From Chamaelirium japonicum (lineage: Eukaryota > Streptophyta > Magnoliopsida > Liliales > Melanthiaceae): a DNA stretch of 64,000 nucleotides. A model generated the notes under the pieces. The model was given only the letters and a program-made list of their open reading frames with translations, did no database searches and had not been told where the DNA came from. The DNA lies in contig OX393551.1 of the NCBI GenBank assembly GCA_947650365.1, positions 61,187,173-61,251,172 on the forward strand. Reading direction: 5' to 3'. Every line of letters begins with the position of its first letter. Position 1 is the stretch's first letter. Position numbers and translations under genes: made by a program. This document shows, piece after piece, positions 1-64,000 of the stretch.

Positions 1-569
1 ATCAATTCTAATTCATTCGTACGATCCATTCTAATTCATTCGCACGATCCATTCTAATTCATTCGCACGATCCATTCTAATTCATTCGCACAATCTATTC
101 TAATTCATTCGTACGATCCATTCTAATACATTAGCACGATCCATTCTAATTCATTCGTACGATCCATTCTATTTCATTCATACGATCCATTCTTACTCAT
201 TTGTACGATCCATTCAAATTCATTCGTACGAATGTATCCATTCTAATTCATTCGTACGATCAATTCTAATTCATTCGCATGATCCATTCTAATTCATTCA
301 TACGATCCATTCTAATTCATTCGTACGATCCATTCTAATTCATTCATATAACCCATTCTAATTCTTTCAGACAAATGTATCCATTCTAATTCATTCGTAC
401 GATCCACCCTAATTCCTTCTTATAATCCATTCTAATTCATTCGCACAAATATATCCATTCTAATTCATTCGTACGATCCATTCAAATTCATTCATACGAT
501 CCATTCTAATTCATTCATACGATCCATTCTAATTCATTCATACGATACATTCTAATTCATTCGCACAAA
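1..569 (+). repeat. Satellite, plus-orientation stretch 1
   Basis: Plus-strand units running in from outside the window. It contains a block C marker at about 401 (CCACCCTAATTCC). The stretch ends where ATTCGCACAAATGAAATAG switches to minus-strand units. It is the left part of a segment that recurs about 4.07 kb downstream. Confidence 0.93.
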
Positions 570-897
570 TGAAATAGAACGGATCATACGAATGAAATAG
601 AATGGATCGTACCAATGAATTAGAATGGTTCGTGCGAATGATTTAGATTGGATCGTGCGGATGAAGTAGAATTGATCGTACGAATGAATTAGAATGGATA
701 CATTCGTACGAATGAATTAGAATGGATACATTCGTCCGAATGAATTAGAATGCATCGTGCAAATGAATTAGAATGGATCGTACGAATAAATTAGAATGGA
801 TCGTATGAATGAATTAGAATGGATCGTACGAATGAATTAGAATGGATACATACATGCGAATGGATTAGAATGGATCGTGCGAATGAATTAGAATGGA
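570..897 (-). repeat. Satellite, inverted stretch 1
   Basis: About 330 bp of minus-strand units (GAATGAATTAGAATGGATC pattern). It enters at ACAAATGAAATAGAA and leaves through the palindrome GAATGGATCCATTC. The same two junctions occur at 4641 and 4974, so it is one of two copies of a single inversion. Confidence 0.93.
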
Positions 898-3550
898 TCC
901 ATTCTAACTCATTCGTACAATCTAATCTAATTCTTTTGCACAAATGTATCCATTCTAATTAATTATTACGATCCATTCTAATTCATTCGTACGATCCATT
1001 CTTACTCATTCGTACGATCCATTTTAATTCATTCGCACGAATGTATCCATTATAATTCATTCGTACGATCAATTCTAATTCATTCGCACGATCCATTCTA
1101 ATTCATTAATACGATCCATTCTAATTCATTTGTACGATCCATTCTAATTCATTCGCACAATCTATTCTAATTCATTCGTACGATGCAATCTAATTCAATA
1201 GCACGATCCATTCTAATTCATTCATACGATCCATTCTAATTCATTCGTACGATCCATTCTAATTCATTCGTACGATCCATTCTTACTCATTCGTACAACC
1301 CATTCTAATTCATTCGCACGAATGTATCCATTATAATTCATTCGTACGAACCATTCTAATTCATTCGCACAATCTATTCTAATTCATTCATACGATCCAT
1401 TATAATTCATTCATACAATCTATTCTAATTAATTCGTACGATCCATTCTAATTCCTTTGTACGATCCATTCTAATTCATTCGTACAATCAAATCTAATTC
1501 ATTCGTACGATCCATTCTAATTCATTCGCACGATCCATTCTAATTCATTCATACGATCCATTCTAATTCATTCGTACGATCCAGTCTTACTCATTCGTAC
1601 GATCCATTCTAATTCATTCGCACGAATGTATCCATTCTTACTCATTCGTATGATCCATTCTAATTCATTCGCTTGAATGTATCTATTCTAATTCATTCGT
1701 ATGATCCATTCTAATTCATTCGCACGATCCATTCTAATTCATTCATACGATCAATTCTAATTAATTCGTACGATCTATTCTAATTCATTCGCATGATCCA
1801 TTCTAATTCATTCATACGATCCATTCTAATTCATTCATACAATCCATTCTAATTCTTTCGCACGAATGTATCATTTCAAATTCATTCGTACGATCCACCC
1901 TAATTCCTTCGTATGATCTATTCTAATTCATTCGCACGAATGTATCCATTCTAATTCATTCGTACGATCCATTCGAATTCATTCATACGCTCCATTCTAA
2001 TTCATTCATACGATCTATTCTAATTCATTCGCACGAATGTATCCATTCTAATTCATTCGCATAATCTGTTCTAATTCATTCGTACGATCCATTCTAATTC
2101 ATTTGCACGATCAATTCTAATTTATTTGGACGATCCATTCTAATTCATTCATACAATCCATTCTAATTCTTTTGCACGAATGTATCCATTCTAATTCATT
2201 CGTACGATCCATTCTAATTCCTTCGTACGATCCATTCTAATTCCTACGTACAATCCATTCTATTTCATTCGTACGATCCATTCTAATTCCTTCGTACGAT
2301 CCATTCTAATTCATTCCCATGAATGTATCCATTCTAATTCTTACGTACGATCCTTTCTAATTCATTCATTCGATCCAATCTAATTCATTCTTACGATCCT
2401 TTCTAATTTATTCGCACGAATGTATCTATTCTAATTCATTCGTACGATCCATTCTAATTCATTCGCACAACCTATTCTAATTCATTCGTACAATCCATTC
2501 TAATTCATTCGCACGATCCATTCTAATTCATTCGTACGATCCATTCTATTTCATTCGTACGATCCATTCTTACTCATTCATACGATCCATTCTATTTCAT
2601 TCGTAAGATCCATTCTTACTCATTCGTACGATCCAATCTAATCCGTTCATACGAACCATTCTAATCCATTCATACGATCCATTCTAATTCATTCATACGA
2701 TCCATTCTAATTCATTTATACAATCCATTCTAATTCTTTCGCACGAATGTATCTATTCTAATTCATTCATACGATCTACCCTAATTCCTTCGTATGATCC
2801 ATTCTAATTCATTCGCACGAATGTATCCATTCTAATTCATTCGTACGATCTATTCGAATTCATTCATACGATCCATTCTAATTCATTTATACGATCCATT
2901 CTAATTCATTCGAACAAATGTATCCATTCTAATTTATTTGCATGATCCATTCTAATTCATTCATACAATCCATTCTAATTCTTTTGCACGAATGTATTGA
3001 TTCTAATTCATTTGTATGATCTAATATAATTCCTTCATATGATCCATTCTAATTCATTCCCATGAATGTATCCATTCTAATTCATACGTACGATCCATTC
3101 TAATTCATTCATACGATCCAATCTAATTCATTCATATGATCCATTCTAATTCATTCGCATGAATGTATCCATTCTAATTCATTCGTACGATCCATTCTAA
3201 TTCATTCGCACAATCTATTCTAATTCATTCGTACGATCCATTCTAATTCATTACCACGATCCATTCTAATTCATTCGTACCATCCATTCTATTTCATTCG
3301 TACGATCCATTCTTTCTCATTCGTACGATCCATTCTAATTCATTCGCATGAATGTATCCATTCTAATTCATTTGTACGATCCATTCATTCGTACGATCCA
3401 TTATAATTCATACGCACAATCTATTCTAATTCATTCGTACGATCCATTCTAATTCCTTCATTCTTATTCATTCGTACGATCCCATCTAATTCATTCGCAC
3501 AATCTATTCTAATTCATTAGTACGATCCATTCTAATTCATTCATACAATC
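898..3550 (+). repeat. Satellite, plus-orientation stretch 2
   Basis: Plus-strand units with block C markers near 1892 and 2773 and F/G boundaries near 2317 and 3058. Much of it can be matched to 4975-6650 by shared unusual units, for example a CGCTTGAATG start near 1672 and again near 5648. Confidence 0.93.
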
Positions 3551-3871
3551 GTACAAATGAATTAGAATGTATTAGAATGGATCGTATGAATGAATTAGAA
3601 TGGATCGTATGAATGAATTAGATTGGATCGTATGAATGAATTAGAATGGATCGTACGTATGAATTAGAATGGACACATTCATGGGAATGAATTAGAATGG
3701 ATCGTACGAAGGAATTAGAATAGATCATACGAATGAAATAGAATGGATCGTACGAAGGAATTAGAATGGATCGTACATTATGAATGAATTAGAATGGATC
3801 GTACGTATGAATTAGAATGGAAACATTCATGGGAATGAATTAGAATGGATCGTACGGAGGAATTACAATGG
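3551..3871 (-). repeat. Satellite, inverted stretch 2
   Basis: Short minus-strand run with two reversed F/G boundaries (CATTCATGGGAATG) about 160 bp apart. It leaves at AATGGATTCATTC, a near-palindrome. It has no counterpart at the matching place in the next 4-kb copy. Confidence 0.9.
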
Positions 3872-4640
3872 ATTCATTCTAATTAATTCTAATTCATTCG
3901 TACGATCCATTCTAATTCATTCATACGATCCATTCTAATTCATTCATACGATCCAATCTAATTTATTCATACGATCCATTCTAATTCATTCGCACGAATG
4001 TATCCATTCTAATTCATTAGCACGATCCATTCTAATTCATTCATACGATCCATTCTAATTCATTCGCACGAATGTATCCATTCTAATTCATTCTAATTCC
4101 TTCGTACGATCCATTCGTAATATCCAGTCTAATTCCTTCGCAAGAATGTATCAATTATAATTCATTCGTACGATCCATTCTAATTCATTCGCACAATCTA
4201 ATCTAATTCATTCGTACGATCCATTCTAATTCATTAGCTCGATCCATTCTAATTCATTCGTACGATCCATTCTATTTCATTCGTACAATCCATTCTAATT
4301 CATTCGCACGAATGTTTCCATTCTACTTCATTCGTACGATCCATTTTAATTCATTCGAACGATCCATTCTAATTCATTCATACAATCCATTCTAATTCAT
4401 TCGTACGATCCATTCTAATTCATTCGCACGATCCATTCTAATTCATTCATATGATCCATTCTAATTCATTCGTGCGATCCACCCTAATTCCTTCTTATGA
4501 TCCATTCTAATTCATTCGCACGAATGTATCCATTCTAATTCATTCATACAATCCATTCGAATTCATTCATACGATCCATTCTAATTCATTCATACGATCC
4601 ATTCTAATTAATTCATACGATACATTCTAATTCATTCGTA
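3872..4640 (+). repeat. Satellite, plus-orientation stretch 3
   Basis: Plus-strand units. The second half, including the block C marker at about 4477 with the unusual ending CTTCTTAT, matches 1-569 (marker at 401 with the same ending). Confidence 0.92.
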
Positions 4641-4974
4641 CAAATGAAATAGAATGGATTATACGAATGAAATAGAATGGATCGTACGAATGAATTACAA
4701 TGGATCGCGCGAATGAATTAGATTGGATCGTGCGAATGAATTAGAATGGATCGTACGAAAGAATTAGAATGGATACATTCGTTCGAATGAATTAGAATGG
4801 ATACATTCGTGCGAATGAATTAGAATGGATTGTGCAAATGAATTAGAATGGATCGTACGAATAAATTAGAATGGATCGTATGAATGAATTAGAATGGATC
4901 GTATGAATGAATTAGAATGAATACATACGTGCGAATGAATTAGAATGGATCGTGCGAATGAATTAGAATGGATC
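4641..4974 (-). repeat. Satellite, inverted stretch 3 (copy of stretch 1)
   Basis: Minus-strand run with the same entry (ACAAATGAAATAGAATGG) and exit (GAATGGATCCATTC followed by TAACTCATTC) as 570-897. The offset is about 4.07 kb. Confidence 0.93.
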
Positions 4975-7297
4975 CATTCTAACTCATTCATACAATACAT
5001 TCTAATTCTTTTGCACGAATGTATCCATTCTAATTAATTCGTACAATCCATTCTAATTCATTCGTACGATCCATTCTTACTCATTCGTATGATCCATTCT
5101 AATTCATTCACACGAATATATCCATTCTAATTCATTCGTACGATCCATTCTAATTCATTCGCACGATCCATTCTAATTCATTCGTACGATCCATTCTAAT
5201 TCATTCGCACAATCTATTCTAATTCATTCGTACGATCCATTCTAATTCATTAGCACGATCCATTCTAATTCATTCATACGATCCATTCTAATTCATTTGT
5301 ACGATCCATTCTAATTCATTCGTACGATCCATTCTTACTCATTCATACGATCCATTCTAATTCATTCGCACGAATGTATCCATTCTAATTCATTCGTACT
5401 ATCCATTCTAATTCATTCGCACGATCAATTCTAATTCATTCATACTATCTATTCTAATTCATTCATACGATCTATTCTAATTAATTCGTACGATCTATTG
5501 TAATTCCTTCATACGATCCATTCTAATTCATTCGTACGATCCATTCTAATTCATTCGCATATCTATTCTAATTCATTCGTACGATCCATTCTAATTCATT
5601 CATACGATCCATTTTTACTCATTCGTATGATCCATTCTAATTCATTCGCTTGAATGTATCCATTCTAATTCATTCGTATGATCCATTCTAATTCATTCGC
5701 ACGATCCATCCTAATTCATTCATACGATCCATTCTAATTCATTCATACAATCCATTCTAATTCTTTCGCACGAATGTATCCATTCTATATCATTCGTACA
5801 ATCCACCCTAATTCCTTCGTATGATCTATTCTAATTCATTCACACGAATATATCCATTCTAATTCATTCGTACGATCCATTCGAATTCATTTATACGATC
5901 CATTCTAATTCATTCATACGATCCATTCTAATTCATTCGCACGAATGTATCCATTCTAATTCATTCGTACGATCCATTCTAATTCATTCGCACAACCTAT
6001 TCTAATTCATTCGTACGATCCATTCTAATTCATTCACACGATCCATTCTAATTCATTTGCACAATCCATTCTAATTCATTCATACAATCCATTCTAATTC
6101 TTTTGCACGAATGTATCCATTATAATACATTCGTACGATCCATTCTAATTCCTTCGTACGATCCATTCTATTTCATTCGTACGATCCATTCTAATTCCTT
6201 CGTACGATCCATTCTAATTCATTCCCATGATTGTATCCATTCTAATTCATACGTACGATCCATTCTAATTCATTCATATGATTCAATCTAATTCATTCAT
6301 ACGATCCATTCTAATTCATTCGCACGAATGTATCTATTCTAATTCATTCGTACGATCCATTCTAATTCATTCGCACAACCGATTCTAATTCATTCGTACG
6401 ATCCATTCTAATTCATTAGCACGATCCATTCTAATTCATTCGTACGATCCATTCTATTTCATTCGTACGATCCATTCTTACTTATTCGTTCGATCCATTA
6501 TATTCCATTCGTACGATCCATTCTTACTCATTCGTACGATCCAATCTAATTCATTCATACGATCCATTCTAATCCATTTATACGATCCATTCTAATTCAT
6601 TCATACAATCCATTCTAATTCATTCGTACGATCCATTCTAATTCATTTGCACGATCCATTCTAATTCATTCATACGATCCATTCTAATTCATTCGTACGA
6701 TCCATTCTTACTCATTCGTACGATCCATTCTAATTTATTCGCACGAATGTATGCATTCTAATTCATTTGTACGATCCATTCGAATTCATTCATACGATCC
6801 ATTCTAATTCATTCATACGATCCATTCTAATTTATTCGCACGAATGTATCCATTCTAATTCATTCGTACGATCCAATCTAATTCATTCGCACAATCTATT
6901 CTAATTCATTCGTACGATCTATTCTAATTCATTCGCACGATCCATTCTAATTCATTTGTACAATCCATTCTAATTCATTCATACAATCCATTCTAATTCA
7001 TTTGTACGATCTATTCTAATTCATTCATACAATCCATTCTAATTCTTTTGCACGAATGTATCCACTCTAATTCATTCGTACGATCCATTCTAATTCCTTC
7101 GTACGATCCATTCTAATTCACTCCCATGAATGTATCCATTCTAATTCATACGTACGATCCATTCAATTTCATTCATACGATCCAATCTAATTCATTCATA
7201 CGATCCATTCTAATTCATTCGCACGAATATATCCATTCTAATTCATTTGTACGATCCATTCTAATTCATTCGCACAATCCATTCTAATTCCTTCGTA
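4975..7297 (+). repeat. Satellite, plus-orientation stretch 4
   Basis: Plus-strand units, with F/G boundaries near 6228 and 7128 and a block C marker at about 5800. It ends at the palindrome ATTCGTACGAAT, the first of a series of five related plus-to-minus junctions. Confidence 0.93.
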
Positions 7298-8049
7298 CGA
7301 ATGAATTTGAATGGATCGTATGAATGAATTAGAATGGATCGTGCGAATGCATTAGAATGGATCGTGCGAATGAATTAGAATGAATTCGCACGAATGAGTA
7401 AGAATGGATCATACGAATGAAATAAAATGATCGTATGAATGAATTAGAATGGATCGTGCGAATGAATTAGAATGGATCGTACGAATGAGTAAGAATGGAT
7501 CGTACGAATGAAATAGAATGGATCGTACGAATGAATTAGAATGGATCCATTCGTGTGAAAGAATTAGAATGGATTGTATGAATGAATTAGAATGGATCGT
7601 ATGAATGAATTAGAATGGATCGTGCGAATGAATTAGAATGGATCGTACGAATGAATTAGAATGGATTGTACAAATGAATTAGAATTGCTCGTACGAATGA
7701 ATTAGAATAGATCGTGCGAATGAATTAGGGTGGATCGTACGAATGAATAAGAATAGATCGTGCGAATAAATTAGAATGGATCGTATGAATGACTTAGAAT
7801 GGATCGTGCGAAAGAATTAGAATGGATTGTATGAATGAATTAGAATGGATCGTATGAAGGAATTAGAATGGATCGTATGAAGGAAATAGAATGGATCGTG
7901 CGAATGAATTAGAATGGATCATGCGAATGAATTAGAAAGGATACATTCGTGATAATGATTTAGAATGGATCGTACGAATGAGTAAGAATGGATCGTACGA
8001 ATGAAATAGAATCGATACATTCGTGCGAATGAATTAGAATGGATCATGC
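7298..8049 (-). repeat. Satellite, inverted arm 1
   Basis: First of five related minus-strand arms. It starts at a CGTACGAATGAATT junction after a plus-strand CCTTCGTAC ending, and ends ATCATGCTAATTCATTC. It has the marker GACTTAGAATGG followed by GCGAAAGAATTAG. Later arms have a shortened form of the same site, so this arm looks the least derived. Confidence 0.93.
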
Positions 8050-9599
8050 TAATTCATTCATACGATCCATTCTAATTCATTCGTACGATCCATTCTAATT
8101 CATTCGCACAATCTATTATAATTCATTCGTACGATCCATTCTAATTCATTCGCACGATCCATTCTAATTCATTTGCACGATCATTTCTAATTCATTCATG
8201 CAATCCATTCTAATTCTTTCGCATGAATATATCCATTATAATTCATTCGTACGATCCACCCTAATTCCTTCGTTTGATCCATTCTTATTCATTCGTACGA
8301 TCCATTCTAATTCATTAGCACGATCCATTCTAATTCATTCATACAATCCATTCTAATTCATTCATACGATTCATTCTAGTTCATTCGCACAATCTATTCT
8401 AATTCATTCGCATGACCCATTCTAATTCATTCATACGATCCATTCTAATTCATCCATACAATCCATTCTAATTCATACGATCCATTCTAATTCATTCGCA
8501 CGATTCATTCTAATTCATTCATACGATCCATTCTAATTCATTCGTACGATCCATTCTAATTCATTCGCACGATCCATTCTAATTCATTCAGGCGATCCAT
8601 TCTAATTCATTCATACAATCCATTCTAATTCTTTCGCACGAATATATCCATTCTAATTCATTCATACGATCCACCCTAATTCCTTCGTATGATCCATTCT
8701 AATTCATTCGCAGGAATGTATCCGTTATAATTCATTCGTACGATCCATTCGAATTCATTCATACGATCCATTCTAGTTCATTCATACGATTAATTCTAAT
8801 TCATTCGTACGATCCATTCTAATTCATTCGCAAGAATGTATCCATTCTAATACATTCGCACGAATGTATCCATTCTAATTCATTCGCAGGATCCATTCTA
8901 ATTCATTCATACCATCCATTCTAATTCATTCGTATGATCCAATCTAATTCATTCGCACGATCCATTCTAATTCATTCGTACGATCCATTCTATTTCATTC
9001 GTACGATCCATTCTTACTCATTCGTACGATCCATTCTAATTCATTCGCACGAATGTATCCATTCTAATTCATTCGTACGATCTATTCTAATTCATTCGCA
9101 CAATCCATTCTGATTCATTCATACGATCCATTCTAATTCATTCGTACGATCCATTCTAATTCATTCATACAATCTATTCTAATTCTTTCACACGAATGTA
9201 TCCATTCTAATTCATTCATACGATCCATTCTAATTCATTCGCTCGATCCATTTTAATTCATTAGTACGATCTATTCTAATTCATTCGTACGATCCATTCT
9301 AATTCATTCGTACGATCCATTCTAATTCATATGTACGATCCATTCGAATTTATTCGTACGATCCATTCTAATTCATTCATACGATCCATTCTAATTCATT
9401 CGCATGAATGTATCCATTCTAATTCATTCATACGATCCATTTTAATTCATTCGCATGATCCAATCTAATTCATTCGCACGATCCATTCTAATTCATTCGT
9501 ACGATCCATTCTATTTCGTTCGTATGATCCATTCTTACTCATTCGTACGATCCATTCTAATTCATTCGCACGAATGTATCCATTCTAATTCATTCGTAC

Positions 9600-9622
9600 G
9601 ATCCATTCTAATTCATTCGTAC
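9600..9622 (+). repeat. Reference copy of the 23-bp unit
   Basis: A consensus-like unit starting GATCCATTC and ending ATTCGTAC, followed directly by another unit. It contains GATC at its start and two CpG steps at the joint with the next unit (CGTACG). The right part plus the next unit's start resembles half of a CENP-B box (TTCG, four bases, A), but the CGGG half is absent. Confidence 0.95.
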
Positions 9623-10463
9623 GATCCATTCTAATTCATTCATACGATCCATTCTAATTCATTCGTACGATCCATTCAAATTCATTCGCACGATCCATTC
9701 TAATTCATTCATACGATCCATTCTAATTCATTCATACAATCCATTCTAATTCTTTCGCACGAATGTATCCATTCTAATTCATTCGTACGATCCACCCTAA
9801 TTCATTCGTATGATCCATTATAATTCATTCGCACGAATTTGTCCATTCTAATTCATTCGTACGATCCATTCGAATTCATTCATACGATCCATTCTAATTC
9901 ATTCATACGATCCATTCTAATTCATTCGCACGAATGTATCCATTCTAATTCATTCGTACGATCCATTCTAATTCATTCGCAAAATCTATTCGAATCCATT
10001 GGTACGACCCATTCTAATTCATTCGCACGATCCATTCTAATTTATTTGCACGATCCATTCTAATTCATTCATACAATCCATTCTAATTCTTTTACACGAA
10101 TGTATCCATTCTAATTCCTTCGTACGATCCATTCTAATTCCTTCGTACGATCCATTCTAATTCCTTCATACGATCCATTCTATTTCATTCGTATGATCCA
10201 TTCTAATTCCTTCGTACGATCCATTCTAATTTATTCCCATGAATATATCCATTCTAATTCATAGGTACGATCCGTTCTAATTCATTCATACGATCCAATT
10301 CTAATTCATTCATACAATCCATTCTAATTCATTCGCACGAACGTATCCATTCTAATTCATTCATACGATCCACCCTAATTCCTTCGTCTGATCCATTCTA
10401 ATTCATTCGCACGAATGTATCCATTCTAATTCATTCGTATGATCCATTCGAATTCATTCATAC

Positions 10464-10503
10464 GATCCATTCTAATTCCTAATACATTCTAATTCATTCG
10501 TAC
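10464..10503 (+). repeat. Composite 40-bp unit (CCTAATACATTC marker)
   Basis: Two units fused by deletion, giving GATCC...TAATTCCTAATACATTC...CGTAC in 40 bp instead of 46. The same fusion is at 12519-12558, 14139-14178, 16949-16988 and 48202-48241, with a partial form near 47909. It is a good marker of recent segmental copies. Confidence 0.88.
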
Positions 10504-11193
10504 GATCCATTCGAATTCATTCGTACGATGCATTCTAATTCATTTGTACGATCCATTCTATTTCATTCGTACGATCCATTCTTACTCATTCGTACGATCC
10601 ATTCTAATTCATTCGCACGAATGTATCCATTCTAATTCATTCGTACGATCGATTCTAATTCATTCACATGATCCATTCTAATTCATTGATACGATCCATT
10701 CTACTTCATTCGTACGATCCATTCTTACTCATTCGTACGATCCATTCTAATTCATTCGCACGAATGTATCCATTCTAATTCATTCATACGATCCATTCGA
10801 ATTCATTCATACGATCCATTCTAATTCATTCATACGATCCATTCTAATTCATTCGCACGATCCATTCTAATTCATTTGTACGATCCATTCTAATTCATTC
10901 ATACAATCCATTCTAATTCTTTTGCACGAATGAATCCATTCTAATTCATTCGTACGATCCATTCTAATCCCTTCGTACGATCCATTCTAATTCCTTCGTA
11001 TAATCTATTCTAATTCATTCCCATGAATGTATCCATTCTAATTCATACGTACGATCCATTCTAAATCATTCATACGATCCAATCTAATTCATTCATACGA
11101 TCCATTCTAATTCATTCGCACGAATGTATCCATTCTAATTCATTCGTACGGTCCATTCTAATTCATTCGCACAATCCATTCTAATTCCTTCGT

Positions 11194-12079
11194 ACGAATG
11201 AATTAGAATGGATCGTATGAATGAATTAGAATGGATCGTTCGAATGAATTAGAATGAATTCACACGAATAAGTAAGAATGGATCGTACGAATGAAATAGA
11301 ATGGTTCATATGAATGAATTAGAATGGATCGTGCGAATGAATTAGAATGGATCATACGAATGAGTAAGAATGGATCGTACGAATGAATTAGAATGGATCC
11401 ATTTGTGCGAAAAAATTAGAATGGATTGTATGAATGAATTAGAATGGATCGTATAAATGAATTAGAATGGATCGTGCGAATGAATTAGAATGGATCGTAC
11501 GAATGAATTAGAATGGATCGTACGAATGAATTAGAATAGATCGTGCGAATGAATTAGAGTGGATTGTACGAATGAATAAGAATAGATCGTGCGAATGAAT
11601 TAGAATGGATCGTACGAATGACTTAGAATGGATCGTGCGAAAGAGAATGGATCGTACTGAGGAATTAGAATGGATCGTATGAAGGAATTACAATGGATAC
11701 ATTCGTGCAAAATAGAATGGATTGTACAAAGGAATTAGAATGGATCGTGCGAAATAGAATGGATCGTACGAATGACTTAGAATGGATCGTGCGAAATAGA
11801 ATGGATCGTACAAAGGAATTAGAATGGATCGTACGAAGGAATTAGAATGGATCGTACGAATGAATTAGAATGGATACATTCGTGCAAAAGAATTAGAATG
11901 GATCGTTTGAATGAATTAGAATGGATCGTGCGATTGAATTAGAATGGATCGTACGAATGAATTAGAACGGATACATTCGTGCGAATGAATTTGACTGGAT
12001 CGTACAAATGAGTAAGAATGGATCGTACAAATGAAATAGAATGGATACATTCGTGTGAATGAATTAGAATGGAACATGC
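11194..12079 (-). repeat. Satellite, inverted arm 2
   Basis: Second related minus-strand arm, with entry and exit junctions like arm 1 (exit GAACATGCTAATTCATTC). It contains a run of shortened 19-bp units from about 11630 to 11815. Confidence 0.93.
11630..11815 (-). repeat. 19-bp short units in arm 2
   Basis: Units read GATCGTGCGAAATAGAATG or GATCGTGCGAAAGAGAATG (19 bp), a 4-bp loss from the 23-bp unit. They are interspersed with units carrying AAGGAATTAG. The same tract recurs in arms 3, 4 and 5. Confidence 0.85.
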
Positions 12080-13249
12080 TAATTCATTCATACGATCCAA
12101 TCTAATTCATTCGTACAATCCATTCTAATTCATTCGCACAATCTATTCTAATTCATTCGTACGATCCATTCCATTTCATTAGCACGATCCATTCTAATTC
12201 ATTTGTACGATCCATTCTATTTCATTTGTACGATCCATTCTGACTCATTCGTACGATCCATTCTATTTCATTCGTACTACCCAATCTTACTCTTTCATAC
12301 GATCCATTCTAATTCATTCATACGATCCATTCTAATCCATTCATACGATCCATTCTAATTCATTCATACGATCCATTCTAATTCATTCGCACGAATGTAT
12401 CCATTCTAATTCATTCGTACGATCCACCCTAATTCCTTCGTATGATCCATTCTAATTCATTCGCACGAATGTATCCATTCTAATTCATTTGTACGATCCA
12501 TTCGAATTCATTCATACGATCCATTCTAATTCCTAATACATTCTAATTCATTCGTACGATCCATTCGAATTCATTCGTACGATGCATTCTAATTCATTCG
12601 TACGATCCATTCTATTTCATTCGTACGATCCATTCTTACTCATTCGTACGATCCATTCAAATTCATTCGCACGAATGTATCCATTCTAATTCATTCGTAC
12701 GATCCATTCTAATTCATTCACATGATCCATTCTAATTCATTCATACGATCCATTCTAATTCATTCGTACGATCCATTCTTACTCATTCGTACGATCCATT
12801 CTAATTCATTCGCACGAATGTATCCATTCTAATTCATTCATACGATCCATTCGAATTCATTCATACAATCCATTCTAATTCATTCATACGATCCATTCTA
12901 ATACATTCGCACGATCCATTCTAATTCATTTGTACGATCCATTCTAATTCATTCATACAATCCATTCTAATTCTTTTGCATGAATGCATCCATTCTAATT
13001 CATTCGTACGATCCATTCTAATTCCTACGTAAGATCCATTCTAATTCCTTCGTACAATCTATTCTAATTCATTCCCATGAATGTATCCATTCTAATTCAT
13101 ACATACGATCCACTCGAAATCATTCATACGATCCAATCTAATTCATTCATACGATCCATTCTAATTCATTCGCACGAATGTATCCATTCTAATTCATTCG
13201 TACGATCCATTCTAATTCATTCGCACAATCCATTCTAATACCTTCGTAC
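12080..13249 (+). repeat. Satellite, plus-orientation stretch 6
   Basis: Plus-strand units with a block C marker at 12421 and the composite 40-bp unit at 12519. Both sit about 2.055 kb after their counterparts in stretch 5, and the closing junction at 13249 sits 2.056 kb after the one at 11193. Confidence 0.93.
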
Positions 13250-13855
13250 GAATGAATTAGAATGGATCGTATGAATGAACTAGAATGGATCGCGCGAATG
13301 AATTAGAATGAATTCACACGAATGAGTAAGAATGGATCGTACGAATGAAATAGAATGGATCTTATGAATGAATTAGAATGGATCGTGCAAATGAATTAGA
13401 ATGGATCGTACGAATGAGTAAGAATCGATCGTACGAATGAATTAGAATGGATCCATTTGTGCGAAAGAATTAGAATGGATTGTATGAATGAATTAGAATG
13501 GATCGTATGAATGAATTAGAATGGATTGTGCGAATGAATTAGAATGGATCGTACGAATGAATTAGAATAGATCGTGCGAATGAATTAGAGTGGATCGTAC
13601 GAATGAATAAGAATAGATCGTGCGAATGAATTAGAATGGATCGTACGAATGACTTAGAATGGATCGTGCGAAAGAGAATGGACCGTACTAAGGAATTAGA
13701 ATGGATCGTACGAAGGAATTAGAATGGATACATTCGTGGGAAATAGAATGGATCATACAAAATAGAATGGATCGTACAAAGGAATTAGAATGGATCGTGC
13801 GAAATAGAATGGATCGTACAAAGGAATTAGAATGGATCGTGCGAAAATAGAATGG
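13250..13855 (-). repeat. Satellite, inverted arm 3 (shortened)
   Basis: Third arm, with the usual entry junction. It stops inside its 19-bp-unit tract (from about 13660) at a GAATTC join instead of the GCTAATTC exit used by the other arms. This suggests a deletion that removed the rest of the arm and the start of the following plus-strand stretch. Confidence 0.92.
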
Positions 13856-14679
13856 AATTCTAATTCATTCGTACGATCCATTCTATTTCATTCGTACGAT
13901 CCATTCTTACTAATTCATACGATCCATTCTAATTCATTCATACGATCCATTCTTATCCATTCATACGATCCATTCTAATTCATTCATACGATCCATTCTA
14001 ATTCATTCGCACGAACGTATCCATTCTAATTCATTCGTATAATCCACCCTAATTCCTTCGTATGATCCATTCTAATTCATTCGCACGAATGTATCCATTC
14101 TAATTCATTCGTACGATCCATTTGAATTCATTCATACGATCCATTCTAATTCCTAATACATTCTAATTCATTCGTACGATCCATTCGAATTAATTCGTAC
14201 GATGCATTCTAATTCATTCGTACGATCCATTCTATTTCATTCGTACGATCCATTCTTACTCATTCGTACGATCCATTCTAATTCATTCGCACGAATGTAT
14301 CCATTCTAATTCATTCGTACGATCCATTCTAATTCATTCACATGATCCATTCGAATTAATTTGTATGATCCATTCTAATTCATTCATACAATCCATTCTA
14401 ATTCTTTTGCACGAATGTATCCATTCTAATTCATTCGTACGATCCATTCTAATTCCTTCGTACGATCCATTCTAATTCCTTCGTACAATCTATTCTAATT
14501 CATTCCCATGAATGTATCCATTCTAATTCATACAAACGATCCATTCTAAATCATTCATACGATCCAATCTAATTCATTCATATGATCCATTCTAATTCAT
14601 TCGCACGAATGTATCCATTCTAATTCATTCGTACGATCCATTCTAATTTATTCGCACAATCCATTCTAATTCCTTCGTA
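13856..14679 (+). repeat. Satellite, plus-orientation stretch 7
   Basis: Plus-strand units starting at the GAATTC join, with a block C marker at 14044, the composite 40-bp unit at 14139 and an F/G boundary near 14503. It is a third, shortened copy of the 2.055-kb compound unit and ends at the same plus-to-minus junction. Confidence 0.92.
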
Positions 14680-15560
14680 CGAATGAATTAGAATGGATCG
14701 TATGAATGAATTAGAATAGATCGTGCGAATGTATTAGAATGAATTCACACGAATGAGTAAGAATGGATCGTACGAATGAAATAGAATGGATCATATGAAT
14801 GAATTAGAATGGATCGTGAGAATGAATTAGAATTGATCGTACGAATGAGTAAAAATGGATCGTACGAATGAATTAGAATGGATCCATTTGTGCGAATGAA
14901 TTAGAATGGATCGTATGAATGAATTAGAATGGATCGTGCGAATGAATTAGAATGGATCGTACGAATGACTTAGAATGGATCGTATGAATGAATTAGAATA
15001 GATCGTGCGAATGAATTAGAGTGGATCGTACGAATGAATAAGAATAGATCGTGCGAATGAATTAGAATGGATCGTACGAATTACTTAGAATGGATCGTGC
15101 GAAAGAGAATGGATCATACTAAGGAATTAGAATGGATCGTACGAAGGAATTAGAATGGATACATTCGTGGGAAATAGAATGGATCATACAAAATAGAATG
15201 GATCGTACAAAGGAATTAGAATGGATCGTGCGAAATAGAATGGATCGTACGAATGACTTAGAACGGATCGTGCGAAATAGAATGGATCGTACGAAGGAAT
15301 TAGAATGGATCGTACGAAGGAATTAGAATGGATCGTACGAATGAATTAGAATGGATACATTCGTGCAAAAGAATTAGAATGGATCATTTGAATGTATTAA
15401 AATGGATCGTGCGATTGAATTAGAATGGATCGTACGAATGAATTAGAATGGATACATTCGTGCGAATGAATTTGAATGGATCGTATGAATGAGTAAGAAT
15501 GGATCGTACGAATGAAATAGAATGGATACATTCGTGTGAATGAATTAGAATGGAACATGT
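14680..15560 (-). repeat. Satellite, inverted arm 4
   Basis: Fourth arm, with entry and exit as in arm 2 (exit GAACATGTTAATTCATTC) and a 19-bp-unit tract at about 15091-15290. The translated tract reads as a short repeat with TKELEW and is not a gene. Confidence 0.93.
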
Positions 15561-15919
15561 TAATTCATTCATACGATCCAATCTAATTCATTCGTACGAT
15601 CCAATCTAATTCATTCGTACAATCTATTCTAATTCATTCGTACGATCCGTTTTAACTTATTAGCACGATCGATTCTAATTCATTCGTACGATCCATTCTA
15701 TTTCATTCGTATGATCCATTCTTACTCATTCGTATGATCAATTCTAATTCTTTCATACGATCCATTCTAATTCATTTGTACGATCCATTCTAATTCATTC
15801 ATACGATCCATTCTAATTCATTCGTACGATCCATTCAAATTCATTCGCACGATCCATTCTAATTCATTCATACGATCCAATCTAATTCATTCATACAATC
15901 CATTCTAATTCTTTCGCAC

Positions 15920-15993
15920 GAATGTATCCATTCTAATTCATTCGTACGATCCACCCTAATTCCTTTGTATGATCCATTCTAATTCATTCGCAC
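15920..15993 (+). repeat. Higher-order block C (74 bp)
   Basis: One 28-bp unit and two 23-bp units. The diagnostic second unit reads CCACCCTAATTCC in place of the usual CCATTCTAATTC. The block is bounded on both sides by a GAATGTATCC start. A second exact-length copy is at 45183-45256. This block is the easiest marker of the higher-order cycle; copies of its marker lie near 401, 1892, 4477, 5800, 8253, 8669, 9792, 10368, 12421, 14044 and 18888 on the plus strand, and as GAATTAGGGTGG in minus-strand stretches. Confidence 0.9.
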
Positions 15994-16090
15994 GAATGTA
16001 TCCATTCTAATTCATTCGTACGATCCATTCGAATTCATTCATACGATCCATTCTAATTCATTCATACGATCCATTCTAATTCATTCGCAC
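15994..16090 (+). repeat. Higher-order block D (97 bp)
   Basis: One 28-bp unit and three 23-bp units. The second unit carries the marker CCATTCGAATTCATTC, where CTAATTC has become CGAATTC. It follows block C and precedes block E in most places on either strand, for example directly after 45256. Confidence 0.9.
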
Positions 16091-16256
16091 GAATGTATCC
16101 ATTCTAATTCATTCGTACGATCCATTCTAATTCATTTGCACAATCTATTCTAATTCATTCGTACGATCCATTCTAATTCATTCGCACGATCCATTCTAAT
16201 TCATTTGCACGATCCATTCTAATTCATTCATACAATCCATTCTAATTCTTTTGCAC
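16091..16256 (+). repeat. Higher-order block E (166 bp)
   Basis: One 28-bp unit and six 23-bp units. Typical unit endings in order are CGTAC, CGCAC, CGTAC, CGCAC, TTGCAC, CATAC and CTTTTGCAC. The third unit starts AATCTATTC rather than GATCCATTC, and the last unit starts AATCC. The block ends immediately before the next 28-bp unit. Confidence 0.88.
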
Positions 16257-16399
16257 AAATGTATCCATTCTAATTCCTTCGTACGATCCATTCTAATTCC
16301 TTCGTACGATCCATTCTAATTCCTTCGTATGATCCATTCTATTTCATTCGTATGATCCATTCTAATTCCTTCGTACGATCCATTCTAATTCATTCCCAA
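16257..16399 (+). repeat. Higher-order block F (143 bp)
   Basis: One 28-bp unit (here with its first G changed to A) and five 23-bp units. It is marked by repeated CCTTCGTAC endings, one TATTTC unit, and a last unit ending CATTCCCA(T/A). In minus-strand stretches the F/G boundary reads CATTCATGGGAATG. Confidence 0.88.
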
Positions 16400-16496
16400 G
16401 AATGCATCCATTCTAATTCATAGGTACGATCCATTCTAATTCATTTATACGATCCAATCTAATTCATTCATACGATCCATTCTAATTCATTCGCGC
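16400..16496 (+). repeat. Higher-order block G (97 bp)
   Basis: One 28-bp unit whose end is normally CATACGTAC (here CATAGGTAC), followed by three 23-bp units. The third unit starts GATCCAATC. It closes the cycle and is followed by a block of type A or a longer A-like block. Confidence 0.88.
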
Positions 16497-17708
16497 GAAT
16501 GTATCTAGTCTAATTCATTCGTACGATCCATTCTAAATCATTCACACAATCTATTCTAATTCATTCGTATGATCCATTCTAATTCATTAGCACGATCCAT
16601 TCTAATTCATTCGTACGATCCATTCTATTTCATTCGTACGATCCATTCTTACTCATTCGTACGATCCATTCTATTTCATTCGTGTGATCGATTCTTACTC
16701 ATTCCTACGATCCATTCTAATTCATTCATACGATCCATTCTAATCCATTCATACGATCCATTCTAATTCATTCATACGATCCATTCTAATTCATTCATAC
16801 AATCCATTCTAATTCTTTCGCACGAACTTATCCATTCTAATGCATTCGTAAAATCCACCCTAATTCCTTCGTATGATCCATTCTAATTCATTCGCACGAA
16901 TGTATCCATTCTAATTCATTCGTACGATCCATTCAAATTCATTCATACGATCCATTCTAATTCCTAATACATTCTAATTCATTCGTACGATCCATTCGAA
17001 TTCATTCGTACGATACATTCTAATTCATTCGTACGATCCATTCTATTTCATTCGTACGATCCATTCTTACTCATTCGTACGATCCATACTAATTCATTCG
17101 CACGAATGTATCCATTCTAATTCATTCGTACGATCCATTCTAATTCATTCGCATGATCCATTCTAATTCATTCATACGATCCATTCTAATTCATTCGTAC
17201 GATCCATTCTTACTCATTCGTACGATCTATTCTAATTCATTCGCACGAATGTACCCATTCTAATTCATTCGTACGATCCATTCTTACTCATTCGTATAAT
17301 CCATTCTAATTCATTCGCACGAATGTATCCATTCTAATTCATTCATACGATCCATTCGAATTCATTCATACGATGCATTCTAATTCATTCGCACGATCTA
17401 TTCTAATTCATTTGTACGATCCATTGTAATTCACTCATACAATCCATTCTAATTCTTTTGCACGAATGTATCCATTCTAATTCATTCGTACGATCCATTC
17501 TAATTCCTTCGTACGATCCATTCTAATTCATTCCCATGAATGTATCCATTCAAATTCATACGTACGATCCATTCTAAATCATTCATACGATCTAATCTAA
17601 TTTATTCATACGATCCATTCTAATTCATTCTCACGAATGTATAGATTCTAATTCATTCGTACGATCCATTCTAATTCATTTGCACAATCCATTCTAATTC
17701 CTTCGTAC

Positions 17709-18680
17709 GAATGAATTAGAATGGATCGTATGAATGAATTAGAATGGATCGTGCGAATGAATTAGAATGGATCGTGCGAATGAATTAGAATGAATTCGCA
17801 CGAATGAGTAAGAATGGATCGTACGAATGAAATAGAATGGAACATATGAATGAATTAGAATGGATCGTGCGAATTAATTAGAATGGATCGTACGAATGAG
17901 TAAGAATGGATCGTACGAATGAAATAGAATTGATCGTACGAATGAATTAGAATGAATCCATTTGTATGAAAGAATTAGAATGGATTGTATGAATGAATTT
18001 GAATGAATCGTATGAATAAATTAGAATGGATCGTGCGAATGAATTAGAAAGGATCGTACGAATGAATTAGAATGGATCGTACGAATGAATTAGAATAGCT
18101 CGTATGAATGAATTAGAATAGACCAAGCGAATGAATTAGAGTGGATCATACGAATGAATAAGAATAGATCGTGTGAATGAATTAGAATGGATCGTACGAA
18201 TGACTTAGAATGGATCGTGCGAAAGAGAATGGATCGTACGAAGGAATTAGAATGGATCGTATGAAGGAATTAGAATGGATGCATTCGTGAGATGTAGAAT
18301 GGATCGTACGAAATAGAATGGATCGTACAAAGGAATTAGAATGGATCGTGTGAAATAGAATGGATCGTACAAATGACTTAGAATGGATCGTGCGAAATAG
18401 AATGGATCGTACGAAGGAATTAGAATGGATTGTACGAAGGAATTAGAATGGATCGTATAAATGAATTAGAATGGATACATTTGTGCAAAAGAATTAGAAT
18501 GGATCGTTTGAATGAATTAGAATAGATTGCGCGAATGAATTAGAATGGATCGTATGAATGAATTAGAATGGATACATTCGTGCGAATGAATTAGAATGGA
18601 TCGTACGAATGAGTAAGAATGGATCGTACGAATGAAATAGAATGGATACATTCATGCGAATGAATTAGAATGGATGTGCT
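17709..18680 (-). repeat. Satellite, inverted arm 5
   Basis: Fifth and longest arm of the series. It has a 19-bp-unit tract at about 18211-18410 and a diverged exit (GGATGTGCTTATTCATTC). Confidence 0.93.
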
Positions 18681-19757
18681 TATTCATTCATACGATCCAT
18701 TCTAATTCATTCGTACGATCCATTCTAATTCATTCGCACAATCTATTCAAATTCTTTCGTATGATCCATTCTAATTCAATCGTACGATCCATTCTAATTC
18801 ATTTGCACGATCTATTCTAATTCATTCATACAATCCAATCAAATTCTTTCGCACGAATGTATCCATTCTAATTCATTCGTACGATCCACCCTAATTCCTT
18901 CTTTTGATCCATTCTAATTCATTCGTAGGATCCATTCTAATTCATTAGCACGATCCATTCTAATTCATTCGTACGATCCATTCTAATTCATTCGTACGAT
19001 CCATTCTATTTCATTCGTACGATCCATTCTAATTCATTCGCACAATCTATTCTAATTCATTCGCACGATCCATTCTAATTCATTCATACGATCCATTCTA
19101 ATTCATCCATTCAATTCATCCTAATTCATACGATCCATTCTAATTCATTCACACGATCCATTCTAATTCATTCGTACGATCCATTCTAATTCATTCGTAC
19201 GATCCATTCTAATTCATTCGCACGATCCATTCTAATTCATTCATTCGATCCATTCTAATTCATTCGCACGAACGTATCCATTCTAATTCATTCGTACGAT
19301 CCACCATAATTCCTTCGTATGAGCCATTCTAATTCATTCGCACGAATATATCCATTCTAATTCATTCGTACGATCCATTCGAATTCATTCATACGATCCA
19401 TTCTAATTCATTCATACGATCCATTCTAATTTATTCGTACGATCCATTCTAATTCATTCGCACGAATGTATCCATTCTAATTCATTCACATGATCCATTC
19501 TAATTCATTCGCACGATCCATTCTAATTCATTCATACAATCCATTCTAATTCTTTCGCACGAATGTATCCATTCTAATTCATTCGTACGATCCACCGTAA
19601 TTCCTTCGTATGATCCATTCTAATTCATTCGCATGATCCATTCTTATTCATTCATACGCTTCATTCTAATTCATTCGCACGATCCATTCTAATTATTTCA
19701 TACGATCCATTCAAATTCATTCATACAATCCATTCCAATTCTTTCGCACGAATGTAT
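18681..19757 (+). repeat. Satellite, plus-orientation stretch 9
   Basis: Plus-strand units with C-like markers at about 18888, 19302 (changed to CCACCATAATTCC) and 19590 (changed to CCACCGTAATTCC). It ends inside a 28-bp unit start, CACGAATGTATCGTAC, where the right half is already minus-strand. Confidence 0.92.
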
Positions 19758-20396
19758 CGTACAAATAAGAACGGATCGTACGAATGAATTAGGATGGATA
19801 CATTCGTGCGAATGAATTAGAATGGATCGTACGAATGAGTAAGAAAGGATCGTACGAATGAAATAGAATGGATCGTACGAATGAATTAGAATGGATCGTG
19901 CTAATGAATTAGAATCGATCGTAGGAATGAATAAGAATAGATTGTGCGAATGAATTAGAATGGATCGTATGAATGAATTAGAATGGATACATTCGTGCGA
20001 ATGAATTAGAATGGATCGTATAAATGAATTAGAATGGATCATATGAATGAATTAGAATGGATCGTACGAATGGAATAGAATGGATCGTATGAATGAATTA
20101 GAATGGACCGTACGAATGAGTAAGAATGGATCGTACGAATGAATTAGAATGCATCGTACGAAGGAATTAGAATGGATCTTATGAATGAATTAGAATGGAT
20201 CGTATGAATGAATTAGAATGGATCGTGCGAATGAATTAGAATGGATCGTACGAATGAATTAGAATGGATACATTCATGCGAAATAATTAGAATGGATTGT
20301 ATGAATAAATTAAAATGGATCGTACGAATGAATTAGAATGGATCGTATGAATGAATTAGAATGGATCGTGCGAATGAATTAGAATGGATCGTACGA
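19758..20396 (-). repeat. Satellite, inverted stretch
   Basis: Minus-strand units with block A markers in order (GAGTAAG, GAAATAG, GTGCTAATG). It ends GATCGTACGAAATTCATTC. The open frame at 19698-20042 on the minus strand is only the 23-residue translation of the repeat. Confidence 0.92.
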
Positions 20397-21451
20397 AATT
20401 CATTCATACGAACCATTCTAATTCATTCGCACGATCCATTCTAATTCATTCATACGATCCATTCTAATTCATTCGTACGATCCATTCTAATTCATTCGCA
20501 CGATCCATTGTAATTCATTCATACGATCCATTCGAATTCATTCATACAATCCATTCTAATTCTTTCGTACGAATGTATCTTTTCTAATTCATTCATACAA
20601 TCCATTCTAATTCTTTCGCATGAATGTATCCATTCTAATTCATTCGTGCGATCCATTCTATTTTATTCGCACAATCTATTCTAATTCATTCGTACGATCT
20701 ATTCTAATTCCTTCGTACGATCCATTCTAATTCCTTCGTACGATCCATTCTAATTCCTTCGAACGATGTATTCTATTTCATTCGTATGATACATTCTAAT
20801 TCCTTCGTACGATCCATTCTAATTCATTCCCATGAATGTATCCATTCTAATTCATACGTACGATCCATTCTAATTCATTCATATGATCCAATCTAATTCA
20901 TTCATACGATCCATTCTAATTCATTCGCATAAATGTATCCATTCTAATTCATTCGCACGAATGTATCAATTCTAATTCATTCGCACGATCCATTGTAATT
21001 CATTCATACAATCCATTCTAATACTTTTGCACGAATGTATCCATTCGAATTCATACGTACGATCCATTCTAATTCATTCATACAATCCAATCTAATTCAT
21101 TCATACGATCCATTCTAATTCATTCGCACGAATGTATCCATTCTAATTAATTCGTACGATCCATTCTAATTCATTCGCACAATCTATTCTAATTCATTCG
21201 CACGATCCAATCTAATTCATTCGCACGATCCATTCTAATTCATTCGTACGATCCATTCTATTTTATTCGTACGATCCATTCTTACTCATTCGTACGATCC
21301 ATTCTAATTCATTCGCACGAATGTATCCATTCTAATTCATTCGTACGATCCATTCTAATTCATTCGCACGATCCATTCTAATTCATTCATACGATCCATT
21401 CTAATTCATTCCTACGATCCATTCTAATTCATTCGCACGATCCATTCTAAT
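20397..21451 (+). repeat. Satellite, plus-orientation stretch 10
   Basis: Plus-strand units with an F/G boundary near 20828 and a full set of block A markers around 21145-21310. It ends at TAATGAATTCGAATAG. Confidence 0.92.
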
Positions 21452-22712
21452 GAATTCGAATAGATCATACGTACGAATGAATTAGAATGGATCGTACGAT
21501 TGAATTAGATTGGATCGTACGAAGGAATTAGAATGGATTGTGCGAATGAATTACAATGGATCGTACGAATGAATTAGAATGGATAGTATGAATGAATTAG
21601 AATGGATCGTGTGAATGAAATTGAATGGATCGTACGAATGAATTAGAATGGATACATTCGTGCAAAAGAATTAGAATGGATTGTATGAATGAATTAGAAT
21701 GGATCGTACAAATGAATTAGAAAGGTTCGTGCGAATGAATTAGAATGGATCGTACGAATGAATTAGAATAGATTGTGCAAATGAATTAGAATGGATCGTA
21801 CGAATGAATTAGAATGGATACATTCGTGCGAATGAATTAGAATGGATCGTACGAATGAGTAAGAATGGATCATATGAATGAATTAGATTGGATCGTGCGA
21901 ATGAATTACAATGGATCGTACGAATGAATTAGAATGGATCGTATGAATGTATTAGAACGGATCGTATGAATGATCATATGAATGAATTAGAATGGATCGC
22001 ACAATGGATCGTATGAATGAATTCGAATGGATCGTACGAATGAATTAGAATGAATTAGAATAGATCGTAAGAATGAATAAGAATGGATATTTTCGTGCGA
22101 AGGAATTAGAATGGATCGTACGAATGGATCGTACGTAGGAATTAGAATGAATTAGAATGGATATATCCGTGCATATGAATTAGAATGGATCGTACGAATG
22201 AATTAGAATGGATTCATTCGTTCGAATGAATTAGAATGGATCGTATGAATGAATTAGAATGAATTAGCATGGATTGTGCTAATGAATTAGAATGGATCGT
22301 ATGAATGAATTAGAATGGATCGTATGAATGAATTAGACTGGATCGTGCGAATGAATTAGAGTGGATCGTACGAATGAATTAGAATGGATACATTCGTGCG
22401 AATGAATTAGAATCGATCATACGAATGAGTAAGAATGGATCGTACGTATGAAATAGAATGGATCGTACGAATGAATTAGAATGGATCGTGCTAATGAATT
22501 AGAATGGATCGTACGAATGAATTGGAATAGATTATGCGAATGAATTAGACTGGATCGTATGAACGAATTAGAATTGATACATTCGTGCGAAGGAATTAGA
22601 ATGGATCATACGAAAGAATTAGAATGAATTAGAATGGATACATTCGTGCGAATGAATTAGAATGGATCGTGCGAATGAATTAGAATGGATCGTATGAATG
22701 AATTAGAATGGA

Positions 22713-22746
22713 TTCATTCGTACGATCCATTCTTACTCATTCGTAC
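22713..22746 (+). repeat. Plus-strand micro-island, copy 1
   Basis: One and a half plus-strand units inside minus-strand DNA. It is entered at GGATTCATTCGTAC, carries a TTACTC unit and leaves at CATTCGTACGAATG. A near-identical island is at 25485-25518. Confidence 0.88.
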
Positions 22747-24113
22747 GAATGAATTAGAATGGATCATACGAATGAAATAGAATGGATTGTACGAAGGAAT
22801 TAGAAAGGTTCTTTTGAAGGAATTAGAATGGATCGTACGAAGGAATTAGAATGATCGTACGAATGAATTAGAATGGAAACATTCGTGCAAAAGAATTAGA
22901 ATGGATTGTATGAATGAATTAGAATGGATCGTGCAAATGAATTAGAATGGATCGTGCGAATGAATTAGAATGGATCGTACGAATGAATTAGAATGGATCG
23001 TACGAATGAATTAGAAGAGATTGTGCGAATGAATTAGAATGGATCGTACGAATGAATTAGAATGGATACATTTGTGCGAATGAATTAGAATGGATCGTAT
23101 GAATGAAATAGAATGGATCGTACGAATTAGAATGGATCGTGCGAATGAATTAGAATGGATCGCGCGAATGAATTGGAATGGATCGTACGAATGAATTAGA
23201 AGAGATTGTGCGAATGAATTAGAATGGATCGTATGAATGAATTAGAATGGATACATTCATGCGAATGAATTGGAATGGATTGTATGAATGATATAGAACG
23301 GATCGCATGAATTAGAATGGATCGTGCGAATGAATTAGAATGGATCGTACGATTGAATTAGAAGAGAATGTGCGAATGAATTAGAATGGATCGTACAAAT
23401 GAATTAGAATGGATACATTCGTGCGAATGAATTAGAATGGATCGTATGAATGATATAGAATGGATCGTATGAATGAATTCGAATAGATCGTACGACTGAA
23501 TTAGAATGGATACATTCGTGCGAATGAATTAGAATGGATCATACAAAGGAATTTGGGTGGATCGTACGAATGAATTAGAATGGATACATTCGTGCGAAAG
23601 AATTAGAATGGATTTTATGAATGAATTAGAATGTATCGTACGAATGAATTAGAATGGATCGTGCGAATAAATATTAATGGATCGTACGAATGAATTAGAA
23701 TGGATCGTACGAATGAATTAGAATGGATACATTCGTGCGAATGAATTAGAATGGATCGTATAAATGAAATAGAATAGATTGTGCGAATGAATTAGAATGG
23801 ATATTAGAATGAATTAGAATGGATCGTATGAATGAATTAGAATGGATCGTGCGAATGAATTAGAATGGATCGTACGAATGAATTAGAATGGATTGTATGA
23901 ATGAATTCGAATGGATCATTTGATTGAAAAAGAATGGATACATTCATGCGAATGAATTAGAATGGATCATACGAAGGAATTAGGGTGGATCGTACGAATA
24001 AATTAGAATGGATCGTACGAATGAATTAGAATGGATACATTTGTGCGAATGAATTAGAATGGATCGTATGAATAAGTAAGAATGGATCGTACGAACGAAA
24101 TAGACTAGTTGGA

Positions 24114-24133
24114 TCGATCCATTCTAATTCATT
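24114..24133 (+). repeat. Tiny plus-strand insert beside GACTAGTTGG
   Basis: Less than one unit in plus orientation. It is preceded by the non-consensus word GACTAGTTGGATCGATCC and followed by a return to minus strand at CATTGGATCG. It looks like a small repair scar. Confidence 0.75.
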
Positions 24134-25484
24134 GGATCGTATGAATGAATTAGAATGGATCGTGCGAATGAATTAGAATGGATCGTACGAATGAATTAGA
24201 ATGGATACATTCATGCGAATGAATTAGAATGGATCGTGCTAATGAATTAGAATGGATCGTACGAATGAATTAGAGTAGATTGTGCAAATGAATTAGATTG
24301 GATCGTACGAATGAATTTGAATGGATACATTCGTGCGAATAAATTAGAATGGATCGTATGAATGAATTAGATTGGATCCTTTGAATGAATTAGAATGGAT
24401 CGTACGTATGAATTCAAATGGATACATTCATGGGAATTAATTAGAATGGATCGTACGAAAGAACTAGAATGGATCATACGAATGAAATAGAATGGATCGT
24501 ACGAAGGAATTAGAATGGATCGTACGAATGAATTAGAATGGATACATTCATGCAAAAGAATTAGAATGGATTGTATGAATGAATTAGAATGGATCTTGCA
24601 AATGAATTAGAATGGATCGTGCGAATGAATTAGAATGGATTGTCCGAATGAATTAGAATAGATTGTGCGAATGAATTAGAATGGATCGTACGAATGAATT
24701 AGAATGGATACATTCGTGCGAATGAATTAGAATGGATAGTATGAATGAATTAGAATGGATCGTATGAATGATCGTATGAATGAATTGGAATGGATCGCAC
24801 AATGGATCGTATGAATGAATTCGAATTGATCGTACGAATGAATTAGAATGAATTAGAATGGATATTTTCGTGCGAAGGAATTAGAATGGATCGTACGAAT
24901 GGATCGTACGAAGGAATTAGAATGAATTAGAATGGATACATTCATGTGAATGAATTAGAATGGATCGTACAAATGAATTAGAATGGTTACATTCGTACGA
25001 ATGAATAAGAATGGATCGTATGAATGAATTAGAATGAATTAGAATGGATTGTGCTAATGAATTAGAATGGATCGTATGAATGAATTAGAATGGATCGTAT
25101 GAATGAATTAGAATGGATCGTGCGAATGAATTAGAATGGATCGTACGAATAAATTAGGATGGATACATTCGTGCGAGTGAATTAAAATCGATCGTACGAA
25201 TGAGTAAGAATGGATCGTAGGAATGAATTATAATGGATCGTGCTAATGAATTAGAATGGATCGTACGAATGAATTAGAATAGATTGTGTGAATGAATTAG
25301 AATGGATCGTATGAATGAATTAGAATGGATACATTCGTGCGAAGAAATTAGAATGGATCGTACGAATGGATCATACGAAGGAATTAGAATGAATTAGAAT
25401 GGATACATTCGTGCGAATGAATTAGAATGGATCCTGCGAATGAATTAGAATAGAGCGTATGAATAAATTAGAATGAATTAGAAT

Positions 25485-25518
25485 GGATTCATTCGTACGA
25501 TCCATTCCTACTCATTCG
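25485..25518 (+). repeat. Plus-strand micro-island, copy 2
   Basis: Same junctions as the island at 22713 with one changed base in the TTACTC unit (CTACTC). The offset between copies is 2772 bp, so the surrounding minus-strand DNA was probably duplicated with it. Confidence 0.88.
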
Positions 25519-27221
25519 TACGAATGAATTAGAATGGACACATATGAATGAATTAGAATGGATCGTATGAATGAATTAGAATGGATCGTACGAATGAATT
25601 AGAATGGATCGTACGTATGAATTAGAATGGATACATTCATTGGAATGAATTAGAATGGATCGTATGAAAGAATTAGAATGGATCGTACGAATGAAATAAA
25701 ATGGATCGTACAAAGGAATTAGAAAGGATCGTACGAAGGAATTAGAATGGATCGTACGAAAGAATTAGAATGGATACATTCGTGCAAAAGAATTAGAATG
25801 GATTTTATGAATGAATTAGAATGGATCGTGCGAATGAATTAGAATGGATCGTACGAATGAATTAGAATAGATTGTGCGAATGAATTAGAATGGATCGTAC
25901 GAATGAATTAGAATGGATACATTCATGCGAATGAATTAGAATGGATCGTATGAATGAATTAGAATGGATCGTATGAATGAATTCGAATGGATCGTACGAA
26001 TGAATTAGAATGGATACATTCGTGCGAATGAATTAGAATGGATCTTATGAAGGAATTAGGGTGGATCGTACGAATGAATTAGAATAGATACATTCGTGCG
26101 AAAGAATTAGAATAGATTGTGCGAATGAATTAGAATGGATCGTGCGAATGAATTAGAATGGATCATATGAAGGAATTAGGGTGGATCGTACGAATGAATT
26201 AGAATGGATACATTCGTACGAAAGAATTAGAATGGATTGTACGAATGAATTACAATGGATCGTGCGAATGAATTAGAATGGATCGTACGATTGAATTAGA
26301 ATGGATCATACGAATGAATTAGAATGGATACATTCGTGCGAATGAATTAGAATGGATCGTATGAATGAAATAGAATAGATTGTGCGAATGAATTAGAATG
26401 GATACATTCGTGCGAAAGAATTAGAATAGGTTGTATGAATGAATTAGAATGGATCGTATGAATGAATTAGAATGGATCATGCGAATGAATTAGAATGGAT
26501 CGTACAAATGAATTAGAATGGATCGTATGAATAATTTAGAATGGATCGTGCGAATGAATTAGAATGGATGGTATGAATGAATTCGAATTAGAATGAATTA
26601 GAATGGATCATATGAATGAGTAAGAATGAATCATACGAATGAATTAAAATGAATCATACGAATGAATTAGAATGGATCGTACGAATGAGTAAGAATCGAT
26701 ATACGAATGAAATAGAATGGATCGTACGAATGAATTAGAATGGATCGTGCGAATGAATTATATTGGATCATGCGAATGAATTAGAATGGATTGTATTAAT
26801 GAATTAGAATGGATACATTTGTGTGAATGAATTAGAATGGATCATACGAATGAATTAGAATGGATCGTGCGAATGAATTAGAATGGATCGTACGAATGAG
26901 TAAGAATGGATCGTACGTATGAATTAGAATGGATACATTTATGGGAATGAATTAGAATGGATCATACGAATGAATTAGAATGGATCGTACGAAGGAATTA
27001 GAATGGATCGTACGAAGGAATTAGAATTGATCGTACGAATGAATTAGAATGGATACATTTGTCCAAAAGAATTAGAATGGATTGTATGAATGAATTAGAA
27101 TGGATCGTACAAATGAATTAGAATTGATCGTGCGAATGAATTAGAATGGATCGTACGAATGAATTAGAATAGATTGTACGAATGAATTAGAATGGATCGT
27201 ACGAATGAATTAGAATATATA

Positions 27222-30106
27222 CATTCTATTTCATTCGTACGATCCATTCTTACTCATTCGTATGATCCATTCTAATTCATTCGCAGGAATGTATCCATTC
27301 TAATTCATTCGTACGATCCATTCTAATTCATTCGCATGATCCATTCTAATTCATTCATACGAATCATTCTAATTCATTCGTACGATCCATTCTAATTCAT
27401 TCGCACAATCTATTCTAATTCAATAGTACGATCCATTCTAATTCATTAGCACGATCCATTCTAATTCATTCGTATGATCCATTCTATTTCATTCGTACGA
27501 TCCATTCTTACTCATTCGTACGACCCGTTCTAATTTATTCGCACGAACGTATCCATTCTAATTCATTCATACGATCCATTCTAATTCATTCGCACGATCC
27601 ATTATAATTCATTCATACGATCCATTCTAATTCATTCATACGATCCATTCTAATTCATTCGCACGAATGTATCCATTCTAATTCATTCGTACGATCCATT
27701 CTAATTCATTCGCACAATCTATTCTAATTCATTCGTACGATCCATTCTAATTCATTCGCACGATCCATTCTAATTCATTTGCACGATCCATTCTAATTCA
27801 TTCATACAATCCATTCTAATTCTTTTGCACGAATATATCCATTCTAATTCATTCGTACGATCCATTCTAATTCCTTCGTAGGATCCATTCTAATTCCTTC
27901 GTACGATCCATTCTATTTTCTTCGTACGATCCATTCTATTTCATTCATATGATCCATTCTAATTCCTTCGTACTACGATCCATTCTAATTCATTAATACG
28001 ATCCATTCTAATTCATTAGCACGATCCATTCTAATTCATTCGTACGATCCATTCTAATTCATTAGCACGATCCATTCTAATTCATTTGTACGATCCATTC
28101 TATTTTATTCGTACGATCCATTCTTACTCATTCGTACGATCTATTCTAATTCATTCGCACGAATGTATCTATTCTAATTCATTCGTACGATCCATTCTAA
28201 TTCATTCGCACGATCCATTCTAATTCATTCATACGATCCATTCTTATTCATTCGTACGATCCATTCTAATTCATTCGTACGATCCATTCTAATTCACTCA
28301 TACGATCCATTCTAATTCATTCGTACGATCCATTCTAATTTACTCACAATCTATTCTAATTCATTCGTACGATCCATTCTAATTCATTAGCATGATCCAT
28401 TCTAATTCATTCGTACGATCCATTCTATTTTATTCATATGATCCATTCTTACTCATTCGTACGATCCATTCTAATTTATTCGCACGATCAATTCTAATTC
28501 ATTCATACGATCCATTCTATTTTATTCTTACGATCCATTCTTACTCATTCGTACGATCCATTCTAATTCGTTCACACGATCCATTATAATTTATTCGTAT
28601 GATCAATTCTAATTCATTCTAATTCATTCACGTGATCCATTCTAATTCATTCATACGATCCAATCTAATTCATTCATACGATCCATTCTAATTCATTCGC
28701 ACAATCTATTCTAATTCATTTGTACGATCCATTCTAATTCATTCGCACGATCCATTCTAATTCATTCATATAATCCATTCAAATTCTTTTGCACGAATGT
28801 ATCTATTCAAATTCATTCATACGATCCATTCTAATTCCTTCGTACGATCCATTCTAATTCCTTCGTACGGTCCATTCTAATTCATTCGCACAATCCATTC
28901 TAATTCATTCATACAATCCATTCTCATTCTTTTGCACGAATGTATTCATTCTAATTCATTCGTACGATCCATTCTAATTCCTTCGTACGATCCATTCTAA
29001 TTCCTTCGTACGATCCATTCTATTTCATTCGTATGATCCATTTTAATTCCTTCGTATGATCCATTCTAATTCATACGATCCATTCAATTTCATTCATACG
29101 ATCCAGTCTAATTCATTCTAACGATCCATTCTCATTCATTCACACGAGCCATTCTAATACATTCGTAGGATCCATTCTAATTCATTCGAACGATCCATTC
29201 GAATTCATTCATACGATCCATTCTAATTCATTCATACGATCCATTCTAATTCATTCGCACGAATGTATCCATTCAAATTCATTCGTACGATCCATTCTAT
29301 TTCATTCGCATAATCTATTCTAATTCATTCTTACGATCCATTCTAATTTATTCGCACGATTCATTCTAATTTATTTGCACGATCCATTCTAATTCATTCA
29401 TACAATCCATTCTATTACTTTTGCACGAATGTATCCATTCTAATTCCTTCGTACGATCCATTCTAATTCCTTCGTACGATCCATTCTATTTCATTCGTAT
29501 GATCCATTCTAATTCCTTCGTACGATCCATTCTAATTTATTCCCATGAATGTATCCATTCTAATTCATACGTACGATCCATTATAATTCATTCATACGAT
29601 CCAATCTAATTTATTCATACGATCCATTCTAATTCATTCGTACGAATGTATCCATTCTAATTCATTCGGATGATCTATTCTAATTCATTCGCACAATCTA
29701 TTCTAATTCATTCGTACGATCCATTCTAATTCATTAGCACGATCAATTCTAATTCATTCATACGATCCATTCTATTTCATTCGTACGATCCATTCTTACT
29801 CATTCGTACGATCCATTCTAATTCATTCGCACGAATGTATGCATTCTAATTCATTCGTACGATCCATTCTAAGTCATTCGAACGATCCATTCTAATTCAT
29901 TCATACGATCCAATCTAATTCATTCATAAGATCCATTCCAATTCATTCGCACGAATGTATCCATTCTAATTCATTCGTATGATCCATTCTAATTCATTTG
30001 CATAATCTATTCTAATTCATTCGTACGATCCATTCTAATTCATTAGCACGATCATTCTAATTCATTCGTACGATCCATTCTATTTCATTCGTACAATCCA
30101 TTCTTA
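27222..30106 (+). repeat. Satellite, plus-orientation stretch 11
   Basis: Plus-strand units, including several repeats of A-like blocks between 27220 and 28400 and an exact 189-bp block A at 29644-29832. An F/G boundary lies near 29547. It ends CCATTCTTAATGGATCG, where CCATT and AATGG face each other. Confidence 0.93.
29644..29832 (+). repeat. Higher-order block A (189 bp)
   Basis: One 28-bp unit and seven 23-bp units. The ordered markers are a unit starting AATCTATTC, a unit ending CATTAGCAC, one with TATTTC, one with TTACTC, and a last unit ending CGCAC. The same order reads as GTGCTAATG, GAAATAG and GAGTAAG in minus-strand stretches. Elsewhere block A gains one or more units: 48730-48941 is 212 bp, that is 189 plus one unit. 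Confidence 0.9.
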
Positions 30107-33100
30107 ATGGATCGTACGAATGAATTAGAAAGGATACATTCGTGCGAAAGAATTAGAATGGATCGTACGAATGAGAGAATGGATCGTACGAATGAAATAG
30201 AATGGTTCGTACGAATGAATTAAAATGGATCGTGCTAATGAATTAGAATAGATCGTAAGAATGAATTAGAATAGATTGTGCGAATGAATTCGAATGGATC
30301 ATACGAATGAATTAGAATGGATATATTCGTGCGAAGGAATTAGAATGTATCGTACGAATGGATCGTACGAAGGAATTAGAATGAATTAGAATGGATACAT
30401 TCGTGCGAATGAATTAGAATGGATCGTATGAATGAATTAGATTGGATCGTATGAATGAATTAGAATGGATCGTACGTATGAATTAGAATGGATACATTCA
30501 TGGAAATGAATTAGAATGGATCGAACGAAGGAATTAGAATGGATCATACGAAGGAATTAGAATGGATCGTATGATGGAATTAGAATGGATCGTACGAATA
30601 AATTAGAATGGATACATTTGTGCAAAAGAATTAGAATGGATTGTATGAATGAATTAGAATCGATCATACAAATGAATTAGAATAGATCGTGCGAACAAAT
30701 TAGAATGGATCGTACGAATGAATTAGAATAGATTGTGAGAATGAATTAGAATGGATCGTACGAATGAATAAGAATGGATACATTCGTGCGAATGAATTAG
30801 AATGGATCGTATGAATGAATTAGAATGGATCGTATGAATGAATTCGAATGGATCGTATGAATGAATTAGAATGGATACATTCGTGCGAATGAATTAGAAT
30901 GGATCATACGAAAAAATTAGGGTGGATTGTATGAATGAATTAGAATGGATACATTCGTGCGAAAGAATTAGAATGGATTGTATGAATGAATTAGAATGGA
31001 TCGTATGAATGAATTAGAATGGATCGTGCGAATGAATTAGAATGGATCGTACGAATGAATTAGAATGCATACATTCGTGTGAATGAATTAGAATGGATCG
31101 TACGAATGAGTAAGAATGGATCGTACGATTGAAATAGAATGGATCGTACGAATGAATTAGAATGGATCGTGCTAATGAATTAGAATGGATCGTACGAATG
31201 AATTTGAATAGATTGTGCGAATGAATTTGAATGGATCGTACGAATGAATTAGAATGGATATATTCATGTGAATGAATTAGAATGGATCGTATGAATGAAT
31301 TAGAATGGATCGTATGAATGAATTAGAATGGATCGTGTGAATGAATTAGAATGGATCGTACGAATGAATTAGAATGGATCGTATGAATGAATTAGAATAG
31401 ATCATACGAATGAATTAGAATGGGTCGTACGAATGAATTAGAAAGGATACATTCGTGCAAATGAATTAGAATGGATCGTACGAATGAGTAAGAATGGATC
31501 GTACGAATGAAATAGAAAGGATCGTACAAAAGAATTAGAATGGATCGTGCTAATGAATTAGAATGGATCGTACGAATGAATTAGAATAGATTGTGCGAAT
31601 GAATTAGAATGGATAGTACGAATGAATTCGAATGTATACATTCGTGCGAATGAATTAGAATGGATCTTATGAATCAAATTAGATTGGATCGTATGAATGA
31701 ATTAGAATGGATCGTACGTAAGAATTAGAATGGATACATTCATGGGAATGAATTAGAATGGATCGTACGAAGGAATTAGAATGGATCATACGAATGAAAT
31801 AGAATGGATCGTACGAAGTAATTAGAATGGATCGTACGAAGGAATTATAATGGATCATACGAATGAATTAGAATGGATCGTACGAATGAAATAGAATGGA
31901 TACATTTGTGCAAAAGAATTAGAATGGATTGTATGAATGAATTAGAATGGAACGTGCAAATGAATTAGAATGGATCGTGCGAATCAATTAGAATGGATCG
32001 TACGAATGAATTAGAATAGATTGTGCGAATGAATTAGAATGGATCGTACGAATGAATTAGAATGGATACATTCGTGCGAATGAATTAGAATGGATCGTAT
32101 GAATGAATTCGAATGGATCGTATGAATGAATTCAAATGGATCGTACGAATGAATTAGAATGGATACATTCGTTCGAATGAATTAGAATGGATCATACGAA
32201 GGAATTAGGGTGGATCGTACGAATGAATTAGAATGGATACATTCGTGCGAAAGAATTAGAATGGATTGTACGAATGAATTAGAATGAATCATATGAATGA
32301 ATTATAATGGATCGTGCAAATGAATTAGAATGGATCGTACGAATGAATTAGAATGGATCGTATGAATGAATTAGAATAGATCGTGCAAATGAATTAGAAT
32401 GGATCATACGAATGAATTAGAATGAATACATTCGTGCGAATGAATTAGAATGGATCGTACGAATGAGTAAGAATGGATCGTACGAATGAAATAGAATGGA
32501 TCGTACGAATAAATTAGAATGGATCGTGCTAACGAATTAGAATGGATCATACGAATGAATTAGAATAGATTGTGCGAATGAATTAGAATGGATCGTACGA
32601 ATGAATTAGAATGGATCGTATGAATGAATTAGAATGGAACGTGCGAATGAATTAGAATGGATCGTACGAATGAATTAGAATGGATACATTCGTGCGAATG
32701 AATTAGAATGGATCGTATGAATGAGTAAGAATGGATCGTACGAATGAAATAGAATGGATCATACGAATGAATTAGAATGGATCGTGCTAATGAATTAGAA
32801 TGGATCGTACGAATGAATTAGAAAAGATAGTGCGAATAAATTAGAATGGATCGTACGAATGAATTAGAATGGATACATTCGTGCGAATGAATTAGAATGG
32901 ATCGTATGAATAAATTAGATTGGATCGCATGAATGAATTAGATTGGATCGTACGTATAAATTAGAATGGATACATTCATGGGAATGAATTAGAATGGATC
33001 GTACGAAGGAATTAGAATGGATCATACGAATGAAATAGAATGGATCGTACGAAGGAATTAGAATGGATCGTACGAAGGAATTAGAATGGATCGTGCGAAT

Positions 33101-36100
33101 GAATTAGAATGGATACATTCGTGCAAAAGAATTAGAATGGATTGTATGAATGAATTAGAATGGATCATGCAAATGAATTAGAATGGATCGTGCGAATGAA
33201 TTAGAATGGATCGTATGAATGAATTAGAATAGATTGTGCGAATGAATTTGAATGGATCATACGAATGAATTAGAATGGATACATTCGTGCGAATGAATTA
33301 GAATAGATCGTATGAATGAATTAGAATAGATCGTATGAATGAATTCGAATGGATCGTACGAATGAATTATAATGGATACATTCGTGCGAATGAATTAGAA
33401 TGGATCATACGAAGGAATTAGGGTGGATCGTACGAATGAATTAGAATGGATACATTCGGGTAAAAGAATTGTAATGGATTGTATGAATGAATTAGAATGG
33501 ATCGTATGAATGAATTAGAATAGATCATGCGAATGAATTAGAATGGATCGTACGAATGAATTAGAATTGATCGTGTGAATGAATTAGAATGGATCGTGCG
33601 AATGAATTAGAATGGATCGTACGAATGAATTAGAATGGATACATTCGTGCGAATGAATTAGAATGGATCGTACGAATGAGTAAGAATGGATCGTAAGAAT
33701 AAAATAGAATGGATCGTACGAATAAATTAGAATGGATCGTGCTAATGAATTAGAATGGATCGTACGAATGAATTAGAATAGATTGTGCGAATGAATTAGA
33801 ATGGATCGTACGAATGAATTAGAATGGATCGTATGAATAAATTAGAATGGATCGTGCAAATGAATTAGAATGGATCGTACGAATGAATTAGAATGGATAC
33901 ATTCGTGCGAATGAATTAGAATGGATCGTACGAATGAGTAAGAAAGGATCGTACGAATAAAATAGAATGGATCGTACGAATGAATTAGAATGGATCGTGC
34001 TAATGAATTAGAATTGATCGTACGAATGAATTAGAATAGATTGTGCGAATGTATTAGAATGGATCGTACGAATGAATTAGAATGGATACATTCGTGCGAA
34101 TGAATTAGAATGGATCGTATGAATGAATTAGAATGGATCGTATGAATGAATTAGAATAGATCGTGCGAATGAATTAGAATGGATCGTACGAATGAATTAG
34201 AATGGATCGTATGAATGAATTGAATGGATCGTGCGAATGAATTAGAATGGAACGTACGAATGAATTAGAATGGATACATTCATGCGAATGAATTAGAATG
34301 GATCGTACGAATGAGTAAGAATGGATCGTATGAATGAAATAGAATGGATCGTACGAATGAATTAGAATGGATCGTGGTAATGAATTAGAATGGACCGTAC
34401 GAATGAATTAGAATAGATTGTGCGAATGAATTAGAATGGATCGTACGAATGAATTAGAATGGATAAATTCATGCGAATGAATTAGAATAGATCGTATGAA
34501 TGAATTAGATTGGATCGTATGAATGAATTAGAATGGATCGTACGTATGAATTAGAATGGATACATTCATGGGAATGAATTAGAATGGATCGTACGAAGAA
34601 ATTAGAATGGATCGTACGAAGGAATTAGAATGGATCGTACGAAGGAATTAGAATGGATCGTACGAATGAATTAGAATGGATACATTCGTGCAAAAGAATT
34701 AGAATGGATTGTATGAATGAATTAGAATGGATCGTACAAATGAATTAGAATGGATCGTGCGAATAAATTAGAATGGATCGTACGAATGAATTAGAATCGA
34801 TTGTGCGAATGAATTAGAATGGATCGTACGAATGAATTAGAATGAGTACATTCGTGCGAATGAATTAGAATGGATCGTATAAATAAATTAGAATGAATCG
34901 TATGAATGAATTCGAATGGATCGTACGAATGAATTAGAATGGATACATTCGTGCGAATGAATTAGAATGGATCATACGAAGGAATTAGGGTGGATCGTAC
35001 GAATGAATTAGAATGGATACATTCATGCGAAAGAATTAGAATGGATTGTATGAATGAATTAGAATTGATCGTATGAATGAATTAGAATGGATCGTCCGAA
35101 TGAATTAGAATGGATCGTACGAATGAATTAGAGTGGATCGTACGAATGAATTAGAATGGATCGTAGGAATGAATTAGAATGGATACATTTGTGCTAATGA
35201 ATTAGAATGGATCGTACGAATGAGTAAGAATGGATCATACAAATAAATTAGAATGGATCGTACGAATGAATTAGAATGGATCGTATGAATGAATTAGAAT
35301 GGATCGTGCAAATAAATTAGAATGGATCGTATGAATGAATTAATATGGATACATTCGTGCGAATGAATTAGAATGGATCGTACGAATGAGTTAGAATGGA
35401 TCATACCAATGAAATAGAATGGATCATACGAATGAATTAGAATGGATCGTGCTAATGAATTAGAATAGATCGTACGAATGAATTAGAATAGATTGTGCGA
35501 ATGAAATAAAATGGATTGTACGAATGAATTATAATGGATACATTCGTGCGAACAAATTAGAATGGATCGTATGAGTGAATTAGAATGGATCATATGAATG
35601 AATTAGAATGGATCGTGCGAATGAATTAGAATGGATCATACGAATGAATTAGAATGGATCGTGCGAATGAATTAGAATGGATTGAACGAATGAATTAGAA
35701 TGGATACATTCGTGCGAATGAATTAGAATGGATCGTACGAATGAGTAAGAATGGATCGTACGAATGAAATAGAATGGATCGTACGAATGAATTAGATTGG
35801 ATCGTGCTAATGAATTATAATGGATCGTACGAATGAATTAGAATAGATTGTGCGAATGAATTAGAATGGATCGTACGAATGAATTAGAATGCATACATTC
35901 GTGCGAAGGAATTAGAATGTATCGTACGAATGGATCGTACGAAGGAATTAGAATGAATTAGAATGGATACATTCGTGTGAATGAATTAGAATGGATCATA
36001 CGAATGAAATGGAATGGATCGTACGAATGAATTAGAATGGATCGTGCTAATGAATTAGAATGGATCGTACGAATGTATTAGAATAGATTGTGCGAATGAA

Positions 36101-39100
36101 TTAGAATGGATCGTACGAATGAATTAGAAAGGATACATTCATGCGAATGAATTAGAATAGATCATATGAATGAATTAGATTGGATCGTATGAATGAATTA
36201 GAGTGGATCGTACGTATGAGTTAGAATGGATACATTCGTGCAAAAGAATTAGAATGGATTGTATGAATGAATTAGAATGGATCGTACAAATGAATTAGAA
36301 TGGATCATGCGAATGAAATAGAATGGATCATACGAATGAGTAAGAATGAATCGTACGAATGAAATAGAATGGATCGTACGAATAAATTAGAATGGATCGT
36401 GCTAATGAATTAGAATGGATCGTACAAATATATTAGAATAGATTGTGCGAATGAATTAGAATGGATACATTCGTGCGAAAGAATTAGAATAGATCATATG
36501 AATGAATTAGATTGGATCGTATGAATGAATTAGACTGGATCGTACGTATGAATTAGAATGGATCGTACGAAGGAATTAGAATGGATCGTACGAAGGAATT
36601 AGAATGGATCGTACGAATGAATTAGAATGGATTGTATGAATGAATTAGAATGGATCGTACAAATGAATTAGAATGGATCATGCGAATGAATTAGAATGGA
36701 TCGTACGAATGAATTAGAATCGATTGTGCGAATGAATTAGAATCGATCGTACGAATGAATTAGAATGGATACATTGGTGCGAATGAATTAGAATGGATCG
36801 TATGAATGAATTAGAATGGATCGTATGAATGAATTCGAATGGATCGTACGAATGAATTAGAATGGATACATTCGTGTGAATGAATTAGAATGGATCATAC
36901 GAAGGAATTAGGGTGGATCGTACGAATGAATTAGAATGGATACATTCGTGCGAAAGAATTAGAATGGATTGTACGAATGAATTAGAATGGATCGTATGAA
37001 TGAATTAGAATGGATCGTGTGAATGAATTAGAATGGATCGTGCGAATGAATTAGAATGGATCATATGAATGAATTAGAATGGATCGTGCGAATGAATTAG
37101 AATGGATCGTATGAATGAATTAGAATGGATTGTGCGAATGAATTAGAATCGATCGTATAAATGAATTAGAATGGATACATTCGGGCGAATGAATAAGAAT
37201 GGATCGTACGAATGAGGAGGAATGGATTGTACAAATGAAATAGAATGGATCGTACGAATGAATTAGAATGGATCGTGCGAATTAATTAGATTGGATCGTG
37301 CGAATGAATTAGAATGGATCGTACGAATGAATTAGAATGGATACATTCGTTCGAATGAATTATATTTGATCGTATGAATGAATATGAATAGATCGTATGA
37401 ATGAATTCAAATGGATCGTACGAATGAATTAGAATGGATACATTCGTGCGAAAGAATTAGAATGGATTGTATGAATGAATTAGAAAGGATCGTATGAATG
37501 AATTAGAATGGATCGTGCGAATGAATTAGAATGCATCGTACGAATGAATTAGAATGGATCGTATGAATGAATTAGATTGGATCATGCGAATGAATTAGAA
37601 TGGATCGTACGAATAAATTAGAATGGATACATTCGTGCGAATAAATTAGAGTAAATCGTACGAATGAGTGAGAATGGATCGTACGAATGAAATAGAATAG
37701 ATCGTACGAATGAATTAGAATGGATCGTGCTAATGAATTAGAATGGATTATACGAATGAATTAGAATAGATTGTGCGAATGAATTAGAATGGATCGTATA
37801 AATGAATTAGAATGGATACATTCGTTCGAATGAATTAGAATGGATCTTATGAATGAATTAGATTGGATCGTATGAATGAATTAGAATGGATCGTACGTAT
37901 GAATTAAAACGGATACATTCACGGGAATGAATTTGAATGGATCGTACGAAGGAATTAGAATGGATCATACGAATGAAATAGAATGGATCATATGAAAGAA
38001 TTAGAATGAATCGTACGAAGGAATTAGAACGGATCATACAAATGAATTAGAATGGATACATTCATGAAAAAGACTTAGAATGGACTGTATGAACGAATTA
38101 GAATGGATCGTGCAAATGAATTAGAATAGATCGTGCGAATGAATTGGAATGGATCGTACGAATGAATTAGAATGGATACATTTATACGAATGAATTAGAA
38201 TGGATCGTATGAATGAATTAGAATGGATCATATGAATGAATTCGAATAGACCGTATGAATGAATTAGAATTGATACATTCGTGCGAATGAATTAGAATGG
38301 ATCATACGAAGGAATTATGGTGGATCGTACGAATGAATTACAATGGATACATTCGTGCGAAAGAATTAGAATGTATTGTATGAATAAATTAGAATAGATC
38401 GTATGAATAAATTAGAATGGATCATGCGAATGAATTAGAATGGATCGTACGAATGAATTAGAATGGATCGTATGAATGAATTAGAATAGATCGTGCGAAT
38501 GAATTAGAATGGATCGTACGAATGAATTAGAATGGATACATTCGTGCGAATGAATTAGAATGGATCGTACGAATGAGTAAGAATGGATCGTACGAATGAA
38601 ATCGAATGGATCGTACGAATGAATTAGAATGGATCGTGCTAATGAATTAGAATGGATCGTATGAATGAATTAGAATAGATTGTGCGAACGAATTAGAATG
38701 GATTGTACGAATGAATTATAATGGATCGTATGAATGAATTAGAATGGATCGTGTGAATGAATTAGAATGGATCGTACGAATGAATTAGAATGGATCATAC
38801 GAAGGAATTAGGGTCGATTGTACGAATGAATTAGAATTTATACATTCGTGCGAAAGAATTAGAATGAATTGTATGAATGAATTAGAATGGATCGTGTGAA
38901 TGAATTAGAATGGTTCGTATAAATGATTTAGAATGGATCGTGCGAATAAATTAGAATGGATCGTACGAATGAATTAGAATGGATATATTCGTGCGAATGA
39001 ATTAGAATGGATCGTACGAATGAGTAAGAATGGATCGTACGAATGAAATAGAATGAATCGTACGAATGAATTAGAATAGATCGTGCTAATGAATTAGAAT

Positions 39101-40267
39101 GGATCGTACAAATGAATTAGAATTAATTGTGCGAATGAATTAGAATGGATCATACGAATGAATTAGAATGGATCGTATGAATGAATTAGATTGGATCGTA
39201 TGAATGAATTAGAATGGATCATACGTATGAATTAGAATGGATACATTCATGGGAATGAATTAGAATGGATCGTACAAAGGAATTAGAATGGATCATACGA
39301 ATGAAATAGAATGGATCGTACGAAGGAATTAGAACGGATCGTACAAAGGAATTAGAATGGATCGTACGAAAGAATTAGAATGGATCGTACGAATGAATTA
39401 GAATGGATACATTCGTGCAAAAGAATTAGAATGGATTGTATGAATGAATTAGAATGGATCGTGCAAATGAATTAGAATGGATCATACGAATGAATTAGAA
39501 TAGATTGTGCGAATAAATTAGAATGGATCGTACGAATGAATTAAAATAGATACATTCGTGCGAATGAATTAGAATGGATCGTATGAATGAATTAGAATGG
39601 ATCGTATGAATGAATTTGAATGGATCGTACGAATGAATTAGAATGGATACATTCGTGCGAATGAATTAGAATGGATCATACGAAGGAATTAGGGTGGATC
39701 GTACGAATGAATTAGAATGGATACATTCGTGCAAAAGAATTCGAATGGATTGTATGAATTAATTTGAATGGATCGTGCGAATGAATTAGAATGGATCATG
39801 CGAATGAATTAGAATGGATCGTATGAATGAATTAGAATAGATTGTGAGAATGAATTAGAATGGATCATGCTAATGAATTAGAATGGATCGTACGAATGAA
39901 TTAGAATTAGAATGGATCGTACGAATGAGAAAGAATGGATCGTATGAATGAATTAGAATGGATCGTGCTAATGAATTAGAATGGATCGTACGAATGAATT
40001 AGAATAGATTGTGCGAATGAATTAGAATGGATCATAAGAATGAATTAGAATAGATCGTTTGAATGAATTAGAATGGATCGTACAAATGAATTAGAATGGA
40101 TCATACGAAAGAATTAGGATGGATCATACGAAAGAATTAGGATGGATCATACGAATGAATTAGAATGGATCGTACGAATGAATTAGAATAGATTGTGCAA
40201 ATGAATTTGAATGGATCGTACGATTGAATTAGAATGGATACATTCGTGCGAAGGAATTAGAATGGAT
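30107..40267 (-). repeat. Satellite, longest single-orientation stretch (10.2 kb)
   Basis: About 10.2 kb of minus-strand units without a detected switch. Reversed F/G boundaries lie near 30499, 31741, 32977, 34567, 37920 and 39248, with spacings of about 1242, 1236, 1590, 3353 and 1328. Reading 31741-32977 on the minus strand gives G, a partial extra A/B, then A to F in order. That is the 955-bp cycle plus about 280 bp of repeated A and part of B. It ends in the palindrome GAATGGATCCATTC. Confidence 0.94.
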
Positions 40268-40977
40268 CCATTCTTATTCTAATTCATTCGCACAATCTAT
40301 TCTAATTCATTCAAATTCATTAGCACAATCCATTCTAATTCATTCATACGATCCATTCTATTTCATTCGTACGATCCATTCTTACTCATTCGTACGATCT
40401 ATTCTAATTCATTCACACGAAGGTATCCATTCTAATTCATTCGTACGATCCATTCTAATTCATTCGCACGATCCATTCTAATTCATTCATACGATCCATT
40501 CTAATTCATTCGTACGATCCATTCTAATTCATTCGCACGATCCATTCTATTTCATTCATATGATCCATTCTAATTCATTCATACAATCCATTCTAATTCT
40601 TTCGAACGAATGTATCCATTCTAATTCATTCGTACGATCCATCCTAATTCCTTCGTATGATCCATTCTAATTCATTCGCACGAATGTATCCATTCTAATT
40701 CATTCGTACGATCCATTCGAATTCATTAATACGATCCATTCTAATTCATTCATATGATTCATTCTAATTCATTCGCACGAATGTATCCATTCTAATTCAT
40801 TCGTACGATCCATTCTAATTCTTTCGCACAATCTATTCTAATTCATTCGTACGATCCATTCTAATTCATTCGCACGATCCATTCTAATTTATTTACAAGA
40901 TCCTTTGTAATTCATTCATACAATCCATTCTAATTCTTTCGCACGAATGTATCCATTCTAATTCAATCGCACAATCT
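40268..40977 (+). repeat. Satellite, plus-orientation stretch 12
   Basis: Plus-strand units covering A, B, C, D and part of E in the standard order (C-like marker near 40642, reading CCATCCTAATTCC). It ends at ACAATCTAGAATGTATTAG. Confidence 0.92.
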
Positions 40978-41375
40978 AGAATGTATTAGAATGGATTGTA
41001 TGAATGAAATAGAATGGATCGTACAAATGAATTAGAATGGATTGTATGAATGAATTAGAATGGATCGTGCTAATGAATTAGAATGGATCATACGAATGAA
41101 TTAGAATAGATTGTGCGACTGAATTAGAATGGATCGTATGAATGAATTAGAATGGATACATTCATACGAATGAATTAGAATGGATCATATGAATGAATTA
41201 GAATGGATCGTGCAAATGAATTAGAATGGATCGTGCGAATGAATTAAAATGGATCGTACGAATAAATTAGAATGGATCGTGCGAATGAATTAGAATGGAT
41301 TCATTTCCATGGATATATTTGTGCGAATGAATTAGAATGGATCGTATGAATGAATTAGAATGGATCGTACGTATG
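40978..41375 (-). repeat. Satellite, short minus stretch
   Basis: Minus-strand units, one with the odd word TTCATTTCCATGGATATATT near 41310, a damaged F/G boundary. It leaves through GTATGGATCCATTC. Confidence 0.9.
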
Positions 41376-41470
41376 GATCCATTCTAATTCATTCGTACGA
41401 TCCATTCTAATTCATTCCCATGATTGTATCCAGTTTAATTCATACATACGATCCATTCTAGTTCATTCAT
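41376..41470 (+). repeat. Satellite, 95-bp plus island
   Basis: Four plus-strand units with an F/G boundary (CATTCCCATGATTG near 41413) between minus-strand stretches. It enters on GGATCC and leaves on CATACGAATGG. Confidence 0.9.
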
Positions 41471-43224
41471 ACGAATGGATCGTACGAATGAATTAGAATG
41501 GTTCGTATGAATGAATTAGAATGGATCGTGCGAATGAATTAGAATGGATCGTATGAATGAATTAGAATGGATCGTGCGAATGAATTAGAATGGATACATT
41601 CTTGCGAAGGAATTAGAATGGATCGTATGAATGAATTAGATTGGATCGTATGAATGAATTAGAATGGATCGTAGATATGAATCAGAATAGATTGTGAGAA
41701 TGGATTAGAATGGATCGTACGAATGAATTAGAATGGATACATTCGTGCGAATGAATTAGAATAGATTATACGAATGAATTAGAATAGATCGTATGAATGA
41801 ATTCGAATGGATCGTAGGAATGAATTAGAATGGATACATTCATGCGAATGAATTAGAATGGATCGTACGAAGGAATTAGGGTGGATCGTACGAATGAATT
41901 AGAATGGATACATTCATGCGAAAGAATTAAAATGGATTGTATGAATGAATTAGAATGGATCGTATGAATGAATTAGAATGGATCGTGCGAATAAATTAGA
42001 ATGGATCGTATGAATGAATTAGAATGGATCGTGTGAATGGATTAGAATGGATTGTACGAATGAATTAGAATGGATACATTCGTGCGAATGAATTAGAATC
42101 GATCGTACGAATGAGTATGAATGAATCGTACGAATGAAATAGAATGGATCGCACGAATGAATTAGAATGGATCATGCTAATGAATTAGATTGGATCGTAC
42201 CAATGAATTAGAATAGATTGTTCGAATGAATAAGAACGGATTGTACGAATGAATTAGAATGGATCGTATGAATGAATTAGAATGGATCGTGCGAATGAAT
42301 AAGAATAGATCGTACAAATGAATTAGAATGGATACATTCGTGCGAATGAATTAAAATGGATAGTACGAATGTGTAAGAATGGATCGTACGAATGAAATAG
42401 AATGGATTGTACGAATGAATTAGAATGGATCGTGCTAATGAATTAGAATGGATCGTGCGAATGAATTAGTATAGATTGTGCGAATGAATACATTCGTGCG
42501 AATGAATTAGAATGGATCGTATGAATGAATTAGAATGGATCATATGAATGAATTAGAATGGATCGTATGAATAAATTCGAATGGATCGTACGAATGAATT
42601 AGAATGAATACATTCGTGCGAATGAATTAGAATGGATAGTACGAATGAAATAGAATGTATCCATTCTAATTCTAATTCATTCATAGAATGGATCGTACGA
42701 AGGAATTAGAATTGATCGTACGAATGTATTAGAATGGATCGTACGAATGAATTAGAATGGATACATTCGTACGAATGAATTAGAATAGATCGTACGAATG
42801 AGTAAGAATAGATTATACGAATGAAATAGAATGGATCGTACGAATGAATTAGAATGGATCGTGCGAATGAATTAGATTGGATCGTGCGAATGAATTAGAA
42901 TGGATCGTACGAAGGAATTAGAACGGATACATTCATGCGAATGAATTAGAATGGATCGTATGAATGAATTAGAATAGATCGTATGAATAAATTCGAATGG
43001 ATCATACGAATGAATTAGAATAGATCGTGCTAATGAATTAGAATGGATCGTACAAATGAATTAGAATGGATCGTATGAATGAATTTGAATGGATCGTGCG
43101 GATGAATTAGAATGGTTCGTATGAATGAATTAGAATGGATACATTCGTGCGAATGAATTAGAATGGATCGTACGAATGAGTAAGAATGTATCGTACGAAT
43201 GAAATAGAATGGATCGTACGAATG
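41471..43224 (-). repeat. Satellite, minus stretch
   Basis: Minus-strand units with a C marker (GAATTAGGGTGG) near 41873. A 28-bp plus-strand micro-island sits at 42657-42684. It leaves through GAATGTATCCATTC, the same motif that starts a 28-bp unit. Confidence 0.92.
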
Positions 43225-45608
43225 TATCCATTCTATTTCATTCGTACAATCCATTTTACTCATTCGTATGATCCATTCTAATTCATTCGCACGAATGTAT
43301 CCATTCTAATTTATTCGTACGATCTATTCTAATTCATTCGCTTGATCCATTCTAATTCATTCATACGATCCATTCTAATTCATTAATACGATCCATTCTA
43401 ATTCATTCGCACGAATGTATCCATTCTAATTCATTCGTACGATCCATTCTAATTCATTCGCAAGATCCATTCTAATCCATTCGTACGATCCATTCTAATT
43501 CATTCGCACAATCGTTTCTAATTCATTCGTATGATCTATTCTAATTCATTAGCACGATCCATTCTAATTTATTCATACGATCCATTCTATTTCATTCGTA
43601 TGATCCATTCTTACTCATTCGTACGATCCTTTCGAATTCATTCGTACGATCCATTCTAATTCATTCGCACAATCTATTCTAATTCATTGATACGATCCAT
43701 TCTAATTCACTAGCACGATTCATTCTAATTCATTCGTATGATCCATTCTATTTCATTCGTACGATCCATTCTTACTTATTCGTACGATCTATTCTAATTC
43801 ATTCGCACGAATGTATCCATTCTAATTCATTCGTACGATCCATTCTAATTCATTCGCACGATCCATTCTAATTCATTTATACGATCAATTCTATTTCATT
43901 CGTACAATCCATTCTAATTCATTCGCACGATCCATTGTAATTCATTCATACGATCCATTCTAATTCATTCATACAATCTATTCTAATTCTTTCACACGAA
44001 TGTATCCATTCTAATTCATTTGTACGATCCACCCTAATTCCTTCGTATGATCCATTCTAATTCATTAGCACGAATGTATCCATTCTAATTCATTCGTACG
44101 ATCCATTCGAATTCATTCATATGATCCCTTCTAATTCATTCATACGATCCATTCTAATTCATTCGCATGAATGTCTCCAATCTAATTCATTTGTACGATC
44201 CATTCTAATTCATCCGCACAATCTATTCTAATTTATTCGTATGATCCATTCTAATTCATTTGTATGATCCATTCTAATTCCTTCGTACGATCCATTCTAT
44301 TTCATTCGTATGATCCATTCTAATTCCTTCGTCCGATCCATTCTAATTCATTCCCATGAATGTATCCATTCTAATTCATACATACGATCAATTCTAATTC
44401 ATTCATACGATCCAATCAAATTCATTCATACGATCCATTCTAATTCATTCGCATGAATGTATCCATTCTAATTCATTCGCACGATCCTTTCTAATTCATT
44501 CGTATGATCCATTCTAATTCATTCGCACGATCCATTCTAATTCATTCATACGATCCATTCTAATTCATTCGTACGATCCATTCTAATTCATTCGCACAAT
44601 CTTTTCTAATTCATTCGTACGGTCTATTCTAATTCATTAGCATGATCCATTCTAATTTATTCGTACGATCCATTCTATTTCATTCGTACGATCCATTCTT
44701 ACTCATTCGTACGATCCATTCTAATTCATTCGCACGAATGTATCCATTCTAATTCATTCGTACGATCCATTCTAATTCATTCGCACGATCCATTCTAATT
44801 CATTCATACGATCCAGTCTAATTCATTCGTATGATCCATTCTAATTCATTCGCTTAATTTATTCTAATTCATTCGTATGATCCATTCTAATACATTAGAA
44901 AGATCCATTCTAATTCATTCATACGATCCATTTTATTTCATTTGTACGATCCATTTTTACTCATTCGTACGATCCATTCTAATTAATTCGCACGAATGTA
45001 TCCATTCTAATTCATTCATACGATCAATTCTAATTCATTCGCACGATCAATTCTAATTCATTCACACGATCCATTCTAATTCATTCGTACGATCCATTCT
45101 AATTCATTCGCACGATCCATTCTAATTAATTCATACGATCCATTCTAATTCATTCATACAATCCATTCTAATTCTTTCGCACAAATGTATCCATTCTAAT
45201 TCATTCGTACGATCCACCCTAATTCCGTCGTATGATCCATTCTAATTCATTCGCACGAATGTATCCATTCTAATTCATTCGTACGATCCATTCGAATTTA
45301 TTCATACGATCTATTCTAATTCATTCGCACGATCCATTCTAATTCATTCATACGATCAATTCTAATTCATTCGTACGATCCATTCTAATTCATTCGCACG
45401 ATCCATTCTAATTCATTCATACAATCCATTCTAATTCATTCATACAATCCATTCTAATTCTTTCGCACGAATGTATCCATTCTAATTCATTCGTACGATC
45501 CACCCTAATTCCTTCGTATGATCCATTCTAATTCATTCGTACGATCCATTCGAATTCATTCATACGATCCATTCTAATTCATTCATACGATCCATTCTAA
45601 TTCATTCG
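43225..45608 (+). repeat. Satellite, plus-orientation stretch 14
   Basis: Plus-strand units with several enlarged A-like blocks (for example 44734-44993, 260 bp), an exact B at 44994-45182 and exact C at 45183-45256, and an F/G boundary near 44351. It ends at ATTCGCGAATGG. Confidence 0.93.
44994..45182 (+). repeat. Higher-order block B (189 bp)
   Basis: One 28-bp unit and seven 23-bp units, the last ending CTTTCGCAC. It is followed directly by a 74-bp block C at 45183-45256, then by block D. This fixes the order B-C-D on the plus strand. With the C-D-E-F-G run at 15920-16496 it gives an idealised A-to-G cycle of 955 bp. Confidence 0.88.
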
Positions 45609-46250
45609 CGAATGGATCGTACGAATGAATTAGAATAGATTGTGCGAATGATGAATTAGAATGGATCGTGCGAATGAATTAGATTGGATCGTGCGAATGA
45701 ATTAGAATGGACCGTACGATTGAATTTGAATGGATCGTATGAATGAATTAGAATGGATCGTATGAATGAATTCGAATGGATCGTACGAAAAAATTAGAAT
45801 GGATCGTACGAATGAATTAGAATGGATACATTCGTTCGAAAGATTTAGAAGGGATTGTATGAATGAATTAGAATGGATCGTATGAATGAATTAGAATGGA
45901 TCGTGCGAAAGAATAAGAATAGATCGTACGAATGAATTAGAATGGTTCGTATGAATGAATTAAAATGGATCGTATGAATGAATTAGAATGTATACATTCG
46001 TGCGAATGAATTAGAATGGATCGTACGAATGTGTAAGAATGGATTGTGCGAATAAATTAGAATGGATCGTATGAATGAATTAGATTGGATCGGAATGGAT
46101 CGTACGAATGAATTTGAATGGATACATTCGTGCGAATGAATTAGAATGGATCGTATGAATGAATTAGAATGGATCGTATGAATGAATTCGAATGGATCGT
46201 ATAAATGAATTAGAATGGATACATTCGTGCGAATGAATTAGAATGGATCT
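45609..46250 (-). repeat. Satellite, minus stretch
   Basis: Minus-strand units. It ends GGATCTTAGGCCTTCGTAC, where TAGGC is a few bases of filler not found in any unit. Confidence 0.9.
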
Positions 46251-46544
46251 TAGGCCTTCGTACGATCCATTCTAATTCTTTCGCATGAATGTATCCACTC
46301 TAATTCATTCGTATGATCCATTCTAATTCATTCGCACAATCTATTCAAATTCATTCGTACGATCCATTCTAATTCATTAGCACAATCCATTCTAATTCAT
46401 TCGTACGATCTATTCTATTTCATTCGTACGATACATTCTTACTCATTCGTACGATGCATTCTAATTCATTCGCACAAATGTATCCATTCTAATTCATTTG
46501 TACGATTCATTCTAATTCATTCGCATGATCCATTCTAATTCATT
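46251..46544 (+). repeat. Satellite, short plus stretch
   Basis: About 12 plus-strand units holding most of a block A (TATTTC and TTACTC units). It ends in ATTCATTGAGTAAGAATCG with no clean palindrome. Confidence 0.9.
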
Positions 46545-47745
46545 GAGTAAGAATCGATCGTACGAATGAAATAGAATTGATCGTACGAATGAATTAGAAT
46601 GGATCGTGCTAATGAATTAGAATGGATCGTACGAATGAAGTAGAATTAGAATGGATCGTACGAATAAGTAAGAATGGATCGTACGAATGAAATAGAATGG
46701 ATCGTACGAATGAATTAGAATGGATCATGCTAATGAATTAGAATGGATCGTACGAATGAATTAGAATAGATTATGCGAATGAATAAGAATGGATCATACA
46801 AATGAATTAGAATGATCGTTTGAATGAATTAGAATGGATCGTGCGAATGAATTAGAATGGATCGTACGAATGAATTAGAATGGATCATACGAAGGAATTA
46901 GGGTGCATCGTACGAATGAATTAGAATGGATACATTCATGCGAAAGAATTAGAATGGATTGTATGAATGAATTAGAATGGATCGTATGAATGAATTAAAA
47001 TGGATCGTGCGAATGAATTAGAATGGAACGTACGAATGAATTAGAATGGATCGTATGAATGAATTAGAATGGATCGTGCGAATGAATTAGAATGGATCGT
47101 GCGAATGAATTAGAATGGATACATTCGTGCGAATGAATTAGAATGGATCGCACGAATGAGTAAGAATGGATCGTACGAATGAAATAGAATGGATCGTATG
47201 AAAGAATTAGAATGGATCGTGCTAATGAATTAGATTGGATTATACTAATGAATTAGAATAGATTGTGCGAATGAATTAGAATGGATCGTGCGAATGAAAT
47301 AGAATGGATCGTACGAATGAATTAGAATAGATCGTGCTAATGAATTCGATTGGATCGTACGAATGAATTAGAATAGATCGTACGAATGAATGGATCGTAC
47401 GAAAGAATTAGAATGGATCGTATGAATAAATTAGAATGGATCATGCGAATGAATTAGAATGGATCGTATGAATGAATTAGAATTGATCGTGGGAATGAAT
47501 TAGATTGGATCGTGCGAATGAATTAGAATGGATCTTACAAATGAATTAGAATAGATACATTCGTGCGAATGAATTAGAATAGATCGTATGAATGAATTAG
47601 AATAGATCGTATGAATGAATTTGAATGGATCGTACGTATGAATTAGAATGGATCGTACGAATAAATTGGAATGGATCATATGAATGAATTAGAATGGATC
47701 GTGCGAATGAATTAGAATAGATCATGCGAATGAATTAGAATGAAT
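46545..47745 (-). repeat. Satellite, minus stretch
   Basis: Minus-strand units rich in block A markers and partial blocks, with a fused unit at GAAGTAGAATTAGAATGG near 46637. It ends GAATTCGTACGTACGATCC. Confidence 0.92.
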
Positions 47746-50224
47746 TCGTACGTACGATCCATTCTAATTCATTCGCACGAATGTATCCATTCTAATTCAT
47801 TCGTACGATCCATTCTAATTCATTCGCACGATCCATTCTAATTCATTCATACGATCCATTCTAATTCATTTGTACTCATTTGTACGATCCATTCTAATTC
47901 ATTCATACGGTCCATTCTAATTCCTAATACATTCATACATACGATCCATTCTAGATTGTGCGAATTAATTCTTTCATCCGAATGTCTCTAGTCTAATTCA
48001 TTCATACGATCCATTCTAATTCATTCATACAATCCATTCTAATTCTTTCGCACGAATGTATCTATTCTAATTCATTCGTACGATCCACCCTAATTCCTTC
48101 ATTTGATCCATTCAAATTCATTCGCACGAACGTATCCATTCTAATTCATTCGTACGATTCATTCGAATTCATTCATACGATCCATTTGAATTCATTCATA
48201 CGATCCATTCTAATTCCTAATACATTCTAATTCATTCGTACGATCCATTCTAATTCATTCGTACGATCCATTCTAATTCATTCGTACGATCCATTCTAAT
48301 TCATTTGTACAATCCATTCTAATTTATTCGCACGATCCATTCTAATTCATTCATACGATCCGTTATAATTCATTCACACAATCCATTCTAATTCTTTCGC
48401 ACGAATATATCCATTCTAATTCATTCGTACAATCCACCCTAATTCCTTCGTATCATCTATTCTAATTCTTTCGCACGAATGTATCCATTCTAATTCATTC
48501 GAACGATCCATTCGAATTCATTCATACGATCCATTCTAATTCATTCATACGATCCATTCTAATTTATTCGCACGAAGGTATTCATTCGCACAATCTATTC
48601 TAATTCATTCGTACGATCCATTCTAATTCATTAGCACGATCAATTCTAATTCATTCGTACGATCCATTCTATTTCATTCGTCCGATCTATTCTTACTCAT
48701 TCGTACAATCCATTCTAATTCATTCGCACGAATGTATCCATTCTAATTCATTCGTACGATCCATTCTAATTCATTCGTACGATCCATTCTAATTCATTCG
48801 CACAATCTATTCTAATTAATTCGTATGATCCATTCTAATTCATTAGCACGATCCATTCTAATTCATTCGTACGATCTATTCTATTTCATTCGTACGATAC
48901 ATTCTTACTCATTCGTACGATCCGTTCTAATTCATTCACACGAATGTATCCATTCTAATTCATTCGTACGATCCATTCTAATTCATTCGCACGATCCATT
49001 CTAATTCATTCATACGATCCATTCTAATTCATTTGTACGATCTATTCTAATTCATTCGCACGATCCATTCTAAATCATTCATAGGATCCATTCTAATTTA
49101 TTCGTACGATCCATCCTAATTCCTTCGTATAATCCATTCTAATTCATTCGCTCGAATGTATCCATTCTAATTCATTCGTATGATCTATTCGAATTCATTC
49201 ATACGATCCATTCTAATTCATTCGCACGATCCATTCTAATTCATTCGTACGATCCATTCTAATTCTTTCGCACGATCCATTCTAATTCATTCATACGACC
49301 CATTCTAATCCATTCATACAATCCATTCTAATTCTTTCGCATGAATGTATCCATTCTAATTCATTCATACGATCCACCCTAATTCCTTCGTATGATCCAT
49401 TCTAATTCATTCGCACGAATGTATCCATTCTAATTCATTCGTACGATCCATTCGAATTCATTCATACGATCTATTCTAATACATTCATACGATCCATTCT
49501 AATTCATTCGCACGAATGTACCCATTCTAATTCATTCGTACGATCTATTCTAATTCACTTGCACGATCCAATCTAATTCATTTGCCCGATCCATTCTAAT
49601 TCATTCGTACGATCCATTCTATTTCATTCGTACGATCCATTCTTACTCATTCGTACGATCCATTCTAATTCATTCGCACGAATGTATCCTCATTCGCATG
49701 ATCCATTCTAATTCATTTGCACGATCCATTCAAATTCATTCATACAATCCATTTTAATTCTTTTACATGAATGTATCCATTCTAATTCATTCGTACGATC
49801 CTTTCTAATTCCTTCGTACGACCCATTCTAATTCCTTCGTACGATCCATTCTATTTCATTCGTATGATCCATTCTAATTCCTTCGTACGATCCATTCTAA
49901 TTCATTCCCATGAATGTATCCATACTAATTCATACGTACGATCCATTCTAATTCATTCATACGATCCAATCTAATTCATTCATACGATCCATTCTAATTC
50001 ATTCATACGATACATTCCCACGAATGTATCCATTCTAATTCATTCATACGATCCATTCTAATTCTTCCGCACAACCTATTCTAATTCATTCGTACGATCC
50101 ATTCTAATTCATTCGCACGATCCATTCTAATTCATTCGCACGATCCATTCTAATTCATTCGTATGATCCATTCTAATTCCTTCGTACGATACATTCTAAT
50201 TCATTCCCATGAATATATCCATTC
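47746..50224 (+). repeat. Satellite, plus-orientation stretch 16
   Basis: Plus-strand units with a tiny minus-strand patch at 47953-47967 (AGATTGTGCGAATTA), the composite 40-bp unit at 48202, C-like markers near 48434, 49106 and 49373, and F/G boundaries near 49908 and 50208. It ends in the 16-bp palindrome CCATTCTATAGAATGG. Confidence 0.93.
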
Positions 50225-50234
50225 TATAGAATGG
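50219..50234. repeat. 16-bp perfect palindrome at a strand switch
   Basis: CCATTCTATAGAATGG reads the same on both strands and joins plus-strand units on the left to minus-strand units on the right without filler. Confidence 0.92.
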
Positions 50235-50503
50235 ATCGTGCGAATGAATTAGAATGGATCGTATGAATGAATTAGAATGGATCGTACGAATGAATTAGAA
50301 TGGATATATTCGTGTGAATGAATTAGAATGGATCGTATGAATGAATTAGAATGGATCGTATGAATGAATTATAATGGATCATGCGAATGAATTAGAATGG
50401 ATCGTACGAATGAATTAGAATGGATACATTCGTGCGAATGAATTAGAATGGATCGTACGAATGAGTAAGAATGGATCGTACGAATAAAATAGAATGGATA
50501 CAT
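50225..50503 (-). repeat. Satellite, short minus stretch
   Basis: About 280 bp of minus-strand units ending GGATACATTCGTATGATCC. Confidence 0.92.
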
Positions 50504-53500
50504 TCGTATGATCCATTCTATTTCATTCGTACGATCCATTCTTACTCATTCGTACGATCCATTCTAATTCATTCGCACGAATGTATCCGTTCTAATTCAT
50601 TCGTACGATCCATTCTAATTCATTCGCACGATCCATTCTAATTTATTCATACGATCCATTATAATTCATTCGTACGATCCATTCTAATTCATTGGCATGA
50701 TCCATTCTAATTCAGTCGTACGATCCATTCGAATTCATTCATACGATCCATTCTAATTCGTTCATACGATGCATTCTAATTAATTCGCACGAATGTATCC
50801 ATTCTAATTCTTTCGTACGATCCATTGTAATTCATTCGCACGATCCAATCTAATTCATTCACACGATCCATTCTAATTCATTCGTACGATCCATTCTATT
50901 TCATTCATACGATCCATTCTTACTCATTCGTACGATCCATTCTAATTTATTCGCATGAATGTATCCAATGTAATTCATTCGTACGATCCATTCTAATACA
51001 TTCGTACGATCGATTCTAATTCCTTCGTACGATCGATTCTAATTCCTTCGTACGATCCATTCTATAAATGAATTAGAATTAGAATGGATACATTCTATTT
51101 TATTCGTACGATCCATTCTAATTTATTCGCACGAATGTATCCATTTTAATACATTCGTACGATCCATTCGAATTCATTCATATGATCCATTCTAATTCAC
51201 TCATACGATTCATTCTAATTCATTCATACTATCCATTCTAATTCATCCGCATGAATGTATTCATTCGCACAATCAATTCTAATTCATTCGTACGATCCAT
51301 TCTATTTCATTCATACGATCTATTCTTACTTATTCGTACAATCCATTCTAATTCATTCGCACGAAGGTATCCATTCTAATTCATTCATACGATCCATTCT
51401 AATTCATTCACATGATCCATTCTAATTCATTCATACGATCCATTCTAATTCATTTGTACGATCCATTCTAATTCATTCGCATAATCTATTCTAATTCATT
51501 CGTACGATCAATTCTAATTAATTAGCACGATCTATTCTAATTTATTCGTACGATCCATTGTTACTCATTCATACGATCCATTCTAATTCATTCGCATGAA
51601 TGTATCCATTCTAATTCATTCATACGATCCATTCTAATTCATTCGCAAGATCCATTCTAATTCATTCATACGATCCATTCTAATTCATTCGTACGATCCA
51701 TTCTAATTCATTCGCATGATCTATTCTAATTCATTCATACGATCCATTCTAATTCATTCATACAATCCATTCTTATTCTTTCGCACGAATGTATCCATTC
51801 TAATTCATTCGTACGATCCACCCTAATTCCTTCGTATGATCCATTCTGATTCATTCGGACGAATGTATCTATTCTAATTCATTCGTATGATCCATTCGAA
51901 TTCATTCATACGATCCATTCTAATTCATTTATACGATCCATTCTAATTCATTCGCACGAATGTATCCATTCTAGTTCATTCGTACGATCCATTCTAATTC
52001 ATTTGCTAAATCTATTCTAATTCATTCGTACGATCCATTCTAATTCATTTATACGATCCATTCTATTTCCTTCGTACGATCCATTCTATTTCATTCGTAT
52101 AATCCATTCTAATTCCTTCGTACGATCCATTCTAATTCATTCCCATGAATGTATCCATTCTAATTCATACGAACGATCCATTATAATTCATTCATATGAT
52201 GCAATCTAATTCATTCATACGATCCATTCTAATTCATTCGCACGAATGTATCCATTCTAATTCATTCGCATGATCCATTCTAATTCATTCGTACGATACA
52301 TTCTAATTCATTAGCACGATCCATTCTAATTCATTCATACGATCCATTCTAATTCATTTGTACGATCCATTCTAATTCATTCGCACAATCTTTTCTAATT
52401 CATTCGTACTATCCATTCTAATTCATTAGCACGATCCATTTTAACTCTTTCGTACGATCCATTCTATATCATTCGTACGATCCATTCTTACTCATTCGTA
52501 CGATCCATTCTAATTCATTCGCATGAATGTATCCATTCTAATCCATTCGTACGATCCATTCTAATTCATTCATACGATCCATTCTAATTCATTCGCACGA
52601 ATGTATCCATTCTAATTCATTCGCACGATCCATTCTAATTCATTCGTACGATCCATTCTAATTCATTTGCTTCTAATTCATTCATACGATCCATTCTAAT
52701 TCATTCGTACGATCCATTCTAATTCATTCGTATAATCTATTCTAATTAATTCGTACTATCCATTCTAATTCATTAGCACGATCCATTCTAATTCATTTGT
52801 ACGATCCATTCTATTTCATTTATACGATCCATTCTTACTCATTCGTACGATCCATTCTAATTCATTCGCACGTATGTATCCATTCTAATTCATTCGTACG
52901 TTCCATTCTAATTCATTCGCACGATCCATTCTAATTCATTCATACGATCCATTCTAATTCATTCGTACGATCCATTCTAATTCATTCGCACGATCCATTT
53001 TAATTCATTCATACGATCCATTCTAATTCATTTATTCAATCCATTCTAATTCATTCGTACGATCCACCCTAATTCCTTCGTATGATCCATTCTAATTCAT
53101 TCGCACGAATGTATCCATTCTAATTCATTCGCACGAATGTATCCATTCTAATTCATTCGTACGATCCATTCGAATTAATTCATACAATCCAATCTAATTC
53201 ATTCGGACGATCCATTCTTATTCATTTATACGATCCATTCTAAATCATTCGTACGATCCATTCTAATTCATTCGCACGATCCATTCTAATTCATTCATAC
53301 GATCCATTCTAATTCATTCATACAATCCATTCTAATTCTTTCGTACGGATGTATCCATTCTAATTCATTTGTACGATCCACCCTAATTCCTTTGTATGAT
53401 CCATTCTAATTCATTCGCACGAATGTATCCATTCTGATTCATTCGTACGATCCATTCGAATTCATTCATACGATCCATTCTAATTCATTTGCATGATCCA

Positions 53501-54775
53501 TTCTAATTCATTCAAACAATCCATTCTAATTCTTTTGCACGAATGTATCCATTCTAATTCATTCGTACGATCCATTCTTACTCATTCGTACGATCCATTC
53601 TATTTCATTCGTACGATCCATTATAATTCATTAGCACGATCCATTCTAATTAATTCGTACGATCCATTCTATTTCATTCGTACAATCCATTCTAATTCAT
53701 TCGCACGAATGTATCCATTCTAATTCATTCGTACGATCCATTCTAATTCATTCGCATGATCCATTCTAATTTATTCATACGATCCATTCTAATTCATTCG
53801 TACGATCATTCTAATTCATTCGCACAGTCTATTCTAATTTATTCATACGATCCATTCTAATTCATTAGCACGATCCATTCTAATTCATTCGTACGATCCA
53901 TTCTATTTCATTTGTACGATCCATTCTTACTCATTCGTACGATCCATTCTAATTCATTCGCACGAATGTATCCATTCTAATTCATTCATACGAGCTATTC
54001 TAATTCATTCGCACGATCCATTCTAATTCATTCATACATTCATTCTAATTCATTTATACGATCCATTATATTTCATTCGCACGATCCATTCTAATTCATT
54101 CATACGATCCATTCTAATTCATTCATAAAATCCATTCTAATTCTTTTGCACGAATGTATCCATTCTAACTCATTCGTACGATCCACCCTAATTCCTTCGT
54201 TTGATCCATTCTAATTCATTCGCACGAATGTATCCATTCTAATTCATTCGTACGATCCATTCTAATTCATTCATACGATCCATTCTAATTAATTCGCACG
54301 AATGTATCCATTCTAATTCATTCGTACGATCTACCCAAATTCCTTCGTATGATCCATTCTAATTCATTCGCACGAATGTATCCATTCTAATTCATTCGTA
54401 TGATCCATTCGAATTCATTCATACGATCCATTCTAATTCATTCATACGATCCATTCTAATTCATTCGCATGAATGTATCCATTCTAATTCATTCATACGA
54501 TCCATTCTAATTCATTCGCACGATCCAATCTAATTCATTCGCACGATCCATTCTAATTCATTCGTACGATCCATTCTAATTCGTTCGCATGAATGTATCC
54601 ATTTTAATTCATTCGTACGATCCATTCTAATTCATTCGCACGATCCATTCTAATTCATTCGTACGATCCATTCTAATTCATTCGTACGATCCATTCTAAT
54701 TCATTCACACGATCCATTCTAATTCATTCGCACAATCTATTCTATGTCATTTGTAATTCATTCCCACGATCATTC
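50504..54775 (+). repeat. Satellite, plus-orientation stretch 17
   Basis: About 4.3 kb of plus-strand units with a small minus patch at 51065-51090. Standard A to G blocks recur (C markers near 51820, 53065, 53380 and 54180). It ends with two irregular units before the first unknown island. Confidence 0.93.
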
Positions 54776-54845
54776 AGGTGTTTAGGTTGCGGCCTCTGAC
54801 TTTGTATTTGGTTGAATACAAAGGTGCACCTTTGAACGTTAGTTG
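54776..54845. other. Non-satellite island, copy 1 (about 70 bp)
   Basis: A 70-bp stretch unlike any satellite unit. It starts AGGTGTTTAGGTTGCGGCC and ends GAACGTTAGTTG, with much more G than the surroundings. It holds a 16-bp palindrome CAAAGGTGCACCTTTG at 54819-54834. It sits exactly where plus-strand satellite changes to minus-strand satellite. Compared with copy 2 at 59503 it differs by 2 bases in 70 and lacks that copy's last 25 or so bases. I do not recognise it. It could be a remnant of unique or transposon DNA caught during the inversion. No tRNA promoter boxes or transposon ends are visible. Confidence 0.85.
54819..54834. repeat. Palindrome in island copy 1
   Basis: CAAAGGTGCACCTTTG is a perfect 16-bp inverted repeat. 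The 14-bp core is conserved in the second island. Confidence 0.9.
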
Positions 54846-57800
54846 AATTAGAATGAATTAGAATGGATCGTGCGAATGAATTAGAATGGATCGTACGAAT
54901 GAATTAGAATGGATTGGGCGAATGAATTAGAATGAATTAGAATGGATCGTGCGAATGACTTAGAATGGATCGTATGAATGAATTAGAATGGATACATTCG
55001 TGCAAATGAATTAAAATGGATCGTACGAATAAGTAAGAATGGATCGTACAAATGAAATTGAATGGATCGTATGAATGAATTAGAATGGATCATGCGAATG
55101 AATTACAATGGATCGTACGAATGAGTAAGAATGGATCGTACGAATGAAATAGAATGGATCGTATGAATGAATTAGAATGGATCGTGCTAATGAATTAGAA
55201 TGGATCGTACGAATGAATTAGAATAGATTGTGCGAATGAATTAGAATGGATCGTACGAATGAATTAGAATGGATATATTAATGGGAAAGAGTTAGAATGG
55301 ATCGTACGAAGGAATTAGAATGGATCGTACGAATGAATTAGAATGGATACATTCGTGCAAAAGAATTAGAATGGATTGTATGAATGAATTAGAATAGATC
55401 ATACAAATGAATTAGAATGGATCGTGCAAATGAATTAGAATGGATCGTGCGAATGAATTACGAATGAATTAGAATAGATTATGCGAATGAATTTGAATGG
55501 ATCGTGCGAATGAATTAGAATGGATCGTACGAATGAATTAGAATGGATCGTGCGAATGAATTAGAATGGATCGTGCGAATGAATTAGAATGGATCGTACG
55601 AATGAATCAGAATGGATATATTCGTGCGAATGAATTAGAATGGATCATACGAATGAGTAAGAATGGATCGTACGAATGAAATAGAATGGATCGTACGAAT
55701 AAATTAGAATGGATCGTGCTAATGAATTAGAATGGATCAAACGAATGAATTAGAATAGATTGTGCGTATGAATACATTCGTGCGAATGAATTAGAATGGA
55801 TCATATGAATGAATTAGAATGGATCGTATAAATGATTTAGAATGGATCGTATGAATGAATTCGAATGGATCGTACGAATGAATTAGAATGGATACATTAA
55901 TGGATCATACGAAGGAATTAGGGTGGATCATACGAATGAATTAGAATGGATATATTCGTGCGAAAGAATTAGAACGGATTGTATGAATGAATTAGAATGG
56001 ATCATATGAATGAATTAGAATGGATCGTGCGAATGAATTAGAATGGATCGTACGAATGAATTAGAATGGATACATTCGTTCGAAAGAATTAGAATGGATT
56101 GTATGAATGAATTAGAATGGATCATACGAATGAATTAGAATGGATCGTACGAATGAATTAGAATGGATCGTGCGAATGAATTAGATTGGATCGTGCGAAT
56201 GAATTAGAATGGATCGTACGAATGAGTAAGAATGGATCGTATGAATGAAATAGAATGGTTCATATGAATCAATTAGAATGGATCGTGTGAATGAATTAGA
56301 ATGGATCGTGCAAATGAATTAGAATGGATCGTGCGAATGAATTAGAATGGATCGTACGAATGAATTATAATAGATCGTATAAATGAATTAGAATGGATCG
56401 TACGAATGAATTAGAATGGATCGTATAAATAAATTCGAATGGATCGTACGAATGAATTAGAATGGATACATTCGTGCGAATGAATTAGAATGGATCATAA
56501 GAAGGAATTTGGGTCGATCGTATGAATGAATTAGAATGGATACATTCGTGCGAAATAATTAGAATGGATTGTATGAATGAATTAGGATGGATCGTATGAA
56601 TGAATTTGAATGGATCGTACGAATGAATTAGAATGGATCATACGAAGGAATTAGAATGGATATATTCGTGCGAAAGAATTAGAATGGATTGTATGAATGA
56701 ATTAGAATGGATCGTATGAATGAATTAGAATGGATCATGCGAATGAATCAGAATGGATCATACGAATGAATTAGAATGGATCGTACGAATGAATTAGAAT
56801 GGATCGTGCGAATGAATTAGAATGGATCGTACGAATGAATTAGAATGGATACATTCGAACGAATGAATTAGAATGGATCGTACAATGAATTAGAATGGAT
56901 ACATTCGTGCGAATGAATTAGAATGGATCGTACGAATGAGTAAGAATGGACCGTACAAATGAAATAGAATGGATCGTACGAATGAATTAGAATGGATCGT
57001 GCCAATGAATTAGAATGGATCGTACGAATGAATTAGAATGGATACATTCGTGCGAATGAATTAGAATGGATCGTTTGAATGAATTAGATTGGATCGTATG
57101 AATGAATTTGAATGGATCATACGTATGAATTAGAATGGATACATTCATGGAAATGAATTTGAATGAATCGTACGAAGGAATTAGAATGGATCATACGAAT
57201 GAAATAGAATGGATCATATGAAGGAATTAGAATGGATCGTATGAAGGAATTAGAATGGATCGTACGAAAGAATTAGAATGGATACATTCGTGCAAAAGAA
57301 TTAGAATGGATTGTATGAATGAATTAGAATGGATCGTGCAAATGAATTAGAATGGATCGTGCGAATGAATTAGAATGGATCGTATGAATGAATTAGAATA
57401 GATTGTGTGAATGAATTAGAATGGATCGTACGAATGAATTAGAATGGATACATTCGTGCAAATGAATTAGAATGGATCGTATGAATGAACTAGAATGGAT
57501 CGTATGAATGAATTAGAATGGATCGTGTGAATGAATTAGAATGGATCGTATGAGTGAATTAGAATGGATACATTCGTGCGAATGAATTAGAATGGATCGT
57601 ACGAATGAATTAGAATGGATCGTGCTAATGAATTAGAATGGATCGTACGAATGAATTAGAATAGATTGTGCGAATGAATTAGAATGGATCGTGCGAAGGA
57701 ATTAGAATGGATCATACGAATGGATCGTACGAAGGAATTAGAATGAATTAGAATGGATACATTCGTGCAAATGAATTAGAATGGATCGTATGAATGAATT

Positions 57801-59211
57801 AGATTGGATCGTATGAATGAATTAGAATGGAATGTACGTATGAATTAGAATGGATACATTCATGGGAATGAATTAGAATGGATCGTACGAAGGAATTAGA
57901 ATGGATTGTATGAAGGAATTAGAATGGATCGTACGAATGAATTAGAATGGATACATTCGTGCAAAAGAATTAGAATGTATTGTATGAATGAATTAGAATG
58001 GATCATACAAATAAATTAGAATGGATCGTGCGAATAAATTAGAATGGATCATACGAATGAATTAGAATAGATTGTGCGAATGAATTAGAATGGATCGTAC
58101 GAATGAATTAGAATGGATAAATTCGTGCGAATGAATTATAATGGATCGTATGAGTGAATTAGATTGGATCGTATGAATTAATTAGAATGGATCGTACGTA
58201 TGAAATAGAATGGATACATTCATGGGAAAGAATTAGAATGGATCATACGAAGGAATTCATACGAATGAAATAGAATGGATCGTACGAAGGAATTAGAATG
58301 GATCGTACGAAGGAATTAGGGTGGATCGTACGAATGAATTAGAATGGATACATTCGTGTGAAAGAATTAGAATGGATTGTATGAATAAATTAGAATGGAT
58401 CATATGAATGAATTAGAATGGATCTTGTGAATGAATTAGAATAGATCGTACGAATGAATTGGAATGGATCGTATGAATGAATTAGAATGGATCGTGCGAA
58501 TGAATTAGAATGGATCGTACGAATAAATTAGAATGGATATATTCGTGCGAATGAATTAGAATGGATCGTACGAATGAGTAAGAATGGATAGTACGAATGA
58601 AATAGATTGGATCGTATGAATGAATTAGAATGGATCGTGCTAATGAATTAGAATGGATCGTACGAATGAATTAGAATAGATTGTGCGAATGAATTAGAAT
58701 GGATCATAGATCGTACGAATGAATTAGAATGGATCGTACGTATGAATTAGAATGGATACATTAATGGGAATGAATAAGAATGGATTGTACGAAGGAATTA
58801 GAATGGATCATACGAATGAAATAGAATGGATCGTACGAAGGAATTAGAATGGATCGTACGAAGGAATTAGAATGGATACATTCGTGTAAAAGAATTAGAA
58901 TGGATTATATAAATGAATTAGAATGGATCGTGCAAATGAATTAGAATGGATCGTGCGAATGAATGAGAATGGATCGTACGAATGAATTAGAATAGATTGT
59001 GCGAATGAATTAGAATGGATCGTACGAATGAATTAGAATGGATCATATGAATGAATTAGAATAGATTGTGCGAATGAATTAGAATGGATCGTACGAATGA
59101 ATTAGAATGGATCGATGAATGAATTAGAATGGATCATACGAATGAATTAGAATGGATCGTATGAATGAGTAAGAATGGATCATATGAATGAAATAAAATG
59201 GATCGTACATA
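54846..59211 (-). repeat. Satellite, minus-orientation stretch 17
   Basis: About 4.4 kb of minus-strand units. Reversed F/G boundaries near 57146, 57861, 58221 and 58763 are closer together than in 30-40 kb, so cycles here have lost blocks. It ends GATCGTAC-ATACGATAC-GTACGATCC, an inverted repeat of 8 bp around a short spacer. Confidence 0.93.
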
Positions 59212-59502
59212 CGATACGTACGATCCATTCTAATTAATTCATACGATCATTCTAATTCATTCGTACGATCCATTCTAATTCATTCATACGATCCATTCTA
59301 ATTCATTCGTACGATCCATTCTAATTCATTCACACGAATGTATCTACTCTAATTCATTCGTACGATCCATTCTAATTCATTCGGACGAATGTATCCATTC
59401 TAATTCATTTGTACGATCAATTCTAATTCATTCGCACGTTCCATTCTAATTCATTCGCAGAATCTATTCTAGTTCATTCGTAATTCATTCGCACGATCAT
59501 TC
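59212..59502 (+). repeat. Satellite, short plus stretch before island 2
   Basis: About 290 bp of plus-strand units. The last irregular units (a unit starting AATCTATTCTAG, then TAATTCATTC without a joint) match those just before island copy 1. Confidence 0.92.
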
Positions 59503-59597
59503 AGGTGTTTAGGTTGCGGCCTCAGACTTTGTATTTGGTTGAATAGAAAGGTGCACCTTTGAACGTTAGTTGATCGTGGGGAGACCCTGTGTGATTT
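59503..59597. other. Non-satellite island, copy 2 (about 95 bp)
   Basis: The first 70 bp match island copy 1 with two differences. A further 25 or so bases, from ATCGTGGGGAGACCC to GTGATTTT, are found only here. It again lies at a plus-to-minus switch. The palindrome core AAAGGTGCACCTTT is at 59547-59560. A minus-strand frame stays open through it (59469-59690), but half of that frame is satellite translation and I see no protein family in the rest, so no gene is called. Confidence 0.87.
59547..59560. repeat. Palindrome in island copy 2
   Basis: AAAGGTGCACCTTT, a perfect 14-bp inverted repeat. The outer C/G pair seen in copy 1 is broken here by a C-to-G change. Confidence 0.9.
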
Positions 59598-62238
59598 TAC
59601 GAATGAATTAGAATGGATCGTACGAATGAGTAAGAATGGATCATACGAATGAAATATAATGGATCGTATGAATGAATTAGAATGGATCATATGAATGAAT
59701 TCGAATGGATCGTACGAATGAATTAGAATGGATACATTCGTGTGAATGAATTAGAATGGATCATAAGAAGGAATTAGGGTGGATCATACGAATGAATTAG
59801 AATGGATACATTCGTGTGAAAGAATTAGAATGGATTTTATGAATGAATTAGAATCGATCGTGGATTGTACGTATGAATTAGAATAGATACATTCATGGGA
59901 ATGAATTAGAATGGATCGTACGAAGGAATTAGAATGGATTGTACGAAGGAATTAGAATGGATCGTACGAATGAATTAGAATGGATACATTCGTGCAAAAG
60001 AATTAGAATGGATTGTATGAATGAATTAGAATGGATCGTACAAATGAATTAGAATGGATCGTGCGAGTGAATTAGAATGGATCGTACTAATAAATTAGAA
60101 TAGATTGTGCGAATGAATTAAAATGGATCGTACGAATGAATTAGAATGGATACATTCGTGCGAATGAATTAGAATGGATCGTATGAATGAAATAGAATGG
60201 ATCGTATGAATGAATTCGAATGGATCGTACGAATAAATTAGAATGGATACATTCGTGCGAATGGATTAGAATGGATCATACCAAGAAATTAGGGTGGATC
60301 GTACGAATGAATTAGAATAGATACATTCATGTGAAAGAATTAGAATGGATCGTATGAATGAGTAAGAATGGATCGTACGTATGAATTAGAATTGATACAT
60401 TCATGTGAATGAATTAGAATCTATCGTACGAAGGAATTAGAATGGATCATGCAAATAAAATAGAATGGATCGTACGAATGAATTAGAATGGATCGTGTGA
60501 ATGAATTAGAATGGATGGTACGAATGAATTAGAATGGATCGTATGAATGAATTAGAATGAACTAGAATGGATCATACGAATGAAATGAATTAGAATGGAA
60601 CGTGCTAATGAATTAGAATGGATACATTCGTGCAAAAGAATTAGAATGGATTGTATGAAAGAATTAGAATGGATCGTGCAAATGAATTAGAATGGATCGT
60701 ATGAATTAGAATGGATCGTATGAATGAAATAGAATGGATCGTACGAATGATTTAGAATGGATCGTGCTAATGAATTAGAATGGATTGTACAAATGAATTA
60801 GAATTAGAATGGATCGTACGAATGAGTAAGAATGGATCGTACGAATGATATAGAATGGATCGTACGAATGAATTAGAATGGATCATGCTAATGAATTAGA
60901 ATGGATCGTACGAATGAATTAGAATAGATTGTGTGAATGAATTAGAATGGATCGTATGAATGAATTAGAATGGATCGTATGAATGAATTAGAATGGATCG
61001 TGCGAATGAATTAGAATGGATCGTATGACTGAATTAGAATGGATCATACGAAGGAATTAGGGTGGATCGTACGAATGAATTAGAATGGATACATTCGTGC
61101 GAAAGAATTAGAATGGATTGTATGAATGAATTAGAATGGATCATATGAATGAATTAGAGTGGATCGTGTGAATGAATTAGAATGGATCATACGAATGAAT
61201 TAGAATGGATCGTATGAATGAATTAGAATGGATCGTGTGAATGAATTAGAATTGATCATACGAATGAATTAGAATGGATACATTCGTCCGAATGAATTAG
61301 AATGGATCGTACGAATGAGTAAGAATGGATCGTATGAATGAAATAGAATGGGTCGTACGAATGAATTAGAATGGATCGTGCTAATGAATTAGATTGGATC
61401 GTACGATGAATGAATTAGAATGGATACATTCGTCCGAATGAATTAGAATGGATCGTATGAATGAATTAGAATGGATCGTATGAATGAATTCGAATGGATC
61501 GTACGAATGAATTAGAATGGATACATTCGTGCGAATGAATTAGAATGGATCATATGAAGGAATTAGGGTGGATAGTACGAATGAATTAGAATGGATATAT
61601 TCGTGTGAAAAAATTAGAATGGATTGTATGAATGAATTAGAATGGATCGTATGAATGAATTAGAATGGATCGTGCGAATGAATTAGAATGGATCGTATGA
61701 ATGAATTAGAATGGATCGTGTGAATGAATTAGAATAGATCGTATGAATTAGAATGGATTGTATGAATGAATTAGAATGGATCGTATGAATGAATTAGAAT
61801 GGATCGTGCGAATGAATTTGAATAGATTGTGCGAATGAGTTATAATGGATCGTGCGAATGAATTAGAATAGATCGTACGAATGAATAAGAATGGATCGTA
61901 TGAATGAATTAGAATGGATTGTGCTAATGAATTAGAATGGATCGTACGAATGAATTATAATAGATTGTGCGAATGAATTAGAATGGATCGTACGAATGAA
62001 TTAGAATGGATCGTACGAATGAATTAGAATGGATCGTACGAATGATTTAGAATCGATACATTCGTGCGAAAAAGTTAGAATGGATTGTATGAATGAATTA
62101 GAATGGATCGTGCGAATGAATTAGAATGGATCGTACGAATGAATTAGAATAGATTGTGCGAATGAATTAGAATGGATCGTACGAATGAATTAGAATGGAT
62201 CGTACGAATGAATTAGAATGGATCGTATGAATGAATTA
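59598..62238 (-). repeat. Satellite, minus-orientation stretch 18
   Basis: Minus-strand units with C markers (GAATTAGGGTGG) near 59775, 60290, 61060 and 61563. It ends GAATGAATTAGCACGATCC, where a minus-strand TTAG meets a plus-strand CATTAGCAC-type ending. Confidence 0.93.
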
Positions 62239-64000
62239 GCACGATCCATTCTAATTCATTCGCACGATCCATTCTAATTCATTCATATGATCCATTCTAA
62301 TTCATTCAAACGATCTACTCTAATTCATTCATACGTACGATCCATTCGAATTCATTCATACGATCCATTCTAATTTATTCATAAGATCCATTCTAATTCA
62401 TTCGCATGAATGTATCCATTCTAATTCATTCGTACGATCCATTCTAATTCATTCGCACGATCCATTCTAATTAGAATGGATCGTACGAATGAGTAAGAAT
62501 GGATCTTACTCATTAGCACAATCCATTCTAATTCATTCGCATGATCCATTCTAATACATTCATACGATCCAATCTAATTCATTCATACAATCCATTCTAA
62601 TTCTTTCGCACGAATGTATCCATTCTAATTCATTTGTACGATCCACCCTAATTCCTTCGTTTGATCCATTCTAATTCATTCGCATGAATGTATCCATTCT
62701 AATTCATTCGTACGATCCATTCGAATTCATTCATATGATCCATTCTAATTCATTCATACGATCCATTCTAATTCATTCACACGAATGTATCCATTCTAAT
62801 TCATTCGTACGATCCAATCTATTTCATTTGCACGATCTATTCAAATTCATTCGTACGATCTATTCTATTTCATTCGTACGATCCATTCTTACTCATTCGT
62901 ACGATCCATTCTAATTCATTCGCACGAATATATCCTCATTCGCACGATCCATTCTAATTCATTTGCACGATCTATTCTAATTCATTCATACAATCCATTC
63001 TAATTCTTTCGCACGAATGTATCCATTCTAATTCATACGTACGATCCATTCTAATTAATTCATACGATCCAATCTAATTCATTCATACGATCCATTCTAA
63101 TTTATTCGCACGAATGTGTCCATTCTAATTCATTCGTAAGATCCATTCTAATTCATTCGCACAATGGATTCTAATTCATTCGTACGATCCATTCTAATTC
63201 ATTAGCACGATCCATTCTAATTCATTCATACGATCCATTCTATTTCATTCGTACGATCCATTCATACTCATTCGTACGATCCATTCTAATTCATTCGCAC
63301 GAATGTATCTATTCTTATTCATTCGTACGATCTATTCTAATTCATTCGCACAATCCAATCTAATTCATTTGCACGATCCATTCTAATTCATTCGTACGAT
63401 CTATTCTATTTCATTCGTACGATCTATTCTTATTCATTCGTACGATCCATTCTAATTCATTTGCACGAATGTATCCTCATTCGCACGATCCATTCTAATT
63501 CATTTGCAAGATCCTTTCTAATTTATTCATACAATCCATTCTAATTCTTTCGTATGAATGTATCCATTCTAATTCATTCGTACGACCCACCCTAATTTCT
63601 TCATATGATCCATTTTAATTCATTCGCACGAATGTATCCATTCTAATTCATTCGTATGGTCAATTCGAATTCATTCATACGATCCATTCTAATTCATTCA
63701 TACGATCCATTCTAATTCATTCGCACAAATGTATCCATTCTAATTCATTCGTACAATCCATTCTAATTCATTCGCACAGTCTATTCTAATTCATTCGTAC
63801 GATCCATTCTAATTGATTCGCACGATCCATTCTAATTCATTTGAACGATCCATTCTAATTCATTCATACAATCCATTCTAATTCTTTTGCACGAATGTAT
63901 CCATTCTAATTCATTCGTACGATCCACTCTAATTCCTTCGTACGATCCATTCTAATTCCTTCGTACGATCCATTCTAATTCCTTCGTACGATCCATTCTA
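62239..64000 (+). repeat. Satellite, plus-orientation stretch 19
   Basis: Plus-strand units running out of the window, with a minus-strand patch at 62472-62505 (TTAGAATGGATCG through GAGTAAG). C markers lie near 62644 and 63587. Two places (62933 and 63474) share the same short deletion fusing GTATCC to TCATTCGCAC, also seen near 49688. Confidence 0.93.

Follow-up and report, generated by a model that had tools for sequence, protein, structure and literature searches.

Multiplied inversion joints marked by a non-satellite fragment in a 23-bp satellite of Chamaelirium japonicum

In Tribolium madens, oppositely oriented subarrays of the satellites TmSat1 and TmSat2 are joined at a few highly conserved and amplified inversion sites that are capable of forming hairpins, and these sites have been proposed to organise heterochromatin (PMC13081366). 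Fold-back inverted duplications carry a spacer together with 2-8 bp of inverted microhomology, and the spacers of the human cases span 766-70,466 bp (PMC3907307). Tat-lineage retrotransposons are described as carriers of tandem repeats of the kind reported below, and the repeats in the 3′ UTR of Ogre/Tat elements give rise to satellites (PMC7004042).

The joints reported here belong with the amplified inversion sites of the T. madens type, with the addition of a foreign fragment at the joint. Like the inversion sites of that species, they are amplified, conserved in sequence and capable of forming hairpins (PMC13081366). In T. madens the inversion sites are diverged subunits of the satellite itself, whereas here a non-satellite fragment occupies the joint. 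The setting differs as well, because the plant repeat is only 23 bp long, the array switches orientation many times, and most joints in the window are unmirrored.

The window, by which we mean the entire stretch of 64,000 nucleotides that was analysed (C3:61187173-61251172 of a 1.52-Gb assembly), consists of the 23-bp satellite nearly throughout. A few literature searches found no earlier description of this satellite. The window is divided into 47 orientation runs, some of them a single unit, and thus contains 46 switches. Short stretches of other DNA, which we call islands, are present at only two of these, and orientation switching therefore proceeds without need for an island. Two types of island-free joint recur in the window as near-identical junctions (Table 1), which indicates that the copying of joints is general here. 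Only one of 34 joints examined for mirror symmetry scores above all 500 controls, and fold-back as the origin of every window joint is rejected; a second joint, at 46545, has a p value of 0.048. As a separate observation on the assembly, COX1 matches with equal top score lie on 59 small contigs and rbcL gives 131 matches, a multiplicity that represents many unmerged organelle contigs or copies. Both genes are of plant type, the rbcL sequence is monocot-like, and its best match in the PDB is 1wdd, from rice.

An initial annotation had described the two islands as the sole non-satellite DNA in the window, and a scan of the whole window agrees. Specifically, 60-mers taken at steps of 20 were scored against the 23-bp consensus, with 300 shuffled 60-mers as the null (99th percentile 14, maximum 18; window median 47). 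Every piece that fails to exceed the shuffled maximum touches one of the two islands: the eight lowest scores, 6-18, fall between 54741 and 54860 or between 59481 and 59600, and the next lowest is 21. The same annotation was also right about the likeness of the islands. They differ at two of the 71 positions they have in common, the irregular satellite that precedes them shows four differences over 42 bp, both contain the palindrome AAAGGTGCACCTTT, and the orientation runs place both at a transition from plus satellite (left) to minus satellite (right). A 21-base island core matches the window twice at no more than three mismatches, as compared with 0 matches in 100 shuffles. A scan of positions 54000-60500 against Rfam returned 0 matches at the gathering score, ruling out a known RNA family at the islands.

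Table 1. Positions of the islands, their parts and related joints. Coordinates refer to the window unless a contig is named.
Feature	Position	Strand or direction	Remark
Irregular satellite units left of L island	54734..54775	+	common to island forms; 200-bp left flanks above null
Island, L form, 71 bp	54776..54846	+	plus-to-minus joint
Palindrome AAAGGTGCACCTTT in L island	54820..54833	.	
Minus satellite between L and S islands	54847..59200	-	part of amplified L-S unit
Minus-to-plus joint opening the short plus block that carries the S island	59200..59225	.	
Short plus satellite block left of S	59226..59502	+	ends in common irregular units 59461-59502
Island, S form, 93 bp	59503..59595	+	~59549-59595 matches 186-bp dispersed repeat unit
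Palindrome AAAGGTGCACCTTT in S island	59547..59560	.	
GATTTTA (GATTCTA in most S copies)	59593..59599	.	before minus array
Recurring island-free joint type, first	7294, 11191, 13245, 14676, 17704		near-identical junctions
Recurring island-free joint type, second	8041, 12071, 15552		near-identical junctions
Mirrored joint	50496-50513	minus-to-plus	score 387 versus a maximum of 379 in 500 controls; unique among 34 tested
D pair, 8531-bp spacing	C2:3390030 and 3398561 (L050)		
D pair, 8531-bp spacing	C4:91672319 and 91680850		

Copies of the islands occur throughout the genome. Among the best 40 of 1483 candidates scored with a 201-bp query spanning the first island, full-length copies show 96-97% identity, and the 21-base core with at most one mismatch occurs 430 times in the 1.52 Gb, as compared with 0 occurrences of a reversed control pattern. 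The satellite loci that we fetched, which are the best matches plus picked places rather than a random sample, hold 88 distinct islands on 15 contigs. Typing was possible for 82 of these (30 S, 10 L and 42 arms of 21 dyads), and the other six lie too close to the end of a locus. In one and the same orientation, all 82 typed islands are preceded by plus satellite and followed by minus satellite. At no more than three mismatches, the core is absent from all fetched non-satellite loci.

Three main forms are distinguished by their right joints, and each count given here is the number of matches to one pattern at no more than three mismatches. In the L form (83 genome matches), the palindrome is followed by GAACGTTAGTTGA and then by minus satellite. 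The S form (101 matches) continues through GATCGTGGGGAGACCCTGTGTGAT and GATTCTA or GATTTTA before minus satellite begins. The D form (174 matches) is a dyad in which a long island is followed by one plus-strand unit, GATCCATTCTAATTCATTC, and then by an inverted island that reads outward from its palindrome. The sequence of the inversion site is thus conserved over many joints. By comparison with D, the seven bases that close the S form are probably a remnant of plus-strand satellite. For an uninverted form, in which both neighbours of the island would be plus satellite, the one specific pattern used has 0 matches, again at no more than three mismatches. Separately, pairs of D lie exactly 8531 bp apart on two chromosome-scale contigs (Table 1), and this identical spacing suggests that a satellite block spread recently between the two.

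The initial annotation proposed a genome search for the origin of the islands, in which a single-copy donor would support capture and many dispersed copies a mobile element. By this test, part of the island belongs to a dispersed repeat family and was apparently captured once. Judged by sequence similarity, the right half of the island (~40-47 bp) is plainly related to a dispersed 186-bp tandem repeat. The 24-base end of the S form, GATCGTGGGGAGACCCTGTGTGAT, is matched exactly at four non-satellite places; at no more than three mismatches, this end alone has 216 matches, some outside satellite, and six that were fetched from C1, C4 and C5 are non-satellite. In the dispersed copies, the S end sits within the 186-bp tandem repeat, which has further tandem repeats of ~35-130 bp next to it, and the right part of the island aligns to two fetched loci at 94.9% identity over 39 bp (L044) and 89.4% over 47 bp (L046). 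With a composite query, the best 40 of 688 candidates scored yielded 262 matches, so the dispersed repeat is common. None of the matches listed is a dispersed copy that covers the entire island: away from the places already known to carry islands, they start at position 43 of the query or later, which excludes from that list a donor carrying the entire island. The left half has a weak likeness to stretches of GCCTCAGACTTTGTATT type in the neighbouring repeat (at best two edits in 21), and that repeat is its likely, if unproved, source.

The dispersed repeat is tandem-rich and apparently non-coding. On C4 its region occurs twice in direct orientation at a distance of 7.7 kb, with 81.6% identity over 4.4 kb. 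A search of six frames at E 0.01 found no retrotransposon domain in L052, L053, L088 and L089, which are four flanks at two places, and thus no sign there of the gag-pol domains of a Tat/Ogre-type LTR retrotransposon, although non-autonomous copies would escape such a search. Likewise, 10 open frames from dispersed-repeat loci contain no transposon domain at E 0.1. DUF3915 (Pfam) exceeds its cut-off once (28.1 versus 26.9) and was set aside since it falls on an (AG)n repeat of L088, and Atrophin-1, WD40, Uds1 and other Pfam matches near the dispersed repeat are below cut-off. As in the Ogre/Tat case, tandem repeats within dispersed repeats supply sequence to satellite DNA (PMC7004042). The present case is different in that only a fragment is captured, the 23-bp satellite is not shown to derive from the dispersed repeat, and no retrotransposon protein domain lies near the dispersed copies tested. 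A short array of the 23-bp repeat (5.7 copies) was also noticed at L052:757-891 (C4:18499759-18499893), within non-satellite DNA near the dispersed repeat, and could be a seed of the satellite or a stray.

Despite their different right joints, all forms have a common left boundary and start at the same base after ...CACGATCATTC. The satellite to the left of that boundary is related in register as well, as judged by alignment scores over 200 bp between forms. L scores 317 with the long and 304 with the short D islands (null 236 +/- 22), S scores 287 and 255 (null 210 +/- 20), and the long and short D islands score 297 with each other (null 231 +/- 28). This common boundary and in-register flank point to a single capture followed by amplification, and the island was apparently captured once and then multiplied with its neighbours. 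The initial annotation had instead spoken of an island captured twice. With 430 core copies, L joints on 30 contigs, S joints on 33, and one left boundary and flank, neither two independent captures nor a local event is supported. Its broader view, in which foreign DNA inside the satellite is tied to inversion joints and was later duplicated, is sound.

The amplified unit can be recognised directly. L and S travel as a fixed L-then-S unit of ~5 kb: with 100 of the 101 S places listed, an S copy follows on the same strand, 2.6-6.7 kb downstream (median 4971), in 66 of the 83 cases of L, S is upstream of L in 0 of 83, and S lies on the opposite strand once. The ~4.7-kb duplication that had been proposed for the window is thus too simple, given this recurring unit and the fact that L and S differ in their right joints and right flanks. 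Identity within forms (eight L and 30 S copies, all of them best island matches, so that island identity is inflated) is highest of all bins in the island, at 0.987 for L and 0.978 for S. It is 0.957-0.985 in satellite within 60 bp of the island and 0.907-0.955 in the outermost flank bins, and random array pairs give 0.880. Such a profile fits block amplification.

Right flanks give no support to S and L being plain D forms with a deleted arm. The S right flanks score at background against the D arms (422-445 versus 439), and those of three L copies are slightly above it (512-528 versus 459 +/- 49). By eye, rare forms at L068 and at L069-L071 do look like D minus one arm.

In the D form, the left arm and the satellite flank of that arm are mirrored on the right, which places the switch at the island. 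The arms are separated by a 45-nt spacer, and the turn carries a TTC/GAA inverted microhomology of 3 bp, which is weak evidence in a repetitive array. This combination fits the signature of a fold-back duplication, namely an inverted copy, a short spacer and short inverted microhomology at the turn (PMC3907307). In contrast to the human cases, the spacer of D is only 45 nt and the dyad lies inside satellite. The two island joints of the window are unmirrored over 250-bp flanks (p 0.098 for L and 0.762 for S), so fold-back is supported for D alone.

Mirror symmetry beyond the island was compared with 40 controls in 15 dyads at 200 and ~400 bp. Among these dyads, which are kin by descent and come from picked loci, nine of 15 score above every one of the 40 controls at 200 bp, whereas six do not; seven of 15 do so at ~400 bp (the length was 317 and 362 bp for two of them). 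At 800 bp one of five beats all controls, and at 1500 bp L048 is barely over them (1892 versus 1887) and L049 is not. As a single strand, D folds at -106.4 kcal/mol (z -23.9), with 86 pairs over 89 nt of arm and 59 of these pairs within the island; L reaches -69.3 kcal/mol (z -14.8) and S -46.2 kcal/mol (z -8.2).

The long inverted arms of D and their spacer, and the many occurrences of this form, resemble a foldback or MITE-like transposon with terminal inverted repeats (~200 bp in D) that inserted into the satellite, L and S being decayed copies. Such an element should lie at unrelated sites, between continuous flanks and with a target-site duplication, whereas the 82 typed islands of our non-random sample all lie between opposite satellite orientations, an arrangement that insertion does not explain. 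Moreover, flanks are common between copies, mirror symmetry extends past the arms into satellite in some dyads, and the core is confined to satellite among the loci fetched. We therefore regard a transposon as extremely improbable.

The fold of D also invites the idea that the hairpin centre is under selection, as part of a set of conserved inversion sites that organise heterochromatin, a role proposed for those of T. madens. The peak of identity within the island agrees with this idea, as does the recurrence of several island-free joints in the window. Against it, satellite within 60 bp is nearly as conserved, as block amplification alone would give, the compared loci were the best island matches, and the fold of S is far weaker than that of D. 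A maintained functional site thus seems very unlikely.

We favor a different and probable explanation, in which the capture of a fragment, a fold-back at D and the amplification of satellite blocks together account for the islands. First, a short fragment would have become linked, on one occasion, to plus-oriented 23-bp satellite. Breakage approximately one unit downstream of the island would then have permitted fold-back, in which the 3′ end CATTC anneals by TTC/GAA to the island, 45 nt upstream of it, and copies it back. The product would be D, whose right side mirrors both the left part of the island and the satellite that flanks it on the left. The other right joints (S, L and the rarer forms) may have arisen beside or inside the island by loss of an arm or by separate rearrangements. 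Finally, ordinary block amplification of the satellite would have raised the number of all forms, with L and S travelling together in a ~5-kb unit.

The order of the first two steps deserves comment, since the initial annotation suggested that the island may be filler made when the inversion formed. In this alternative, error-prone repair copied a piece of the dispersed repeat into a gap, and capture and inversion were one event that happened once. The position of all 82 typed copies at a joint, the derivation of the right half from a dispersed repeat, and the 0 matches to the uninverted pattern are all compatible with filler. However, plus satellite follows the island in D, and S retains a 7-bp remnant of it, which argues that the island is probably older than the inversion. 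Furthermore, several right joints with one left boundary require additional rearrangements in any case. We infer that the island more likely already belonged to a plus array when the inversion took place, despite the lack of matches to the uninverted pattern, and we consider filler unlikely.

A further possibility is that the captured fragment, with its perfect palindrome, served as a recurrent turning point, such that several independent joints (D, S, L and the rare forms) formed in or beside it. This is a rather doubtful reading. If true, the fragment would be an inversion-prone cassette that seeds orientation switches as satellite blocks amplify.

Under the preferred explanation of capture, fold-back and block amplification, the case is ordinary in kind and unusually well marked, an example of a turnaround in a satellite array and not a new element. 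Orientation switches in satellites are hard to trace because the same repeat lies on both sides. Here, the breakpoints are pinned down exactly by a foreign tag, so that the spacer and microhomology of one class of joint are visible at the level of single bases, and it lets the multiplication of these joints be followed across chromosomes.
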